Shown here piece after piece: positions 1 to 64,000 of a stretch of 64,000 nt of DNA. The DNA is taken from contig JAKJBW010000009.1 of the NCBI GenBank assembly GCA_022706785.1, positions 1 to 64,000 of the forward strand, given 5' to 3'. A program made the translations under genes and the position numbers. Source of the DNA: Bacillota bacterium (GTDB lineage Bacteria; Bacillota; Clostridia; UBA1381; UMGS1253). How positions within the stretch are numbered: position 1 is the stretch's first letter; every line of letters starts with the position of its first letter. Under the pieces are notes generated by a model. The model saw only the letters and a list, made by a program, of their open reading frames with translations. It did no database searches and was not told the DNA's origin.

Positions 1-809
1 AACAGGTTAGCCGGCACTTCAAAGTTTACGACAAAGACATTTTCGGTATCTCCGTCCTCTGCCGTAACCGTCACAGTCGCCGTTCCCACGTTGTTCACAA
101 TGTTTACAACTCCGCCTGCGGGGACAAAAACCGCCGTTGCGTATGCGTCCGCCTTGGTGGCGCCAACCGTTACCGAGGTCGTGCCTGCCGGCAGCACTAC
201 ATCATAAACGCCGCCTTCGTCCGTAGCCACAAAGCCGGTCACAGATGAAACCGAGCCGCCGTTTGGCTGATAGGTGAGCGCGGACAGCTTTGCATTATTG
301 GACGAGTTTGCAGCATGCAGATCCATATCGTCTATGTAGTGCGTCTTTCCTGATGCTGAATCCGATACCGATAAAACGACCTGACTGTAGCTTCCGCTGT
401 TAAAAGGAATCGTATACTCCCGCCATATGCTATTGCCTAAGTTATTCACAGCGGTGGTGCCCGGCAGTATGCCGCCGCCATCCTCCGCTGTTCTCAGAAC
501 GCGCATTTGTGCGCCGTTTGCGCCGCTGGATCTGATCCACAATGTCCAGACATAATCGGTGTTAGGACTTACCGAAACCGTTTGGCCCAGATAGCCCCAT
601 GTGCTTGCGTTGACCAGTTTGACCGAGTAGGTGCCGGCATGCTTCTGCTCGGTTGAGATGCTGAACGGCGCCCCATAAGTCCAAGGTGAAAACGCTCCCG
701 TTTCAAACCCCGGATTTACAACAAGATTAGTCGACGCTGTCGATACTGCCGGTACCATGACCAGCAGCATTGCACTGACCAGTAGATAACATAACGCCTT
801 TTTTACCAT
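1..809 (-). CDS. Secreted surface protein with carbohydrate-binding-like and cadherin-like domains (partial)
   Basis: The reading frame runs off the left edge, so only the N-terminal 269 residues are present. It starts at an ATG behind GGGGAGGTAATC and opens with a signal peptide (MVKKALCYLL, hydrophobic core, VSTAS cleavage area). Residues about 27-165 (VNPGFETG, WTLWIRSS, YIDDMDL) look like a CBM_4_9-type carbohydrate-binding jelly roll. From about 170 on, the pattern AKLSALTYQPNGG and YDVVLPAGTTSVTV matches the cadherin-like beta-sandwich domain common in Clostridia and Paenibacillus glycan-active proteins. The lost C-terminus may hold a catalytic domain or SLH anchors. Domain calls are by eye. 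A long leader with an attenuator-like hairpin precedes it. Confidence 0.75.
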   Translation of the reverse strand, partial: MVKKALCYLLVSAMLLVMVPAVSTASTNLVVNPGFETGAFSPWTYGAPFSISTEQKHAGTYSVKLVNASTWGYLGQTVSVSPNTDYVWTLWIRSSGANGAQMRVLRTAEDGGGILPGTTAVNNLGNSIWREYTIPFNSGSYSQVVLSVSDSASGKTHYIDDMDLHAANSSNNAKLSALTYQPNGGSVSSVTGFVATDEGGVYDVVLPAGTTSVTVGATKADAYATAVFVPAGGVVNIVNNVGTATVTVTAEDGDTENVFVVNFEVPANL

Positions 810-960
810 GATTACCTCCCCTTTCTTTTTAACAGAATGTTACTTAGAAATGAAAATAACACCGTCCGGTTTTTTCTCATGCCAAAGCACCCGGATCTAC
901 TAAAGTCCACTGCGATGCGGCTAAGAGGCGGTATATTATGCAGCCATTATGTTGTCATAT

Positions 961-1032
961 AAAAAAACAAAGACAGTTTACCAAATTAGGGTATGATCTA
1001 TCGCAGATCATGTTCCAAAAGCGGCAACTGTC
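961..1032 (-). terminator. Branched attenuator-like terminator in the surface-protein leader
   Basis: On the minus strand an outer stem GACAGTT/AACTGTC (1026-1032 with 972-978) encloses a TGATCT/AGATCA hairpin (994-999 with 1005-1010) and a possible TACC/GGTA pair, and is followed by TTTGTTTTTTT. It lies between the promoter near 1130 and the start codon at 809, so read-through may be regulated. I cannot assign it to a known riboswitch class. Confidence 0.5.
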
Positions 1033-1129
1033 ATATGATGCGGACATATAAAGCGTTGATGGGAGGTTAAATAAGCGCCAAACGGCATTCATTTGAATAA
1101 ATTGGCATAATTTACCTCTATTAATTGAC

Positions 1130-1158
1130 AGTATAACACAAGGTTTTTATAACGTCAA
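1130..1158 (-). promoter_or_regulatory. Sigma-A promoter for the surface-protein gene
   Basis: On the minus strand TTGACG (1158-1153), a 17-nt spacer and TATACT (1135-1130). Transcription would begin near 1124 and give a leader of about 310 nt. The 810-1338 stretch otherwise holds no credible gene. Confidence 0.65.
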
Positions 1159-1338
1159 CATATTTATGTGAAAATGTTTTATTAACCACGGGAAATTTTT
1201 TTGCAGCAGCATGAGAGGCAAGGTTTGGCGGCGTAATGTATACAACGAAAGCGGCTATCATATTCAGCAAAATATTATTTCAGGTATTTTATTTTTGCGC
1301 AGGACAGCATACCTTTTTCTCCTCAAAAGCCATTGAAT

Positions 1339-1503
1339 TTAATGTTTACCGCACATATCGAACATTGAACAACCAGAGCAACCGCAATTGCAGCCCTTGT
1401 TGTTCCTATCCTTTATCATTTTACGAATAATGAGCGCAATCGCTGCCAATACAAATAACGACACAAGAACCGTTCCCCAATTTTCAATGAAAAAAGCGAT
1501 CAT
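1339..1503 (-). CDS. FeoB-associated Cys-rich small membrane protein
   Basis: This 54-residue protein starts at ATG 1503 behind CTTAAGGAGGAGAAAAC, and its ribosome site overlaps the feoB stop codon. One transmembrane helix (about residues 10-27, TVLVSLFVLAAIALII) is followed by a basic stretch and a Cys cluster, CNCGCSGC, with one more Cys near the end. This is the layout of the FeoB-associated Cys-rich membrane protein family, usually found directly after feoB. Its exact role is not settled; a metal-handling or FeoB accessory role is the usual suggestion. It is co-transcribed with feoB by position. Confidence 0.85.
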   Translation of the reverse strand: MIAFFIENWGTVLVSLFVLAAIALIIRKMIKDRNNKGCNCGCSGCSMFDMCGKH

Positions 1504-1516
1504 AGTTTTCTCCTCC

Positions 1517-4003
1517 TTAAGCTTTTACGGCCGGCCGGGATCCTTTATTACACGATATACTATTTTTTTTGTCCGTTCTGAACAAAAGGTAAATAAATGC
1601 GATCACGAGCAGTACCGCCGCAATTGTTCCAATCCCGAATCCGCCGCCTGAAAACAGTGTCCATAACTGATAGACGCAAAGCGATACCACATACGCAAAT
1701 ACGGTCTGATAACCGATCGCAAACCATGTCCATTTCATATTGTTCATTTCACGTTTAATGGTTCCGATTGCGGCAAAACAAGGCGCGCAGAGTAAATTAA
1801 ATATCAAAAACGAGTATGCGGCCGCTGTGGTAAAGCTTGAAGCAAGCGTTCCCCAAACCTCGGCGCCATCCTCGGCAACCTCAGCGAATCCGTATAAAAC
1901 GCCAAACGTGCCAACCACGTTTTCTTTCGCGACAAGTCCTGTAATTGCCGCGACCGTCGCCTGCCAATTACCCCATCCGAGCGGCGTGAAAATCCACGCA
2001 ATGGCGCTGCCGATCTTTGCCAGAAAACCGTCGCTCAAATCCTCGACCATTTCAAATTTTCCGTCAACGATACCGAAGCCTGACGTAAACCATACAAATA
2101 TCATCGAAAGCAGGATGATGGTACCCGCCTTTTTAATAAATGACCATCCGCGCTCCCACATGCTGCGAAACAGGTTTGTTATTGTCGGCATATGATAGCT
2201 CGGCAATTCCATGACAAAGGGAGCCGGGTCGCCTGAAAACATTTTTGTTTTCTTTAAAATGATACCCGAAACAACGATAGCAGCGATTCCAACAAAGTAA
2301 GCGCTTGGCGCGACCCACCATGCGCCGCCGAATAATGCGCCCGCGATCAATGCAATGATGGGCAGCTTCGCGCCGCAGGGGATAAAGGTGGTGGTCATAA
2401 TCGTCATTTTTCTGTCCCTGTCATTTTCAATGGTTCTTGATGCCATAATGCCTGGAACGCCGCACCCGGAGCCGATCAGCATCGGTATGAAGGATTTGCC
2501 CGAAAGACCGAATTTCCTGAAAATCCTATCCATAATAAACGCGATACGGGCCATGTAACCGCACGCCTCCAAAAACGCAAGAAACAAGAACAGCACAAGC
2601 ATTTGCGGCACAAACCCCAATACCGCACCGACACCGCCGACCATACCATCCAGAATCAAACCGTTGAGCCACCCGGCAGTTCCCATTGCTTCAAGCAGTT
2701 TTTCCACTAATACCGGCACGCCGGAAATCCACAAACCAAATTCGGCAGGATCAGGCTCCCCTGCTTCAAGCGCCGTTTTAAAATCCGCCATTGCAACCGG
2801 CAGGGTTTCTTCTGTCTCTCCGCTCTCGTTTTTAATTTCCGCCACCGTTTTAATCTCACTTGCTTCCTGCGCAAAAGCGTCAATCACCGATTCATCCGGT
2901 TCTTCGGCCTGGAGCGTCTTCTGCAAAGCCGAAACAACAACGCCTTCCTCCTGGGCGGCGCTTATAAAGGCTTGGATTTTTGCTTGCTCTGTTTCATACT
3001 CTCCCACTGACTCCTCATAAGCAGGCGTACCGATACCGAATAAACGCCATCCGTCGCCGAACACGCCGTCATTTGCCCAGTCGGTCGCCCAGGTGCCAAC
3101 CGTTGTTACAGATATATAATAAACGACAAACATCACGGCAGCAAAAATCGGAAGTGCAAGCCACCTGTTGGTCACAACCCTGTCAATCTTATCGGAAGCT
3201 GACAGCATTTCGGCGTTTTTCTTTTTATAGCAGCCTTTGATGACCGAAGCGATATAAATATAGCGCTCATTGGTTATGATGCTTTCGGCATCATCGTCCA
3301 GCTCCTCTTCGGCAGCTTTGATATCCTGTTCAATATGCCCAAGAATATCGGCCTTCAAATGAAGCTGCTCCAAAATCTTTTTATCCCGCTCAAAAATTTT
3401 TATGGCATACCAGCGCTGCTGTTCCTGAGGCAGATTGTGCACCGCCGCTTCCTCAATGTGTGCGATGGCATGTTCAACAACGCCGCTGAAGGTGTGCATC
3501 GGCACTGTTTTTGTCGACTTTGCCGCCCTTACTGTTTTTTCGGCAGCGTCCATAACCCCCGTAGCCTTCAGCGCTGAAATTTCCACAATCTCACAGCCAA
3601 GCGCCTCTGAGAGTCTGTCAATGTTGATTTTGTCGCCTTTTTTATCCACAACGTCCATCATGTTGACAGCGACGATAACCGGGATGCCAAGCTCTGTCAG
3701 CTGTGTTGTCAGGTATAAATTACGCTCTATATTCGTTCCGTCCACAATATTTAAAATAGCATCCGGACGTTCACCGATCAGATAATTTCTTGCCACAACC
3801 TCCTCCAAGGTGTACGGAGATAAGGAGTAAATTCCGGGCAGGTCCATGACAATGACGTCCTTATGCCCTTTCAGTCTGCCTTCTTTCTTCTCGACCGTAA
3901 CACCGGGCCAGTTCCCCACGAACTGATTTGACCCTGTTAACGCATTAAAAAGTGTTGTCTTGCCGCTGTTGGGATTTCCCGCAAGGGCAATTCTAATTGA
4001 CAT
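1517..4003 (-). CDS. feoB: Ferrous iron transport GTPase FeoB
   Basis: This 828-residue polytopic inner-membrane protein drives Fe(II) uptake. The N-terminal G domain shows G1 GNPNSGKT (about residue 9), the NWPGVTVE switch region, DLPGIYSL and NMMD. Two gate-type transmembrane blocks follow, with GCGVPG and PCGAKLP/CAPC motifs typical of FeoB pores. Residues about 335-440 form a Glu/Ala-rich, soluble-looking insert between membrane helices, which makes it longer than many FeoBs. A ribosome site (AAGGGGGAAAATATC) precedes ATG 4003. It sits between feoA and the Cys-rich accessory protein, with a candidate operator at 4030-4045 just upstream. Confidence 0.97.
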   Translation of the reverse strand: MSIRIALAGNPNSGKTTLFNALTGSNQFVGNWPGVTVEKKEGRLKGHKDVIVMDLPGIYSLSPYTLEEVVARNYLIGERPDAILNIVDGTNIERNLYLTTQLTELGIPVIVAVNMMDVVDKKGDKINIDRLSEALGCEIVEISALKATGVMDAAEKTVRAAKSTKTVPMHTFSGVVEHAIAHIEEAAVHNLPQEQQRWYAIKIFERDKKILEQLHLKADILGHIEQDIKAAEEELDDDAESIITNERYIYIASVIKGCYKKKNAEMLSASDKIDRVVTNRWLALPIFAAVMFVVYYISVTTVGTWATDWANDGVFGDGWRLFGIGTPAYEESVGEYETEQAKIQAFISAAQEEGVVVSALQKTLQAEEPDESVIDAFAQEASEIKTVAEIKNESGETEETLPVAMADFKTALEAGEPDPAEFGLWISGVPVLVEKLLEAMGTAGWLNGLILDGMVGGVGAVLGFVPQMLVLFLFLAFLEACGYMARIAFIMDRIFRKFGLSGKSFIPMLIGSGCGVPGIMASRTIENDRDRKMTIMTTTFIPCGAKLPIIALIAGALFGGAWWVAPSAYFVGIAAIVVSGIILKKTKMFSGDPAPFVMELPSYHMPTITNLFRSMWERGWSFIKKAGTIILLSMIFVWFTSGFGIVDGKFEMVEDLSDGFLAKIGSAIAWIFTPLGWGNWQATVAAITGLVAKENVVGTFGVLYGFAEVAEDGAEVWGTLASSFTTAAAYSFLIFNLLCAPCFAAIGTIKREMNNMKWTWFAIGYQTVFAYVVSLCVYQLWTLFSGGGFGIGTIAAVLLVIAFIYLLFRTDKKNSISCNKGSRPAVKA

Positions 4004-4029
4004 GATATTTTCCCCCTTAAAATCAATAT

Positions 4030-4045
4030 GTTAGCTTGAACTAAC
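4030..4045. promoter_or_regulatory. Palindromic operator GTTAG-N6-CTAAC before feoB
   Basis: Perfect inverted repeat GTTAG (4030-4034) and CTAAC (4041-4045), six bases apart, in the feoA-feoB gap. The same palindrome occurs three more times upstream of the operon, so it is probably the site of the DtxR-family regulator encoded at 4898. Confidence 0.6.
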
Positions 4046-4061
4046 CGCGTTTCAAAAAAAA

Positions 4062-4283
4062 TTACTTTACTTCAATCGTTTCCGCATCGGCTTTTCTGAT
4101 CGAGAGCTCGTATCCGCGAACGGTGACCTCAATGGGGTCTCCAAGGGGGGCAACCCTACGGATGAAAACCTGCGTCCCCTTTGTAATACCCATATCCATA
4201 ATCCGGCGTTTTACTGCGCCTTCGCCAAAAAGCCTTACTACAGTGATGGTTTCTCCGCATTTTATTTCCTTTAATGTTTTCAT
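4062..4283 (-). CDS. feoA: FeoA domain protein
   Basis: A 73-residue SH3-like FeoA protein with the family pattern GE.ITVVRLFGEGAVKRRIMDMGI...G..V.I.R.APLGDPIEVTVRGYELSIRKADAETI. FeoA is a cytosolic partner of FeoB in ferrous iron uptake. It lies 58 bases upstream of feoB on the same strand and downstream of a second FeoA protein. Family membership is clear; how the two FeoA copies divide labour is unknown. Confidence 0.95.
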   Translation of the reverse strand: MKTLKEIKCGETITVVRLFGEGAVKRRIMDMGITKGTQVFIRRVAPLGDPIEVTVRGYELSIRKADAETIEVK

Positions 4284-4334
4284 AGCAATGATCCTTTCTA
4301 AAGATAATTGATATAATTGGTGCGCTATGATAAA

Positions 4335-4544
4335 TTATACAATAATCCTGTTTGCCATACTTTTATCAATCGCCACTCTCGCATCCTTGACATGAATAAT
4401 CATATTGCCGGAAAATTCTGATACAACGGTGACAAATGTCCCAACAGTGAATCCAAGGTTTTCTAAAAACCTTCTTGTTTCGTCCTTCCCATTAATTTTT
4501 TTCACCTGATTTGCTTCGCCGATATTAGCCATAGATAAAGGCAT
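4335..4544 (-). CDS. feoA: Second FeoA domain protein
   Basis: A 69-residue FeoA-family protein (MPLSMANIGE..., R.FLENLGFTVGTFVTVV, GNMIIHVKDARVAIDKSMANRI). I start it at ATG 4544 because AAGGAGGAA sits eight bases upstream; longer in-frame starts (TTG 4562, ATG 4550) overlap that ribosome site. It is the first gene of the feo operon. The two FeoA proteins here differ strongly in sequence and may act as distinct FeoB regulators or subunits. Confidence 0.9.
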   Translation of the reverse strand: MPLSMANIGEANQVKKINGKDETRRFLENLGFTVGTFVTVVSEFSGNMIIHVKDARVAIDKSMANRIIV

Positions 4545-4561
4545 CGCCATTTCCTCCTTCA

Positions 4562-4577
4562 ATTAGTCCCAACTAAC
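4562..4577. promoter_or_regulatory. Palindromic operator ATTAG-N6-CTAAC
   Basis: ATTAG (4562-4566) and CTAAC (4573-4577), six bases apart, just upstream of the first FeoA ribosome site. It is one of four related palindromes in the feo region. Confidence 0.55.
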
Positions 4578-4612
4578 CCCGCTGTGAAAAATATAGAGGT
4601 CACCCCCTTTGA

Positions 4613-4628
4613 ATTAGTTAAAACTAAC
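4613..4628. promoter_or_regulatory. Palindromic operator ATTAG-N6-CTAAC
   Basis: ATTAG (4613-4617) and CTAAC (4624-4628), six bases apart, in the feo leader between promoter and first gene. Confidence 0.55.
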
Positions 4629-4646
4629 TTTTGCGCTGAAAAATCA

Positions 4647-4662
4647 GTTAGTATCTACTAAC
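4647..4662. promoter_or_regulatory. Palindromic operator GTTAG-N6-CTAAC at the feo start site
   Basis: Perfect GTTAG (4647-4651) and CTAAC (4658-4662). It begins about 8 bases downstream of the minus-strand -10 box, so it would cover the transcription start, a classic repression position. Confidence 0.65.
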
Positions 4663-4669
4663 CAGTATT

Positions 4670-4698
4670 ATTTTACTACGATTAACCAGACTTGTCAA
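4670..4698 (-). promoter_or_regulatory. Promoter of the feo operon
   Basis: Minus strand TTGACA (4698-4693), 17-nt spacer, TAAAAT (4675-4670). The perfect operator at 4647-4662 follows directly. Confidence 0.7.
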
Positions 4699-4793
4699 CA
4701 GTTATTTTTAAATTTTATGCCGTTAGCAGACAATGCTATCCCTGCAACATAATTATGCGTGATATATTGGCCCAAACCGTATCCGCGCTCGGT

Positions 4794-4822
4794 TTGACAT
4801 AACTTACCAGATATGATACAAT
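4794..4822 (+). promoter_or_regulatory. Promoter of the DtxR-family regulator
   Basis: Plus strand TTGACA (4794-4799), 17-nt spacer, TACAAT (4817-4822), 75 bases before the TTG start. No copy of the feo palindrome overlaps it, so the regulator seems not to be controlled by the same site. Confidence 0.7.
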
Positions 4823-4897
4823 AAATGCACAGCAAGCCGATAGCAGCATGCACTTATGATGTCATAGTAATCATAAATAATTTAGGAGGCGCTTAGA

Positions 4898-5272
4898 TTG
4901 GTTATCAAAGAATCTGCGGAAAATTATTTGGAAACCATCCTCATACTAAAAAACAAAAACGGGTTTGTCCGCTCCATAGATATTGCCAATGAACTTTCGT
5001 TTACCAAACCGAGTATTTCTGTGGCTATGAAAGCGCTTCGCGAAGACGGTTATATTAAAATGGATGCGGATGGATCTATCACCTTAACTGAAACGGGTCT
5101 TGCGATTGCGCAGAAAATCTATGAACGGCACCAGATCATTGCAAAAGCGCTTATCGCGTTAGGTGTAAGTGAGAAAACAGCTTATGCTGACAGCTGTAAA
5201 ATTGAGCATTGCATCAGCAATGAAAGCTTTGAAAAGCTCAAGGCGCATGTGTTAAAATACAATCAGATGTGA
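4898..5272 (+). CDS. DtxR/MntR-family metal-dependent transcriptional regulator
   Basis: This 124-residue protein starts with TTG behind AGGAGG (4884-4889). An N-terminal winged helix (SAENYLETI, DIANELSFTKPSISVAMKAL, GYIKMDADGSITLTETG) is followed by a dimerisation helix with ERH and the ligand motif C100-K-I-E103-H104. That matches the C-x-x-E-H metal site of DtxR/IdeR better than the E-x-x-E-H of MntR, which suggests iron sensing. The DtxR Met10 position is Asn9 here. There is no SH3 domain, so it is the short form. Divergent placement next to feo and the shared palindromes point to iron-dependent control of feo; this is inference. Confidence 0.88.
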   Translation: MVIKESAENYLETILILKNKNGFVRSIDIANELSFTKPSISVAMKALREDGYIKMDADGSITLTETGLAIAQKIYERHQIIAKALIALGVSEKTAYADSCKIEHCISNESFEKLKAHVLKYNQM

Positions 5273-5289
5273 CATTGCTCAGGCAAAAA

Positions 5290-7425
5290 TCATTTGGCCT
5301 GTTTGATGACAAATTTTCTGTTTTTCCTCAGGAAAAGTATCAGTGTGAGCAATACAAGCAAGGCGGCAAGCACAAAAACGAGCAGGAAGGTTTTTATTTT
5401 TGTGTCCATGGCTTCTCTCCAGAAGCTTGGCTTATCTGATGATTCTTTTTTGAACCGATTGCCGATCACCTTACCGGCATTGTCTATAAGGACGCCGTCA
5501 CCGGAAAGTGTGGGAAACAATGATGGCTGAAAAATATTTTTAATCTGTTTTTCAAGCGGCGCAGCATCCGGGGACGTCAGTATTAGCATTGCCATTTTTG
5601 TGTTATACACTGAATTGATCAGCTGAAATGAAACTAGCCCTTTAGCATACTGGGGCAGCAGCTGCGTTTTCTCGTTGGACAGGAAATACGTAAAATCCGG
5701 CTCATACTGATAGTAAAGGGCGCTGTTGTTCTCTCTTATGATAGCCTGACGCTGCGGCGTTCCAATCGCAATAAGATTTGAAGTTGAAAATTCTTCTGTA
5801 TTATTAAAATCAAAGCTGACCTTAAGCGTCCCATGATTTGATTCCAGGTCGCGGCCCAGCATTGCCGCAACTTTTCCCGCGTTGTTCAAGTCTGAAGAAA
5901 TGGGCCTCTGGGGCAATATGAACAGCACGTTGTTTAATTGATTGTCAATCACAAACGGGGTTGGAAAAGTGTCAAACAGATTGGTTGCAATTTGTAATGT
6001 CGGCAGATAGACGCTGGAATCTTCCGTGGCATACGCCCATGGCATTTCATCCTGCCGCAGCGTACACCATGCGTCTTTAATCATTAAGTCAAACGATAAT
6101 CTCAGCCTGATATAATTTCCCTTTCTCGCTTCTTTGGGTATGGTAACGGTGAGGCTGTCATGATTCGCTCTTTCGGATAAAAGCTTTTTACTGCCGACCG
6201 GAATATCCTTGATATAAACCGTGAGAAGCGAGCGGTCAAAATCCAGATTATCCGAGTACCTGAAATTGACCGTAATAGCTGAAGCTTCATCAAGCATCCT
6301 GTTTTTTGGTATTTTAAAAGCGATATCCGCACTTTGCCTGAACATGCCATATACGCCCAGGCCGTTATAGCCCAATTTTGAAAAAGAAAATGACGATTCG
6401 AACGGTTCGTCTTTTGTCAGGATATCTATGTTGCGGTCTATATAACAATATCCCGAGTCGACTTGCGAAACAAGGGCGGCATTGCCTAAAAATTTAACCG
6501 CGCGCGTCAGGTCAGAATCGTTGTCTGCTGTGATAAGCAGCAGATACCGGCCTGCCCCGTATGGAGAATTGATGAGCTTAATTGCGGCTCCGTTTGCAAA
6601 ATCCGTATCACTTGGAAAGCTTGCTAATAGCTCGGCAGATATATTTTCGCGACGTGAGACATATATGATATTTTTCCTGTCGCGCTTTGACAGCGCGCCC
6701 AAAAATACCGTATCAAAAAGGATATCGCCGGTTTTTGCATATTTCCCCAAATAGGCCGACATTTCCAATGCGGCCGACATTTCCCCTTCTTTGGCATTAT
6801 CTGCAACCACTACGGCAGTGTCTAGATTAACATCCTGCACGGTTTTAAAAAATGGATAGGGAAATTGTGAAATTTTCAAGGTTGGCGCGCGGTCCGTGTA
6901 TTGAATACTGACGCCCGAATCTGCATGGATATTTACCCAGTTGGCATTTGACACATCATCAACGCAAGGCTCATCAGAAAGCCGGCGATATGCCTGAAGC
7001 TTAATGTTGTTCACACCTGTTATGATTTTGCCTGGGTCCAAAGATAAATGGATTGTGGAAGGGTCATCCATATAATTCGTGAGATCCAATGTGCTCACAG
7101 GCGTTCCGTTTAAGAAAATATTCAGTGTGGACAGGAAGGACCTGTCGACCAATTGGCTTTGACTGATATGGAGGGTCAAATCGGCGCTTTTCACCATCCA
7201 GTTTTCATCGACATTAAAATAAAAATCCGAGGCGCCGAAAACCCCTTTCAGCGTGACTGCCTGGTTGTATGGCGTAAAAAAAGTAAGCTCCTCCGCGCCA
7301 AAGGGGATGGATAATTGCCCGGCGGCTTCAGGCTCTGCCCGGACACTTCCCAAAAAACACGGCGGCGCTAAAAGCGATATCATGGACAAAAGCGTAATGA
7401 TTACTCTTAATTTTTTTATTCTCAT
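5290..7425 (-). CDS. BcsB/YdaN-like exopolysaccharide synthase subunit
   Basis: A 711-residue protein with signal peptide (LLSMISLLAPPCFLG..VRA), a large extracellular part of alternating jelly-roll and flavodoxin-like segments typical of the cellulose synthase regulator BcsB, and a C-terminal membrane anchor (about 680-700) followed by basic residues. In B. subtilis the counterpart is YdaN. It is the last gene of a six-gene operon and lies 16 bases after the glycosyltransferase it should partner. It probably guides the nascent glycan outside the membrane. The start ATG 7425 has a GGCGG ribosome site. Confidence 0.82.
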   Translation of the reverse strand: MRIKKLRVIITLLSMISLLAPPCFLGSVRAEPEAAGQLSIPFGAEELTFFTPYNQAVTLKGVFGASDFYFNVDENWMVKSADLTLHISQSQLVDRSFLSTLNIFLNGTPVSTLDLTNYMDDPSTIHLSLDPGKIITGVNNIKLQAYRRLSDEPCVDDVSNANWVNIHADSGVSIQYTDRAPTLKISQFPYPFFKTVQDVNLDTAVVVADNAKEGEMSAALEMSAYLGKYAKTGDILFDTVFLGALSKRDRKNIIYVSRRENISAELLASFPSDTDFANGAAIKLINSPYGAGRYLLLITADNDSDLTRAVKFLGNAALVSQVDSGYCYIDRNIDILTKDEPFESSFSFSKLGYNGLGVYGMFRQSADIAFKIPKNRMLDEASAITVNFRYSDNLDFDRSLLTVYIKDIPVGSKKLLSERANHDSLTVTIPKEARKGNYIRLRLSFDLMIKDAWCTLRQDEMPWAYATEDSSVYLPTLQIATNLFDTFPTPFVIDNQLNNVLFILPQRPISSDLNNAGKVAAMLGRDLESNHGTLKVSFDFNNTEEFSTSNLIAIGTPQRQAIIRENNSALYYQYEPDFTYFLSNEKTQLLPQYAKGLVSFQLINSVYNTKMAMLILTSPDAAPLEKQIKNIFQPSLFPTLSGDGVLIDNAGKVIGNRFKKESSDKPSFWREAMDTKIKTFLLVFVLAALLVLLTLILFLRKNRKFVIKQAK

Positions 7426-7441
7426 GACCCAATACCGCCTT

Positions 7442-8692
7442 TCAAAACCGTTCTGTTTTATACCACTCCAGCTCTTTTCTGCCTATCAAATCCTTAGCGT
7501 ACCCGTAAAGGCCCATTACCGCCACAACCAACCATAGCTGGCTGTATATAAAATACATGATCATGACTAAAAAGATGTTGTCAGGCCCCGACTCGCCCTT
7601 TTCGTTGATCAGCGTCACCGATACCGAAAGCACAAATGTGACGTAAGCCAGCGCCCATAGAATGATGCTGCTTCCTTCAAGGTTTAGGTGCAACAGGTTT
7701 AAGGCGCCAAGAAAAAAGCAAATATCAGAAATCAGTATCGCCGACAAAAAGAGAATATATATGGACAGGAAATATATCACGTCAAATTTTATGATTTGCT
7801 TTTCCCTGCTTAAAAGCAGCCTGACGTTTTTAATGAGCACATAAAAATTACCTTTTGCCCAGCGCGTCCGCTGCTTGACCCAAACGGGGATGGTTTGCGG
7901 CTCCTGCTCCCAGGTGACCGCCGAGGGCAAGTATTTTATTTTATAGCCCATTTGGTATATCCTGAAGCTGATTTCGGTATCCTCCGCAATGGCATGAATA
8001 TCCCAGCCGCCAATCCTTTCAACGATATCCCTTCTCATAATAAAATTGGTGCCCGGAATGGTGCAAAGCTTAAAGATCTGCCAACGGCCTGCCTGCGCCA
8101 TCCACTGAAAGGTAAGCGTTTCTATGTTGATAAATCTGGTCAGCAGATTCACATCACGGTTTCTTGTCCGAAATTTTCCGATCACCGCGCCTAAGCTGTC
8201 GTCATTTTGCAGCGTGTGTACCAAATGACGCAAAGCCTTTTTCTCAGGCGTGTTATCCGCATCATAAATTGAGATATATTCCCCCACGCTGGCCCCAAAA
8301 CCGATATTAAGCGCGTTAGACTTCCCTTTTCCGCCTGTTTTATTGTCTGTATTGATTATTTTGAGCATACGCTCAGGATTTTTCTTTTGTATATCCGCCA
8401 AAATAGCGGCGCTGTTATCGCTTGAATTATCATTGACCACAATGATCTCATACCGGTCATGCGGATATTCGAAATTCAAAAGTGCTTGCAGCGTTTTGCC
8501 AATGACCTTTTGTTCATTATGCGAAGGCACCAAAACGGATACAAAAGGATAGGTTTGCAAAACGTCGGGTATCGCATTTTTCAGTGATTTCAAATAATAC
8601 CGGTGCCCGGCTATGGTAAGAATGAGATTCATAATGAGCATTGCCCATATCACAAGTATGGCGTATAAAAACAAACAATCCGCAAGCCCCAA
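7442..8692 (-). CDS. Membrane glycosyltransferase family 2 (YdaM/BcsA-like)
   Basis: A 416-residue processive GT2. An N-terminal membrane helix precedes the GT-A domain: VNDNSSD (D88), YDADN (D144, D146), EDTEISFR (E237-D238) and QRTRW (274-278), the D, DxD, ED and QxxRW set of cellulose, hyaluronan and PNAG synthases. Three C-terminal helices follow. There is no PilZ domain, so c-di-GMP sensing, if any, must come from another subunit, plausibly the degenerate GGDEF protein at 10081. The start is TTG 8692; the best ribosome site AAGGAG is rather far (13 nt). The polymer made is not predictable from sequence. Confidence 0.9.
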   Translation of the reverse strand: MGLADCLFLYAILVIWAMLIMNLILTIAGHRYYLKSLKNAIPDVLQTYPFVSVLVPSHNEQKVIGKTLQALLNFEYPHDRYEIIVVNDNSSDNSAAILADIQKKNPERMLKIINTDNKTGGKGKSNALNIGFGASVGEYISIYDADNTPEKKALRHLVHTLQNDDSLGAVIGKFRTRNRDVNLLTRFINIETLTFQWMAQAGRWQIFKLCTIPGTNFIMRRDIVERIGGWDIHAIAEDTEISFRIYQMGYKIKYLPSAVTWEQEPQTIPVWVKQRTRWAKGNFYVLIKNVRLLLSREKQIIKFDVIYFLSIYILFLSAILISDICFFLGALNLLHLNLEGSSIILWALAYVTFVLSVSVTLINEKGESGPDNIFLVMIMYFIYSQLWLVVAVMGLYGYAKDLIGRKELEWYKTERF

Positions 8693-8701
8693 GCTTTAAT
8701 C

Positions 8702-10084
8702 TCATCTCCTTCTTATAAATTTTTTCTTATCTTCAATCTTGCCTACCCAAAAAGCCCTGATAAGAATAAAGATTGCTATTGAAGAAAACAAGACGATAAA
8801 CAGACTGCCCCTGTTTAAGAATCCCCTGACATCAGACGTATCCCCTGCATCCTCAGGCGCAGCGCTTTGCCCGACTTCAGCGGAAGTAACATTTAACCTG
8901 CCGTTATAGGTTACCGTGCCATACCGGTTAGAGATATTATTTTCACCCAGATTCACATTTTGTATGCCATGATTAAAGTTTAAAAATGGTATGCGCTTAT
9001 TTTTCATACCGTCTATTATGTCCTTAAACTGCGCGATATTTAACCACGACGGCAGGGAGACTGCATAGTTCTCGTGCATGCTGTTTGCAAGAAACGCAGC
9101 CTTTGTTAAAAACGATTCGCGCTCTGCGCTTTGCGGCTCATATGCTTTACCCATCATACTGCTTGGCAGCCTGATCTCATAAACGGATTCGTTTAGTGTC
9201 ATATATTGCGTTAACGGATCTTGAAGCGCCGGGAAGGCAGTGTTTTCCGATACCGTGTAAACATCTGCGCCGCTGCCCTCCACCGCGAAATAGTGCGAAA
9301 AGCAGCCAAAAACATCGCCATAATCGGTCCGGCTTAAATACGCATCCGGCATCTGGATGGCGGTTGGGAAAATGCCCAGCGCCGCGAGATTGTCAATTGC
9401 GGTGTCCAGTTTTTCTATAACTTCATCAGGCATGGGCATGTCGTCTTGTGCGATTTGGGAAAATACAGGACAATGGATGATGGCCGTTCCCCCGCAGTCT
9501 GTGAGATACCGCAAAAGCTTCCCATATTGTTTTGCGGCCTGGCTGTCGCCGTTTAAATAAAACGGCATCGCAACAAAAATAAAAGGAACATTCCTTTCTT
9601 TCAGATAGCCGCCCATCTCACTGATCAGGTTAAAATCTGATATCGGATACACATAATCAAGCTTGACATAAAGTCCCGCCTGCACGCTTGTGGCTTCTAA
9701 GAACCCGCTTATCGCCGCTTTCCTGGCTGCGTCTACCTTATAATCATTATCCAGGCTGTCTAAGCGCAAAATCCTGCCCGTGTAATGCAACAGATCATTT
9801 TGGAGGCTCTCATTAACAGGCACCGTATCATCAAGATTTACGATAATCACATGGGTGTATGACCGGATAAGCCCTTTATCATACATCATCATGTTAACGG
9901 AAGAACAGCTTGCGCCCTTCATGATGATGTCATTGATGAGATGATAAACATCCGCCGCTTGTCCGCCTTTGGAAATACGATAGATAAGCAGCACGGTTTT
10001 ATTTGATTCTGCCTTGACCGGCATGGGCAGCACCAGCTGTAAAAGCAGCAGGATACCGGCGCTAATACATAAACAACGTTTCAT
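8702..10084 (-). CDS. DUF2334 (YdaL-like) extracellular polysaccharide deacetylase-like protein
   Basis: A 460-residue protein with signal peptide (ISAGILLLLQLVLPMPVKA) and a C-terminal membrane anchor (about 428-447) ending in a basic tail. The middle (LDYVYPISDFNLISEMGGYLKERNVPFIFVAMPFYL, in parts) has the look of DUF2334, a polysaccharide-deacetylase-like barrel, as in B. subtilis YdaL. It shares a 4-nt ATGA overlap with the upstream degenerate GGDEF gene, so the two are translationally coupled. A role in modifying the exported glycan is plausible but I see no complete classical NodB metal motif. Confidence 0.72.
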   Translation of the reverse strand: MKRCLCISAGILLLLQLVLPMPVKAESNKTVLLIYRISKGGQAADVYHLINDIIMKGASCSSVNMMMYDKGLIRSYTHVIIVNLDDTVPVNESLQNDLLHYTGRILRLDSLDNDYKVDAARKAAISGFLEATSVQAGLYVKLDYVYPISDFNLISEMGGYLKERNVPFIFVAMPFYLNGDSQAAKQYGKLLRYLTDCGGTAIIHCPVFSQIAQDDMPMPDEVIEKLDTAIDNLAALGIFPTAIQMPDAYLSRTDYGDVFGCFSHYFAVEGSGADVYTVSENTAFPALQDPLTQYMTLNESVYEIRLPSSMMGKAYEPQSAERESFLTKAAFLANSMHENYAVSLPSWLNIAQFKDIIDGMKNKRIPFLNFNHGIQNVNLGENNISNRYGTVTYNGRLNVTSAEVGQSAAPEDAGDTSDVRGFLNRGSLFIVLFSSIAIFILIRAFWVGKIEDKKKFIRRR

Positions 10085-10938
10085 ACATCATACTCCATGT
10101 TGGTTTTTGCTGCATTCCTAAGTTCAATGGAATCGTTGATATCAGCAGTATATTCCGCAATACCGATCTTCAGCTCAAGCTTTAAAGAGAAAGATTTTAC
10201 TTTTTCCTGTACATCGATATCCTTGACAGAAGCCTTGATGCTTTTTTTCACCCGGTCTGCTCCTTCCAGGTTAGAAATCATAATGAGCGAGAAAACACCC
10301 TCTTCATCTAAGAAAAACGCAAGGTCTTCAGAACGGCTTAAGCCGTCTATGCTGTCCGCAATCGTTTTTAGAAGATCGTCCATTGCTTTTGCGCCGATGA
10401 TCTTTGCAATATCGTCAAAATAATTCAATTTGATGAGCATAACACATAATTCTATATTCTTGCGACTTGCCATTGCAATATAATTGTTGAGGATTTTATG
10501 AAACATACGTTCATTTAACAGGTTTGTGTTTTCATGAAACCCAACCGTTGTTTCAAGCTTTTCATTAATCGCATGAATCTGTGCTTGTACTTCGGCCATG
10601 TATTTACGGAAAAATGAAACAACAATGCAGATGAGGGGGATTGCTAAAATCCAAAAATATGACATGACGTTTACCGGATACTGCTTAGATAAGGATAAAT
10701 AGAGTATATAGCTGCCATAGCTGAAAACGAAAAATACGCAGGCGCTCAGACAAAACATCATGCTTGTAAAGTACGAAGTGACAACAAAAAGAAACATAAC
10801 GTTTAACATGATAACAAACATCAGGTTGTCAGACGCCCATATAAACCAAATAACTGTGCAAAAAGCGTAAACAAAAGCCACCAGCAGCAGAAAATACAAA
10901 TCCAATTTTAACGAAGCTTTTTTCAGTGGATTGCTCAT
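10081..10938 (-). CDS. Membrane protein with degenerate GGDEF domain, YdaK-like c-di-GMP receptor
   Basis: A 285-residue protein with five or so transmembrane helices (15-110) and a C-terminal GGDEF-fold domain. The active-site motif is lost: residues 211-215 read DEEGV where GGDEF should be. Exactly five residues upstream, R202-S-E-D205 keeps the RxxD inhibitory site that binds c-di-GMP. This is the arrangement described for B. subtilis YdaK, a c-di-GMP receptor that activates the ydaJKLMN exopolysaccharide operon. Here too it is encoded inside the glycan synthase operon. Catalysis is very unlikely; binding is inference. Confidence 0.82.
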   Translation of the reverse strand: MSNPLKKASLKLDLYFLLLVAFVYAFCTVIWFIWASDNLMFVIMLNVMFLFVVTSYFTSMMFCLSACVFFVFSYGSYILYLSLSKQYPVNVMSYFWILAIPLICIVVSFFRKYMAEVQAQIHAINEKLETTVGFHENTNLLNERMFHKILNNYIAMASRKNIELCVMLIKLNYFDDIAKIIGAKAMDDLLKTIADSIDGLSRSEDLAFFLDEEGVFSLIMISNLEGADRVKKSIKASVKDIDVQEKVKSFSLKLELKIGIAEYTADINDSIELRNAAKTNMEYDV

Positions 10939-10939
10939 T

Positions 10940-12472
10940 TCAGGCCTCCTGATTTTGATAGGATTGTTCTTGCCCCGTCCGGTCTTGTTTTTTTAGTTTC
11001 AAGATTTTACGCCTGTGGAGCAAATGCCCTGCCCAATATACGGCCAAATAGATCAGGGTAAGAAACATCAGATCAAACGTCACGTTAGTTAAAAACAGAT
11101 GTTTTTCAAGGTCAGCATCGCCTGCGCCCAAAACGGCAATGAGCAGCTGCATAAGCCCTGTTAAGCCGACAATAACGGAAAACTCCACCGCAAGCAGCCC
11201 CGCCTTAAACCTTTGTTTGTAAAACCTGTAGTACAGATAGCCTCCCACAGCATAAAAAATGATATAAAAAATAAGAAACCATCCTATCGAATGCGGTATG
11301 ATATGCTTTTTGATAAAGCTGTAGCCTGAAAAGAGGTATGTCTTTGCAAGGGGCGGTTTTCCGCTCGTTTTTAAATAGTTCCCAACCATATCCGGCTTGA
11401 TGGTGAAAGACTGCGACGTTCCGGCTTGAAGCTGGTGCATGAGCGGGAAGTAGTTTTTCACATAGTATAATCCAATCTTTGTAATCGAAACCCGGTCATA
11501 TAACATACCGTAAAGGAGCGGAGAGTTGATGAGTGCGACAGGATACCTGTCAAAAGCCGTAGTGTCTTTTAATATAGCAAGCTGCGGAGAAACATTTAAA
11601 TCCGTTATCTTGTCTTCCTTGTCGGCATAGCGCATAACGCCCAGGGTCATTGAATTGTACGCGTTGATATAAGCTATTTCATCACTGATGGCGGCATAGG
11701 TGATTACGGCGCAGGAAATAACAGCCAGCGCCGAGACGGCTGCAAAAACGCGCCAGAATTTTTCCCGATAAAGCGTCATCAGCCTTAACGTAAAGGCCGC
11801 GATCAAAATCGCGACAGGCGCATTCTGTTGCTTTGCGCCAACCAGGGTTACGCCTGCTATGGTGTATAAAACCAGCCATAGGGTTTTGGGCGCTTCTTTT
11901 TCCAGTATTTTAATCAGGCAGGCAATCAGCATCAACAGAGCGGTATAGGTGAGCGCTTCGCCGTAAAAGGAATTAAAGTATAAAAGGTAGGCAAAGTCGC
12001 CAAATATCAGTACAAATAAACCGCAAAAAATCCAGGACAACAATCTTTTTTTCGCGTTGCTGTATTTTGAAAACACCGCAATAGTTCCTGTTTCAATCCT
12101 TTTTAATATGATCTTTGCGGCGATCAGGTAAACACCCGCATACAAAAACCCAATAAATCTGATATCGTAAAATTTGCTGTCAAAAATTTTATTTAACCCC
12201 ACAGACAGCGCAATGATGATGCTCTGTGTTGAAATAAAGGGTACCTTATTGTCAATATACCAATTTGAGATACGATATTTATTGGTGAAATAATTGAAAA
12301 ATTTATCCGCATTTGTGCCATCCAAATGAGAAAGACCCCTGTTGTGGATTAGCCTGAAAAAGTCGCCGTTATCCGCAACCCCGTGCGGAAACAGAAATAA
12401 CCACAGGAGTATAAGCAATGCCAAAAGCAGCACGCCGAAAATATGAGGTTTCATATACTTTTTAAGCTTCAT
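10940..12472 (-). CDS. Polytopic membrane protein, GT-C glycosyltransferase-like
   Basis: A 510-residue protein with about 10-12 transmembrane helices. The first periplasmic loop carries ADNGDFFRLI, acidic residues after the first helix as in GT-C lipid-sugar glycosyltransferases. It lies between the GH8-like and GGDEF-like genes and has no counterpart in the B. subtilis ydaJKLMN operon as I remember it. It may add a side group to the polymer or act in lipid-linked sugar transfer; the family is not certain. Start ATG 12472 has GGGGAAG upstream, 18 bases after the previous gene. Confidence 0.6.
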   Translation of the reverse strand: MKLKKYMKPHIFGVLLLALLILLWLFLFPHGVADNGDFFRLIHNRGLSHLDGTNADKFFNYFTNKYRISNWYIDNKVPFISTQSIIIALSVGLNKIFDSKFYDIRFIGFLYAGVYLIAAKIILKRIETGTIAVFSKYSNAKKRLLSWIFCGLFVLIFGDFAYLLYFNSFYGEALTYTALLMLIACLIKILEKEAPKTLWLVLYTIAGVTLVGAKQQNAPVAILIAAFTLRLMTLYREKFWRVFAAVSALAVISCAVITYAAISDEIAYINAYNSMTLGVMRYADKEDKITDLNVSPQLAILKDTTAFDRYPVALINSPLLYGMLYDRVSITKIGLYYVKNYFPLMHQLQAGTSQSFTIKPDMVGNYLKTSGKPPLAKTYLFSGYSFIKKHIIPHSIGWFLIFYIIFYAVGGYLYYRFYKQRFKAGLLAVEFSVIVGLTGLMQLLIAVLGAGDADLEKHLFLTNVTFDLMFLTLIYLAVYWAGHLLHRRKILKLKKQDRTGQEQSYQNQEA

Positions 12473-12490
12473 TTCAACTTCCCCTTAAGG

Positions 12491-13645
12491 CTAAGGCGTA
12501 TCCAGCGCCAATGCCCACATAGCCAGCAGATTGTCAAATGAATACACCTCAAGGTTTGAAGCATTGCCGAAAGAGCCATATATTTCACTGTCCGGATCCA
12601 TTACCTGTAATTGATAAAGCGATGATTTGCAACGCTGGTAAAGGTCATCGTCCCCTATTCTCCGGGCAATCAGCATGATGATGGCATAGACAGCCGAGCT
12701 TTGCATATCGGAAGCCGCAATACCATCCTTATCATATTTTGTGAAAACGCTGCCGTTTGCAAGTTGTAGCTTTAACCAATCGATATCCTGCTGTTTATAA
12801 TTGTCTGTCTGACACAGGTAATAGAGCGTTAACATGGAGGTAAGCATATCAAACTTATGGGTTTGTTGATAGCTTTGGCTTTCGATATCATATTGATCCC
12901 GAAACAGCGGCATATTTTCTGCGACCCTGCCCTCATTTATCAGAAGAAGGGATTTATGATATACCTTGCGCCACTTCCTGTCATAAACCGCCAGCTTTCT
13001 CATTGAAAAAATATCGAGGTAAGAAAGATGCGCCCGGTTCATGGATTTGTTTGACATAAAATCATAGCCATCTGTTAGTATTTCTTCTTTAACACAGTAT
13101 TTATACAGGGATTTTGAAATTTTATCCGCAGCCCTGCGGTAATTGACATCAGAAAACACGGCCGCGCCGCTGTACAGTGCGCCTGCGATACGAAGATCGT
13201 CTACCGAAGCGGTTGAAGCAGCGTTGATAGAAGAAGTCCTCCAGGAAAACAAGTTTTGTTCTGTCATCAGCTCTGTTTTTAAGAAGCGCCAGGCGGTATC
13301 AAAGAGCGCTTTATCTCTAATTTGAACAGCATAGCTCATAATGAGCCCCTGCGATTCGCTAAGGACATCATGCCCTTTTGTCAACGTATCCGATGGAGCG
13401 TCAACATAGTTTGTATAAACGCCGCCTTGGGCGTTCATCAATTTATGGATAACAAACTCCCTGCATGCCTCGTACTGTTTTGATTGCGATACCTGATTTG
13501 TATCATCATGCGCCAAAACAGTTAACAACTCCGCCTCTTTTTTCCTTTCACTGATATGATTAAGCATTAAGGCAATAACTGCTATGGCAATTACAGTAAC
13601 AAAGACAGGCAAAGCGTTCCTTTTCCCTTTAAAAAAATTACGCAT
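12491..13645 (-). CDS. GH8-like glycoside hydrolase, YdaJ-like
   Basis: I start it at ATG 13645 because GGAAGGAAGG lies directly upstream; an in-frame TTG at 13684 adds 13 residues but has a poor ribosome site. The 384-residue protein has one N-terminal membrane anchor (10-29) and an (alpha/alpha)6-type repeat pattern. LSESQGLIMSYA (E98 as likely general acid) and SVDDLRIAGALY (D149-D150) resemble family 8 glycosidases such as BcsZ and YdaJ. Glycan synthase operons often encode such a hydrolase to trim or release the polymer. It is the first gene of the operon. Confidence 0.75.
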   Translation of the reverse strand: MRNFFKGKRNALPVFVTVIAIAVIALMLNHISERKKEAELLTVLAHDDTNQVSQSKQYEACREFVIHKLMNAQGGVYTNYVDAPSDTLTKGHDVLSESQGLIMSYAVQIRDKALFDTAWRFLKTELMTEQNLFSWRTSSINAASTASVDDLRIAGALYSGAAVFSDVNYRRAADKISKSLYKYCVKEEILTDGYDFMSNKSMNRAHLSYLDIFSMRKLAVYDRKWRKVYHKSLLLINEGRVAENMPLFRDQYDIESQSYQQTHKFDMLTSMLTLYYLCQTDNYKQQDIDWLKLQLANGSVFTKYDKDGIAASDMQSSAVYAIIMLIARRIGDDDLYQRCKSSLYQLQVMDPDSEIYGSFGNASNLEVYSFDNLLAMWALALDTP

Positions 13646-13758
13646 AGCCTTCCTTCCGGTTTCACAGTTCAACTGCATATCCAACTTCTTCTTAATTGAG
13701 GCTTTCTTTGATTGATGGATAGGTATAAATATAGCGCCACACTTTTGTAAGTACCCCT

Positions 13759-13771
13759 GTCATAGTATGAC
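13759..13771. promoter_or_regulatory. Perfect palindrome upstream of the exopolysaccharide operon
   Basis: GTCATAGTATGAC reads the same on both strands and lies about 115 bases before the first gene of the EPS operon. A weak promoter (TTACAA, 17 nt, TATACC on the minus strand, about 13747-13719) is nearby. It could be an operator; the regulator is unknown. Nothing else is seen in 13772-13880. Confidence 0.3.
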
Positions 13772-13885
13772 GCAATATTTAAATAACTATTAATAAGTTT
13801 ATGATCCTAAAGCATGATAAGAAAATAATCTGGCCGGGAACGAAATCACTGTTCCTGCAGAAATATGCAGCTTTCTTCTCAGGAC

Positions 13886-13916
13886 CATGGGCGTTCGAGT
13901 CCCTTCACCCGCGCCA
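13886..13916 (+). other. tRNA 3'-end fragment (tRNA-Gly-like)
   Basis: The piece has a TTCGAGTCCC T-loop and ends CACCCGCGCCA with a CCA tail, like the last third of tRNA-Gly. No matching 5' acceptor, D-arm or anticodon arm lies upstream, so it is not a working tRNA gene. It is followed by a terminator hairpin. Confidence 0.5.
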
Positions 13917-13923
13917 ATCATAA

Positions 13924-13963
13924 AAATCCGAACCTCGCACCAATTGGCGATAGGTTCGGATTT
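13924..13963 (-). terminator. Terminator of the trp operon
   Basis: A 12-bp perfect stem, AAATCCGAACCT with AGGTTCGGATTT, starts 16 bases after the trpA stop on the minus strand and ends in a TTTTTA run. Confidence 0.8.
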
Positions 13964-13978
13964 GTTGTTTATACTGAT

Positions 13979-14776
13979 TCAATCAAGCAAGCTTTCCTTC
14001 AAAGCTTTTGTAAACGCTGCTACCGATTGCAGCTTTTCTTTTTCCGTTCTGCCCTGCGCCACTCTTTGAACGACAGCTGAGCCTACAATAACACCATCGC
14101 CGTATTGTCTTAACTGATGCGATTGTTCAGGTGAAGATATACCAAAACCTAAGCATTTTGGAACATCTGAAAACGCATTCAAGGTGTGGAACATCTTATC
14201 AAAATCCGTCTGAAAATCCGTCCGCATACCCGTGACTCCCAGAGAAGACACGCAATATAAAAAGCCTTTCGCCTGCTTTGTAATGCGTTCCATCCTCTGC
14301 CCGCAAGAGGTTGGCGCCACCATGCTGATTTGATACACGCCGTATTTTTCCGTCAGTTCCTTTAGTTCAGCGCTTTCCTCAAAAGGCAGGTCGGGAACAA
14401 TCAGTCCGTCTACCCCGCTGCCAGCACACGCTTTAAAAAAAGCTTCCTCACCGAAATGCAAAATACTGTTATAATACATCAAAAAAACCAGCGGGATTTG
14501 GGTTTTTTCACGAAGCGTCCGTACCATATCAAAAATTTTTACAAGTGTTGCTCCGCCTGCTAACGCTCGCAAATTTGCTTCCTGTATAACCGGTCCCTCC
14601 GCGATCGGATCGGAAAACGGGATCCCCAGCTCCACAATGTCTGCCCCGCTCTGCTCCATCCGTAAAACCAGCTCGGCGGTAGTCAAAAGATCAGGATCGC
14701 CCGCGGTAATAAACGTTATCAGCGCTTTTTGCTTCTGCTTGCGCAGCATACGGAACTTTTCGTCAATCCTGTTCAC
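13979..14776 (-). CDS. trpA: Tryptophan synthase alpha chain
   Basis: A 265-residue TIM barrel that cleaves indole-3-glycerol phosphate to indole and glyceraldehyde 3-phosphate, passing indole to TrpB. Seen motifs: [26 protein letters not shown] (catalytic Glu and Asp), [24 protein letters not shown] and [10 protein letters not shown] choose GTG 14776 (MNRIDEKF) because GGGGGTGG sits six bases upstream and this is the usual family start; the frame is open to 14794. It overlaps trpB by 14 nt and is the last trp gene. Confidence 0.96.
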
Positions 14777-15953
14777 CAATTTCCACCCCCACATATTTCG
14801 CTATCGAATGTACGTCCTTATCTCCCCGGCCGGACAGGCAAATGACCAATATGTCTTCCCTGTTCATAGCCGGCGCTGTTTTCATTGCCTGCGCTACGGC
14901 ATGCGCGCTTTCTATGGCGGGAATAATGCCTTCCGTTACGGCAAGATACTGGAACGCTTCCACGGCTTCCCGGTCTGTGACCGCCAAATACTCTGCACGC
15001 CCTGTGCGGGCAAGATGTGCATGCTCCGGCCCAACACCCGGATAATCCAATCCGGCCGATATGGAATAGACCGGCATAATGCCGCCGTCATTATCCTGCA
15101 AAAATAAGGATTTCATACCGTGCAGCACGCCCTTTTCTCCTTTTGTCAGGGTTGCCGCATGGTACGGCGTATCTGTTCCCTTTCCGCCGGCTTCCGCACC
15201 GATGAGCCGAACCTCCGGATGGGGAATGAATTCGTAAAAGGCGCCCATGGCGTTGCTTCCACCCCCTACACAGGCGACGACCACATCGGGAAGCCTGCCC
15301 TCTGTGCGGAGCATCTGTTCTTTGATTTCCTTTCCGATCACACTTTGAAAATCCCGAACAATCGTAGGATAAGGATGAGGCCCCATAGTGGAACCCAGTA
15401 CATAAAAGGTATCATCCGCCCTTGCAGCCCACGCCCTCATGGCCTCGTTACAGGCATCCTTAAGCGTTCTCGTGCCGCTCTTTACAGGCGTGACCTTAGC
15501 GCCCAGCAGATTCATACGAAAAACATTGAGTTCTTGCCTTTTGGTATCCTCCTCACCCATAAAGACTTCGCATGCCATACCAAATAAGGCGGCGCCGGTT
15601 GCAGTTGCCACGCCGTGCTGTCCCGCGCCCGTCTCCGCGATTACCTTTGTTTTCCCCATTCTTCTGGCAAGCAGCAGCTGGCCTAAAACATTGTTGATTT
15701 TATGGGCGCCGGTATGATTCAAGTCCTCACGCTTTAAATAAATTTTTGCGCCGCCGAGGTCCTCTGTCATTCTTTTTGCATAATATAAAAGAGACGGCCG
15801 GTTGGCGTATTCATTCAGATAACATGCCAATTCCTTCACAAAGCCAGGGTCTTTTATAGCGCTTCCATACGCTTTCTCCAGTTCCTCCAACGCCGCTATA
15901 AGGGTTTCGGGCGCATAGCGTCCGCCGAATTCTCCAAACCTTCCACGACTCAT
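14763..15953 (-). CDS. trpB: Tryptophan synthase beta chain
   Basis: A 396-residue PLP enzyme that condenses indole with serine. It shows [15 protein letters not shown] at the N-terminus, [15 protein letters not shown] (the PLP lysine), [18 protein letters not shown] and a late SGRGDKD. The frame is open to 16091 and into trpF, but ATG 15953 fits the family start and follows AAAGGATG. This leaves a gap of about 110 bases after trpF, unusual in this otherwise tightly overlapping operon. Confidence 0.97.
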
Positions 15954-16062
15954 TGTGATGACCATCCTTTCGCACATACCGGGATGTTTTGCCTGATTTG
16001 ATTGATCAAATCCGTGCCGTCCATTGCGGCGCGAAAAGGTATGACTCCCGGTTTGAAAAAAT

Positions 16063-16677
16063 CTATTGTTCAAGCTTTGCACCCCGTACAATTTCTATCA
16101 GCCTTTTGATTTTACTTTCGTCTTTCAGTCCGTTTGTTTCCGCTCCGCTGCTTATGTCCACCATGTATGGCGCGAAGCGGACCGCTACTTCTTTTATATT
16201 GCCCTCATTAAGCCCGCCTGCCAGAATCAGGGCGGCGGTATCCACGCCGCTCAACCAATCCCAGCAGAATGGACTCCCGCTTCCGCCGCAGCCTGCGTCC
16301 AGTAAAACACGATGCGCACAGCAGCCATCGACACGCTCCAGTGCGCTTTTATTTTCTATACAAACAGCTTTCCATACTTCGCCGTCAAAGCGCGCCTTAA
16401 TATCTAAAATATCCTGTTGTGTTTCCGCTCCATGCAGCTGGATCACATGAAGCCCTGTTTCACGTGCAATTTTTATCATCTCTTCAGTTTGCGCATTGAC
16501 GAAAACCCCGACCGCGCGGATATGAGGATGAAGCGCTTGCACCAGAACTTTTGCCTGCCCGACCGTCACCCTGCGTTTGCTTTTGGCAAATACAAATCCC
16601 GCATAATCAGGGCGGTACCGGTTGACCGCATAAATATCCTCTATGCCGGTCAGGCCACAGATCTTAATCTTCATCAT
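16063..16677 (-). CDS. trpF: Phosphoribosylanthranilate isomerase
   Basis: A 204-residue TIM barrel that isomerises N-(5'-phosphoribosyl)anthranilate to CdRP. Motifs: [11 protein letters not shown] (catalytic Cys), [36 protein letters not shown] and [11 protein letters not shown]. It overlaps trpC by 14 nt. Two adjacent ATG codons (16677 and 16674) share the ribosome site GGGGGATC. Confidence 0.96.
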
Positions 16678-17455
16678 TTGTGATCCCCCGCAATTTCAAA
16701 ACCGACCTTTGGATATCGTCTGACCGCATAAACAGCTCGCCTATCAATGCCGCATGGGCGCCGCAGCCTCTCACATATGCCAAATCTTCAAAGCTCCGGA
16801 TGCCGCTCTCACTCACCACAACTTTATCCTTAGGCATCCCTTTTACAAGCCGTGCGGTAGTGGAAATATCTTCGGCAAAGGTATGCAGGCTGCGGTTATT
16901 GATGCCGATCAGACCAAAGGAAAGGGACAATACCCGCTCCAATTCCGTTTCGTCGTGCACCTCCGCAAGACACGCCATACGCAAGCTGTGCGCCAGCCCG
17001 GAAAATAATTTGAGCTGCGCATCGTTTAGAAGCGCCGCTATAAGCAAAATACAGTCCGCGCCCAGAAGATACGCCTCGTAGATTTGGTATTCGTCTATAA
17101 TAAAATCCTTGCGCAGCAGCGGAAGGGGCGAGATGGCCCTGATGTCGGATAAATATTGGCTGTTTCCTTGAAAATAGTGTTGCTCTGTCAGGACAGACAG
17201 CGCTTGTACCGGCGAAGATAAATATGCCTTTGTAATGTCAATATGGTCAAAGTTCCGGCGGATCAGCCCCTTGGACGGGGACGCCTTTTTCACCTCCGCA
17301 ATGATTGAGATGTCCTTACATACAAGCGCGTCGGCAAATGGCAAAGGCATCCTTGCCGCCTGTTTTGTTTTTTCCTGCAACAGGGATAACGGGTATTTTT
17401 GTTTCAGCAGCTCCAATTCCTGCGCTTTTTTAGCGGCGATTTTTTCTAAAATCAT
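16664..17455 (-). CDS. trpC: Indole-3-glycerol phosphate synthase
   Basis: A 263-residue TIM barrel closing the indole ring. It shows SIIAEVKKASPSKGLIR, LSVLTEQHYFQGN, LLRKDFIIDEYQIYEA (catalytic Lys and Glu), IGINNRSL and VVSESGI. I use ATG 17455 (MILEKI), which gives an ATGA overlap with the trpD stop; a codon at 17461 is also possible. Separate trpC and trpF, not fused as in enterobacteria. Confidence 0.96.
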   Translation of the reverse strand: MILEKIAAKKAQELELLKQKYPLSLLQEKTKQAARMPLPFADALVCKDISIIAEVKKASPSKGLIRRNFDHIDITKAYLSSPVQALSVLTEQHYFQGNSQYLSDIRAISPLPLLRKDFIIDEYQIYEAYLLGADCILLIAALLNDAQLKLFSGLAHSLRMACLAEVHDETELERVLSLSFGLIGINNRSLHTFAEDISTTARLVKGMPKDKVVVSESGIRSFEDLAYVRGCGAHAALIGELFMRSDDIQRSVLKLRGITNDED

Positions 17456-18489
17456 AGGCATACATCGCTCTTTTCGGCCAATTGATTGGACAGACAGATC
17501 AATTGCTCTAATTTTCCCATTGCCCTTTTGCGGTCAATGGACTCTTCGGCCAACAGAATGCCATCGCGGATAGTTTTCGCTTTTCCGGCACAATAGATGG
17601 CCGCCCCGGCATTGAGCAGTACGATATCCCGTTTGGGGCCTGTGACGCCATTTAAAATATCCAGGGTGTCCCGCCTGTTTTCTTTTGCCGTTCCGCCCGT
17701 GATCTCATGCTTTTGGGCGCGGGCAAACCCATACATTTCCGGGGTAACCGTATCATCCGTCACACGGCCGTCCTTAATTTCGGAGATTTTTGTTTCTCCC
17801 AGATTAGAAATCTCATCCATGCCGTTGTCCACCCCGCTCACGACCATCCCCCGCCGTATACCCATATGAAGCATGGCGTGCGCCAAGGGATTTACAAGAC
17901 CGGGGTCAAATACGCCAATCAACTGACAGGCCGCGTCAGACGGGTTGGAAATAGGCCCTAAAATATTGAATATCGAACGCACGCCCAGCTCCGACCTTAC
18001 CTGAGACGCGCTTTTCATAAACCTGTGAAAGGTCCGGGCAAACATAAATCCGATCCCGATTTCTTCCACGCACCGCTGTGTCATCTCCGGCTCAAGCATG
18101 ATGTTCACACCCAGCTCTTCCAGCAGATCCGCACTGCCGCTTTTGCTGGAAATTGCACGGTTCCCATGTTTGGCGATGGGCACGCCCGCTCCCGCAATCA
18201 CAAATGCGGCAGTTGTGGATATGTTAAACGTGTTGGTCCCATCGCCGCCCGTACCCACACAGTCAATATAGCCGGGCACCTTAGGACGAATGTGGGAAGC
18301 CTTCTCCTTCATGGTAAGCGCGCAGCCGGTGATTTCATCAATGGTTTCGCCTTTTAAGCGAAGCGCGATCAGAAACGCACTGATCTGAGCCGGCGTAGCG
18401 CCTCCGTCAAGAACCTTATCCATGGCATAACGGGCTTCTTCTACCGTCAAATGCTGGCCCGACACTAATTTTCCGATAATCGTTTTCAT
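17452..18489 (-). CDS. trpD: Anthranilate phosphoribosyltransferase
   Basis: A 345-residue enzyme joining anthranilate and PRPP. Motifs: CVGTGGDGTNTFNISTTAAFV (in parts, the PRPP loop), KHGNRAISSKSGSADLLEELG, and FNILGPISNP. ATG 18489 (MKTIIGKLVSGQ) matches the family start; an in-frame codon at 18513 adds eight basic residues. Just upstream are three GAG triplets at 5-nt spacing (18504-18516) that partly overlap the ribosome site, a weak echo of the TRAP site before trpE. Confidence 0.96.
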   Translation of the reverse strand: MKTIIGKLVSGQHLTVEEARYAMDKVLDGGATPAQISAFLIALRLKGETIDEITGCALTMKEKASHIRPKVPGYIDCVGTGGDGTNTFNISTTAAFVIAGAGVPIAKHGNRAISSKSGSADLLEELGVNIMLEPEMTQRCVEEIGIGFMFARTFHRFMKSASQVRSELGVRSIFNILGPISNPSDAACQLIGVFDPGLVNPLAHAMLHMGIRRGMVVSGVDNGMDEISNLGETKISEIKDGRVTDDTVTPEMYGFARAQKHEITGGTAKENRRDTLDILNGVTGPKRDIVLLNAGAAIYCAGKAKTIRDGILLAEESIDRKRAMGKLEQLICLSNQLAEKSDVCL

Positions 18490-18535
18490 ATATTTTGCCG
18501 CCTCTCTTCTCATCTCATTTTTTTGGAAAATCTCA

Positions 18536-19102
18536 TTACAACTTCAAAAAGTTGCGGATTATTTTCATTCCGTCAGGCGTGAGCACCGATTCGGGGTGAA
18601 ACTGTATCCCGAAGGTGGGATGTGTTTTGTGCATCAGCCCCATAACACATCCGTCATGACTTGAAGCGATTTCCTTTAGCACATCCGGAAGTCCTTCCCT
18701 CGACACTGCCAGCGAATGGTATCTGCCAACCTCTGTTTGCCGGTTCAAACCGTGAAAGATGGGCTTTGTGTTGTCTAACAAAACGGTGTCCGCTTTTCCA
18801 TGCATGAGGACAGGCGCTTTTATGACCTTTCCTCCGAAAGCTTCGCCGATAGCCTGGTGACCTAAACACACGCCCAAAATAGGGATTTTGCCGCTGTATT
18901 TTTGAATCAGGTCCGTTAAGATCCCCGCCGAGCAAGGGTATCCCGGCCCGGGCGACAGGATGATATGGGTGGGTGACAGGGCTGCTATCTCCTCCACAGT
19001 GATTTTGTCATTTCGTGCCACCATCACATCCTCTTGCAGTAAACCGACGTATTGATAGAGGTTATAGGTGAAGGAATCATAATTATCCAGAATGAAAATC
19101 AT
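18536..19102 (-). CDS. trpG: Anthranilate synthase glutamine amidotransferase component
   Basis: A 188-residue class I amidotransferase supplying ammonia to TrpE. It has DNYDSFTYNL, SPGPGYP, the nucleophile motif GVCLGHQAIGEAFGG and the FHPES His-Glu pair. It overlaps trpE by an ATGA quartet, so the two subunits are translationally coupled. It may also serve p-aminobenzoate synthesis, since Bacillus uses one protein for both; that is not decidable here. Confidence 0.96.
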   Translation of the reverse strand: MIFILDNYDSFTYNLYQYVGLLQEDVMVARNDKITVEEIAALSPTHIILSPGPGYPCSAGILTDLIQKYSGKIPILGVCLGHQAIGEAFGGKVIKAPVLMHGKADTVLLDNTKPIFHGLNRQTEVGRYHSLAVSREGLPDVLKEIASSHDGCVMGLMHKTHPTFGIQFHPESVLTPDGMKIIRNFLKL

Positions 19103-20574
19103 ACAAAATCACCTGCCCTCTGAATCGCCTGCACCATAGCGGCGGCTTTATTTACCGTTTCCTGATATTCCTTTTGCGGCACGGAGTCATACACGATCCC
19201 TCCGCCTGCCTGTATATAGGCTTTGTTATCCTTAAATATCGCGGTTCGTATGGTAATACACGAGTCCAGGCTGCCGCTAAAACCGATATAACCGATTGCA
19301 CCCCCGTAACAGCCCCGCTTGACTGTTTCCAATTCATCAATTATCTGCATCGCGCGCACCTTTGGCGCTCCCGATAAGGTTCCGGCCGGGAGCACGGCTT
19401 TAAGCGCGTCAAAGACCGATTGGCCTTTCCTCAGCTTCCCCTTCACATCCGAGGTCATGTGCATCACATGGGAAAACTTTTGAATGTATTTGAATCTGGA
19501 TACCCTTACCGTGCCGAACGCACTCACTTTGCCGATATCGTTTCGTCCCAGATCCACCAGCATGGTATGCTCTGCGTTTTCTTTGGGATCGGAAAGAAGC
19601 TCCTGCTCCAATCTGCTGTCCTCATCCGGCGTTTTGCCCCGTAGTTTAGTGCCTGCGATAGGACTGGTCTGCACAATGCCATTTTCCACTCTCACCAGCA
19701 TTTCGGGAGAAGCGCCCGCCAGCTGGTATGAGCCAAAATTCAGATAAAACAAATAAGGCGAAGGATTGATCAGACGAATGGAACGGTAAACACAGAAAGG
19801 ATCCGCTGTCGTCTCCGTTTCAAAACGCTGGGATAAAACGACTTGAAAAATATCTCCGTTCACAATGTATTCTTTGGCCCGTTCCACCATTTCGCAAAAC
19901 TGCTCCCGGGTCATATTGCTTTTCGGCTGTAAAACCGGTATGGGCCGGTCCTTCTTCGGCTTTTGAATCAGCGTATCCTGCGAAAGCTCGTCTTTGAGTT
20001 TTTTCAGACGCCGGCGAGCCTCATGATATTGCGCTTCTAAATCGCCTTCAGTTTGCATATTGACGATGACAATCACTTTTTGCTTTGCATGGTCAAACAC
20101 CACAAGCTCATCCATAAACATAAAATTCAGATCGGGCAGGTCCAAAGTATCCGGCGGTGTGTTGGGCAAAAACTCCGTAAGCCTGATCACATCGTACCCA
20201 AAATGCCCCACCGCGCCGCCCGCAAACTGCGGGATATTGGGCAAAACAGGAGAACGGTAGCGTTCGCACAGCGCTTGTAAACGCTCCAAAGGGTCGCCGG
20301 TAAAGGTTTCCTCCCTGCCATCCCGGTATATAATTTTTACTTGAGCGTCTTTGCTTTGAAAAACGAGAAAGGGATTGCGCCCGATAAAGGAGTACCTCGC
20401 CATTTCAGGCGTCCCCTCGGAAGATTCCAGCAGGAAGCAGAAGCTATCCTGCTTCAGCTGCTTAAAAATGGAAATCGGGGTGTCCATATCGGCGGGAAAT
20501 TCACAGCTGACCGGAATCATGTTGTGGGATTCCGCCAACTGACAGATGAGCTCGTAGCTGGGATAAAAAGACAT
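19099..20574 (-). CDS. trpE: Anthranilate synthase component I
   Basis: A 491-residue chorismate-binding enzyme, the first committed step to tryptophan. The N-terminal LLESSEG (48-54) is the motif for feedback binding of tryptophan. The catalytic part shows GDIFQVVLSQRF, SPYLFYL, SPEMLVR, PIAGTKLRGKTPDED, HTMLVDLGRND, GTLSGAPK and QAGGGIVYDS. The ribosome site AGGAGG (20587-20582) lies in one arm of a leader hairpin and the leader has a TRAP-type binding site, so both enzyme activity and expression seem to respond to tryptophan. Confidence 0.97.
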   Translation of the reverse strand: MSFYPSYELICQLAESHNMIPVSCEFPADMDTPISIFKQLKQDSFCFLLESSEGTPEMARYSFIGRNPFLVFQSKDAQVKIIYRDGREETFTGDPLERLQALCERYRSPVLPNIPQFAGGAVGHFGYDVIRLTEFLPNTPPDTLDLPDLNFMFMDELVVFDHAKQKVIVIVNMQTEGDLEAQYHEARRRLKKLKDELSQDTLIQKPKKDRPIPVLQPKSNMTREQFCEMVERAKEYIVNGDIFQVVLSQRFETETTADPFCVYRSIRLINPSPYLFYLNFGSYQLAGASPEMLVRVENGIVQTSPIAGTKLRGKTPDEDSRLEQELLSDPKENAEHTMLVDLGRNDIGKVSAFGTVRVSRFKYIQKFSHVMHMTSDVKGKLRKGQSVFDALKAVLPAGTLSGAPKVRAMQIIDELETVKRGCYGGAIGYIGFSGSLDSCITIRTAIFKDNKAYIQAGGGIVYDSVPQKEYQETVNKAAAMVQAIQRAGDFV

Positions 20575-20581
20575 AAAAAAG

Positions 20582-20604
20582 CCTCCTAAATATAAATTTA
20601 AGAG
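20582..20604 (-). promoter_or_regulatory. Ribosome-site sequestering hairpin and competing pairing in the trpE leader
   Basis: CTCTTAAAT (20604-20596) can pair with ATTTAGGAG (20591-20583) across a TTAT loop, nine pairs with one G-U, hiding the trpE ribosome site AGGAGG. The same region, TCTTAAATT (20603-20595), is also an exact complement of AATTTAAGA (20696-20688) at the edge of the TRAP site. The two pairings exclude each other. Confidence 0.6.
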
Positions 20605-20648
20605 ACATGAAATCCAGAATCAATTTTTAATCGGGACTATTTCACCCA

Positions 20649-20691
20649 CTCATCTAAGCTCCACTAAGCTCTGCTAATCTCATCTCATCTT
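20649..20691 (-). promoter_or_regulatory. TRAP (MtrB) binding site in the trp leader
   Basis: Read on the minus strand, triplets start every five bases without exception: AAG, GAG, GAG, TAG, GAG, TAG, GAG, TAG, GAG, with two-base spacers. On the plus strand these begin at 20689, 20684, 20679, 20674, 20669, 20664, 20659, 20654 and 20649. Eight of nine are GAG or UAG, the target of the 11-subunit TRAP ring of Bacillus. The site lies about 15 nt from the predicted RNA start. No mtrB gene is in this window. Confidence 0.88.
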
Positions 20692-20712
20692 AAATTATTT
20701 TATTTATATATT

Positions 20713-20740
20713 ATTATACGCAAAAAAGCTTCTTTGTCAA
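20713..20740 (-). promoter_or_regulatory. Promoter of the trp operon
   Basis: Perfect sigma-A boxes on the minus strand: TTGACA (20740-20735), 16-nt spacer, TATAAT (20718-20713). RNA would start near 20706, giving a leader of about 130 nt. Confidence 0.85.
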
Positions 20741-20898
20741 TGCTTTTTGATAATCTTTTTAAAAAGTCAGACCAAAAACGGGAAAAGAAACGATCCGCCC
20801 ATGAACGGCGTGCTCTTGTGTTTTGATTTTTTAGCTGCGTTAATGACAATAAGATATATCTTTACCAAGGCGACGTCAGTATCAGGATCCGATGTGCT

Positions 20899-20931
20899 GG
20901 CATGCAGAGTCAAATCCTGTCGTACGCACCA
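20899..20931 (+). other. tRNA 3'-end fragment (tRNA-Arg-like)
   Basis: A T-arm-like stretch with AGTCAAATCCTGTC, then CGTACGCACCA with a CCA end. The matching 5' acceptor strand (GCGTACG) is not found upstream, so this is a remnant. It is directly followed by a terminator, as with the fragments at 13886 and 22240. The rest of 20745-20898 shows nothing I can name. Confidence 0.45.
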
Positions 20932-20935
20932 GTCG

Positions 20936-20980
20936 GAGTGTTGTTACAGCATTTGAGATGTTGTAACAACACTCTTTTTT
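20936..20980 (+). terminator. Rho-independent terminator
   Basis: A 13-bp perfect stem, GAGTGTTGTTACA with TGTAACAACACTC, then six T residues. It reads on the plus strand, directly after the tRNA-like fragment, and has no intact gene upstream. Confidence 0.8.
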
Positions 20981-21061
20981 ATGCGGTTACTTTTGTAGGT
21001 GTATAACTCTTGCCGCCGCATGATGTTAGGCCTTTGACAAGATTAGCAATACCGCAAGGGC

Positions 21062-21706
21062 TTATCCTTTAGTCAGCATATCATAGCGTTTTTTAGAAGT
21101 ATGGTATCTTCTAAAATAATAATCCCATATAGCATGCTTTTCTTCTTCGCTTTCTGCTTTTTCTTCTAAAGTCTTGATAAGCTCTAACACTTGTTTATGA
21201 TAAAACCATTCATATGTGCGCTTTGCTTTCGCTTGCGTCATACGCAATTCTTTCGCTATTGTTACAAATGACGCTTTTTCAACCTCCCGCATTTCGATAA
21301 CACGGGCAATCGTTTTTTCGCTCAATTTGGGTTTGAATGGGGGCATATTCTTGATAAATTGTGTCGGCATACCCGTCTCCCCGTCCCTGTATTCGATTAA
21401 AATATCGTTATATCTCTTTTCCAAATACGCACAGGCATATCTCCGGTCTTGATAGCATTCATAAGCGTCATTATATACTTTTCTAACTTGTGAAGTGCTT
21501 TCATGCCCAAGCACTACCGCAATATGATTGATGTATAAGCGTATTTGCTTAAACTTTAGTTTGTGATACATTTGCGTTACTCTTGTAACCGATATTTCAA
21601 ACTCTTTTGCAATATCGGTAAATGTGTTGTCGTATTGGTCACGAAGCAACATAATCTCATATGCACGCTCATCCTGCTTTAGTTCGCTATATGGTATGTC
21701 TTTCAT
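21062..21706 (-). CDS. Protein with two sigma-70 region 4-like helix-turn-helix segments, function unknown
   Basis: A 214-residue, charged, soluble protein that I do not recognise by name. Two HTH-like segments repeat the same pattern: TFTDIAKEFEISVTRVTQMYHKLK (N-terminal, in parts) and SFVTIAKELRMTQAKAKRTYEWFY (about residues 140-165). Each resembles a sigma-70 region 4 or RNA polymerase sigma-like HTH. It is transcribed divergently from the Xre-type repressor gene at 21827, a layout common in mobile elements. It may be a transcription or recombination accessory factor of a decayed element. Start ATG 21706 follows a GGAGG-like site (AACGGAGG). Confidence 0.6.
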   Translation of the reverse strand: MKDIPYSELKQDERAYEIMLLRDQYDNTFTDIAKEFEISVTRVTQMYHKLKFKQIRLYINHIAVVLGHESTSQVRKVYNDAYECYQDRRYACAYLEKRYNDILIEYRDGETGMPTQFIKNMPPFKPKLSEKTIARVIEMREVEKASFVTIAKELRMTQAKAKRTYEWFYHKQVLELIKTLEEKAESEEEKHAIWDYYFRRYHTSKKRYDMLTKG

Positions 21707-21826
21707 AAAAAATCAAACCTCCGTTCATCTTATATAATAAATACCCGTTTTACCAATATTGATTATATCATTTACAGGTAACAAATGCAACAATTTGAGG
21801 TAAAATTTATTTGGGAGTGTGGTAAT

Positions 21827-22147
21827 ATGTTGCGTTTAAAAGAATTAAGAGAACAGCGGAGGCTTAATCAAGAAGGATTGGCCCTGAAACTTAATGTTTC
21901 TCAATCTACCATTAGCGCATATGAAATAGGTGAAAGAGTGCCGGATTTAGAAACCTTGATTGCTATTTCAAATTTCTTTAATGTTTCACTTGACTATCTT
22001 GCGGGCTTGTCTGATTTGAAACAGCAAATTAGGCAAAGCGATTTATCACCAAATGAGTTGGAGCATTTATACACATACCGACAGTTAAGTAATGCTGATA
22101 GAGAAAAGATAAGAGCATACATTGACGGTTTGCAAAGCAGGGCATAA
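21827..22147 (+). CDS. Xre-family helix-turn-helix repressor
   Basis: A 106-residue protein starting at ATG 21827 (MLRLKELREQRR); an upstream in-frame ATG at 21785 is less likely because GGGAG precedes the internal one. The HTH_3 domain (LNQEGLALKLNVSQSTISAYEIGERVPDLETLIAISNFFNVSLDYLAG, in parts) is the standard phage or ICE repressor fold, followed by a helical tail. It is divergent from the two-HTH protein. Probable role: repressor of a mobile element, of which little else remains here. Confidence 0.88.
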   Translation: MLRLKELREQRRLNQEGLALKLNVSQSTISAYEIGERVPDLETLIAISNFFNVSLDYLAGLSDLKQQIRQSDLSPNELEHLYTYRQLSNADREKIRAYIDGLQSRA

Positions 22148-22152
22148 ATTAA

Positions 22153-22182
22153 AAAGGATATGCAATTTTCTGCACATCCTTT
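22153..22182 (+). terminator. Hairpin after the Xre gene
   Basis: AAAGGATATGCA pairs with TGCACATCCTTT (one mismatch) six bases after the stop codon. The T-run is short, so termination is probable rather than certain. Confidence 0.45.
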
Positions 22183-22239
22183 CTATGTAAATACTACTTA
22201 TTGACTGCCCTAAAACCATTGATTTTACTATGTTTTCAA

Positions 22240-22266
22240 AAAAGTCCTATAAGAACACTCCGACCA
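22240..22266 (+). other. Decayed tRNA 3'-end fragment (tRNA-Pro-like)
   Basis: CACTCCGACCA (22256-22266) equals the usual 3' end of bacterial tRNA-Pro. The T-arm before it is badly decayed. A strong terminator follows at once, the third such fragment-terminator pair in the window. Confidence 0.35.
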
Positions 22267-22302
22267 AAGAACCGCTTAACGATTAGGGTTAAGCGGTTCT
22301 TT
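22266..22302 (+). terminator. Rho-independent terminator
   Basis: A 15-bp stem, AAAGAACCGCTTAAC with GTTAAGCGGTTCTTT, followed by a T-rich tail (TACTTTTT). Confidence 0.75.
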
Positions 22303-22374
22303 TACTTTTTGGCAGAATACAAAATATCCTTGGCAAGGCAAGTGTGGAGAGGCTTTGTAAGTATCTATGTATTT

Positions 22375-22643
22375 TTACAATTCTACAATAGATTCTACAA
22401 TGATTCTTGCCCCAAGCTTAAAACCAAAAATAAAGTTTTCAACTGCGGCACTTCCATCCATTTCACTTTGAGCGTTAATTAGGTCAAGAAACAGCTTTTT
22501 TCTTTGCCGTCCAATAGCCTTAATAATATTTCCTCATTTTCATCTGCTATTTGTGCGCTCTTTTTCCAGTGTGGATTTTCGTCATAATTGCTTATATTCA
22601 GCTGAATTTCACCGAAATATAAGTCCTCTAAAACTTTGCGCAT
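22375..22643 (-). pseudogene. Frameshifted DUF6809-like small gene
   Basis: ATG 22643 has a perfect AAAGGAGATTTTGTT ribosome site and opens MRKVLEDLYFGEI, typical of small clostridial phage or ICE proteins now named DUF6809 (from memory). The frame stops after 54 codons at 22479. If one A is added to the six-A run (plus-strand T 22496-22501), it continues as LFLDLINAQSEMDG and AVENFIFGFKLGARIIVE to a stop at 22375, giving about 89 residues, the expected family length. So this is a single-base deletion in a homopolymer, either a true mutation or a sequencing error. Function unknown. Confidence 0.7.
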
Positions 22644-22742
22644 AACAAAATCTCCTTTGTTAATTAGTCACAACCACTTGAAAAACCTCGGCACATAGTG
22701 TATCATATTTATGTACTCTGTCTTTCAGGCAGCAGTGCAGTG

Positions 22743-22781
22743 GGAAGTGGCGTAGTATGTTTGCCAACAAGCGCGCCACTT
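22743..22781. terminator. Hairpin beside the ribbon-helix-helix gene
   Basis: GAAGTGGCG (22743-22751) pairs with CGCCACTTC (22773-22781), and TTTTACTTT follows on the plus strand. It sits directly after the stop of the minus-strand gene at 22785. Confidence 0.45.
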
Positions 22782-22784
22782 CTT

Positions 22785-22955
22785 TTACTTTATTTTGAGA
22801 ACCTTTAATCCGTCGCGTAACCCTTGCGGTCGTGAAACTCCTTTATGTTTGCAATATTCGTCTAGCTTTTCTAATTCCTCTTTCGTAAGACGGACATCAA
22901 CACGTTCACTTTTAGGGTCAGACGTTTCGGGACGTCCTCGTTGTTTTTGTGGCAT
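22785..22955 (-). CDS. Small ribbon-helix-helix (CopG/Arc-like) DNA-binding protein
   Basis: A 56-residue protein starting at ATG 22953-22955 behind GGAGGTGAGC; the longer frame to 22979 lacks a better site. A basic N-terminus (MPQKQRGRPETSD) precedes RVDVRLTKEELEKLDEYCKHKGVSRPQGLRDGL, the beta-strand plus two-helix pattern of RHH proteins. It is probably a DNA-binding regulator from a mobile element. The region 22956-23185 upstream has A/T-rich sequence with no gene I can support. Confidence 0.72.
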   Translation of the reverse strand: MPQKQRGRPETSDPKSERVDVRLTKEELEKLDEYCKHKGVSRPQGLRDGLKVLKIK

Positions 22956-23187
22956 GCTCACCTCCATTCTTGCCAACAACTATATTATAATTGATTACCG
23001 CCAAAAAATTAAACATTTTTTACCGCCAATTAAAATTCACTTATAATTAAATGATACGGAGATTTTTTATATGAACTCAGAATATAATCCTTCATATAAA
23101 TATAAAAGAATATAAAGAAATCCCCACTTAAAAACTTTTACAATTGGGGATTACGCCTTATCATAATAATATAAATCTAAAGGATAC

Positions 23188-23229
23188 AAAAAACAGCCTC
23201 CTGTGATTTTATCCGATCACAGAAGGCTG
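23188..23229 (-). terminator. Terminator downstream of rpsT
   Basis: CAGCCTCCTGTGAT (23194-23207) pairs with ATCACAGAAGGCTG (23216-23229) with one mismatch. On the minus strand it ends in GTTTTTTG. It lies 120 bases after the rpsT stop. Confidence 0.75.
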
Positions 23230-23351
23230 CTGCTTTTACACCCTTTTTTGTCTGCTTCCAAAGCCTTTTGTATGATAACCATACATCCCGGAGCGTTACT
23301 TTAACAGGCTTTCGCCTGCCAGATATCCGGTATCTCCGCCGCAGGAACCAA

Positions 23352-23618
23352 CTAAGCGCCTATCTTACCCAGCATGACAGCCAGCTTTGACTTTCTTCTG
23401 GCAACAGTGTTCTTCTTCATCACACCTTTTGCCACCGCCTGATCCAGCTTCTTTACAACCAGCCGGAATGCCTGATCGGCCGCCGCCTTATCGCCTGCTG
23501 CAACCACAGCCTCAAACTTCTTAATATAAGTTTTAATGGCAGACTTCACCATCTGATTTCTCAACGTTTTCGTCTCAATTACCTTAACTCTCTTTTTCGC
23601 TGATTTAATATTCGGCAA
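23352..23618 (-). CDS. rpsT: Small ribosomal subunit protein bS20
   Basis: An 88-residue basic protein beginning with TTG read as LPNIKSAKKRVKV, the canonical S20 N-terminus (usually MPNIKSA). GGAGGTG sits six to seven bases before this TTG; the frame is open to 23690 but that extension is not S20-like. The body (NQMVKSAIKTYIKKFEA, KNTVARRKSKL) fits S20, which binds 16S rRNA early in 30S assembly. A non-AUG start in rpsT is known elsewhere and lowers translation. Confidence 0.95.
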   Translation of the reverse strand: MPNIKSAKKRVKVIETKTLRNQMVKSAIKTYIKKFEAVVAAGDKAAADQAFRLVVKKLDQAVAKGVMKKNTVARRKSKLAVMLGKIGA

Positions 23619-23741
23619 ATTATTCACCTCCAAGCCTTTGTATCTATTACACACAGCCGATATTTTAACACATATCAAACCAAATTGCAAGTTTTTTATA
23701 AAAACGGTCTTAAAAATTTTTCCCCGACAGGCTCCAAGCGG

Positions 23742-24731
23742 CTAAAGCTTCAAAACCGAATCAATCGCTAAAAGCTCCTCATCGGAAAATTCAGTATTGG
23801 CAAGCGCGCCTGCATTTTGCCTGATCTGGTCGGGTCTGCTTGCGCCCGCCAATACGCTTGTCACTCTGCCGCCGCGCAAAATCCAGGCTATCGCCATCTG
23901 GGACAGCGACTGCCCCCGCCCGGCTGCGATTTCATTAAGCTTTTTGATTTTTTCTGTCAGCTCAGGCGTTATGCTGTCGGGTCTTAAGAAGCTCCCTTTC
24001 CTTTGCGCCCTTGAATCCTCCGGAATGCCTTTTAAATAGCGGTCGGTCAAAAGCCCCTGCGCAAGCGGTGAGAATACTACGCAGCCCATCCCCTCCTGCC
24101 CAAGCACATCCAAAAGGCCGTTTTCTATCCCGCGGTTCAGCATATTATAGCAGGGCTGATGCACCAGGCACGGCACGCCCAGGGTACGCAGGATATCGGA
24201 GACTTTCTTTGTATCCCCGGCACTATAATTTGAAATACCGGCATACAAAGCCTTGCCCTGCTTCACGGCGCTTGCCAAGGCCCCCATGGTTTCCTCAAGC
24301 GGGGTTTTCGGGTCGGGTCTGTGCGAATAGAAAATGTCCACATATTCAAGCCCCATCCGCTTAAGGCTCTGATCCAGGCTGGAAAGCAGATATTTCCTGC
24401 TGCCCCAGTCGCCGTACGGCCCGGGCCACATAGTGTAGCCTGCCTTGGTGGAGATGATCAGCTCGTCGCGGTACGCGCCAAGCACGCCCTTTAGTATCCT
24501 GCCAAAGCTTTCTTCGGCGGCGCCCGGGTGCGGCCCGTAATTGTTGGCCAGATCAAAATGCGTTATCCCCAAATCAAACGCAGTGGTAGCCATGCTTACC
24601 ATATTGTCGTAGCTGTCCGCGCTGCCAAAGCCGTACCACATCCCCAAGGATATCGCCGGCAGCGTAAGTCCGCTGGCTCCGCAGCGGTTATACTTCATTT
24701 GCTCATATCGCTTATCATTCGCACAATACAT
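23742..24731 (-). CDS. Aldo/keto reductase, YghZ-like
   Basis: A 329-residue (beta/alpha)8 NADPH-dependent reductase. The N-terminal tail ANDKRYEQMKYNRCGASGL matches the start of E. coli YghZ (L-glyceraldehyde 3-phosphate reductase). The catalytic tetrad is visible: FDLANNYG (Asp, Tyr), STKAGY (Lys) and SHRPDP (His). It would reduce aldehydes such as L-GAP or methylglyoxal, but substrate is not certain. It is on the same strand as the ABC genes upstream, 41 bases after them. Confidence 0.88.
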   Translation of the reverse strand: MYCANDKRYEQMKYNRCGASGLTLPAISLGMWYGFGSADSYDNMVSMATTAFDLGITHFDLANNYGPHPGAAEESFGRILKGVLGAYRDELIISTKAGYTMWPGPYGDWGSRKYLLSSLDQSLKRMGLEYVDIFYSHRPDPKTPLEETMGALASAVKQGKALYAGISNYSAGDTKKVSDILRTLGVPCLVHQPCYNMLNRGIENGLLDVLGQEGMGCVVFSPLAQGLLTDRYLKGIPEDSRAQRKGSFLRPDSITPELTEKIKKLNEIAAGRGQSLSQMAIAWILRGGRVTSVLAGASRPDQIRQNAGALANTEFSDEELLAIDSVLKL

Positions 24732-24772
24732 TTTTTCTCCCCCTTATAAAATCTGAATTCAAATAATATCTT

Positions 24773-26647
24773 CTAGCGCTCGGCTGCACCGCCCGTCTGG
24801 CTGACGACCATCTGATAATAGCTCCCCTTGCGGCGCATCAGCTCATCATGTGTTCCACTCTCTATGATCCGTCTATCGCCAATCACCATGATCCTGTCGG
24901 CGTCGCGTATGGTGGACAGCCTGTGCGCGATCAGGAAGCTGGTACGGTCCTTCATCAGCCCAAGCATGGCGCGCTGGATATTTTTTTCAGTGCGCGTGTC
25001 CACGCTGCTGGTGGCCTCGTCCAGGATCAGAATGGGCGAATCGCATAAAAATGCCCGCGAGATGGACAAAAGCTGACGCTGACCTTGGCTTAGATTGTCG
25101 GTACTGCCCGACACCTGCGTCCGGTAGCCGTTTGGCAGCCTGGATATAAAATGGTGGGCCTCTGCCAGCAGTGCGGCCTGCTGCACCTGCGCTTCGTCCG
25201 CTTCCGGTCTGGCATAGCGAATATTGTCGGCAATTGAGCCTGTAAACAGGAAGGTATCCTGCAGCACTACCGAGAAATATTTGCGCAGATCCTCACGCTT
25301 CATATCCTGTACGGCAACCCCGTCAATAAGGATTTGCCCGCTGTCCGCATCATAAAACCGCGTCAGGAGGTTGACGATGGTGGTTTTCCCCGCGCCCGTT
25401 TCCCCCACCAGCGCTATAACCTCGCCTGGATTTGCGGTAAAGCTCACATGCTCAAGCACCGGCTTGCCCGCAATATACGAAAACGAGACATCCCGAAACG
25501 CCACATGGCCGCAAACTTGGGAAGGAAAGCTGCTGTCTTGCTTGTCGGGCGGTATTTCGGCTTCATCCAGCAGCTCAAATACACGCTCGGCGCCCGCCAG
25601 AGCGGACTGAATATTGTTGAACATACCCGCAATATTGCCAAGCGGCATGCCGAACTGGCGTGAATAGGTGATCGCGCTGGCAATGGTGCCCACGCTGATA
25701 GCGCTGCTTACCGACAAGACCCCGCCCACACAGGCGATGAGCGCAAAGCTGATGTTGTTTATCACGTTCATAAGCGGCATCATAAGCCCTGCCCAAAGCT
25801 GCGCTCTGGTCGAATAGGCGCGCAGCTGCCGGTTTGCCGCTTCAAAGCTGGCGGCCACGTCGCACTGACGGTTAAACGCCTTGACCATTTTGATGCCTGT
25901 GATGCTTTCCTCAATGATCCCGTTAAGCTCACCTAAATGACGCTGCTGCCCCACAAAGCTTTCGCGGCTGCGCTTTGCTATTGTTCTGGTGAGCGTAAAG
26001 GTGAGCGGGACGGCTATGGTAGCGACCAGCGTCAGCAGCGGACTTAGCAGGAGCAGCATCACAAAGGCGCCTGTAATCTGCAGGATGCCGGAGGCAAGGT
26101 CTGTCGTCGTCATGGCGATGGTAGAGCTGATATTGTCGATATCGTTGGTCAGACGGCTCATGGTGTCGCCGTGAGAGCGGGTGTCGTAGAATTTCAGCGG
26201 CAGCCTGGCAAGCTTTTCAAACAGCGAACGCCGCAAAGCCTTCACCAGCTTTTGCGTCACGCCCACCACCATCAGCCCGTTGCAGGTACCGATCAGCCAT
26301 GCGGCCATATACGCCGAAACAAGCGCGATCAAAACTTTTCCTAAAAACAGATGATCTACCGTGCCGGCAGCCGTATCAAAAGCATCGATGCCCCTGCCGA
26401 TCAGATAGGGCACGGACAGCCCCACCAACGAAGATACCACCGTCAGCAGTATCACCGTGGCCAGCGTGCGCCACTGTGTGGCATAGATCTTCAGCAGCCT
26501 GACAAGCGTTTTTCTGGTGTTTTTGGGCTTCTTGCCGGGCATAAACCGGCGCATCGGCCCGCCTCCGCCACCTCTGCCGCCGTGCCCCAAGCCGGGCATG
26601 TTGTCGGGGATGGGCGCGCGTTTGTTCTGCTCAGACACAGCGCTCAC
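24773..26647 (-). CDS. ABC exporter half-transporter, canonical NBD
   Basis: About 624 residues: six-helix exporter membrane domain, then a nucleotide-binding domain. Walker A GETGAGKT, signature LSQGQ, Walker B LILDEATS with the catalytic Glu, and H-loop IAHRLST. I start it at GTG 26647 because GGAGGGGACG precedes it; the frame is open to 26671. A Gly/Arg-rich, Pro-rich head (PGLGHGGRGGGGG) precedes the membrane part. It overlaps the upstream half-transporter by 17 nt and should form a heterodimer with it. Exported substrate unknown (drug, lipid or peptide). Confidence 0.9.
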   Translation of the reverse strand: MSAVSEQNKRAPIPDNMPGLGHGGRGGGGGPMRRFMPGKKPKNTRKTLVRLLKIYATQWRTLATVILLTVVSSLVGLSVPYLIGRGIDAFDTAAGTVDHLFLGKVLIALVSAYMAAWLIGTCNGLMVVGVTQKLVKALRRSLFEKLARLPLKFYDTRSHGDTMSRLTNDIDNISSTIAMTTTDLASGILQITGAFVMLLLLSPLLTLVATIAVPLTFTLTRTIAKRSRESFVGQQRHLGELNGIIEESITGIKMVKAFNRQCDVAASFEAANRQLRAYSTRAQLWAGLMMPLMNVINNISFALIACVGGVLSVSSAISVGTIASAITYSRQFGMPLGNIAGMFNNIQSALAGAERVFELLDEAEIPPDKQDSSFPSQVCGHVAFRDVSFSYIAGKPVLEHVSFTANPGEVIALVGETGAGKTTIVNLLTRFYDADSGQILIDGVAVQDMKREDLRKYFSVVLQDTFLFTGSIADNIRYARPEADEAQVQQAALLAEAHHFISRLPNGYRTQVSGSTDNLSQGQRQLLSISRAFLCDSPILILDEATSSVDTRTEKNIQRAMLGLMKDRTSFLIAHRLSTIRDADRIMVIGDRRIIESGTHDELMRRKGSYYQMVVSQTGGAAER

Positions 26648-28364
26648 CGTCCCCTCCGATTTGCGAGGCATAGATGTCGCGGTAGGTTTCGCAGCGCGCC
26701 ATCAATTCTGCGTGCGCGCCAAAGCCCACCATCTCTCCGTCGTCTAACACCATGATCTTGTCGGCGCCCATAGCCGTGCCGATACGCTGGGTGATCAGGA
26801 TCACAATCCTGCCTTTGGAAGCTGCGGTGCGCAAGCTTTTGCGCACCTTATCCTCAGTCACCGCATCGAGCGCGCTGGTGCAATCGTCAAATATCAAAAT
26901 GCCGGCATCCTTGGCAAGCGCTCTGGCGATTGATATACGCTGCTTTTGTCCGCCCGATACGTTCACGCCCGCCTGCCCCAGCAGGCTGTCGTAGCCGTCC
27001 GGCATCTGCGAGATAAACCCGGACGCCTGCGCGTCCCGCGACGCCTGCTCTATGGTCTGCGTGCCGGCTTGTGCACTGCCCCAACCGATGTTTTGAGCCA
27101 CGGTTCCCGAAAAAAGCATACTCTGCTGCGGCGCCACAGATACCGCCTCCCTTACCTTACGGGGGGAAATGCGGTGTAAATCGACACCGTCTATGGAAAC
27201 CGTCCCTTCGGTGGCGTCGTAAAAACGCAGCAACAGCCATACCAGCGTGGATTTTCCCGCGCCGGTCGGCCCTATGACGGCAAGGGTTTCGCCTTTGTCC
27301 ACGCTAAAGCTTACGTCTTTGAGCGCAGGGCTTCCGCTGCCCTGCGGATAGGAAAAAGACACATGATCAAACACCAGCGTATCGCCCGGGATATGGCTGC
27401 TTTCATCCGCACCGGCCGGCTCTTCCGGCTCTGCAAAGACCTCCTGTATCCTTTGGGCAGAAGCCTTGGTACGCACAAATGTATTGAAGATGTTGACGAT
27501 CATCATAAGCGACCATAAAATCTGCGTCATATAGTTGGTGAACGCCATGATCTCGCCCACCCTGACCGAGCCGCTTGCAAACAGCAGGGAACCTGCGTAA
27601 ATGGTCGCGGCGATCCCCAGGTTGAAGACAAGCGACATCAGCGGCCCGAAAAAGGTGATCACGCGCTGCGCGGACACGCCCTTGACAGCCAGATCATCAT
27701 TTGCCGCCTCAAACCTGGCCTCCTCCTGCGCGTAGCGGCCAAACGCCTTGACCAGCCGCACCCCCATCAGGTATTCCTGAACCACCGTATTCACACGGTC
27801 CAGCGCGTATTGAACCTTCATATACCGCTTATAGCTCATTTTCATGCTGACGACAATAAAAACCGAAACGGCTCCGATGGCGCCAAACAAAATAAGACTC
27901 AGCGAGGGATTGAGCACCACCGCCAGCACAATGCTGCCAATACAGGAAAGCGGCGCTTTAAAAAAAATCCTCATGAGCCCATTTACAAACTGGGATACCT
28001 GCGTAATATCGTTGGTGATTCTGGTGATGAGCGAGCCGCTCTCGATTTTGTCGACAGACGGCAGTGACAGGCGCATCACCTTGGCAAACAGATCGCTGCG
28101 AAGCTCCGCCCCGAAGCTTTGGGAGGCGTTGCTGGCAAACCAGTTGCGCGACATGGCAAAGCACGCGCCAACGCCCGAAACCAGCAGCATGATTCCGCCC
28201 AGATAAAGCACTTGATTCATATCGCCCGCTCTCACGCCGTCATCAATGATGCGCGCCATGATGGTAGGCTGAAGCAGGTCGCACATAGCCTCAAAAAAAA
28301 CGCAGGTTACCGCGGCACAAAACCAATACCGATACTTTTTCCAATACCTGTGGTAGATGCTCAT
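26631..28364 (-). CDS. ABC exporter half-transporter, degenerate ATP site
   Basis: A 577-residue half-transporter with exporter-type membrane domain and NBD. Walker A GPTGAGKS and signature VSGGQ are intact, but Walker B reads LIFDDCTS (Asp for catalytic Glu) and the H-loop reads ITQRIGT (Gln for His). The partner at 24773 carries the variant signature LSQGQ, so together they make one dead and one live ATP site, as in TM287/288-like heterodimers. The start has AGAAGGGGAAAC. It follows the dCMP deaminase gene by 34 bases. Confidence 0.9.
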   Translation of the reverse strand: MSIYHRYWKKYRYWFCAAVTCVFFEAMCDLLQPTIMARIIDDGVRAGDMNQVLYLGGIMLLVSGVGACFAMSRNWFASNASQSFGAELRSDLFAKVMRLSLPSVDKIESGSLITRITNDITQVSQFVNGLMRIFFKAPLSCIGSIVLAVVLNPSLSLILFGAIGAVSVFIVVSMKMSYKRYMKVQYALDRVNTVVQEYLMGVRLVKAFGRYAQEEARFEAANDDLAVKGVSAQRVITFFGPLMSLVFNLGIAATIYAGSLLFASGSVRVGEIMAFTNYMTQILWSLMMIVNIFNTFVRTKASAQRIQEVFAEPEEPAGADESSHIPGDTLVFDHVSFSYPQGSGSPALKDVSFSVDKGETLAVIGPTGAGKSTLVWLLLRFYDATEGTVSIDGVDLHRISPRKVREAVSVAPQQSMLFSGTVAQNIGWGSAQAGTQTIEQASRDAQASGFISQMPDGYDSLLGQAGVNVSGGQKQRISIARALAKDAGILIFDDCTSALDAVTEDKVRKSLRTAASKGRIVILITQRIGTAMGADKIMVLDDGEMVGFGAHAELMARCETYRDIYASQIGGDGERCV

Positions 28365-28398
28365 GTTTCCCCTTCTAACGTCACAAAGCTTGTATCAA

Positions 28399-28911
28399 TC
28401 AATACCCATACTGACCGCTCAGCGATTCATCGTCGTTTACCCAATCCTCCACATACAGCACGCGGCACGCTTCGGCGTCGTCACGTATCACGACCTTGTT
28501 GATACCCGCGTTGATGATGAGCCGCTTGCACATAGCGCATGAGGACGTACCGGCTACAATTTCATCTGTGTCAGGGTCTATGCATACCAGATATATGGTG
28601 GAGCCTATCATGTCGCGGCGGGGTGCGCTGATAATGGCGTTTGCCTCCGCATGAACGCTTCTGCACATTTCATAGCGTTCGCCCCGGGGCACACCCAGCT
28701 TTTCACGCATACATTCGCCAAGATCAATGCAGTTTTTGCGCCCGCGCGGCGCACCGTTGTAGCCCGTGGCTATGATCTCGTCATTTTTGACAATAATGCT
28801 GCCGAATTTGCGCCGTATACAGGTGCTTCGTTCGGCTACCGTTTGCGCAATGTCTAAATAATAGTTGTACTTATCCCGTCTGGACAACACTTTCGCCACC
28901 CCCATTTTCAT
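28399..28911 (-). CDS. dCMP/cytidine deaminase family zinc enzyme (ComEB-like)
   Basis: A 170-residue deaminase converting dCMP to dUMP for dTTP synthesis. The zinc and proton-shuttle motif is VHAEANAI; the second half of the zinc site reads SSCAMCKR where PCxxC is usual, with Ser for Pro. GYNGAPRG and STCIRRKFG fit the family. The true start may be GTG 28890 or TTG 28887, since GGGGGTGG lies before these, while ATG 28911 has no ribosome site. Upstream lies an array of repeats with extended -10 boxes. Confidence 0.88.
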   Translation of the reverse strand: MKMGVAKVLSRRDKYNYYLDIAQTVAERSTCIRRKFGSIIVKNDEIIATGYNGAPRGRKNCIDLGECMREKLGVPRGERYEMCRSVHAEANAIISAPRRDMIGSTIYLVCIDPDTDEIVAGTSSCAMCKRLIINAGINKVVIRDDAEACRVLYVEDWVNDDESLSGQYGY

Positions 28912-28978
28912 TTTCTATGCAAAGAAAACAGGCCTTGTCCGCAAAAACGCAGGACACAGGCACTAAACCTCAACTGAA

Positions 28979-29260
28979 ATTTATTATAACATAAACACTT
29001 ACGTGTTCATGTTGAAATGGTGTGTTGAAACTGCCAAGCAGTTTCCGCCGTTATTATAACATAAATGCAAGCCGCGCATCGGCCCCGCTCACACTGTTTC
29101 AATAAACACATGAAACAAAGCCGAAAGGCTTTGTACTATGATTGTGTTTATTATAACACAAGTGCAAGCCGTAGTCGGCTTGCTACATACTGTTTCAATA
29201 AACACATAAAGGATAAAGCCGAAAGGCTTTATTTCCTCAATTGTGTTTATTATAATATAG
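28979..29260. repeat. Tandem hairpin repeats with extended -10 boxes
   Basis: TTATTATAAYA recurs at 28981, 29051, 29148 and 29247 (spacings 70, 97, 99). On the minus strand the first three read TGTTATAAT, a full extended -10 promoter box. Two of the intervals carry a long inverted repeat AATAAACACA/TGTGTTTATT (29101-29110 with 29143-29152; 29197-29206 with 29242-29251) that encloses an AAAGCCGAAAGGCTTT hairpin. A GCAAGCCG/CGGCTTGC hairpin (29164-29182) lies between them. The first unit has diverged. It fills the gap between the ABC pair at 29335 and dCMP deaminase. Confidence 0.7.
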
Positions 29261-29334
29261 CCGTTTTGTTTTGTCAACCTGCCCCAAACCCTCTTAACTG
29301 AAGATGCCAACAAGCCTGAGCCGTTAAAGCTTCG

Positions 29335-31116
29335 TCAGTCCGCCAGCTGCGATTGGTAGAGCTCGTAATAAAGCCCCCGCGCCGCCAAAAGCTGCTCGTG
29401 ATTGCCCGCTTCGGCAATATTTCTCTCCGAAACATATAAAATCCTGTCACAGTGCTTGATGGTCGAGAGTCTGTGCGCAATGATGAAGGATGTCCTGCCC
29501 TTCAAAAGCCTTTGCAGGCCCTGCTGGACCAGCAGCTCGGTTTTGGTGTCGATTGCCGAAGTCGCCTCGTCCAGGATCAGCACCCTGGGATCGGCAAGCA
29601 GAGTACGCGCAAAGCTGATAAGCTGACGCTGTCCTGCCGACAGCGAGCTCCCCCGCTCGGTGACGTATGTATTGTAGCCGTTTGGCATCAGCTTGATAAA
29701 GTCATCAGCATGTACTACCCTGGCAGCCGCTACCGCCTCCTCATCCGAAGCGTCCAGCCGGCCATATTTGATATTTTCCATAATCGTGCCCGAAAAGATG
29801 AACGTATCCTGAAGCATGATCCCCATCTGGGACCGCAGCGATGCAAGCGTAACGTCGTATAGGCCGATACCGTCTATGGTGATAGCGCCTGACCCGATAT
29901 CGTAAAACCTGGCCAAAAGGTTCACAATAGTGGTTTTGCCCGCGCCAGTCGGCCCGACAAGCGCGATGGAATCCCCTGCCTTTGCCGTAAAGGACAAGTG
30001 CTCTAAAATGGGCACATCCTTTTCGTAGGCAAAACAGACGTCCTTAAAGCACACCTCACCCTTAACGGGCGGCAGCGGCCGCGCATCCGGCTTGTCACTG
30101 ATGGCTGCCGGCGTGTCCATCACTTCAAAAATGCGTTCCAGGTACGACGCTGTGTTGACAATCTGGTTCGACAGTGCGCCCAATGACTGAATAGGCTGCC
30201 AAAAACGCCCGCAGTAAACCCCCATTGAGATAATCACGCCCGCTGTCATCGCGTGACCGACGCCCACAAGGTATATGGCGGAGGTGGCAAGCGCGGAAAT
30301 GATCAAAACTGAGGGAAGCATGGTATACATAAGCGCCACCATCCGCATATACGCGCTCCGGCATGCAGAGGCTATGCCTTGCGCGGTTGCCTGGTTTATC
30401 TCTTCTCTGACAAACGACTGGGTCACCCTCATACCGTCAATGCTTTCCTGAAAATACGCGTTCATATTGGCGGTCTTGTTGGAAAACGCGCGGCTGGCTT
30501 TCCCCTGCGACCTTCTTATGATCTGAACATATATGGCAAACGGCACAATGCCTGTGAGCACCAGAAGCGTCAGGCGCACATCGGTCGCAAACATAAAAAA
30601 CAGGATAAAGACAAGGCTTAATAGCTCAAGCACGATATTGATCAGGCCATTGGCGAAAAAATCGGCCACAGCATTGACATAGTTGACCACACGCACCAGT
30701 ATTTTGCCATGCGGCCTTGAGTCGTAGTAGTCAAACGGTAGCGTCTGCAAATGCGCAAACAAATCGCTGCGTATCTCCGAAACAATCTTCTGCCCCACCT
30801 TGGCCGAAATAATGCCGCGTGCACGGTCGGCGAGCATGATCATAATAAACAGGATAATGCAGATGCCGCCAATAATAAGCATGCCCGCGACATCCTTTTG
30901 GGGAACTAAATTATCTAAAATAATTTTTATGATGTACGGATAAACAAGCCCGGCCACAATTGAAATCACACTGTAGCACAGCGCCGCAATCAGTTGTTTT
31001 GAATACTTTTTGATATATCGGCCGCTACGTTTCAGATGTGCCAGATTAAACTCGGATTCCAAACTCTCATCCACGTCATACTTGTTGCGCTGCTTTTTAA
31101 GCGTCTCTTCAGGCAT
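29335..31116 (-). CDS. ABC exporter half-transporter, canonical NBD (second pair)
   Basis: A 593-residue half-transporter beginning at ATG 31116 (MPEETLKKQRN); AAGGGG lies nine bases upstream, and an ATG at 31122 is also possible. The membrane domain follows a charged N-terminal segment. NBD: Walker A GPTGAGKT, signature LSAGQ (variant), Walker B LILDEATS with catalytic Glu, H-loop IAHRLST. It overlaps the upstream half-transporter by 8 nt. Together they form a heterodimer with one degenerate site, a second set like that at 24773-28364. Confidence 0.9.
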   Translation of the reverse strand: MPEETLKKQRNKYDVDESLESEFNLAHLKRSGRYIKKYSKQLIAALCYSVISIVAGLVYPYIIKIILDNLVPQKDVAGMLIIGGICIILFIMIMLADRARGIISAKVGQKIVSEIRSDLFAHLQTLPFDYYDSRPHGKILVRVVNYVNAVADFFANGLINIVLELLSLVFILFFMFATDVRLTLLVLTGIVPFAIYVQIIRRSQGKASRAFSNKTANMNAYFQESIDGMRVTQSFVREEINQATAQGIASACRSAYMRMVALMYTMLPSVLIISALATSAIYLVGVGHAMTAGVIISMGVYCGRFWQPIQSLGALSNQIVNTASYLERIFEVMDTPAAISDKPDARPLPPVKGEVCFKDVCFAYEKDVPILEHLSFTAKAGDSIALVGPTGAGKTTIVNLLARFYDIGSGAITIDGIGLYDVTLASLRSQMGIMLQDTFIFSGTIMENIKYGRLDASDEEAVAAARVVHADDFIKLMPNGYNTYVTERGSSLSAGQRQLISFARTLLADPRVLILDEATSAIDTKTELLVQQGLQRLLKGRTSFIIAHRLSTIKHCDRILYVSERNIAEAGNHEQLLAARGLYYELYQSQLAD

Positions 31117-32887
31117 AAACATTCGCCCCTTCCGCCTCGTTTTCGAAGCCTGTGCCCTGCTGCAGGCAGTAAACCTCATAATAATATCCCTTTTTCGCAA
31201 GCAGCTGCTGGTGTGTGCCCTTTTCGGTCACTACACCATCGTTGATAATGTATATCACGTCCGCATCCTTGACCGACGAGATACGCTGGGCGATAATAAA
31301 TGTGGTGCGCCTGCCCGGCCTGTTTGCCAGCTGGCCCTGTATGTACTTTTCCGTTTCCATATCAACAGCGGAGGTGGTGTCGTCAAGCACCAGCACCGGC
31401 GCGTCATAGGCAAGCGCCCTGGCAAGCGCCAGCCTTTGCTTCTGTCCGCCCGAAAGGCCCACGCCCCGCTCACCCACAATGGTGGCATAGCCGTTTGGCA
31501 TATGCGTCACAAAACCGTCGGCATCCGCCATAGCGGCGTATGCGCACACCTCATCCTCACTCATATCCGGTCGCCCGTAGGCGATATTAGCGTCTATGCT
31601 GTTTGAGAACAAAAACACGTCCTGCATCGCGATTCCGATTTTGCCGCGCAGCGTATGCAGATCATAATCGCGCACGTCTACCCCGTCTATTTTAATGCTG
31701 CCCTTCGTCACGTCCATAAACCGTGCCAGCAACATAACAAGCGTTGTTTTGCCCGAACCCGTCTGTCCCATGATCCCGATTGTCTGGCCTGGCTGGGCGG
31801 TAATGTTTATGCCCCGTAGGACCGGCTTGCGGTCATATTTGAATTCAACATCAAGAAACTCCACCTGGCCGCGCTCTTTTGTCTGCCCGTCTGCCAGGTC
31901 TTCAAAGTAAGGATTCATGGGATTTTTGATGTCGGTTCTGGCATAGTAGAGCTGCATGACCTTTTGCGTGGACCAAAAAAACCGCTGTCCGTCGTTGATC
32001 ACAAGGCCTATTGTACGCGTGGCGTCATTAATAAGCCAGTTAAGCGTAAAAAACAGGAAAAGCTGACCCACGGTCATCTCTTCATTTATGACCAAAATCC
32101 CGCCCACGATCAGCACAAGGACAATAGCCGCGTTTGAAAGCGCGTTTAAAATAGGTCCGTAATGGGCATAAATGCTTGCCGCGCCAACGGAGGCTTCACA
32201 AAATGCGCTGTTTCTTTCCTCAAATTTTTTCTGCTCGTAGTCCTCACGGACAAACGCCTTTACAACGCGGTTTCCACTGATATTTTCCTGCACCGTGGTA
32301 TTGAGGCGACTCACAGCTTCTCTCACACGGCCGTATGCCGGCCCTGTCTGCTTGCGCATACGCATTACCAGGATAGTCGTAACAGGCGAAACCGCGGTAA
32401 GTATGGCGGCAAGAACGGCGTTTGTGCAGTAAAATACCGCCATTCCCGCAATATAAACAATCACAGCGTAAACCGCGTTGATACAAACCCATACAATAAA
32501 ATGGCGCATGGCCTCAAGGTCGCCGGTAAGGCGCATCATAATATCACCTGTACGCGTACTGTGGTAGAAATCTGAGGCCAGCGACTGCAGCTTGGCATAC
32601 AGCTTTGTCCGCATGGTGACAAGGCAATCGGCTGCCGACGAATCCAAAAGCAGGCCCACCAAATACTGCGCTGTGCCGCGAATCAGGCTCGCCACCAAAA
32701 ACATTAAAATCAGGAAATGCGCGCTGCTCATGTCACCACGGGCAGTGAGCAGGTCCAAAAGCCGGGTGATGAACAGCGGGGCTATGATGATGAGCGGCAG
32801 GTTGATAAAAATATGTATGAAGGAACCCAGAAAAAACTTCCATCTGCTGCCCTTCATGTTTTCAAATACCCATTTAATCTGCTCCAA
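31109..32887 (-). CDS. ABC exporter half-transporter, degenerate ATP site (second pair)
   Basis: A 592-residue half-transporter with a TTG start behind GGGGGG. NBD: Walker A GQTGSGKT, signature LSGGQ, Walker B LVLDDTTS with Asp for Glu, and H-loop IAQRISS with Gln for His. It is the degenerate partner of the protein at 29335. Membrane helices cluster in residues 20-300. A possible promoter lies at 33089-33117 on the minus strand (TTGACA, 17 nt, TAGACT), leaving a leader of about 200 nt. Substrate unknown. Confidence 0.9.
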   Translation of the reverse strand: MEQIKWVFENMKGSRWKFFLGSFIHIFINLPLIIIAPLFITRLLDLLTARGDMSSAHFLILMFLVASLIRGTAQYLVGLLLDSSAADCLVTMRTKLYAKLQSLASDFYHSTRTGDIMMRLTGDLEAMRHFIVWVCINAVYAVIVYIAGMAVFYCTNAVLAAILTAVSPVTTILVMRMRKQTGPAYGRVREAVSRLNTTVQENISGNRVVKAFVREDYEQKKFEERNSAFCEASVGAASIYAHYGPILNALSNAAIVLVLIVGGILVINEEMTVGQLFLFFTLNWLINDATRTIGLVINDGQRFFWSTQKVMQLYYARTDIKNPMNPYFEDLADGQTKERGQVEFLDVEFKYDRKPVLRGINITAQPGQTIGIMGQTGSGKTTLVMLLARFMDVTKGSIKIDGVDVRDYDLHTLRGKIGIAMQDVFLFSNSIDANIAYGRPDMSEDEVCAYAAMADADGFVTHMPNGYATIVGERGVGLSGGQKQRLALARALAYDAPVLVLDDTTSAVDMETEKYIQGQLANRPGRRTTFIIAQRISSVKDADVIYIINDGVVTEKGTHQQLLAKKGYYYEVYCLQQGTGFENEAEGANVYA

Positions 32888-33088
32888 GAAGATCCCCCCT
32901 AATTGTGCAGAAAAGGCCTTTAATACCTTTAAGCGCTTTTAAAAACAAAAAACTGCTGTAAACACGGGCCGAAAAATGTATTGGTATGATAGCCCCCGAC
33001 GACCTTGCGGGCGGTTTTATACGTCACAAAATTCGGTTTCCAGATACAGACAGTTGTTCCTTTCAAAAACGTTTCTTCCCTGTCAATT

Positions 33089-33117
33089 AGTCTACTCTCA
33101 TACGCCCCTCATGTCAA
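33089..33117 (-). promoter_or_regulatory. Possible promoter of the second ABC exporter pair
   Basis: Minus strand TTGACA (33117-33112), 17 nt, TAGACT (33094-33089). The leader between it and 32887 ends with a T-rich stretch (TTTTTTGTTTTT) after a weak CTGT/ACAG stem; no clear attenuator can be drawn. Confidence 0.4.
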
Positions 33118-33180
33118 CCCCATTTGAAATTTTATTGTTACAATTTAAAGACATTGAAGCATAGGCAATCCGCCTTTTTT

Positions 33181-33216
33181 GCCGGGGCTGCGCCCGGCAA
33201 CACCGCCGGTGTTGCC
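33181..33216. other. Two GC-rich hairpins before the YjbQ-like gene
   Basis: GCCGGG/CCCGGC (33181-33186 with 33193-33198) is followed by GGCAACACC/GGTGTTGCC (33196-33204 with 33208-33216). Neither orientation gives a T-run, so these are not simple terminators. Confidence 0.4.
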
Positions 33217-33271
33217 TGTACCAAAAAAACATGGTATACTACCAAAAAAACTGCCTAAGGAGGCGCCTGCA

Positions 33272-33688
33272 ATGAAATCTTACAGAAAAGAACTGTCGTT
33301 TAACATCCCTTCACGCCGCGGCATTGTCAATATCACGCCGCAGGTGGAGGCGGCGCTGGCTGAAAGCGGGATAAAAGAAGGCCTTTTGCTCGCCAATGCC
33401 ATGAACATTACAGCAAGCGTGTTTATCAACGACAACGAAAGCGGCCTGCATCATGATTATGAGGTATGGCTTGAGGCGCTCGCCCCCGAAAAGCCCTACA
33501 GCCAGTACCGCCACAACGGTTATGAGGACAACGCGGACGCGCACTTGAAGCGCACCGTCATGGGCCGCGAAACTGTGGTGGCCGTCACCGGCGGGCGGCT
33601 TGATTTCGGCACATGGGAGCAGATTTTTTATTTTGAGTTTGACGGCAAACGCAATAAGCGCGTGCTGATAAAAATCATAGGCGAATAA
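33272..33688 (+). CDS. UPF0047/YjbQ family protein
   Basis: A 138-residue protein starting at ATG 33272 behind AAGGAGG. It has the family pattern [40 protein letters not shown], DDxxxWLE-like region ([11 protein letters not shown]), [14 protein letters not shown] and QIFYFEFDG. The [12 protein letters not shown] segment is the hallmark. E. coli YjbQ has weak thiamine phosphate synthase activity in vitro; the true role is unsettled. It stands alone on the plus strand between two minus-strand clusters. Confidence 0.9.
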
Positions 33689-33777
33689 AACACTGCGGGC
33701 TTTTAAAAAAAAGCTTTCCGCCCACATAGGATGAGAAATGCTCCCGGCTTTGTGCGCCTTCCGGATAAAAACATTTA

Positions 33778-33799
33778 AAGGGCGGCAGCTGCCGCCCTT
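33778..33799. terminator. Bidirectional terminator between YjbQ-like gene and rubrerythrin
   Basis: A perfect 22-base palindrome centred on CAGCTG with AAGGGCGG arms, between two convergent genes. T-rich sequence follows at a distance on the plus side. Confidence 0.6.
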
Positions 33800-33854
33800 C
33801 CCGCGTTATTTCTTTTCTCTTTGGCGTTATTAAAAACCCCCTAGGCCAATGCAA

Positions 33855-34448
33855 TCAATAGGTTTCGGCAAAAACCTCAAAATACGCCTTGGGATGCAGA
33901 CATGCCGGGCACTTTTCGGGCGCACCCTCGCCCTCGTGTACATAGCCGCAATTGCCGCATTTCCAGAGGATCGTCTCATCTTTTTTAAACACCTTATCCT
34001 GCTCGATATTGGCGGCAAGCTTTCTGTATCTAGTTTCATGCCGCTTTTCGGCGAACGCGATCATTTTAAACGCCGCCGCCACCTCGGGAAAGCCTTCGGC
34101 TTCCGCCGTTTGGGCAAAATCCGGATAAAGCTCGCCCCACTCCTCGTTTTCACCATCCGCGGCTGCTTTCAGGTTTTCCACCGTAGTGCCCTGTGCGACA
34201 GGATAGCCGGCGCTAATTTCTATCATGGCCGGAAGCTCGCAGGCCAGTCCCTCCAGCAGGAACTTGTAAAACCTTTTGGCGTGCTCTTTTTCGTTGTCGG
34301 CGGTTTCAATAAAAATATTTTTGATCTGCTTATAACCTTCCTTATCGGCAACAGACGCATAGTAGGTGTAGCGATTCCTGGCCTGCGATTCGCCCGCAAA
34401 AGCTTTCAATAGATTTTCAGCCGTTTTTGTTCCCTTAAGACTTTTCAT
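33855..34448 (-). CDS. rbr: Rubrerythrin
   Basis: A 197-residue peroxide-reducing enzyme of anaerobes. The ferritin-like diiron part has [22 protein letters not shown] and a second pair [11 protein letters not shown], with extra Glu in [10 protein letters not shown]. The C-terminal rubredoxin domain has [10 protein letters not shown] and CPAC.HPKAYFE. It would reduce hydrogen peroxide with electrons from rubredoxin or NADH-linked partners. It shares a 4-nt ATGA overlap with the PerR-like gene, so the two form one operon under the box at 34931. Confidence 0.96.
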
Positions 34449-34894
34449 TTTGTTTCCTCCTCAGATTTTGAATTTGTTTTATTTTCCATGCACGCAGGAC
34501 ATATGCCTGTAAAGTAGATGCCCTTTTCATGAATCTGAAAGCCTGCAAGCGCATCGCTCTGAAGCGTATCAATATTCACGGCAAAGTCATAAATCCCGCT
34601 GCATTTCTTACATTTAAAATGACCGTGGTCGGCTGTGTCAGGGTCGTACCTGATTTCGTTTTCAGAGGCGCGAAGCCCCTTGATGATGCTGGCCTGCGTA
34701 AAAAGCGTCAGCGTATTGTACACCGTTGTCTTGGACAAGGTGCTCACCTCTTTGGCAACCGCCTGATAAATGTCGTCCACTGTGGGGTGATCTTTGTTGC
34801 CAATGAGGTATTGAAGAATTTTGATCCTTTGAAAAGAAGGCCTGATGCCATGCTCTATAAGATATTCCGTCAGATTTATGGATTTATCAGTCAT
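34445..34894 (-). CDS. Fur-family peroxide-type regulator (PerR-like)
   Basis: A 149-residue protein starting at ATG 34894 behind GAAGGAGC; the open frame extends to 34963 without support. The N-terminal winged helix ([38 protein letters not shown]) and a C-terminal zinc site (CKKCSGIY and GICPAC) fit Fur/Per[11 protein letters not shown] holds the sensing His region. The rbr partner and a PerR-like box upstream favour peroxide sensing and autoregulation, but sequence alone cannot exclude Fur. Confidence 0.88.
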
Positions 34895-34930
34895 AGAAGC
34901 TCCTTCTTCCCAATATGGTATTAATACAAT

Positions 34931-34947
34931 TTTGTAATGATTACAAA
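34931..34947. promoter_or_regulatory. PerR/Fur-type operator
   Basis: TTTGTAATGATTACAAA is a perfect 8-1-8 inverted repeat about 37 bases before the PerR-like start, close to the PerR box consensus. It implies autoregulation of the perR-rbr operon. Confidence 0.75.
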
Positions 34948-35020
34948 TATATTCTACACACACATTCTTTAATTGTCAATAGGAAAATGATAAATTTTTT
35001 AATAAATTATAAACATTTAA

Positions 35021-35066
35021 AAGCCGCAGGCAACAGCTGTAAAAAAACAGTCATTGCCTGCGGCTT
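35021..35066 (-). terminator. Terminator of the esterase genes
   Basis: AAGCCGCAGGCAA (35021-35033) pairs with TTGCCTGCGGCTT (35054-35066), 13 bp. On the minus strand it ends CTTTTAAA, 66 bases after the esterase stop. Confidence 0.7.
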
Positions 35067-35131
35067 AGATCTTCATATGGTTTATTCTCTGCATGGTTTT
35101 AAGTAAAAATCCGGCTTCATTCCCTACGGGA

Positions 35132-35968
35132 TCAACTGCCCGTTTTAAAATCTTTAATCCAGTTTTTGCATGCGTCAAACCAGCCTGCCGCATAAGGCGA
35201 AAGCGTGATGGCATTTGCGCTTGTCCTGCAGTCGCACAGCGACAGCCCGTGCGGCCCTTGGGGATATATATGCAGTTCAAAAGGAACGCCGGCCTCAGAT
35301 AGTGCATGCGCAAACGTCAGCGCATTCTCCACCGGAACAGCCGCATCGGAAAATGTGTGCCAGATAAATGCAGGCGGCGTATCTGCGCTTACAAAGCGCT
35401 CCACAGACACTGCCTCATATTGCTCCTCGCTTTTGTCCTCGCCGACGAGACTGTAGAACGAACCCCTGTGCGCATAGCTGGTATCTGACGTGATCACGGC
35501 ATAGCTTAAAATAAGCTTGTTGGGCCTATTTTGTCCCTCTCTCATGCTCAGCTTTTCACAGATGAATGGCTCCTTCCAAAACACCCCCAGGCTTGCCGCC
35601 AGATGCCCGCCCGCCGAAAAGCCCATGACTGAGATATTGTTCTCATCCACATGCCACGCCTCGGCGTTTTCCCGGATCAACCAGACAGCCCGCGATACCT
35701 CCAGCAATTGTGTCGGATAGCGGTTTGGCGCCACCGAATACCGAAGCACAAACGCACATATCCCATCCCCGGCCAGGGCAAGCGCGATAGGCTCCGCCTC
35801 CCGGTCGGACAGCCATTCGTATCCGCCGCCCGGCAAAATAACCACAGCCGGATTCCTTCTGTTGATTTCAATTTCCGGCGAATTGTCGGGTGCATACACA
35901 CACAGTGTCGCATCCGTTCTCATATCACTTTCGCTTCCCTCCCAAATATTCATCGTACGGTAAATCAT
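35132..35968 (-). CDS. Alpha/beta hydrolase, acetyl esterase-like
   Basis: A 278-residue cytoplasmic esterase without signal peptide. It shows the oxyanion motif ILPGGGYEWLSDREAEP, the nucleophile elbow GFSAGGHLA, the acid region SDAAVPVENAL and the catalytic His in GPHGLSL. This fits the bifunctional acetylxylan/feruloyl esterase-like (Aes/BD-FAE) group that deacetylates sugars taken up by the cell. It is adjacent to and close in sequence to the gene at 35993, so a tandem duplication is clear. Ribosome site GGGGGGACGC. Confidence 0.88.
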   Translation of the reverse strand: MIYRTMNIWEGSESDMRTDATLCVYAPDNSPEIEINRRNPAVVILPGGGYEWLSDREAEPIALALAGDGICAFVLRYSVAPNRYPTQLLEVSRAVWLIRENAEAWHVDENNISVMGFSAGGHLAASLGVFWKEPFICEKLSMREGQNRPNKLILSYAVITSDTSYAHRGSFYSLVGEDKSEEQYEAVSVERFVSADTPPAFIWHTFSDAAVPVENALTFAHALSEAGVPFELHIYPQGPHGLSLCDCRTSANAITLSPYAAGWFDACKNWIKDFKTGS

Positions 35969-35992
35969 ACAGCGTCCCCCCTAAAAAAGTCT

Positions 35993-36898
35993 TTATCTGA
36001 TTGTGTTGCCCAAAACCGCTTCTATCTCACCAATATCATGCCTGCCGGCATTTGCCTGCATGCTTTTAGCGGGACATTTCCGCAGCCATCTTACGCAGCT
36101 GTCAAACCAAGGCGCGGCGTGCGGCATAACCAAACCGTCACGCCCGCCGCTTGTCCGCAAATCACAAAGTGAAAGCCCATGGCCCCCCTCGGGATAAATA
36201 TGCAGCTCAAACGGCACATGCCGCCCGCCGAGCGCTTGGGCAAAAATGAGCGAATGCTGCACCGATACAATGGCGTCGGCTGATGTGTGCCAGATAAACG
36301 CCGGCGGCGTGTCGGCAGACACAAATTTTTCTGCGGAGACGGCGGCATAATCCTCATCACCCGCGTCGTCGCCAAACAGATTATAAAACGCAACCCGGCA
36401 AATCCCTTCTATTGATGCGCTTATGACCGGATAGCACAGTATAACACGGTTTGGCATGTTATCGCCGTACGGCATGCTCAGTCTTTTCGCTATCATGGTA
36501 TCGTGCCAGCACACGGCCAAATGTGCCGCCAGATGTCCGCCCGCTGAAAAGCCTATCACCGCAATATCGTTTTGGTCAACGTGCCACGCTTCAGCATTTT
36601 GCCTGATGACCTGCATAGCGCGTGATACCTCCATAAGCTGCATCGGATAGCGGTGCGGCGCCACAGAATAGTAAAGCACAAACGCGCATATGCCCGCCCC
36701 CGCAAACGCAAGCGCCACAGGCTCCGCTTCCCTGTCGCACAAGCCCTGATACCCGCCTCCGGGACAGATAAGAACCGCCTTGTTTTTCCTGTTCATATCG
36801 ATTTCCGGCGAATTGTCGGGTACATACACCGCCATGACCGCATCGGTTTTCATGGCGCAGCCGCAGTCTTCCCAAATGCTTATTTTTTTATGGATCAT
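35993..36898 (-). CDS. Alpha/beta hydrolase, acetyl esterase-like (paralogue)
   Basis: A 301-residue paralogue of the next gene. I use ATG 36898 (MIHKKISIWED) behind GGGAGG; the frame opens at 36925. Motifs match its neighbour: ICPGGGYQGLCDREAEP, GFSAGGHLA, TSADAIVSVQHSL and GGHGLSL. The acid position DA[IV]VSV differs slightly, and it has an extra tail of about 25 residues. The two copies share a strand with a gap of 24 bases, so they are probably one unit with related substrates. Confidence 0.87.
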   Translation of the reverse strand: MIHKKISIWEDCGCAMKTDAVMAVYVPDNSPEIDMNRKNKAVLICPGGGYQGLCDREAEPVALAFAGAGICAFVLYYSVAPHRYPMQLMEVSRAMQVIRQNAEAWHVDQNDIAVIGFSAGGHLAAHLAVCWHDTMIAKRLSMPYGDNMPNRVILCYPVISASIEGICRVAFYNLFGDDAGDEDYAAVSAEKFVSADTPPAFIWHTSADAIVSVQHSLIFAQALGGRHVPFELHIYPEGGHGLSLCDLRTSGGRDGLVMPHAAPWFDSCVRWLRKCPAKSMQANAGRHDIGEIEAVLGNTIR

Positions 36899-37256
36899 CA
36901 AACCCGCCTCCCTCATAGGATTCATTTTAAATCTGACGCTGTTCTAAGTATATCCTTTTCGGGAAGATGTTATTTGGGTTCAGGTATTTTTTGTGGTTTA
37001 AAAAAATAACCTACCGCTATCATTAAACTATATCTATAAGAAATTTATATCCTTTTTAAAATTTCTTTTCCGGTTTCGGCAGGAATAAAGCTGCGCCGGA
37101 AAATGCATAATATAAAAGTCAATTGGATTTGACCGCGCCTGCAGGCGCAAGCGCATAAAGAGCCCCGTTTAAAACCCGGCAAGTCACGCCAAAACAGCGT
37201 AATTTCCCCTACCGTAAAAAGGGCTGTCAATCCGCATCGTCAGGAGGCAAAGGCTA

Positions 37257-37685
37257 ATGAAAACAAATATAGAACTGCTTAATCACATCTATGAAACCGC
37301 CGAAGCGGGCAAAGACCTCACAGCGCACATCATGGAAAAGGTCAAGGATGCCGGCTATTGCCGGATACTTGAAGCCCAGGCAAACGGCTACGAACAGATA
37401 CAGCATGAGGCCGCCTCAAAGCTGACGGCATACGGCGCTGACGCAAAAGGAGCGGGCGTAGTCAAAAAGCTGTCCAAACAGGCTATTGCAAGCCTGCAAA
37501 CCATGGGCGATACCAGTGTATCGCGTATTTCAGCACTGATGATACAGGGAACGACCATGGGCGTCACCGATATACTCAAAAACCTGAATCAGTACAACGG
37601 CACCGATACAGAGGTGGCAGACCTCGGGGGACGCCTGCTTCAGATGGAACAGGATAATATAAACACGCTTAAGTCGTATCTTTAA
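37257..37685 (+). CDS. Unknown helical protein, 142 residues
   Basis: ATG 37257 follows AGGAGGCAAAGGCTA, a strong ribosome site, so it is a real gene. The protein is soluble and predicted almost wholly helical: repeated heptad-like segments (KDLTAHIMEKVKDAGYCRILEAQ, VVKKLSKQAIASLQTM, ILKNLNQY, LLQMEQDNINTLKSYL) suggest a four-helix bundle. I do not recognise the family with certainty and see no metal ligand set. It stands alone on the plus strand. The 36899-37256 gap before it holds no feature I can name. Confidence 0.65.
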   Translation: MKTNIELLNHIYETAEAGKDLTAHIMEKVKDAGYCRILEAQANGYEQIQHEAASKLTAYGADAKGAGVVKKLSKQAIASLQTMGDTSVSRISALMIQGTTMGVTDILKNLNQYNGTDTEVADLGGRLLQMEQDNINTLKSYL

Positions 37686-37740
37686 CATAGGGTTGTGTCA
37701 ATACCAAAATTTTTATAAGCCGTATGACATTTAACGACCT

Positions 37741-38202
37741 TTAGTCATCAGCATCAGTTCCTTCTTTATGTTCCCCGCTTTTCTGTCGTAAAATTGAGTG
37801 CATAGCCCTGCATGCCTGATACGCATCTGTCATTTTATAAAACAGCGCACCGACCACGGCAGCAAAAATAACCGTTAATGTGGCCTGTATGGCGGCAAGT
37901 CCCCCGCATCCACGCAAAAATATGTTCCGGGCAAATATGTATGACGCCACGATCAACACCCAGTACAAAAACAAAGCAAATACTATGGCCGAGCCTAAAA
38001 CCGGCTTTTTCTTTGCCGAGTCGCATGAGAGGACAACACCAATGCCGCAGAACAACGCCGCTTCCGCAAAAATAATAAATACCAACGTCAGCCAGTCGGC
38101 CGCCGCCTTTTTATCAGCCGGAAAGCCGAAGAAAAATAAAATGAGCGTGACCGCCAACGCAAGCCCTCCTACGAGGGCCGTAGTCCACAACTTTTGATTC
38201 AT
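37741..38202 (-). CDS. Small polytopic membrane protein, unknown
   Basis: A 153-residue protein with four hydrophobic helices (about 8-26, 38-58, 68-90, 100-125) and a charged, cytosolic C-terminal tail ending in Asp. It has no motif I recognise. Ribosome site AAGAAGGTAGAGGCA supports the start. It lies alone between a plus-strand gene and the pyrophosphatase operon. Confidence 0.6.
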   Translation of the reverse strand: MNQKLWTTALVGGLALAVTLILFFFGFPADKKAAADWLTLVFIIFAEAALFCGIGVVLSCDSAKKKPVLGSAIVFALFLYWVLIVASYIFARNIFLRGCGGLAAIQATLTVIFAAVVGALFYKMTDAYQACRAMHSILRQKSGEHKEGTDADD

Positions 38203-38371
38203 TGCCTCTACCTTCTTTCAAACGCCATCATAACAAATAATTAATTAAATTGTAACATAATTTTTATATTTTGTAAAGTATTCTGTTATATCAACAGATG
38301 ATTTCCGAGATATCGCCCCCGCAACACACATAAAATTCCTGTTATTGCAACAATCCTTATTTGTACAAAAA

Positions 38372-38399
38372 GAGTGTTAAGCGGTTTTGCTTAACACTC
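38372..38399 (-). terminator. Terminator of the membrane pyrophosphatase gene
   Basis: GAGTGTTAAGC pairs with GCTTAACACTC across a 6-nt loop, and on the minus strand TTTTTG follows. It lies about 60 bases after the stop. Confidence 0.8.
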
Positions 38400-38456
38400 T
38401 CATATCAATCAATCAAAATTTGTCTTCAACGCCATTTGAGGCATGCCTTATTCCCC

Positions 38457-40550
38457 TTAACCGAACAAATGGAAGCTGATAAACAGGGCAGCCATAATGG
38501 AGGCAACCAAAGACACCACTGTTACCTGTGTGTTAATGGAAGGACCTGCGGTATCCTTGAAGGGATCACCCACAGTGTCGCCAACTACGGCAGACTTGTG
38601 CGCATCGGAACCCTTGCCGCCCTCATTGCCTGCCTCAACATACTTTTTGGCATTGTCCCAAAGGCCGCCGGCATTGGACATAAACAGCGCCAGCAGCAAA
38701 CCGCTGATGATGTTACCGGCCAAAAATCCGCCGACCGCCTGCACACCGCCGATAAAGCCTACCAAAAGCGTAACGCCGATAGCCATCAGGCCCGCCGGCA
38801 CAAGCTCTCTTAATGCACCGACCGTTGCGATATCAATACATTTGTCGTATTCAGGGACAACGCCTTCCTTGCCTTCGGCAAGACCGACGATCTCTTTAAA
38901 CTGCCTGTGAATCTCAGCAACCATGCGCTGAGCGTTTTTGTCGACACCAAGCATCAGCATAGCCGAGAATACGGCGGGAATAGCCGCGCCCACAAGAAGG
39001 CCGAAGAACACCAACGGATTCATAATATCAAAGCCGGTTATTTTATCCATCAGCCCTTGTTCAGCAGCCGCAATGTTTGCCTCACTCATAAACGCGCCTA
39101 AAAGGGAAATGATGGTAAGACCAGCAGCGCCTATCGCAAAGCCCTTGGTAACAGCCTTTACCGTATTGCCCGCGCTGTCGAGCTCGTCGGTGATTTCAAG
39201 CGCCTTATCACCCAAATGGCCCATTTCAACAAGGCCTCTTGCGTTGTCAACGATAGGGCCGTAAGCATCGTTGGATATAATCATGCCCACGATGGAAAGC
39301 ATACCCATTGCCGCCATACCGATACCGAACATAGCATAGCCGGGGCCAATGGGGGCGCATATGGTATACGCCAAAAGCGCTGAAAGTCCGATACCGATCA
39401 TAGAAGGCAGAACGCTTAAAAATCCGTAAGAAACACCCGACAGTATGGTAAACGCAGGGCCGGACTTGGACGCGTTTGCCACATAGCGGACAGGCTTTTT
39501 GTTATCGTTTGTGAAGTAATCGCTTGCAACGCCTATGATAACGCCTACCATAAGACCGATAATGGTAGCGCCCCATATGCGCCACTCAAAATCAAACATC
39601 CAGGTGGCAATTGCCGTAAGAACACCAAAGATAGCGGTGGTAATGTATGTACTGCCGTTTAAAGCCTTGGTGGGATCGCCCTTTTTTCCCATCCTGGCGC
39701 ACAGCACGCCGATGATGGAAGCCAAAAGGCCCAGCGACGCATAACAGAAAATCATTTCCATATTTGCCGCTCCGCCCAGAGTCTTGTCAAGCCCTAAGGC
39801 CATGACAAGCGTAGCCGCCATAGCCGCGACGTTTGAATCGAACAGGTCGGCGCCCATACCGGCAACATCACCAACGTTATCGCCAACGTTGTCGGCAATA
39901 ACGGCAGGGTTTCTGGGGTCGTCCTCCGGTATGCCAAGCTCTACTTTACCGACAAGGTCTGCGCTGATGTCAGCCGTTTTTGTAAAAATACCGCCGCCCG
40001 CTTTGGCAAACAGCGCAAGCGAGCTGGCGCCGAAGCTGAAGCCCAGAATAGAGCTGGCGTCCTTTGTCACCATATAAATGATGGAAACGCCAAGCAGGCT
40101 GGCGCCCACAACAGCCATACCCATGACAGCGCCGCCTCTGAAGCCGACAAGAAACGACGGCTTTATGCCGTTTTTGGCGGCTTCCGCAGCCTTACCGTTG
40201 GCAATGGTCGCCACAATGATACCGATCTTGCCCGCCAGAGCGGAGAATACGGTTCCCAAAATGTACGATGCCGCCATCAGGATATTGGCCTTAGGACTGC
40301 CCATCCATATCGGCCGGGGCAAAAATACCAGAATCAAAAGCGTGGCCACGCCCGCAAAGCGCGCGAGCACCTTGTATTCACGGCTTAAAAAAGCGTTTGC
40401 GCCTTTTTTGATCAAGCCGCCTACCTCTTCTATTCGTTTGTTGGAAGAAGGCTGCTTTTTAACCCAATGGTAAAAATATGCAGCCATGCCAAAAGCCAAC
40501 AACGACACTACAACGGAAAAAATAAACACACCATTTTCACTGATTCCCAT
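38457..40550 (-). CDS. hppA: Membrane-bound proton-translocating pyrophosphatase
   Basis: A 697-residue, roughly 16-helix pump that couples PPi hydrolysis to ion transport. The PPi site is intact: DLVGKVELGIPEDDPRNPAVIADNVGDNVGD (in parts) and GDTVGDPFKDTAGPS. The typing motif reads GNTVKAVTKG: Lys and Thr at the two positions that distinguish K+-independent from K+-dependent enzymes (the latter read GNTAAA..). So I infer a K+-independent H+ pump; Na+ pumps are K+-dependent. Monocistronic by its own terminator. Confidence 0.95.
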   Translation of the reverse strand: MGISENGVFIFSVVVSLLAFGMAAYFYHWVKKQPSSNKRIEEVGGLIKKGANAFLSREYKVLARFAGVATLLILVFLPRPIWMGSPKANILMAASYILGTVFSALAGKIGIIVATIANGKAAEAAKNGIKPSFLVGFRGGAVMGMAVVGASLLGVSIIYMVTKDASSILGFSFGASSLALFAKAGGGIFTKTADISADLVGKVELGIPEDDPRNPAVIADNVGDNVGDVAGMGADLFDSNVAAMAATLVMALGLDKTLGGAANMEMIFCYASLGLLASIIGVLCARMGKKGDPTKALNGSTYITTAIFGVLTAIATWMFDFEWRIWGATIIGLMVGVIIGVASDYFTNDNKKPVRYVANASKSGPAFTILSGVSYGFLSVLPSMIGIGLSALLAYTICAPIGPGYAMFGIGMAAMGMLSIVGMIISNDAYGPIVDNARGLVEMGHLGDKALEITDELDSAGNTVKAVTKGFAIGAAGLTIISLLGAFMSEANIAAAEQGLMDKITGFDIMNPLVFFGLLVGAAIPAVFSAMLMLGVDKNAQRMVAEIHRQFKEIVGLAEGKEGVVPEYDKCIDIATVGALRELVPAGLMAIGVTLLVGFIGGVQAVGGFLAGNIISGLLLALFMSNAGGLWDNAKKYVEAGNEGGKGSDAHKSAVVGDTVGDPFKDTAGPSINTQVTVVSLVASIMAALFISFHLFG

Positions 40551-41174
40551 TTGACTCCCCTTCTTTCATTAAATTATACAATAACACTTTTCCGGACGGA
40601 TTTTTTAAAAAAACTGCCCGGCCATCACGGTACGGCTACACATGAAATACGAGGGGTCAAAGGCGATTGCATCAAGATATGGTCACATGGAAAATATTCG
40701 GCATACAACTTTCTTTAATAAGTTCTGCTTGCCAAAAGCTCTTTAACGAGAACAATCCCAAACTGCGCTTTCAAATGCTTGCCGCGAAGCGCCACGGCGC
40801 CCTTAATTCTATGTAACAACCGTTACTATTATAAAAATGCCACCGACAAATTTTATCACTATTTTACCTTTTGCGCAAGTCTTTTATTATGCACAATATT
40901 TGCGAATTACACTTATTTTTTATGTGCAATATGCCCAATTTCAACAGCAGTGTCCGCCGGCCGTAGCAAAACCGCAAACGTGCGGTTATACCGGGCAATT
41001 GATCAGCAATTTGACGGCAGTTTCAGTTTATGCTTTGCGCCCCGGATTGTTGCGTCTTTTGGGCAAGTGTTATGCCGGCCAGGCGCTTACAAAGAAATAC
41101 CGCACACTGCTCCCAAATAAAAGAATAGATAAATAAAACGCCAGATTTTTTTCGTTTGACAAGAAAAAGGTTCC

Positions 41175-41197
41175 CGGCAATAATTTGTTTATTGCCG
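41175..41197. other. Hairpin in the pyrophosphatase-AGCS gap
   Basis: CGGCAATAA pairs with TTATTGCCG. A candidate promoter TTGACA (41156-41161), 17 nt, AATAAT (41179-41184) overlaps it, and a TTTGAC-ACG-GTCAAA palindrome follows at 41205-41219. The rest of 40551-41150 has no supported gene. Confidence 0.35.
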
Positions 41198-41370
41198 ATG
41201 GTTCTTTGACACGGTCAAACGGAAAAAAGACAAGTTTTATGCTATGATTTTATTTGGGAACAGTATCAGCGCATATTCATGCCTGTTTTCTCATATATCT
41301 GTTATATGTTATGCCAATAAAACAGACCTGTCCGCTTACCCAGGCGTGAGCGGATAATTGAGGATTTTTT

Positions 41371-41470
41371 CTGCCCGGCGGCGCAGAAAGGTTATGCCAA
41401 TACTTTGTGTATTGGTGGGTTCCGGCTGCACCGCCCATCGGAGAAAAGACCGATTTTGCTGCCGGACCGG
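41371..41470 (+). promoter_or_regulatory. Structured leader of the AGCS symporter gene, unassigned
   Basis: Nested pairings: CCAATAC/GTATTGG (41397-41403 with 41409-41415) and TCCGGC/GCCGGA (421-426 with 461-466 of this kilobase) enclosing ATCGG/CCGAT (41437-41441 with 41450-41454). A regulated leader is plausible. I tested it mentally against the glycine and guanidine riboswitches and could not make a convincing match. Confidence 0.35.
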
Positions 41471-41506
41471 GGCTAGCCGACAGGTCTGATGAATACGGGA
41501 GAAGCT

Positions 41507-42871
41507 ATGACTAATATACTGCGGGCAGTGGAAGTTGTAAACAATTACATCAATGCCTTTGTGTGGAGTCCGTTTATTGTCGCGATCTTTCTTGGGACAG
41601 GGCTTTATTTTTCTGTCCGCACAGGTTTCATGCAGGTCTTTAAGTTTAAGTCCATCATGCGCAACACCATTGGCAGGACGCTTAGAAAGCAGCCCGCAAA
41701 CCGCGCCGCTCAAGGTGTAACGCCGTTTCAGGCATTGTCTGCAGCGCTTGCGGGCACCCTGGGCACAGGTAATATCGCCGGAGTGGCAGCAGCCATTACC
41801 ATCGGCGGCCCGGGCACGATTTTTTGGATGTGGGTGTCCGCTTTTCTGGGCATGATGACCAAATATGCTGAAATCGTACTGGCCATACGCTACCGCACCA
41901 AAAGCAAGACCGGAGAGTGGAGCGGCGGGCCTATGATGTACATAGAAAAGGGACTGGGTGCAAAATGGCTGTCGTGCATTTACGCACTTTTCGGCATAGC
42001 CGCATCCTTCGGCGTAGGCAATATGGCACAGGCAAATTCCATCTCCTCCGCCATGTCGGTAGCGTTTGATATACCCCCTCTTATTACGGGGATCACTATA
42101 GCTGTCGTAGTGGGTATGGTCATCGCAGGCGGCATACGCCAGATAACCTTTGTTACCGAAAAGACAGTGCCTCTTATGTCGGTGCTGTATATTGCCTCTG
42201 CACTTGTGGTGATTTTCTGCCATTTCAAAAGCGTGCCGCGGGCAGCAATGCTGATATTTTCGGGCGCCTTCACGCCTTGCGCTCCCATAGGCGGGTTTGT
42301 CGGCTCCACCGTTGCGCTCGCCGTCCAAAAAGGGATATCGCGCGGCGTTTTTACCAATGAGGCCGGCCTTGGCAGCGCATCCATCGCACACGCGGCGGCA
42401 GATACCGACTGTGCGGCCAGGCAGGGCATGTGGGGCATTTTTGAGGTTTTCTTCGATACCATAGTGATGTGCAGTATCACGGCCTTTGCCATTCTGGTAA
42501 CAGACGTATGGGCAAGCGGCGCATCGGGTGCGGCGCTTACGGCGTTTGCTTTCGATACGGTTATGTATGGCTTCGGAAAATATGTTATCGCCATATCACT
42601 TGCCTTTTTTGCCTTTGCTTCCATACTCGCCTGGTCATATTATGGTAAGAAGTGTGTGGAATATCTTGCAGGCGAGCGTTTTTCCAAATTGTATATCCTC
42701 GTTTTTCTGCTGTCCGCCGTTTTAGGTTCAGTGCTGGAGCTGAAGCTGGTGTGGGAGATATCCGACAGCTTAAACGGGCTGATGGCATTGCCCAATATTA
42801 TCGCGTTGATCGGTCTTAGCGGCGTTGTGATCAAAATCACCAAGGAAGATACACGCCGCATGAAGCTATAG
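41507..42871 (+). CDS. Alanine/glycine:cation symporter (AGCS family)
   Basis: A 454-residue polytopic Na+- or H+-coupled amino-acid importer. I start it at ATG 41507 (MTNILRAVE) behind GGGAG; ATG 41489 has no ribosome site. The family signature is clear: FQALSAALAGTLGTGNIAGVAAAI, GPGTIFWMWVSAFLGM, GLGSASIAHAAA and SGAFTPCAP. Homologues carry alanine, glycine or serine. It is on the plus strand with a shared terminator at 42894. Confidence 0.94.
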   Translation: MTNILRAVEVVNNYINAFVWSPFIVAIFLGTGLYFSVRTGFMQVFKFKSIMRNTIGRTLRKQPANRAAQGVTPFQALSAALAGTLGTGNIAGVAAAITIGGPGTIFWMWVSAFLGMMTKYAEIVLAIRYRTKSKTGEWSGGPMMYIEKGLGAKWLSCIYALFGIAASFGVGNMAQANSISSAMSVAFDIPPLITGITIAVVVGMVIAGGIRQITFVTEKTVPLMSVLYIASALVVIFCHFKSVPRAAMLIFSGAFTPCAPIGGFVGSTVALAVQKGISRGVFTNEAGLGSASIAHAAADTDCAARQGMWGIFEVFFDTIVMCSITAFAILVTDVWASGASGAALTAFAFDTVMYGFGKYVIAISLAFFAFASILAWSYYGKKCVEYLAGERFSKLYILVFLLSAVLGSVLELKLVWEISDSLNGLMALPNIIALIGLSGVVIKITKEDTRRMKL

Positions 42872-42893
42872 CAAAGTGCCCATACGCTCTGAC

Positions 42894-42929
42894 AAAAGCC
42901 TCCCTCAGCCGCGGCTGAGGGAGGCTTTT
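42894..42929. terminator. Bidirectional terminator between AGCS gene and dapL
   Basis: AAAAGCCTCCCTCAGCC (42894-42910) and GGCTGAGGGAGGCTTTT (42913-42929) form a perfect 17-bp stem with A and T runs at both ends, between convergent genes. Confidence 0.92.
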
Positions 42930-42953
42930 GCTGTCTATTTTCATTATGATCGA

Positions 42954-44135
42954 TTACTTCGCGGCCGCCTTCAGCATCGCCATGGCCTGGGCTGTTTCTT
43001 CGGCATCGCCGAACGCCGTCATCCTGAAAAAGCCTTCGCCGTTTGTGCCGAAGCCCGCTCCGGGCGTGCCCACGATACCCAGCTCACCCAGCAGGTAGTC
43101 AAAATAATCCCACGATTTATAGCCGCGGGGGCACTTAAGCCATATGTAGGGTGAGTTAATGCCGCCGGTGAACCACATACCCATATCGGTCATGGTATCT
43201 GCAATGGTTTTGGCGTTATTCATATAGATCGCTATACTCTCTTTGATTTGGCTTCGGCCCTCGGGGGTAAACACGGCAGCCGCACCACGCTGTACGGTAT
43301 AGGCGACGCCGTTGAACTTGGTGGTCTGGCGGCGCAGCCAGAGCTTGTTGAGATGTACACCGTCAAAGCACAGCTCAGACGGCACTACGGTGTAGCCGCA
43401 GCGGGTGCCTGTAAAGCCTGCGGTCTTGGAAAAAGAACAAAACTCAATGGCGCACTTTTTTGCGCCCTCAATTTCGTAAATACTGCGCGGCAGCTTATCG
43501 TCGGCAATGAACGCCTCATACGCCGCGTCAAAAAGGATCACGCTGTCATGCGCGATGGCGTAATCCACCCACTGCTTAAGCTGCTCACGTGTGTAAACCG
43601 CGCCGGTTGGATTATTTGGTGAGCACAGGTAGATGATGTCGGCGTGCAGCGCCTCATCGGGCAAGGGCAAAAACAGATTGCTCTGGCTTGCGTCCATAAA
43701 CAGGATATTGCGCCCGGCCATGATATTCGTATCCACATATACCGGATAGACAGGATTCGGAATGAGAACTGTATTATCTGTACAAAAAATATCCAAAATG
43801 TTTCCGATATCGCTTTTGGCGCCATCGCTTACAAACACCTCGTCGCTGGCAAGCACTACGCCGCGCTCCCCATAATACGCGCAGATCGCCTCGCGCAAAA
43901 AAGCGTAACCCTGCTCGGGACCGTAGCCCCGAAAGGTATCCCTGCCGCCTAATTCACGCGCCGCATCCACCATAGCGGCAACCACGCTTTCGCAAAGCGG
44001 CTGCGTCACATCACCGATGCCAAGTTTGATGATCTTTTTGCCGGGGTTTGCGCTTTGGTAGGCGGAAACTTTTTTCGCAATATCAGAAAACAAATAGCTC
44101 TCCTGCAGATTAGCATAATTTTGATTGATCTTCAT
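42954..44135 (-). CDS. dapL: LL-diaminopimelate aminotransferase
   Basis: A 393-residue fold-type I PLP enzyme making LL-DAP directly from tetrahydrodipicolinate, bypassing DapD/DapE. The start is ATG 44135 (MKINQNYANLQESYLF) behind GGGGAGAAAGG. Motifs: IKLGIGDVTQPLC, GYGPEQGYAFLREAI, DGAKSDIGNI, SPNNPTGAVY and the PLP lysine in SFSKTAGFTGTRCGY. It lies directly downstream of the CarB-DapF gene, whose DapF part makes meso-DAP from its product; the usual dapF-dapL neighbourhood. Confidence 0.96.
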   Translation of the reverse strand: MKINQNYANLQESYLFSDIAKKVSAYQSANPGKKIIKLGIGDVTQPLCESVVAAMVDAARELGGRDTFRGYGPEQGYAFLREAICAYYGERGVVLASDEVFVSDGAKSDIGNILDIFCTDNTVLIPNPVYPVYVDTNIMAGRNILFMDASQSNLFLPLPDEALHADIIYLCSPNNPTGAVYTREQLKQWVDYAIAHDSVILFDAAYEAFIADDKLPRSIYEIEGAKKCAIEFCSFSKTAGFTGTRCGYTVVPSELCFDGVHLNKLWLRRQTTKFNGVAYTVQRGAAAVFTPEGRSQIKESIAIYMNNAKTIADTMTDMGMWFTGGINSPYIWLKCPRGYKSWDYFDYLLGELGIVGTPGAGFGTNGEGFFRMTAFGDAEETAQAMAMLKAAAK

Positions 44136-44238
44136 AGCACCTTTCTCCCCTTTTAAAAACATATATGCCCGGTATAATGACAATTTATTATAGTCTTAGA
44201 AAAAATATCACAGTTTTTATATCTGAAACAAAGCCGGA

Positions 44239-47200
44239 CTATACCTCCACGCAGCCCTCAAAAACCTTTCTTGCGCCGCCGGTCATATAAACGGTGTCGT
44301 CGGTGTAGCGGATGATGAGCGTGCCGCCCTTAAGGCGCACTGTGATATCTTCGTTTTTGTTGCAAAAGCCGTTTTCCACAGCCGCCACAGCCGCCGCGCA
44401 CGCGCCTGTGCCGCAGGCCCAGGTTTCGCCGCTGCCGCGCTCCCATACGCGCATTTTGAGCGTGTTTTTGTCGATCACACTGACAAACTCCGTATTGACG
44501 CGTTCGGGGAAAAGCGGGTCATGCTCAAAGAGCGGCCCTTCCTCTTCTATCTTTAAATGATCCAGCGTGTCGCGGAACACCACACAGTGCGGATTGCCCA
44601 TGGAAACACAGGTGATGCGCTGTTTTTTGCCGGCTACAGTCACTTCCCTGTCGATCACCGCGCCGCCGTCAAGCGCCACGGGTATCTTTCCCGGCTCAAG
44701 CTGTGCGCTTCCCATGTCCACGCACACTGAACTGACCCTGTCGTTTTGGGTGTAGAGCTTTAAGTGCTTGATACCGCTTAAAGTTTCAATATCCAGCTCC
44801 TTTTTCCTTGCCATACCGTTGTCGTAAAGGTATTTGCCTACACAGCGGATGGCGTTGCCGCACATCCTGCCTTCGCTGCCGTCCAGGTTAAACATGCGCA
44901 TCTTGGCGTCGGCCACCTCGGACGGGCAGATCAGCACAATGCCGTCGCCGCCGATGCCAAAGTGGCGGTCGGAAAGCAGAACGCTGATGGATTCGGGGCT
45001 TACCACCTCCTGCTCAAAGCAGTTGAAGTATATGTAGTCGTTGCCGATGCCCTCCATCTTGGTAAACGCAAGCTTCATGCGCTCGCTGCGCATAGCGTTG
45101 ATATCAACAAGCTCAGTGCTGTACGGCGTATAGCGGCTTTTGAGAATATCGGCCAGAGCGCTTGCCGTATCCAGAGAGGTCAGGCAGGGTATGGCATGCT
45201 CGGACGCTGTGCGGCGGATCTTCACACTGTCGCGGTTGGGCATCCTGCCCTTTGACGACGTGGAAATGACATACTGCACCTTTCCGCTGAGCAGAAGCGT
45301 TTGGGTGTTGTCCTCGGACTGGTGGATCTTGCCCACCGTTTCACAGGCAAGCCCGGCGTTTGAAAGCACCTTGGCTGTGCCGCCCGTGGCGTACAGCGAA
45401 AAACCAAGCTCGGCGTATTTGCGCGCAATGTCGGCGATCTCCGGCTTGTCGGTGTCTCGGACTGTGATGAGCACACCGCCGCGTTTTTTCATCTTATACC
45501 CGGCCGCGATAAGCCCCTTATAGAGCGCTTCGGTAAGGTTTTTGCCGATACCCAAAACCTCGCCCGTCGACTTCATCTCGGGGCCAAGGTGGGTATCCAC
45601 GTCGATCAGCTTTTCAAACGAGAACACCGGCACCTTCACCGCCACATACGGCGGCGTGCGGTACAATCCTGTGCCAAAGCCCATAGACGACAGCTTCTCG
45701 CCAAGCATGGCGCGCGTGGCCAGATCCACCATAGGCACGCCCGTCACCTTGCTGATGTAGGGCACAGTCCTTGATGAGCGCGGGTTCACCTCAATCACAT
45801 AGATTTCGTTCCGGTGGATGACGTATTGAATATTGATTAGCCCGCGTGTTTTAAGCGCCAGGGCAAGCTTTTTGGTATAATCCACCACTTTTTCGGTGAT
45901 GTCTCCGCTGACGTTGAAGGCGGGATACACCGCAATGGAGTCGCCCGAATGGATACCGGCGCGCTCGATATGCTCCATAATGCCCGGAATCAGGATTTGC
46001 TCCCCATCACAGATGGCGTCCACCTCAATTTCGATGCCCGTGAGGTATTTATCAATCAGCACGGGATTCTCGATCCCCTGCGTCAAAATAATATCCATGT
46101 ACTCTTTGATGTCCTCGTCACTAAACGCAATGATCATGTTCTGCCCGCCCAGTACATAGGAAGGCCGCATCAGGACAGGATAGCTCAGCGCGTTCGCCGC
46201 CGCCAGCGCCTGCTCGGTATTCATGATGGTGCCGCCGCGCGGGCGTTTGATGTCAAGACTTTCAAGCAGCGCATCAAAGCGCTCCCTGTCCTCCGCCGCG
46301 TCGATGCTGTCGGCAGGCGTGCCCAAAATTTTCACGCCCGATTTTTCCAAGAATTTAGTCAGCTTGATGGCTGTCTGACCGCCAAACGCCACCACAACGC
46401 CATACGGCTTTTCGGTCGCGATAATATTGGCCACATCCTCCGGCGTGGGCGGCTCAAAATACAGACGGTCGGCGGTGTCAAAGTCGGTGGACACGGTTTC
46501 GGGGTTGTTGTTGACAATCGCAACCTCGTAGCCGGCCTCCTTGAGCGCCCATACGCAGTGCACTGAGGCATAGTCAAACTCAATGCCCTGGCCGATGCGG
46601 ATAGGCCCGGAACCAAATACGATTACCGTCTGCTTTCCGCTGTTGTTGTTCTGTATAAACTCCGCCGCCTCGTTGGCGGAATCGTATGTGGAGTAGAAAT
46701 ACGGGGTCTGGGCTTCAAACTCCGCCGCGCAGGTGTCAACCATTTTAAACGAAGCGGTAAGCGGATTTTTAATCTTTGCGCCGGTCAGGTTTTCAATCAC
46801 ACGGTCGGGATAGCCCATCTTTTTGGCGGCAACATACAGCTCTTCGGAAAGCTCTCCCCCGCTTGTCTTCACACCGGAAAGAAGCCTTTCCATATTCTCA
46901 ATATTTTTAAGCTTATATAAAAACCAATTATCTATTTTCGTAATTTCATTGATTTTTTCGCATGGTATCCCGCGGCGCAGCGCTTCGTAGACAACAAACA
47001 GCCTCTGGTCGGTGCACTGGCCAAGCCTTGATCCAATTTCGCTGTCGCTAAGCCCGGCAAGCGCCGGCATGGCAAGGGAGTCGAGCGATATTTCGGCGCC
47101 GCGCACCGCCTTTAGGAGCGCCGTTTCAAAGTTGACGCCGATGGCCATCACCTCGCCCGTTGCCTTCATCTGTGTGCCCAGCGTGCGCGCGGCATACACA

Positions 47201-48294
47201 AATTTATCAAACGGCCACTTGGGCAGCTTGACCACCACATAATCCAGCGCAGGCTCAAAGCAGGCACAGGTTTTGCCTGTCACCGCGTTGGTGACCTCGT
47301 CGAGATGATAACCGATGGCGATCTTGGCGGCGACCTTGGCGATGGGGTAGCCCGTCGCCTTAGACGCTAAAGCCGAAGAGCGCGACACACGCGGATTTAC
47401 CTCAATCACGGCGTATTCAAAGCTTTCGGGATGCAGCGCAAACTGGCAGTTGCAGCCGCCTTCCACACCCAGCGCACTGATAATATTAAGCGCTGCGCTG
47501 CGCAGCATCTGATATTCCTTGTCCGACAGCGTAACAGCAGGCGCGATGACGATGGAATCGCCGGTATGTACGCCAACAGGGTCGAAATTTTCCATAGAGC
47601 AGACCGTGATGACGTTGCCCGCACGGTCGCGCATTACCTCAAACTCAATTTCCTTCCAGCCCGAGATGCACTTTTCCACAAGGATCTGCGTGATGGGCGA
47701 AAGGCGCAGGCCATTTTCCGCTATTTTGCGAAGCTCGGCTTCGTCGGCGGCAATGCCGCCGCCGCTGCCGCCCAGCGTGAAGGCGGGGCGCACAATCACA
47801 GGATAGCCTATCGAAGCGGCAAACGCCACTGCGGACTCGATATCGTTGACTACCTCAGACGGGATCACAGGCTCACCTATGCTTTGCATGGTGTCCTTAA
47901 ACATCTGGCGGTCCTCCGCCTTGTCAATGGTAAGCGGATCCGCACCCAGCAGGCGCACGCCGTGCGAGACCAAAAAGCCCTCCTTGGCAAGCTGCATGGA
48001 AAGCGTAAGGCCTGTCTGGCCGCCAAGCGTGGAGAGCACGCTGTCGGGACGCTCCTTTAAAATCACGCGTTTTACAGTGTCCAGCGTAAGCGGCTCAATA
48101 TAGATTTTATCCGCCATAGCATTGTCGGTCATGATGGTAGCGGGATTGGAATTTAAAAGAACGACCTCAAGCCCTTCTTCCTTCAGTGCGCGGCAGGCCT
48201 GAGTGCCGGCATAGTCAAACTCGGCAGCCTGTCCGATCACAATCGGCCCCGAGCCGATCACCAGTATTTTTTTGATGGTATTATCCTTAGGCAT
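44239..48294 (-). CDS. carB-dapF: Carbamoyl phosphate synthase large chain fused to diaminopimelate epimerase
   Basis: One uninterrupted frame of 1351 codons. Residues 1-1072 are a full-length CarB: two ATP-grasp halves (IGSGPIVIGQAAEFDYAG, VNPRVSRSSALASK; FGSGPIRIGQGIEFDYA, VNPRSSRTVPYISK) and a C-terminal MGS domain (SLYATGGTAKVL). Residues 1073-1351 are a full-length DapF starting MKLAFTKMEGIGND, with both catalytic cysteines, RMCGNA (C1145) and ACGTGAC (C1294). No stop codon and no good ribosome site lie at the join. Both parts look active. Whether the protein stays fused, is cleaved or also starts internally is unknown. Confidence 0.93.
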   Translation of the reverse strand: MPKDNTIKKILVIGSGPIVIGQAAEFDYAGTQACRALKEEGLEVVLLNSNPATIMTDNAMADKIYIEPLTLDTVKRVILKERPDSVLSTLGGQTGLTLSMQLAKEGFLVSHGVRLLGADPLTIDKAEDRQMFKDTMQSIGEPVIPSEVVNDIESAVAFAASIGYPVIVRPAFTLGGSGGGIAADEAELRKIAENGLRLSPITQILVEKCISGWKEIEFEVMRDRAGNVITVCSMENFDPVGVHTGDSIVIAPAVTLSDKEYQMLRSAALNIISALGVEGGCNCQFALHPESFEYAVIEVNPRVSRSSALASKATGYPIAKVAAKIAIGYHLDEVTNAVTGKTCACFEPALDYVVVKLPKWPFDKFVYAARTLGTQMKATGEVMAIGVNFETALLKAVRGAEISLDSLAMPALAGLSDSEIGSRLGQCTDQRLFVVYEALRRGIPCEKINEITKIDNWFLYKLKNIENMERLLSGVKTSGGELSEELYVAAKKMGYPDRVIENLTGAKIKNPLTASFKMVDTCAAEFEAQTPYFYSTYDSANEAAEFIQNNNSGKQTVIVFGSGPIRIGQGIEFDYASVHCVWALKEAGYEVAIVNNNPETVSTDFDTADRLYFEPPTPEDVANIIATEKPYGVVVAFGGQTAIKLTKFLEKSGVKILGTPADSIDAAEDRERFDALLESLDIKRPRGGTIMNTEQALAAANALSYPVLMRPSYVLGGQNMIIAFSDEDIKEYMDIILTQGIENPVLIDKYLTGIEIEVDAICDGEQILIPGIMEHIERAGIHSGDSIAVYPAFNVSGDITEKVVDYTKKLALALKTRGLINIQYVIHRNEIYVIEVNPRSSRTVPYISKVTGVPMVDLATRAMLGEKLSSMGFGTGLYRTPPYVAVKVPVFSFEKLIDVDTHLGPEMKSTGEVLGIGKNLTEALYKGLIAAGYKMKKRGGVLITVRDTDKPEIADIARKYAELGFSLYATGGTAKVLSNAGLACETVGKIHQSEDNTQTLLLSGKVQYVISTSSKGRMPNRDSVKIRRTASEHAIPCLTSLDTASALADILKSRYTPYSTELVDINAMRSERMKLAFTKMEGIGNDYIYFNCFEQEVVSPESISVLLSDRHFGIGGDGIVLICPSEVADAKMRMFNLDGSEGRMCGNAIRCVGKYLYDNGMARKKELDIETLSGIKHLKLYTQNDRVSSVCVDMGSAQLEPGKIPVALDGGAVIDREVTVAGKKQRITCVSMGNPHCVVFRDTLDHLKIEEEGPLFEHDPLFPERVNTEFVSVIDKNTLKMRVWERGSGETWACGTGACAAAVAAVENGFCNKNEDITVRLKGGTLIIRYTDDTVYMTGGARKVFEGCVEV

Positions 48295-48295
48295 C

Positions 48296-49399
48296 CTATG
48301 CGTCCCCCTTTTTTGCGTATTCGTCCATCAGTTCAATAAAACGCTTAAACAGAAACGAGGTGTCAAGGGGTCCGGCTGACGCTTCAGGATGGAATTGCAC
48401 CGAAAACGCGGGCATGTCCGAATAATCAATGCCCTCGCATGTCCCGTCGTTGGCATTTTTATAACGTTCGCAGGCGTTTGGCGGCAATGTGGACGGCGTC
48501 ACCGCGTAGCCGTGGTTCTGGCTGGTAATGTATACGCGGCCTGTCAGCGTGTCGCGCACCGGCTGATTGGCGCCGCGGTGGCCGTATTTGAGCTTTTCTG
48601 TCGATGCGCCCTGTGCCAGCGCCAAAAGCTGATGCCCCAGGCAGATGCCGAATATGGGCCGCCCGGAATCAGACAGCTTTTTTAATTCTGCAATAATGCC
48701 CGTATTTTCAGCCGGGTCGCCCGGCCCGTTGGAAAGCATAACCCCATCCGGAGCATACGCCAAAATCTGATCCGCCGTTGAAGCGGCGTCAAACACGCGG
48801 ACATGGCAGCCGTTGGCCTCCAGCTGCTTTTGAATGCTGCCCTTGGCGCCAAAATCCCAAAGCGCCACCCTTTTGCCCGCGCAAAGCTGCCCGTCCGTAT
48901 CCTCCCCCGCCAGGGCGCTGACACTGACAGCGTTCACCGCGTTTTCCACCCGCCAGGCGCGTATTTTTTCAAGCTTTACATCCATATTCTGTATATCGTT
49001 TGCGATCATGGCGTTGCATACGCCAAATTCGCGGATAATCTTTGTCAGCTCTCGCGTGTCAATGTCGTAAAGGCCGATTATGCCCTGCTTTTTCAGATAA
49101 CCGTCAAGCTCCCCTTCACATCTGAAATTGGAAGGGTCATGGCACCACTCCCGCACTATGTATGCGCGAAGAAACGGGCGCACGCTTTCAAAATCGGCCG
49201 GTATCACGCCGTAGTTGCCGATCAGAGGAAAGGTCTGCACCACAATCTGACCGTAATAGCTGGGGTCGGTCAGCGTTTCCAAATACCCCGTCATAGCGGT
49301 TGTAAAAACCAGCTCGCCTATTGTTTCGGCGGCGGCGCCAAAGCGCCTGGCGGTGAACACCCGCCCGTTTTCCAGTATAAGATATGCCGTATGGTTCAT
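48296..49399 (-). CDS. carA: Carbamoyl phosphate synthase small chain
   Basis: A 367-residue glutamine amidotransferase subunit that feeds ammonia to CarB for arginine and pyrimidine synthesis. N-terminal AYLILENGRVF and EVVFTTAMTGYLETLTDPSYYGQ-like segment (ELVFTTAMTGYLETL), then the GATase domain with GPGDP, GICLGHQLLA (nucleophile Cys) and FHPEASAGP. The stop is one base from the carB start, so the two are coupled. Ribosome site GGAGGTAGCAT. Confidence 0.96.
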   Translation of the reverse strand: MNHTAYLILENGRVFTARRFGAAAETIGELVFTTAMTGYLETLTDPSYYGQIVVQTFPLIGNYGVIPADFESVRPFLRAYIVREWCHDPSNFRCEGELDGYLKKQGIIGLYDIDTRELTKIIREFGVCNAMIANDIQNMDVKLEKIRAWRVENAVNAVSVSALAGEDTDGQLCAGKRVALWDFGAKGSIQKQLEANGCHVRVFDAASTADQILAYAPDGVMLSNGPGDPAENTGIIAELKKLSDSGRPIFGICLGHQLLALAQGASTEKLKYGHRGANQPVRDTLTGRVYITSQNHGYAVTPSTLPPNACERYKNANDGTCEGIDYSDMPAFSVQFHPEASAGPLDTSFLFKRFIELMDEYAKKGDA

Positions 49400-49457
49400 A
49401 TGCTACCTCCAGTCTTGTGCGGCAAACCGCCGCAGCCGTTTTTCACTTTTGTACCTT

Positions 49458-50027
49458 TTAGTTCTCATAAGCATTCAAAATCGCCTGCGCCACCTCCGCG
49501 CGTTTAATGCGCATATCCATCGCCTGCTTTTCAATGTAGCGGTGCGCCTGCGCCTCTGTCATACTCAGATATTGTATCAGTGTGCATTTGGCACGGTCTA
49601 TCAGACGGTTTTCCTCTATTTTTCTCTGGAGCCTCGTGTTTTCGTCGCGCAGGCTCAACAGCCTGCGGTGCGCCGCTTCCACAAGCTTTAAGGTCTGGTA
49701 GAAAAACTGCCGGCTGATGGGCTTGGGAAACACAAACACCCCGGCATCCTCCACCTTTTGGGCCACCTCGTCGCACATCTCGGCACGCACGATCAGTATC
49801 ACGCCGGACATGGTATCCTGCGCGCACATCTCGGCCAGCTCATCGCCGAATTCATCCGACAGCGGCGCATTGATGACGATCAGGTCAAACTCCGACTCAA
49901 GCAGCGCACGGCGAACCTCGCCGCCGCCCGACAATACGGTGATCCGGGAAAGGGCGTAAGGGCGAAAAAGCTCCGATAATGAGTCCTTTCCCTTTTCACC
50001 GCTCGACACGATCAGCACATTTTCCAC
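49458..50027 (-). CDS. ANTAR-domain RNA-binding antiterminator with receiver-like domain
   Basis: A 189-residue protein with a GTG start behind GGGGGTGG. The N-terminal 110 residues resemble a CheY-type receiver (FDLIVINAPLSDEFG) but phospho-acceptor Asp is not obvious. A coiled linker (RLLSLRDENTRLQRKIEENRLIDRAKCTLIQ, in parts) leads to the ANTAR domain LSMTEAQAHRYIEKQAMDMRIKRAEVAQAIL, which binds paired hexaloop RNA hairpins to block terminators. Directly downstream of glnA, whose leader has a terminator; likely target nitrogen genes. Confidence 0.88.
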   Translation of the reverse strand: MENVLIVSSGEKGKDSLSELFRPYALSRITVLSGGGEVRRALLESEFDLIVINAPLSDEFGDELAEMCAQDTMSGVILIVRAEMCDEVAQKVEDAGVFVFPKPISRQFFYQTLKLVEAAHRRLLSLRDENTRLQRKIEENRLIDRAKCTLIQYLSMTEAQAHRYIEKQAMDMRIKRAEVAQAILNAYEN

Positions 50028-50086
50028 GCCGCCACCCCCTTACCGCAAAAGCTTTGTGCCGCTTTTTCGGCACGCGTCCCGCCCGC

Positions 50087-51406
50087 TCACATATCCAAAA
50101 AGTACCTTTGATGCTCAAAAGCGGCGCGGTCCTGGGCCTCGGCATAGCTTTTCCACATTTCCCTTTTGGCTTCAATGTATTTGTCCAAAAGCCTGGCGGG
50201 AACGGCCTTGCGCACAAAGGCGCTCGACTCCGCCGCGGTCAAAGCCTCTTTTAAGTTTTTAGGAAGCGTAGCAATACCGGCAAGCGCTTCTTTTGTTGCG
50301 CTGCTAAAGTCAAGATCGCAAGGCGCCGGAAGCGGCAGCTTGCCTCCAATGCCGTCAAGCCCGGCATAGATCAGCAATGCAAAAGCCAGATAAGGATTGC
50401 ACGACGCATCCGCGCTGCGTAGCTCCACACAGCCGGGCACGCCCCTGGCATAGGGGACCCTGACAAGCTGGGAATGGTTCTGACGCGACCATGTGATATA
50501 TTTAGGCGCCTCAAACGCACCGAAGCGTGCGTAGGAATTGGTGATAGGGTTTAAAAATACGGTGATCTGCGCTATTTTATCCAATATGCCGGCAATAAAG
50601 CTTTTTCCCGCGCCGGCGCTTTCAAACGCATTATTGTCAAAAATATTAACACCGTCCTTAATCATGGACAGATTAATATGCAGGCCGCTTCCGCTCTGGT
50701 CGGCAAACGGTTTAGGCATGAATGACGCAAAAAGCCCGTCCCGCGCCGCAATGGTTTTCACCACCGATTTAAAGGTGATAAACTGGTCCGCCGCAGTGAG
50801 CGCATCGGTGTAAGTCAGGTCAATCTCATTTTGCCCCGGCCCCGGCCCGTGATGGGACCGCTCCGGCGCAATCCCCATCTCCTCAAGGGTAAGGCATATC
50901 TCCCGGCGTACATTTTCGCCCTTGTCAAGCGGCGCTATGGCGCAGTAGCCGGCCTTATCCTGCAAAATATCTGTGGGGTATCCCGCCTCGTCGTATTCCG
51001 TAAGATAAAACTCGCACTCTGTACCGATCTTGCAGGCGTAGCCGGCATCCTCGGCCTGCCTGACCGCCTCTTTTAAAATAGCCCGACCGTCTCCCTCAAA
51101 ACGGGACCCGTCGGGACGATAAATATCACAAAACAAACGGACAACACGGCCATGGGAGGGACGCCACGGCAAAACCGACAATGTTGACGGGTCGGGCATC
51201 AAAAACAAGTCCGATTCGGCCACATTGTTAAACCCCTGCACAAATGATGCGTCAAAGCCCAGTCCATTTTCAAACGCACGCTTAAGCGTATCCGGCATAA
51301 TGGAAATATTCTTCTGACCGCCAAAAATATCGCAGAATGCCAAGCGTATGAACTTCACGTCATTGTCCTGCACAAACCGAATAACCTCGGCCATGGTATA
51401 TCCCAT
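50087..51406 (-). CDS. glnA: Glutamine synthetase type I
   Basis: A 439-residue dodecamer-forming enzyme making glutamine from glutamate, ATP and ammonia. I use ATG 51406 (MGYTMAEVIRFV) behind GGAGGTGCGC; the frame opens at 51466. Motifs: IRLAFCDIFG (latch), DGSRFEGDGR, TECEFYL, HHGPGPGQNEIDL, GSGLHINLS and NPITNSYARFGAFEAPKY with RVPYAR. The C-terminus lacks a clear adenylylation Tyr motif, so it looks like the GSI-alpha type regulated by feedback. It is followed by an ANTAR gene and preceded by a structured leader. Confidence 0.95.
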   Translation of the reverse strand: MGYTMAEVIRFVQDNDVKFIRLAFCDIFGGQKNISIMPDTLKRAFENGLGFDASFVQGFNNVAESDLFLMPDPSTLSVLPWRPSHGRVVRLFCDIYRPDGSRFEGDGRAILKEAVRQAEDAGYACKIGTECEFYLTEYDEAGYPTDILQDKAGYCAIAPLDKGENVRREICLTLEEMGIAPERSHHGPGPGQNEIDLTYTDALTAADQFITFKSVVKTIAARDGLFASFMPKPFADQSGSGLHINLSMIKDGVNIFDNNAFESAGAGKSFIAGILDKIAQITVFLNPITNSYARFGAFEAPKYITWSRQNHSQLVRVPYARGVPGCVELRSADASCNPYLAFALLIYAGLDGIGGKLPLPAPCDLDFSSATKEALAGIATLPKNLKEALTAAESSAFVRKAVPARLLDKYIEAKREMWKSYAEAQDRAAFEHQRYFLDM

Positions 51407-51448
51407 GAGCGCACCTCCATTGTAAATCAAACTAGATACTGTGCCTGC

Positions 51449-51648
51449 AAAAAGCCTGTGCCCCATTCTGGCACAACCTCATTACAGCGTTTTTACATGA
51501 AAAATAAGCCCAAAAGGGCGCCGCCCGCACCGTTTGCTAACCTAAGACCGGGCGCTTTCCCAGCATCCCAGCCTCATCCGCATGGCCACATGCCAGTGAC
51601 CGTCCGGCGCCATTTGCACGCTTAATGTTTCAGGCATCTTAAGCAAAC
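51449..51648 (-). promoter_or_regulatory. Structured leader and terminator before glnA
   Basis: A long-range pair GTTTGCT/AGCAAAC (51648-51642 with 51538-51532) frames a GC-rich domain. Just before the ribosome site, TGTGCC/GGCACA (51475-51470 with 51462-51457) is followed by GGCTTTTT, a short intrinsic terminator (51449-51475). A second weak GCCC/GGGC hairpin with ATTTTT lies at about 51500-51523. This looks like an attenuator; with the ANTAR protein downstream, antitermination is likely. I cannot match it to a named riboswitch. Confidence 0.5.
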
Positions 51649-51751
51649 CCTTATCTATTATACACGATATCACTCAAAGTATAAAGTAGTTTTCTAACTT
51701 TTTTTAAAATTGCGTCGCAGCCGTAAAACCTCCGACACACACAGGAGCTTA

Positions 51752-52477
51752 TTAGTTCTGGGTATACAGCTGCTTGTAGGGATTCTTGGTATTGGGGACA
51801 AGCACATAAAACTGCCCGGACAAAATCTTTTTTGCATCCCAGCCGAATTCGCCGCAGAATTCTTTGATATAGCCTTCTACCCCCGCCATATCCTCCTCGT
51901 CGGCTTTGCCGGCGATAACCTGCTCCGGCATACGCTCGGGAAGCTGGTCACAGCGCAAAAAGATTTTGCCGCCGTGCATGCCCGTGCCGCAGAAATTACC
52001 TACCGGCGCACGGCCGCCTTTGTCGTTGCCAAGCACGATGATAATGCCGCCCGCCTGATATTCACCCAGAAAGCTGCCCGTCACACCGCCGATAACGATG
52101 ACGGGCACCTTGTCCTGATACGCTTTCATATGTATGCCGGCACGATAACCCACATCGCCTTCCACAAAAATCTTGCCGCCGCGCATGGCGTAGCCTGTCG
52201 CGTCTCCGGCCGAACCGTGTATCACAATACGCCCTTCGTTCATGGTATCGCCGGTCGCATCCTGCGCGTTTCCGGTCACGACAACTTCACTTCCGTCCAT
52301 GTATGCACCCAAAGCATTGCCCGGAACGCCGTGAATGGTGATTTTTTTGCCGCCCAGACCGCTTGCGATATAACGCTGGCCCAAACACTTTTCTATAGTA
52401 ATCTCACTGTCCTTCTCCCGGCGTATCATATCATTGAGCGTTTCAAAATGCATACCGTCCGCATCTATCGTTCTCAC
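51752..52477 (-). CDS. Glutamate synthase GXGXG-domain subunit (archaeal-type)
   Basis: A 241-residue right-handed beta-helix, the C-terminal domain of GltB as a separate subunit. Repeats of G-x-x-G-x-G fill residues 35-200 (GLGGKKITIHGVPGNALGAYM, NEGRIVIHGSAGDATGYAMRGG, in parts). It starts at GTG in a GTGA overlap with the FAD-protein stop. With the amidotransferase and FMN subunits at 55-58 kb it rebuilds a full GltB. Its role is structural, linking ammonia and synthase sites. Confidence 0.9.
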   Translation of the reverse strand: MRTIDADGMHFETLNDMIRREKDSEITIEKCLGQRYIASGLGGKKITIHGVPGNALGAYMDGSEVVVTGNAQDATGDTMNEGRIVIHGSAGDATGYAMRGGKIFVEGDVGYRAGIHMKAYQDKVPVIVIGGVTGSFLGEYQAGGIIIVLGNDKGGRAPVGNFCGTGMHGGKIFLRCDQLPERMPEQVIAGKADEEDMAGVEGYIKEFCGEFGWDAKKILSGQFYVLVPNTKNPYKQLYTQN

Positions 52478-53706
52478 CTTGCCACACCCCCAAGCATCTT
52501 GTCTCGCTGTACCCTTGAAAAGGCCATAAGCTGCGGATTTTCACTTACCAGCTCAAAATCTATGGTGTCGAGCGGTACGCGGTCGCGTATCAGCGAAGTG
52601 TAGATACCGGCGCGCGCTACGTCCCCTACCAGAATATAGCCTGCCAGACAGCCATCCTTAGTCACGAGCTTTTTGTATGCCCCTTCTTCGCGCTTCACCC
52701 GGGCCTCCCCGTCGTATGAACCTGCGGTGATAATGTGCAATCCAAAAAAACCGATCGCGTTCATGGCGATGGCATAATCGTACAATTCATCGCCGCCCGC
52801 CATGTTGATCTCTGCGCATTCGCCCTGCATGTAAGCGTTGGGCAAAAGCGCCAGCACCCTGTTTTCACCGGTTACCACATCAAAGCTCTGCGCGCAGTCG
52901 CCCGCGGCATATACATCATTAAGCGTGGTACGGCAGTGCGTGTCGGTCACGATACCGCGGCCCACCTCTGCGCCTGCCCCAGCGGCAAGCGCCGTATTGG
53001 GGCGCACGCCGACCGCCACGACCAGAATATCAAAATCTATAACCTTGCCGCTTTTGAGCGTTGCGCTGCGCGGCGAAAATGTCTGGACACTGTCCGAAAG
53101 AATAAACTCAACGCCGCTCTTTTCAATATGGCTCTGCACAATGGCAGCCCCGTCGGCGTCCAAAATGCTTGGCAGAATCTTATCCGCCAGGTCAACCACC
53201 GTAATATGCCCCACCTTGTCGGCAATACCTTCGGCACACTTAAGGCCTATCAGCCCGGCGCCCATAATCAGCACGCTGGCATCGGCAGTCAGCACGGCGT
53301 CCAGCGCCTTTGCATCTGCAAGCGACATGAAGGTAAAGCTTTTCTCTACAGAATCCAAGCCCTCGATAGGCGGCACAAACGGGCTTGAACCGGTGGCAAT
53401 CAGCAATTTATCATAAGAAAGCTTTTTGCCGTTATCCAAGGCAACCCGCTTCTTTTTGGCATCGATTTCCTTTGCGGTCACGCCCGTCATCAGGTCAATA
53501 CCGTTGTTTTCATAAAAGCAGTCGGGCCGGTATTTCATCTTCTGTTCGGTTGTCTTACCGCACAGAAGGTAGCTGATCAAGGGACGTGAATAGGTATGGA
53601 ACGGCTCGGATGAAACAACCGTAATACGCCCGTCCGTGTCAGTCTTTCTGATTCCCTCTATACACCCCACCGCGGCGGCGGAGTTTCCTATGATCACATA
53701 TTCCAT
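52474..53706 (-). CDS. FAD-dependent NAD(P)H oxidoreductase of the glutamate synthase cluster
   Basis: About 410 residues, pyridine nucleotide-disulfide fold: N-terminal FAD site YVIIGNSAAAVGCIEGIR (in part), TGSSPFVPP, a second Rossmann motif LIMGAGLIGLKCAEG for NAD(P)H, and late VYAAGDCAQSFD binding FAD. No redox-active CxxC. I start at ATG 53706 (MEYVIIG); in-frame GTG/ATG at 53718/53715 sit too close to GAGAGG. It likely passes electrons from NAD(P)H to the ferredoxin and FMN subunits. Confidence 0.85.
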   Translation of the reverse strand: MEYVIIGNSAAAVGCIEGIRKTDTDGRITVVSSEPFHTYSRPLISYLLCGKTTEQKMKYRPDCFYENNGIDLMTGVTAKEIDAKKKRVALDNGKKLSYDKLLIATGSSPFVPPIEGLDSVEKSFTFMSLADAKALDAVLTADASVLIMGAGLIGLKCAEGIADKVGHITVVDLADKILPSILDADGAAIVQSHIEKSGVEFILSDSVQTFSPRSATLKSGKVIDFDILVVAVGVRPNTALAAGAGAEVGRGIVTDTHCRTTLNDVYAAGDCAQSFDVVTGENRVLALLPNAYMQGECAEINMAGGDELYDYAIAMNAIGFFGLHIITAGSYDGEARVKREEGAYKKLVTKDGCLAGYILVGDVARAGIYTSLIRDRVPLDTIDFELVSENPQLMAFSRVQRDKMLGGVAR

Positions 53707-53714
53707 GGGTTTCA

Positions 53715-54143
53715 TCACCTCTCTTCAAATACAATCGCTGCGTTGGGACAGCCCGTCACGCATGCCGGATGACCCCAGGAATTTTTAACGCACAGCTCAC
53801 ACTTCTGCACCACGCCGTCCCCCGAAGGCATCACAGCGCCGTAAGGACAGGAGAGTATGCAGGTGTAGCACCCCACGCACCTGTCGCTGTCGATGGTGAT
53901 AACGCCGTCTTCTTTGGTGAGCGCGCCTGTGATACAGCCCTTGACACACAAAGGCACCTCACAATGCCGGCAGCTTACCGCAAAGCAGACATCGTTCTTC
54001 TCCTCTATTACAATGCGGGGATTTATCTTCACGCCCTTCAGTGCGTCCACCATATCACTTTTGCCGGAATTGGCAAATGCGCAGTTGTATTCGCATAAAT
54101 GACAACCCAGGCACCACTTCTCATTGACAAATACCCTTTTCAT
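53715..54143 (-). CDS. 4Fe-4S ferredoxin-type electron transfer protein
   Basis: A 142-residue HycB/DmsB-like iron-sulfur protein with four Cys groups: CLGCHLCEYNC, CRHCEVPLCVKGC, CVGCYTCILSC and CELC...C-TGCP, enough for up to four 4Fe-4S clusters. ATG 54143 (MKRVFVNEKWC) follows GGGTGG. It ends nine bases before the FAD protein start used here. It probably links the FAD oxidoreductase to the FMN synthase subunit. Confidence 0.9.
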   Translation of the reverse strand: MKRVFVNEKWCLGCHLCEYNCAFANSGKSDMVDALKGVKINPRIVIEEKNDVCFAVSCRHCEVPLCVKGCITGALTKEDGVITIDSDRCVGCYTCILSCPYGAVMPSGDGVVQKCELCVKNSWGHPACVTGCPNAAIVFEER

Positions 54144-54225
54144 AACCACACACCACCCTATAAAACAAACTGCGCCTTAAAACGCTTTCGCGCCCGTCGC
54201 TTTAAACACTGCCTCTTTAATCAAT

Positions 54226-55500
54226 CTATTCCATAATCAAATACTGCTCACGCGAAGCGCCTACAGATACATATCCAATCTTACAGCCCACAGCGCGCTG
54301 GATATAGTAAATATAATCCACGGCCTGCTTCGGCAGATCGTCTGCGCTGCGGCAATGACTGATGTCGCAGTTCCAGCCGTCCAAATATTCAATCACCGGC
54401 TTTGCGCTGTCTAAAAGCGGCCCGTATGGGAACTCCTGTGTCTTTGCGCCGTTTACCAGATAAGCTGTACACACAGGTATCCTTTCCATATGCGACAGCA
54501 CGTCAAGCTTGGTTAGCGCAAGCTCGTCTGCGCCCTGCACCCTCACGCCATAGCGCGAAGCCACCACGTCAAACGGGCCCACACGCCTCGGGCGGCCTGT
54601 AGCGGCGCCGTATTCCTGGCCCGCCGCACGAAGCGCCTCCGCCTGCTCGCCAAACATTTCGGCTGTAAACGGCCCTTCGCCCACGCAGGTGGAATATGCT
54701 TTCATAATTCCCATAACGTTTGTCAGCTTGTGATTGGGTATACCCGAACCCACAGGCGCATAAGCCGCAATGGTGGAAGACGACGACGTGAACGGATAGA
54801 TGCCGAAGTCAATATCGCGCAAAGCGCCCAGCTGCGCTTCAAACATAATGTTTTTGCCTTCGCGCGCCGCTTTATCAAGATAGCGGCCCACATCGCACAC
54901 ATACGGCTTCAATGCGTCGCCGAATTTGCGCAGCCAGTCAAGCATTTCTTCAAATATCACCGGCGGCGCGCCATACGCGCGCTCGACGGTAAGGTTTTTC
55001 CACGCCACAATGTCGCTCAAATGCGTACTGAGCGCGTCGGGATATAAGAGGTCTCCCATGCGGATTGCCTTTTTCATATACTTATCGCCGTAAACGGGCG
55101 CAATACCGCGCCTTGTGGAACCAAACTTTGCATCACCCAAACGGTCCTCTTCCAGATTATCCATCAGCTTGTGGTATGGCATGCATATCACGGCGCGGTC
55201 ACTTATTTTAAGCCTTTCGGGCGTTATGTCAATGCCTGCGTCGCGCAGCCTGCCCATTTCACCGCACAGGTGCTCAATATCGATCACCATACCGTTGCCC
55301 ATGACGTTTGTCACATCACTGCGCAAAATACCCGACGGAAGCAGGTTGAGGATAAACTTGCCTGCGTCGTTGACTACGGTATGTCCCGCGTTGTTTCCTC
55401 CCTGGTAGCGCACCACAATATCATAATCCTCCGACAAAAGGTCAACCATGCGGCCCTTTCCCTCGTCACCCCAATTGATTCCCACGACTGCTGTAAGCAT
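54226..55500 (-). CDS. purA: Adenylosuccinate synthetase
   Basis: A 424-residue GTP-dependent enzyme joining IMP and aspartate, first step to AMP. N-terminal VGINWGDEGKGRMVDLLS (P-loop-like with catalytic Asp), GGNNAGHTV, and STRRGIAPVYGDK, plus TGRPRRVG. Ribosome site GGAGGAAGAAA. It sits between the FMN and ferredoxin subunits of glutamate synthase, on the same strand, an unexpected insertion: both pathways consume or make amino-nitrogen carriers, but no direct link is known to me. Confidence 0.96.
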   Translation of the reverse strand: MLTAVVGINWGDEGKGRMVDLLSEDYDIVVRYQGGNNAGHTVVNDAGKFILNLLPSGILRSDVTNVMGNGMVIDIEHLCGEMGRLRDAGIDITPERLKISDRAVICMPYHKLMDNLEEDRLGDAKFGSTRRGIAPVYGDKYMKKAIRMGDLLYPDALSTHLSDIVAWKNLTVERAYGAPPVIFEEMLDWLRKFGDALKPYVCDVGRYLDKAAREGKNIMFEAQLGALRDIDFGIYPFTSSSSTIAAYAPVGSGIPNHKLTNVMGIMKAYSTCVGEGPFTAEMFGEQAEALRAAGQEYGAATGRPRRVGPFDVVASRYGVRVQGADELALTKLDVLSHMERIPVCTAYLVNGAKTQEFPYGPLLDSAKPVIEYLDGWNCDISHCRSADDLPKQAVDYIYYIQRAVGCKIGYVSVGASREQYLIME

Positions 55501-55623
55501 TTTCTTCCTCCATTCCCCCTGACGCCGGCTTGCGGCGTTTGACCGCCGTGTCAGGCAATGTTTTGCCCTATCTCTATATATTTATTATGCTTAACCCATA
55601 TTACACATTTGGCTGACACCGGC

Positions 55624-57132
55624 CTATTCCCCGGCATGTTTGATACCTAGTATTTCAAGCTCCTTTTCGTTCAGGCCGACGCCGCGAAGCATGAGGCGGT
55701 TGCCGCGCAAAGCCTCGATGGAGTTGATGCCCATAAGCCCCATCAGTTCCATGATCTCGTGCTGCCACGCCTTAACGAGATTGACAAGCCTTTGCGTGCC
55801 GATATCCGGATTTAAACGCTTGACAAGCTCCGGGCGCTGCGTGGCGATACCCCAGTTGCAGCAGCCAAGCTGACAGCTGCGGCACAGATGGCATCCCAGC
55901 GCCAGTAAAGCCGCCGAAGCGATATACACGGCGTCCGCACCAAGCGCAATCGCCTTGACCACATCGGCGCTGCTCCTTACACTGCCGCCAACCACGACGG
56001 AAACATTGCCGCGGATACCCTCCTGGCGCAAACGCGAATCCACACTGGCGAGCGCAAGCTCAATAGGGATACCCACATTGTCGCGTATGCGTGTGGGCGC
56101 CGCGCCTGTGCCTCCGCGGAAACCGTCGATAGCGATAATGTCGGCGCCGCTGCGCGCAATGCCGCTGGCAATTGCCGCCACATTATGAACAGCCGCAATC
56201 TTTACGATGACAGGCTTTGTATGAGCCGTTGCTTCCTTGAGCGAATAAACAAGCTGGCGCAAATCCTCAATGGAGTAAATATCGTGGTGCGGCGCGGGTG
56301 AAATGGCGTCGCTCCCTTCCGGAATCATACGCGTACGCGAGATATCGCCCACGATTTTCTCACCCGGCAGATGGCCGCCAATACCCGGCTTTGCGCCCTG
56401 CCCCATTTTGATCTCAATAGCGGCGCCTGCTCCGAGATAGTCCTTGTGCACGCCGAAGCGGCCCGACGCCACCTGAACGATCGTGTTGGGGCCGTATTTA
56501 TAAAAATCCTCGTGCAGCCCGCCTTCGCCCGTATTATATAAAATACCCAGCTCGGCAGCCGCCCTTGCAAGGCTCTCATGAGCGTTGTAGCTGATGGAGC
56601 CGTACGACATAGCCGAAAACATAATCGGCACCGAAAGCTCAAGGTTCGGCGTCTGGTTGTTGATCAAATTACCTTTCTCATCACGCTGGATCTTGTCAGG
56701 CTTTTTGCCCAGGTATACCTTGGTCTCCATCGGCTCGCGCAGAGGGTCGATGGAAGGGTTTGTCACCTGCGACGCGTTGATGAGTATCTTATCAAAATAT
56801 ACAGGAAAATTCAAGGGGTTGCCCATAGATGAAAGCAGCACGCCGCCACTCCCTGCCTGGCGGTACAGCTCATTTATGGTATGGCCCGGCCAGTTAAAGT
56901 TTTCTTTAAAGGTATGGTCGGTTTTTACGATCTTTAAAGCGCGTGTGGGGCACAACGAAACACACCGGTGACAATTGACACATTTGCTGTCGTCGGCACA
57001 CATCACGTCTTTATTTTCGTCGTAGCTGTGCACCTCATTGGCACACTGGCGCTCGCAAACGCGGCATGCAATACAACGGTCGCGATTACGCACAACCTCG
57101 TGATCCGGATATAAAAAGTTAATCGGCACCAC
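55624..57132 (-). CDS. Glutamate synthase FMN-binding central subunit with N-terminal ferredoxin domain
   Basis: About 502 residues. An N-terminal two-cluster ferredoxin (CIACRVCERQC and CVNCHRCVSLC) precedes the FMN barrel: SAMSYGSISYNAHESLARAA, GEGG, KIAAVHNVAAIASGIARSGADIIAIDGFRGGTGA (in parts) and CHLCRSCQLGCCNWGIAT, the 3Fe-4S Cys set. This is the archaeal-type GltB2. GTG 57132 lies five bases after GGAGG, and the gene overlaps the amidotransferase by 14 nt. Confidence 0.93.
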   Translation of the reverse strand: MVPINFLYPDHEVVRNRDRCIACRVCERQCANEVHSYDENKDVMCADDSKCVNCHRCVSLCPTRALKIVKTDHTFKENFNWPGHTINELYRQAGSGGVLLSSMGNPLNFPVYFDKILINASQVTNPSIDPLREPMETKVYLGKKPDKIQRDEKGNLINNQTPNLELSVPIMFSAMSYGSISYNAHESLARAAAELGILYNTGEGGLHEDFYKYGPNTIVQVASGRFGVHKDYLGAGAAIEIKMGQGAKPGIGGHLPGEKIVGDISRTRMIPEGSDAISPAPHHDIYSIEDLRQLVYSLKEATAHTKPVIVKIAAVHNVAAIASGIARSGADIIAIDGFRGGTGAAPTRIRDNVGIPIELALASVDSRLRQEGIRGNVSVVVGGSVRSSADVVKAIALGADAVYIASAALLALGCHLCRSCQLGCCNWGIATQRPELVKRLNPDIGTQRLVNLVKAWQHEIMELMGLMGINSIEALRGNRLMLRGVGLNEKELEILGIKHAGE

Positions 57133-58234
57133 AAACACCTCCGTCCAACGTCACAATCAGCGGCTGACCGCCGCTTGGCGCCCAAACCTTGCCAACGTCA
57201 GGCTCCATACAGCGGATAGCGCATTCCTCGCTTGCCACATACACCATATCGTCCTTCTCTGCGGCAACCATACTGCGCAGCTTCAGTCTGTCGTTTAACG
57301 CCATCATACCGCCCTCAAACCCAAGAAGGATGGAAAACGGGCCGGTTATGAGAAAGCTTGCGAATGTATTTCTAAGGTAGGTAAACTTCTCACGCTGCGC
57401 TGGCGGCATCTTGTCGATAGTCGACCAGAACGGCGCGGCAATTACCGAAGCGACCTCCTCAAACGTAAGCCCCTGGCGGCGATTTAAGAAGTCTATGATA
57501 TAGGTAATGACCTCCGTATCGGTAAGAAGCGTGCACTTGTAGCCATACATTTCTATATAGCGGCGATTTGCGTCGTAAGACGAGATCTCGCCGTTGTGTA
57601 CGATCGAATAATCCAGCATGGTAAACGGATGCGCGCCGCCCCACCAGCCGGGCGTGTTGGTCGGGTAGCGTCCGTGGGCCGTCCAGCAATAGCCCTTGTA
57701 TTCCTCCAGACGATAAAACTCGCCCACATCCTCGGGAAAGCCCACCGCCTTGAAGGTACCCATGTTTTTGCCGCTTGAAAACACATACGCGCCGTCAATC
57801 TGCGTGTTTATGCGCATAACGCTTCTTGCCACAAACTCGCGCTCATCCAACTGGCTTGAAGCGAGCTTGGTCGGCAGCGGAGTCACAAAGTAGCGCCAGA
57901 TAAGCGGCTCATCCACAATCGCGCGAACCTTCCTTGTGGGTATTTCGGATGTATTTATCACCTCAAAATATCGGTCTAAAAAACGCTCGCCGCGCTCGCG
58001 CGCATCAGTAGAATCGTAGAACAGATGGAATGCGTATAAGTCCTTGTATTCGGGATAGATACCGTAGCCCGCAAAGCCGCCGCCCAAACCGTTTGAGCGG
58101 TCGTGCATGGTAGCCATGGATTTCACGACGATATCCCCGCCGATACGCTTGCCGCTGCGCGAAAACAAACCCGAGATGGCACAGCCCGAGGGAATGCGCA
58201 CCTGCCCTTCTTTCAGCTGATCCTTAAGTAACAT
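57119..58234 (-). CDS. Glutamate synthase class II glutamine amidotransferase subunit
   Basis: A 371-residue Ntn-type amidotransferase. The catalytic residue is Cys18 (SGCAISGLFS), so a 17-residue propeptide is probably removed to free the N-terminal Cys. HGRYPTNTPGWWGGAHPF and HNGEISSYDANRRY are the glutamine-binding loops. It is the first gene of the split glutamate synthase cluster; ribosome site GGGGGAAGG. The promoter at 58341-58369 drives it. Confidence 0.93.
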   Translation of the reverse strand: MLLKDQLKEGQVRIPSGCAISGLFSRSGKRIGGDIVVKSMATMHDRSNGLGGGFAGYGIYPEYKDLYAFHLFYDSTDARERGERFLDRYFEVINTSEIPTRKVRAIVDEPLIWRYFVTPLPTKLASSQLDEREFVARSVMRINTQIDGAYVFSSGKNMGTFKAVGFPEDVGEFYRLEEYKGYCWTAHGRYPTNTPGWWGGAHPFTMLDYSIVHNGEISSYDANRRYIEMYGYKCTLLTDTEVITYIIDFLNRRQGLTFEEVASVIAAPFWSTIDKMPPAQREKFTYLRNTFASFLITGPFSILLGFEGGMMALNDRLKLRSMVAAEKDDMVYVASEECAIRCMEPDVGKVWAPSGGQPLIVTLDGGVCGAD

Positions 58235-58340
58235 AGTCCTTCCCCCTCACATTTACAAAGAAAAACGTTCACCTTGGAAATATGCAAGACAAAAAATTTG
58301 TCCGGATATTCCGCCAGCGAACGACAACGTTCCCTAAGGT

Positions 58341-58369
58341 ATTATACTATTTCTCAAAAAAATTGTCAA
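58341..58369 (-). promoter_or_regulatory. Promoter of the glutamate synthase cluster
   Basis: Minus strand TTGACA (58369-58364), 17-nt spacer, TATAAT (58346-58341), a perfect consensus. The roughly 100-nt leader has a GAACG/CGTTC hairpin and a T-run (ATTTTTTG), possibly regulatory. Confidence 0.85.
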
Positions 58370-58738
58370 CAACTTTTTTTGCCAATCCTGCAAGTCCAAA
58401 TCAAATTCTTGCATAAATGGACGCGACTATGTTCTACGCTTATGACGATATTTTGGCGTCTGCGCTCCCGATATTTGTGCCAATTTCCTGCAACAGCCGC
58501 CATATCAGCCGCAGTCCAAGCAGTTGCCCTCTCGCTTGTGCCTATGTGAATAAAGCTTAATTTTTGCGGGATTCTGCCAATAATTTTGTTGGTAAATACC
58601 AAAACTGCTGTTCTGACCGTTTTGCGCCCGGACACGAATGCCCGTCCTGCCGCTGTTTAATTACTAAAACACACTCGTTTTGCAAGATTTTTTTAAAAGA
58701 TTTCATTTTTTGGCGATTATTTTTTTATTGAAAAAGTA

Positions 58739-58767
58739 TTGACAACGCCTTGCGCGGGATGTATAAT
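58739..58767 (+). promoter_or_regulatory. Promoter of glnN
   Basis: Plus strand TTGACA (58739-58744), 17-nt spacer, TATAAT (58762-58767), a perfect consensus. Sequence between 58380 and 58738 shows no gene I can support. Confidence 0.85.
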
Positions 58768-58785
58768 AATGACATCATCAGCAAA

Positions 58786-58824
58786 GGCGCTGTGAGAGTC
58801 ACTCTCACTGCGTTGTTTTTTTTT
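58786..58824 (+). terminator. Attenuator-like terminator in the glnN leader
   Basis: GGCGC-T-GTGAGA pairs with TCTCAC-T-GCGTT around GTCAC, then nine T residues (58816-58824). It starts about 12 nt after the predicted RNA start and ends 58 bases before the ATG, so it should stop transcription unless relieved. Confidence 0.7.
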
Positions 58825-58882
58825 GCATTGTTATATTGTTTTACGCTGAAAACAAAGTTTATATTTAGGGGGTTTAGAGAAA

Positions 58883-61003
58883 ATGAACAACAGTAATTGT
58901 GCGGCAGAAGCCATCTGCAATGTAAGCGAAATCTTTGGTTCAATGGTTTTCAACGACGCGGTTATGCGTCAGCGTCTTCCCAAGGACGTATACAAAACGC
59001 TGAAGCGTACCATTGAAAACGGCAAATCCCTTGACCGCAGCATCGCAGACACTGTGGCAAACGCGATGAAGGACTGGGCGGTCGAAAAAGGCGCCACCCA
59101 CTATACGCATTGGTTCCAGCCCATGACCGGTATCACTGCCGAAAAACATGACAGCTTTATCTCGCCTATGCCCGACGGCAGCGTTATCCTTGAATTTTCG
59201 GGAAAAGAGCTTGTAAAGGGCGAGCCTGACGCTTCCAGCTTTCCGTCCGGCGGACTGAGAGCTACCTTTGAAGCCCGCGGCTATACCGCATGGGACCCTA
59301 CCTCTTACGCCTTCATTAAAGACGGCGTACTGTGCATTCCCACTGCGTTTTATTCCTACGGCGGCGAAGCGCTGGACAAAAAGACGCCCCTGCTGCGTTC
59401 CATGGAAGCGCTAAATAAGCAGGCGCTGCGTATTTTAAAGCTTTTCGGGCATACCAATGTTATTAAGGTAAATACTACCGTAGGCCCTGAGCAGGAATAT
59501 TTTTTGATAGATAAAAAGCTCTATGAGCAGAGAAAAGACCTGATTTATTGTGGAAGAACACTGTTCGGCGCAAAGCCCCCCAAGGGCCAGGAGCTTGAGG
59601 ACCATTACTTCGGCGCTATCAAGCCGCGTATATCCGCTTTCATGAAGGAACTTAATGAGGAGCTGTGGAAGCTTGGCATCTTAGCCAAAACCGAGCACAA
59701 CGAGGTTGCGCCCGCCCAGCATGAGCTTGCGCCCATCTTCTCCACAACCAATATCGCTACCGACCACAACCAGCTCACCATGGAAATGATGAAAATCGTG
59801 GCGGCCCGGCATGGTTTGGCCTGCATCCTGCACGAAAAGCCGTTTGCGGGCGTAAACGGCAGCGGCAAGCACAATAACTGGTCGCTTTCCACCAACACAG
59901 GCGTCAATCTGCTCGAGCCGGGCGATTCGCCGATGGAGAACGCGCAGTTCCTGCTGTTTCTGGCCGCCGTTATTGCCGCTGTTGACGAGCATCAGGCGCT
60001 GCTGCGCGTTTCGGTCGCAAGCGCAGGCAATGACCACCGCCTCGGCGCCAACGAAGCGCCTCCGGCTATCATATCCATATTTATGGGTGAGGAACTCACT
60101 GACGTCTTAGAAGCTATCGAGAGCGGCAGCGCCTATAATCATAAGGGCAAGGTTGAAATGAAGGTCGGCGTGGATGTTCTGCCCTACATTCCCAAGGACA
60201 CCACCGACCGCAACCGCACCTCCCCGTTCGCGTTCACAGGCAATAAGTTTGAGTTCCGTATGCCGGGCTCTGCGCTGTCTGTTTCGGGCCCAAATGTGAC
60301 GCTCAACACCATCGTTGCCGATAAGCTGGCTGATTTTGCAGATATTTTGGAGAAATCCACCGATTTTGAAAAAGATATCGGCAAGCTGGTGAAGGACACC
60401 ATTATTGCGCACAAGCGCATTATATTCAACGGCAACAACTACAGCGATGAATGGGTGAAGGAAGCGGAGACGCGCGGGCTTCTCAACCTAAAGACCACAG
60501 CCGACGCCATGCCCTATTTCATCAGCGACAAGAGCGTGGGCGTGTTTACCAGGCACAATGTCTTCACGGAAGTCGAAATCCATTCGCGCTATGAAATCAT
60601 TTTGGAAGGCTACTGCAAAGCCATCAATATTGAAGCGCTTACCATGCTGGATATGATCAAAAAGGATATCCTGCCCTCGGTAACGAGCTATGTTAAGGAT
60701 CTGGCTAAAACAGCATTGGCAAAGAAGAGCCTGGGCGGCGATCTGTCCTGTGAGTTTGAGCAGAGCATTATCGCTAAGCTGTCGTCACTGTCCGCCTGCC
60801 TGTATAAAAAGGCGGATGAGCTTGAAAGGGTGCTTCTGGGCGTGAAGGATTACGACGGGATCCAGGCGCAGGCGGACTACTTTAAATCTGTTGTCTTTCC
60901 TGCCATGCAGGAGGCCCGCGCGGTTGCAGACGAGCTTGAAGTGCTGACCGCAGAGAAGTACTGGGCATTCCCGACCTATGGCGTGCTGCTGTTTAAGGTG
61001 TGA
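58883..61003 (+). CDS. glnN: Glutamine synthetase type III
   Basis: A 706-residue GSIII, the long form found in Bacteroides, cyanobacteria and some Clostridia. Typical segments: [74 protein letters not shown] and RFRMPGSA-like [14 protein letters not shown]. It makes the cell's second glutamine synthetase beside glnA at 50 kb. GGGGGTTTAGAGAAA precedes ATG 58883. Transcription seems to pass an attenuator at 58786. Confidence 0.96.
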
Positions 61004-61083
61004 TCCGCGGCGCGGCACGTGATAATTCGCGCATATTGCGCACATAGGCAGCCATACAAAAAAATAATTTGGGGATACAATAG

Positions 61084-61145
61084 CATGTGCCCGGCACCAT
61101 TCGGCAGAGAAGATTCTGCTGGTTGTGCCGGGCACATGTTTTTTT
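61084..61145 (+). terminator. Terminator of glnN
   Basis: CATGTGCCCGGCAC (61084-61097) pairs with GTGCCGGGCACATG (61125-61138), 14 bp, followed by seven T residues. An inner CAGA/TCTG stem sits in the loop. Confidence 0.9.
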
Positions 61146-61157
61146 AATTTGAAGGAA

Positions 61158-61251
61158 ATTACTACCCAAAGGTAGTAATGACAGAAAATCAAAAAAGTTT
61201 ACCTTAAAAAGGTGAGTGCAGCGAACATTTGTTGCCAAAGGCAACTTTTTT
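61158..61251. terminator. Cluster of small hairpins between glnN and aspS
   Basis: Three short stems in a row: ATTACTACC/GGTAGTAAT (61158-61179), ACCTT/AAGGT (about 61201-61213) and GTTGCC/GGCAAC (61231-61245). The second, read on the minus strand, is followed by AAACTTTTTT and may end the gatB-aspS transcript. Confidence 0.45.
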
Positions 61252-61273
61252 ATAAGGATAGCAAATTTTACTG

Positions 61274-62593
61274 TTACGGTTCCAGTCTTGTCAAATCCCT
61301 TGGGAACAGCGCTGTCTGCCGGACATTCGGAAGGTTTAAGATTCTCATCAAAAGCCGTTCAAGCCCGATGCCAAGCCCGCCGTGCGGCGGCATGCCATGC
61401 TTGTGTATCATCAGGTAGGACGCAAAATCCTCAGGGTCAAGCCCTCTTGCCTTCATTTTTTCAACCTGCATGTTATAGTCATGGATCCTTTGGCCGCCGG
61501 TAGTGATCTCAAGGCCCCGGAACAGCAGATCGAAGCTTAGCGCAAACTCCGGCGAATCCGCGTCATCCATAGCGTAGAAAGGACGCTTAGCCGACGGATA
61601 GTGCGTAATAAATAAAAATTCGCTGCCGAATGTATTTTTGGCATACTCGCAGATGATCTCCTCTTCCTCCGGCTCTAAATCGTAATACAGCTTGGAGGCT
61701 TTGCCCATACCCTTTAAAATGTCCTTGACCTCTGTGAAAGTGAGCGCGGGTATGTGGTCGATTGTTGGCAGCTGGACGCTGAGCAGGCCAAGCTCATGCT
61801 GATAATTCTTGCGAAGCTCGGCAATAACCGCTTTTAACATGCCGGTTTCCACCGCCATAATGTCGTACATGCTGTCGATATAGGCCATTTCAAAATCAAG
61901 GCCGATATACTCGTTTAGATGCCTGGAGGTGCTGTGCTTTTCGGCTCTGTACACACACCCGATCTCAAACACCCTGTCAAACACAGCCGCCATCATCTGC
62001 TTATAAAACTGCGGGCTCTGCGCCAGGTAGGCCTGCTGCCCGAAATAGTCGAGCTTAAACAGGTTTGCCCCGCCCTCGGCGCCGGCTTTCACGATCTTTG
62101 GCGAATGGATTTCGGTAAAGTCATTGGCCAGCATATAGTTTCTAAAGCCCGACACAATGCCCTCCTGAAGCTTAAAAATAGCCCTTTGCATAGGATGGCG
62201 CAAAACGATAGGCCTTAAAGAAAGGTTAACGTCGAGCGATACATTCAGATATTTTTTAGATAAACTGACAGGCATTTGTTCAGCCGGCGAAGACAGCAGC
62301 GTGATCTGCCTGATAATCAGCTCAAAGCCGTTTTCTGTCCTGGACTCCGCCTTTACCGTGCCCAAAACCCTGACATAGCTTCCCTCCTGCAGCCGCGACA
62401 AATCAAAATCGCAGTTATCCGAGCTGTAAACCCCCTGAATCAGGCTTCTGCCCGTCCGCAGGATCACAAAGGCAAAGCTGGTCATTTGGCGTATTTTATG
62501 TATCGCTCCCGATACGGTGATATCGCCTCCGTCACACTTTGCTGCCGCTTCTGCATCCAGCGCCGCAGGGAATATATCCTCTATTTTCTTCAT
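61274..62593 (-). CDS. aspS: Aspartyl-tRNA synthetase, archaeal-type (probably non-discriminating)
   Basis: A 439-residue class IIb synthetase: N-terminal OB fold (VSGAIHKIRQM..FVILRTG), then the catalytic core with FTEIHSPKIVKAGAEGG, YLAQSPQFYKQMM, GCVYRAE.HSTSRHLNEY (motif 2) and GIGLERLLMRIL (motif 3). There is no bacterial GAD insert, so it is the short archaeal-like type. Next to gatB, it would charge both tRNA-Asp and tRNA-Asn with Asp, GatCAB amidating the latter. Non-discrimination is inferred from this context. Confidence 0.9.
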   Translation of the reverse strand: MKKIEDIFPAALDAEAAAKCDGGDITVSGAIHKIRQMTSFAFVILRTGRSLIQGVYSSDNCDFDLSRLQEGSYVRVLGTVKAESRTENGFELIIRQITLLSSPAEQMPVSLSKKYLNVSLDVNLSLRPIVLRHPMQRAIFKLQEGIVSGFRNYMLANDFTEIHSPKIVKAGAEGGANLFKLDYFGQQAYLAQSPQFYKQMMAAVFDRVFEIGCVYRAEKHSTSRHLNEYIGLDFEMAYIDSMYDIMAVETGMLKAVIAELRKNYQHELGLLSVQLPTIDHIPALTFTEVKDILKGMGKASKLYYDLEPEEEEIICEYAKNTFGSEFLFITHYPSAKRPFYAMDDADSPEFALSFDLLFRGLEITTGGQRIHDYNMQVEKMKARGLDPEDFASYLMIHKHGMPPHGGLGIGLERLLMRILNLPNVRQTALFPRDLTRLEP

Positions 62594-62629
62594 GTGGGTT
62601 TCAATCCTTTCATGTTGCTTAGGGTTAGT

Positions 62630-64000
62630 TTAATCCTGCCCTTTTTGCAGCAACTCCTGCAAGACAGCTCTTACGACCTGCGGGTCCGCCCTGCCCGACA
62701 ACGCTCCCACACACTGCCCCATCAAAAAGCCGAATGTTTTTGCGTTGCCCGCCAGATATTCTCCGACCGCCTTTTCATTTTGTTTTAATATATCTGAAAC
62801 GACGCTTTTTATACCCGCCACGTCACTGATCACTGCAAATCCGTTGTCTTTGGCGATTTTGTCCGGGCTGTCCTTGGTTTCAAACATGAGCGTCAGCACT
62901 TTTTTGGCATTGTTGGCTGTGATCTGCCGCTCATCCATCATCTTGACCAGCTTGCCCAGCGCCGCACCGTCAAACGGTATCTGTTCGGGCGAAAGTCCCA
63001 TATCGTTGAGCCTTCGCAGGATCTCCACAATAATTAAGCTGGCCGACGTTCTGGGGTTTGCACTGATAGCGGCGGCATCCTCAAAGATATCGGCAAGCGC
63101 CACAGACTCAAGGATCTGGTTTGCGTCCGAACCGGGCAGGCCCATTTTGCCGGTATACTCAAGGTATCTTTCGTGGGGCATCTTTGGCAGCGATGCGCGC
63201 AGGGCTTCTATCTGCTCCTGGGTAAACTCGGCGGGGATGATATCGGGCTCAGGAAAATAGCGGTAGTCGTGCGCGTTTTCCTTGCTTCTCATCGCCCTGC
63301 TCTCACCCTTATTGTCGTCCCATCTGCGCGTTTCCTGCACGACCCTGCCACCGCTGTCAAGCACCGAAGCCTGCCTCGCGGTTTCGCTTTCAATACAGCG
63401 CACAATGGACCGTATGGAATTTAGGTTTTTCATTTCGGTACGCGTGCCAAGCTCGTCGGTACCCACCGGCCTTACCGAGGTGTTGACGTCCACGCGCATG
63501 GAGCCCTCCTCCATTTTGCAGTCCGACACTCCCGCGTAAAGCAGGCACAGCCGTACCTTTTCCACAAACGCCTTGGCTTCCTGGGCCGATGCGATATCGG
63601 GCTTGGTCACAATCTCAATCAGCGGCACGCCGCAGCGATTGTAGTCCGCCAGGCTGTACTTGTCCAGCCCGTCGTGGACCAGCTTTCCTGCGTCCTCCTC
63701 AAGATGGATCCTTTCAATACGGATGCGCTTTTGTTCCCCGTTAAGCTCAATATCGACGTATCCGTCAAGGCAAAACGGCAGATCAAACTGCGAAATCTGA
63801 TAAGCCTTGGGCAAGTCGGGATAAAAGTAGTTTTTCCGGTCAAACTTTGAAAACAGGCCGATCTCGCAGTTCAGCGCCAGACCCGCCTTGATGGCGTACT
63901 GTACCGCCGCCCTATTGAGCACGGGAAGTGTGCCCGGGACGGAAGTACACACAGGGCAGCACCGCGAATTGGGCTCGCCGCCAAAGCTGACGGGACAGCC
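62630..64000 (-). CDS. gatB: Asp/Glu-tRNA amidotransferase subunit B (partial)
   Basis: The frame is open to the right edge, so the N-terminus (about 20 residues) is missing. The first residues seen, GCPVSFGGEPNSRCCPVC, hold the Cys pairs of the zinc region. Further on come LPKAYQISQFDLPFC, GGRVVQETRRWDD, MRSKENAHDYRYFPEPD and a C-terminal YqeY-like tail domain (TANNAKKVLTLM). GatB selects and kinates misacylated tRNA in GatCAB. aspS follows 36 bases later, so they form an operon. Confidence 0.96.
   Translation of the reverse strand, partial: GCPVSFGGEPNSRCCPVCTSVPGTLPVLNRAAVQYAIKAGLALNCEIGLFSKFDRKNYFYPDLPKAYQISQFDLPFCLDGYVDIELNGEQKRIRIERIHLEEDAGKLVHDGLDKYSLADYNRCGVPLIEIVTKPDIASAQEAKAFVEKVRLCLLYAGVSDCKMEEGSMRVDVNTSVRPVGTDELGTRTEMKNLNSIRSIVRCIESETARQASVLDSGGRVVQETRRWDDNKGESRAMRSKENAHDYRYFPEPDIIPAEFTQEQIEALRASLPKMPHERYLEYTGKMGLPGSDANQILESVALADIFEDAAAISANPRTSASLIIVEILRRLNDMGLSPEQIPFDGAALGKLVKMMDERQITANNAKKVLTLMFETKDSPDKIAKDNGFAVISDVAGIKSVVSDILKQNEKAVGEYLAGNAKTFGFLMGQCVGALSGRADPQVVRAVLQELLQKGQD

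Follow-up and report, generated by a model that had tools for sequence, protein, structure and literature searches.

The leader of a complete trpEGDCFBA operon in the genome of a gut-type member of the class Clostridia (Bacillota bacterium, assembly GCA_022706785.1) is, judging by its sequence, very probably controlled by TRAP (MtrB), with nine evenly spaced triplets lying between a consensus promoter and trpE. Predicted folds further point, tentatively, to a single hairpin next to the trpE start codon that both terminates transcription and forms a lid over the trpE Shine–Dalgarno (SD) sequence. RNA binding by the protein, its dependence on tryptophan, binding as a ring, and the division of the effect between termination and translation are what we infer from these data. 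The system is of a known kind and no new class, but its clostridial setting, its nine triplets, the variable residue 58 of MtrB and, above all, the predicted fused hairpin make it a variant that merits testing. Coordinates refer to the window, the whole 64,000-nucleotide stretch of contig JAKJBW010000009.1 that was analysed, with features on the minus strand unless stated.

Array, promoter and operon

Read from 20691 to 20649, the putative TRAP-binding array (AAGATGAGATGAGATTAGCAGAGCTTAGTGGAGCTTAGATGAG) consists of the triplets AAG, GAG, GAG, TAG, GAG, TAG, GAG, TAG and GAG, separated by AT, AT, AT, CA, CT, TG, CT and AT; every spacer is thus 2 nt, the steps are exactly 5 nt, and eight of the nine triplets are perfect GAG or TAG, the first being AAG. 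The first-pass annotation had described nine triplets at 5-nt steps, eight of them GAG or UAG, which is confirmed here with the addition of the strand that it had omitted. Nine triplets in phase fall inside the range of 9–11 NAG triplets that a review gives for TRAP sites (PMC4347634). The perfect promoter described directly upstream is also found (20713..20740), with TTGACA (20740–20735), a 16-nt spacer and TATAAT (20718–20713) matching consensus at 12/12 positions; it ends 21 nt before the array, which itself lies 74 nt 5′ of trpE. Transcription is predicted, from promoter spacing only, to start at ~20706, placing the array onset ~15 nt further 3′. No Rfam family reached its gathering threshold anywhere in the 64-kb window, and no T-box was found in the leader.

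That such an array would very seldom arise by chance, as had been claimed, is borne out by 100 Markov-1 simulated sequences of 64 kb each, in which the longest exact-step KAG run comprised two triplets in 72 sequences, three in 27 and four in one. A scan of the 2.03-Mb genome gave no second exact run of at least five KAG triplets, 0 matches to the reversed control pattern, and no KAG array with 3-nt spacers; two matches at two mismatches (C16:86131 and C30:74188) were rejected as lying in or against coding sequence.

Below the array the seven genes follow in the order given by the first reading, all on the minus strand: trpE (anthranilate synthase component I, 491 aa, 19099..20574; NCBIfam TIGR00564, 586 bits), trpG (glutamine amidotransferase, 188 aa, 18536..19102; TIGR00566), trpD (353 aa, 17452..18513; TIGR01245), trpC (265 aa, 16664..17461; NF001377), trpF (204 aa, 16063..16677), trpB (14763..16091; TIGR00263, residues 50–433) and trpA (271 aa, 13979..14794; TIGR00262). 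All score over the model cut-off except trpF, which matches TrpF models only, the best being NF002300 at 172.9 bits, below its cut-off of 212. The listed start of trpB probably lies too far upstream, conservation beginning at about residue 45–50.

Elsewhere, on the plus strand at 20906–20980, a tRNA-3′-end-like stretch ending in CACCA is followed by a long inverted repeat and a T run; ARAGORN calls no tRNA there, and a sigma-region-4-like gene and an HTH_3 gene lie nearby (21062–22147).

MtrB and a second array in the same genome

An mtrB gene, which the first-pass annotation had predicted and whose absence it had named as evidence against TRAP control, is present. The genome encodes a single MtrB (G000:C20:22088–22282; 120 bits, E 5.9e-35), scoring above the cut-offs of both PF02081 and the NCBIfam equivalog NF009724, and the translations of its neighbours resemble DNA polymerase III on one side and phosphofructokinase on the other. 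Only B. subtilis gave a match among 14 control genomes. The closest named MtrB belongs to Candidatus Aphodoplasma excrementigallinarum, of the class Clostridia (81% identity), and a matching MtrB stretch occurs in G003, a genome of the same family as that of the window, in agreement with the suggested clostridial origin. Of 502 candidate stretches scanned, 479 encode an MtrB relative, and those retained (80) come mostly from Clostridia, with some from Paenibacillus; by sequence match, MtrB is common across Clostridia.

The RNA contacts of TRAP are K37, K56 and R58 (PMC7430163), of which the MtrB of this genome has K37 and K56, with a His aligned to the Arg58 of B. subtilis. Position 58 is varied among 111 MtrBs (R 47, N 34, K 21, H 6, S 2, C 1), and Arg58 is therefore not general. 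The His of this protein, like the array's nine triplets in place of eleven, is a point against TRAP control, though many clostridial MtrBs vary at this residue. Across L001:1435–1704 and the 111 MtrB sequences, more than half carry a residue other than Arg at this position (Asn, Lys, His, Ser or Cys). T25, Q45, T47 and S51, which we take to be the tryptophan-pocket residues, are all present in the window genome's protein. A 53-residue B. subtilis query for rtpA (anti-TRAP), run with no positive control, had no match in the genome.

Allowing one mismatch, one further array was found genome-wide (C33:2148–2190, G000, L190, minus strand), its eight in-phase NAG triplets being CAG, TAG, GAG, TAG, AAG, GAG, GAG and TAG. 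The gene that follows is trpB2, which is TrpB-like and of the PRK12391 type (702 bits), and its leader contains a strong separate terminator, CGCAAUGCG..CGCAUUGCG followed by U6. In folds predicted for the first 130 nt, the unmasked array pairs into the terminator, which forms once the array is masked; in the 220-nt fold the terminator stem is present in both states, so that the trpB2 switch, too, would depend on co-transcriptional order. Two arrays, each preceding tryptophan synthesis genes, provide strong independent support for TRAP control.

Predicted leader folding and fused hairpin

The TRAP-leader reading of the first-pass annotation, sound as to array, mtrB and operon, had not covered how the operon is shut off, for which a hairpin fusing terminator and SD is a candidate. 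This 11-bp hairpin (GUCUCUUAAAU-UUAU-AUUUAGGAGGC, 20581..20606), identified by terminator scan and fold, is the sole terminator-like site in 20400–20800. Its stem contains the entire trpE SD (AGGAGG, 20582..20587, 7 nt before the AUG) and is followed immediately by a U6 tract (20575..20580) and then directly by the AUG, features that make it both terminator-like and SD-sequestering. Its energy is −10.7 to −11.9 kcal/mol; among shuffles of the upstream sequence that left SD and U6 unchanged, 0.5% were as stable. The 35-nt structure preceding trpE is the most stable among 40 long ORFs in the window, and trpE is the only one of the 12 most stable pre-start regions listed with a U-run before its ATG. 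The stem is rich in A–U and G–U pairs, with three G–C pairs according to the terminator scan.

A competing helix is predicted for the TRAP-free leader, in which a 5′ arm (AAUUUAAGAUGAGAUGAGAUU, 20676..20696, minimum free energy fold) overlapping the first array triplets pairs with a 3′ arm (GAUUUCAUGUCUCUUAAAUU, 20595..20614). This duplex has a predicted energy of −21.3 kcal/mol, equalled by 0.17% of shuffles, and in growing-chain folds it forms once ~104–112 nt of RNA have emerged, before the SD is transcribed. The SD hairpin takes its 5′ strand from the last part of the 3′ arm, and the two folds are therefore mutually exclusive: once the array is masked, as TRAP would mask it, the predicted hairpin probability is 0.99, against 0.14–0.34 unmasked. 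The whole-leader fold is only weakly better than shuffles (z −1.47). In the free fold the SD is not plainly accessible (P unpaired 0.07), since the first codons pair with it in a weak hairpin. The free-state helix needs AAUUUAAGA (20696–20688) in the transcript; omission of the first transcript nucleotides leaves the hairpin favoured even without TRAP, and the switch therefore depends on the exact transcription start and on co-transcriptional order.

Output layouts among relatives

Among 61 relatives, mtrB was found in 34 and an exact five-triplet array in 10, every one of these being among the mtrB carriers (P 0.0015). The gene is present in each of the 20 genomes whose TrpE falls in the window's clade, compared with 14 of 41 others (P 2e-7, kinship ignored). 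Relatives' arrays have 4–8 triplets and precede trpE, trpB2, a TrpX-like transporter protein or trpD.

Two trpE leaders from another family of the same order share the window's succession of hairpin with SD, U tract and AUG: that of G059 (GUCUUCUUC...GGAGGAGGC-U6-AUG, −11.1 kcal/mol) and that of G057 (GUCUUUUC...GAAGGAGGC-AU7-AUG, −5.0 kcal/mol). They differ from the window in stem and array sequences and in having eight triplets, and the G057 hairpin is weaker. Other trpE leaders of the order, including those of G047, G008, G046 and G028, resemble the window in an array placed after the promoter and before trpE, with mtrB present; they differ in having 4–7 triplets and a GUCUUUUUC...GAAAAAGGC-U-rich terminator that stands by itself, with the SD located further downstream and outside it. 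In the TRAP-type TrpE clade the window genome, G059 and G057 branch off first, the window's own row being a long branch with a weakly supported fork below it (83/25); later branches carry either a separate terminator or an array placed at the SD. Given this early branching, the compact switch with one hairpin as attenuator terminator and SD lid may represent an older form in this clostridial order.

The arrays preceding G010 trpE (L148) and G073 trpD (L167) lie 14 nt from the start codon or over the SD itself, an arrangement that suggests direct occlusion of the ribosome. Together with the separate terminator and the fused hairpin, this makes three outputs or more that the same array appears to drive within the order.

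A strict pattern for the fused layout matched, across 391 genomes of the class, the window and one site in G263 (L199) only, the latter being rejected as having neither a real array nor a trp gene. A looser, order-wide pattern found G059 and two G003 sites; matches in G030 and G041 were unrelated. At one G003 locus (L204, G003:C53 ~7989–8090, minus strand), an irregular array and promoter are accompanied by a fused hairpin, CCUCUGC..GCGGAGG-UGU7-AUG, ahead of an eight-residue ORF (MQIEFYRG) that is followed by the gene for a PaaK-like AMP-binding ligase; this could represent a tryptophan-repressed route from aryl acetates. No array was found at the window genome's homologues of this PaaK-like gene.

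Proposed mechanism and alternatives

Under ample tryptophan, a Trp-loaded MtrB ring would bind the nine-triplet array as it emerges from RNA polymerase, so that the first part of the array could no longer pair with nucleotides 20614–20595. Once freed, that strand would combine with the trpE SD region into the 11-bp hairpin ending in U6 before the AUG, which could release RNA polymerase and, on readthrough transcripts, would bar ribosomes from trpE. Without Trp-loaded TRAP, the array would pair first, since its partner strand is transcribed before the SD, disfavouring the hairpin and leaving the operon transcribed and translated. The translational block appears the surer of the two outputs, the stem having few G–C pairs.

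The strongest competitor, somewhat less probable than this dual role yet to be taken seriously, is that TRAP acts on translation only, through a hairpin that covers the SD and is too weak to terminate. The A–U- and G–U-rich stem with its three G–C pairs, the SD wholly inside it and the trpE start directly after it would all fit, as would the contrast with the strong separate terminator of the trpB2 leader in the same genome. A pure SD lid would, however, have no need of the U6 tract that abuts the hairpin without a gap, and a tract of U6–U7 is also kept in G059 and G057. Transcription attenuation only, with the SD overlap a side effect of a short leader, is improbable: most array-bearing relatives do have a separate terminator downstream of the array (L137, L139, L142, L146 and L150), but the stem here is unusually A–U rich for a sole terminator, and the readthrough transcript would have its SD buried anyway. 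Still less probable is repression mainly at RNA polymerase near the promoter with the hairpin unneeded, for which the array's position ~15 nt past the predicted start could speak, as could reports that B. subtilis TRAP acts on termination beyond the hairpin (PMC7430163, PMC11255114), since the pairing of the array with the SD-hairpin strand would then lack a purpose. A chance purine-rich repeat with no TRAP function has negligible probability, for although purine-rich sequence can mimic arrays (L169), the simulation and genome scan, the mtrB gene, the second array before trpB2 and the comparable arrays at the head of trp genes elsewhere in the order stand against it.

Comparison with Bacillus subtilis

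The dual role proposed for the single hairpin is divided in B. subtilis between two structures: a terminator that can form once TRAP is bound and, on transcripts that escape it, a hairpin 3′ of the TRAP site in which the trpE SD is concealed (PMC11255114). The two leaders share a (G/U)AG array with 2-nt spacers, an mtrB gene, competition between the array and a strand further downstream, and control through terminator and SD (PMC11255114, PMC7430163). They differ in triplet number (11 in B. subtilis, nine here), in output structure (a terminator and a separate SD hairpin as against the predicted single hairpin next to the AUG), and in MtrB residue 58 (Arg in B. subtilis, His here); trpG lies inside the operon of the window, unlike the trpEDCFBA arrangement of B. 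subtilis. No dedicated study of TRAP in Clostridia was found in the open-access literature. TRAP presence by species is marked in a figure legend of PMC2494555, and clostridial TRAP may therefore well have been noted before; the fused layout, too, may have been reported outside the open-access papers searched.

Probable TRAP and T-box control in the order

T-box-type trpE leaders were found in G003, G045, G020, G005 and G009 (L155–L159), being called by a GGTGGCACCGCG-type motif; L155 is without an Rfam T-box and has only 132 nt before trpE. These operons share gene, aim of control and order with that of the window, and G003 belongs to the window genome's family, but their leaders are of a tRNA-sensing kind and their TrpEs, ~47% identical to that of the window, fall into another, fully supported clade with mostly short branches that spans four families. 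In G003 the trpE is of the T-box type, but trpB2 still has a TRAP array. Within the order, TRAP and T-box have thus replaced one another in the control of trpE. The T-box operon probably moved between families, and the close similarity of these TrpEs across four families suggests horizontal spread of a T-box trpE in place of a TRAP-controlled one.

TRAP is known mostly from Bacillus, and this clostridial order supplies a set of natural variants of a single switch. They range over 4–9 triplets, three layouts of the output and different residues at position 58, so that triplet number, output and protein can be compared directly, in an order that also shows two unrelated tryptophan controls, TRAP and T-box, replacing each other.
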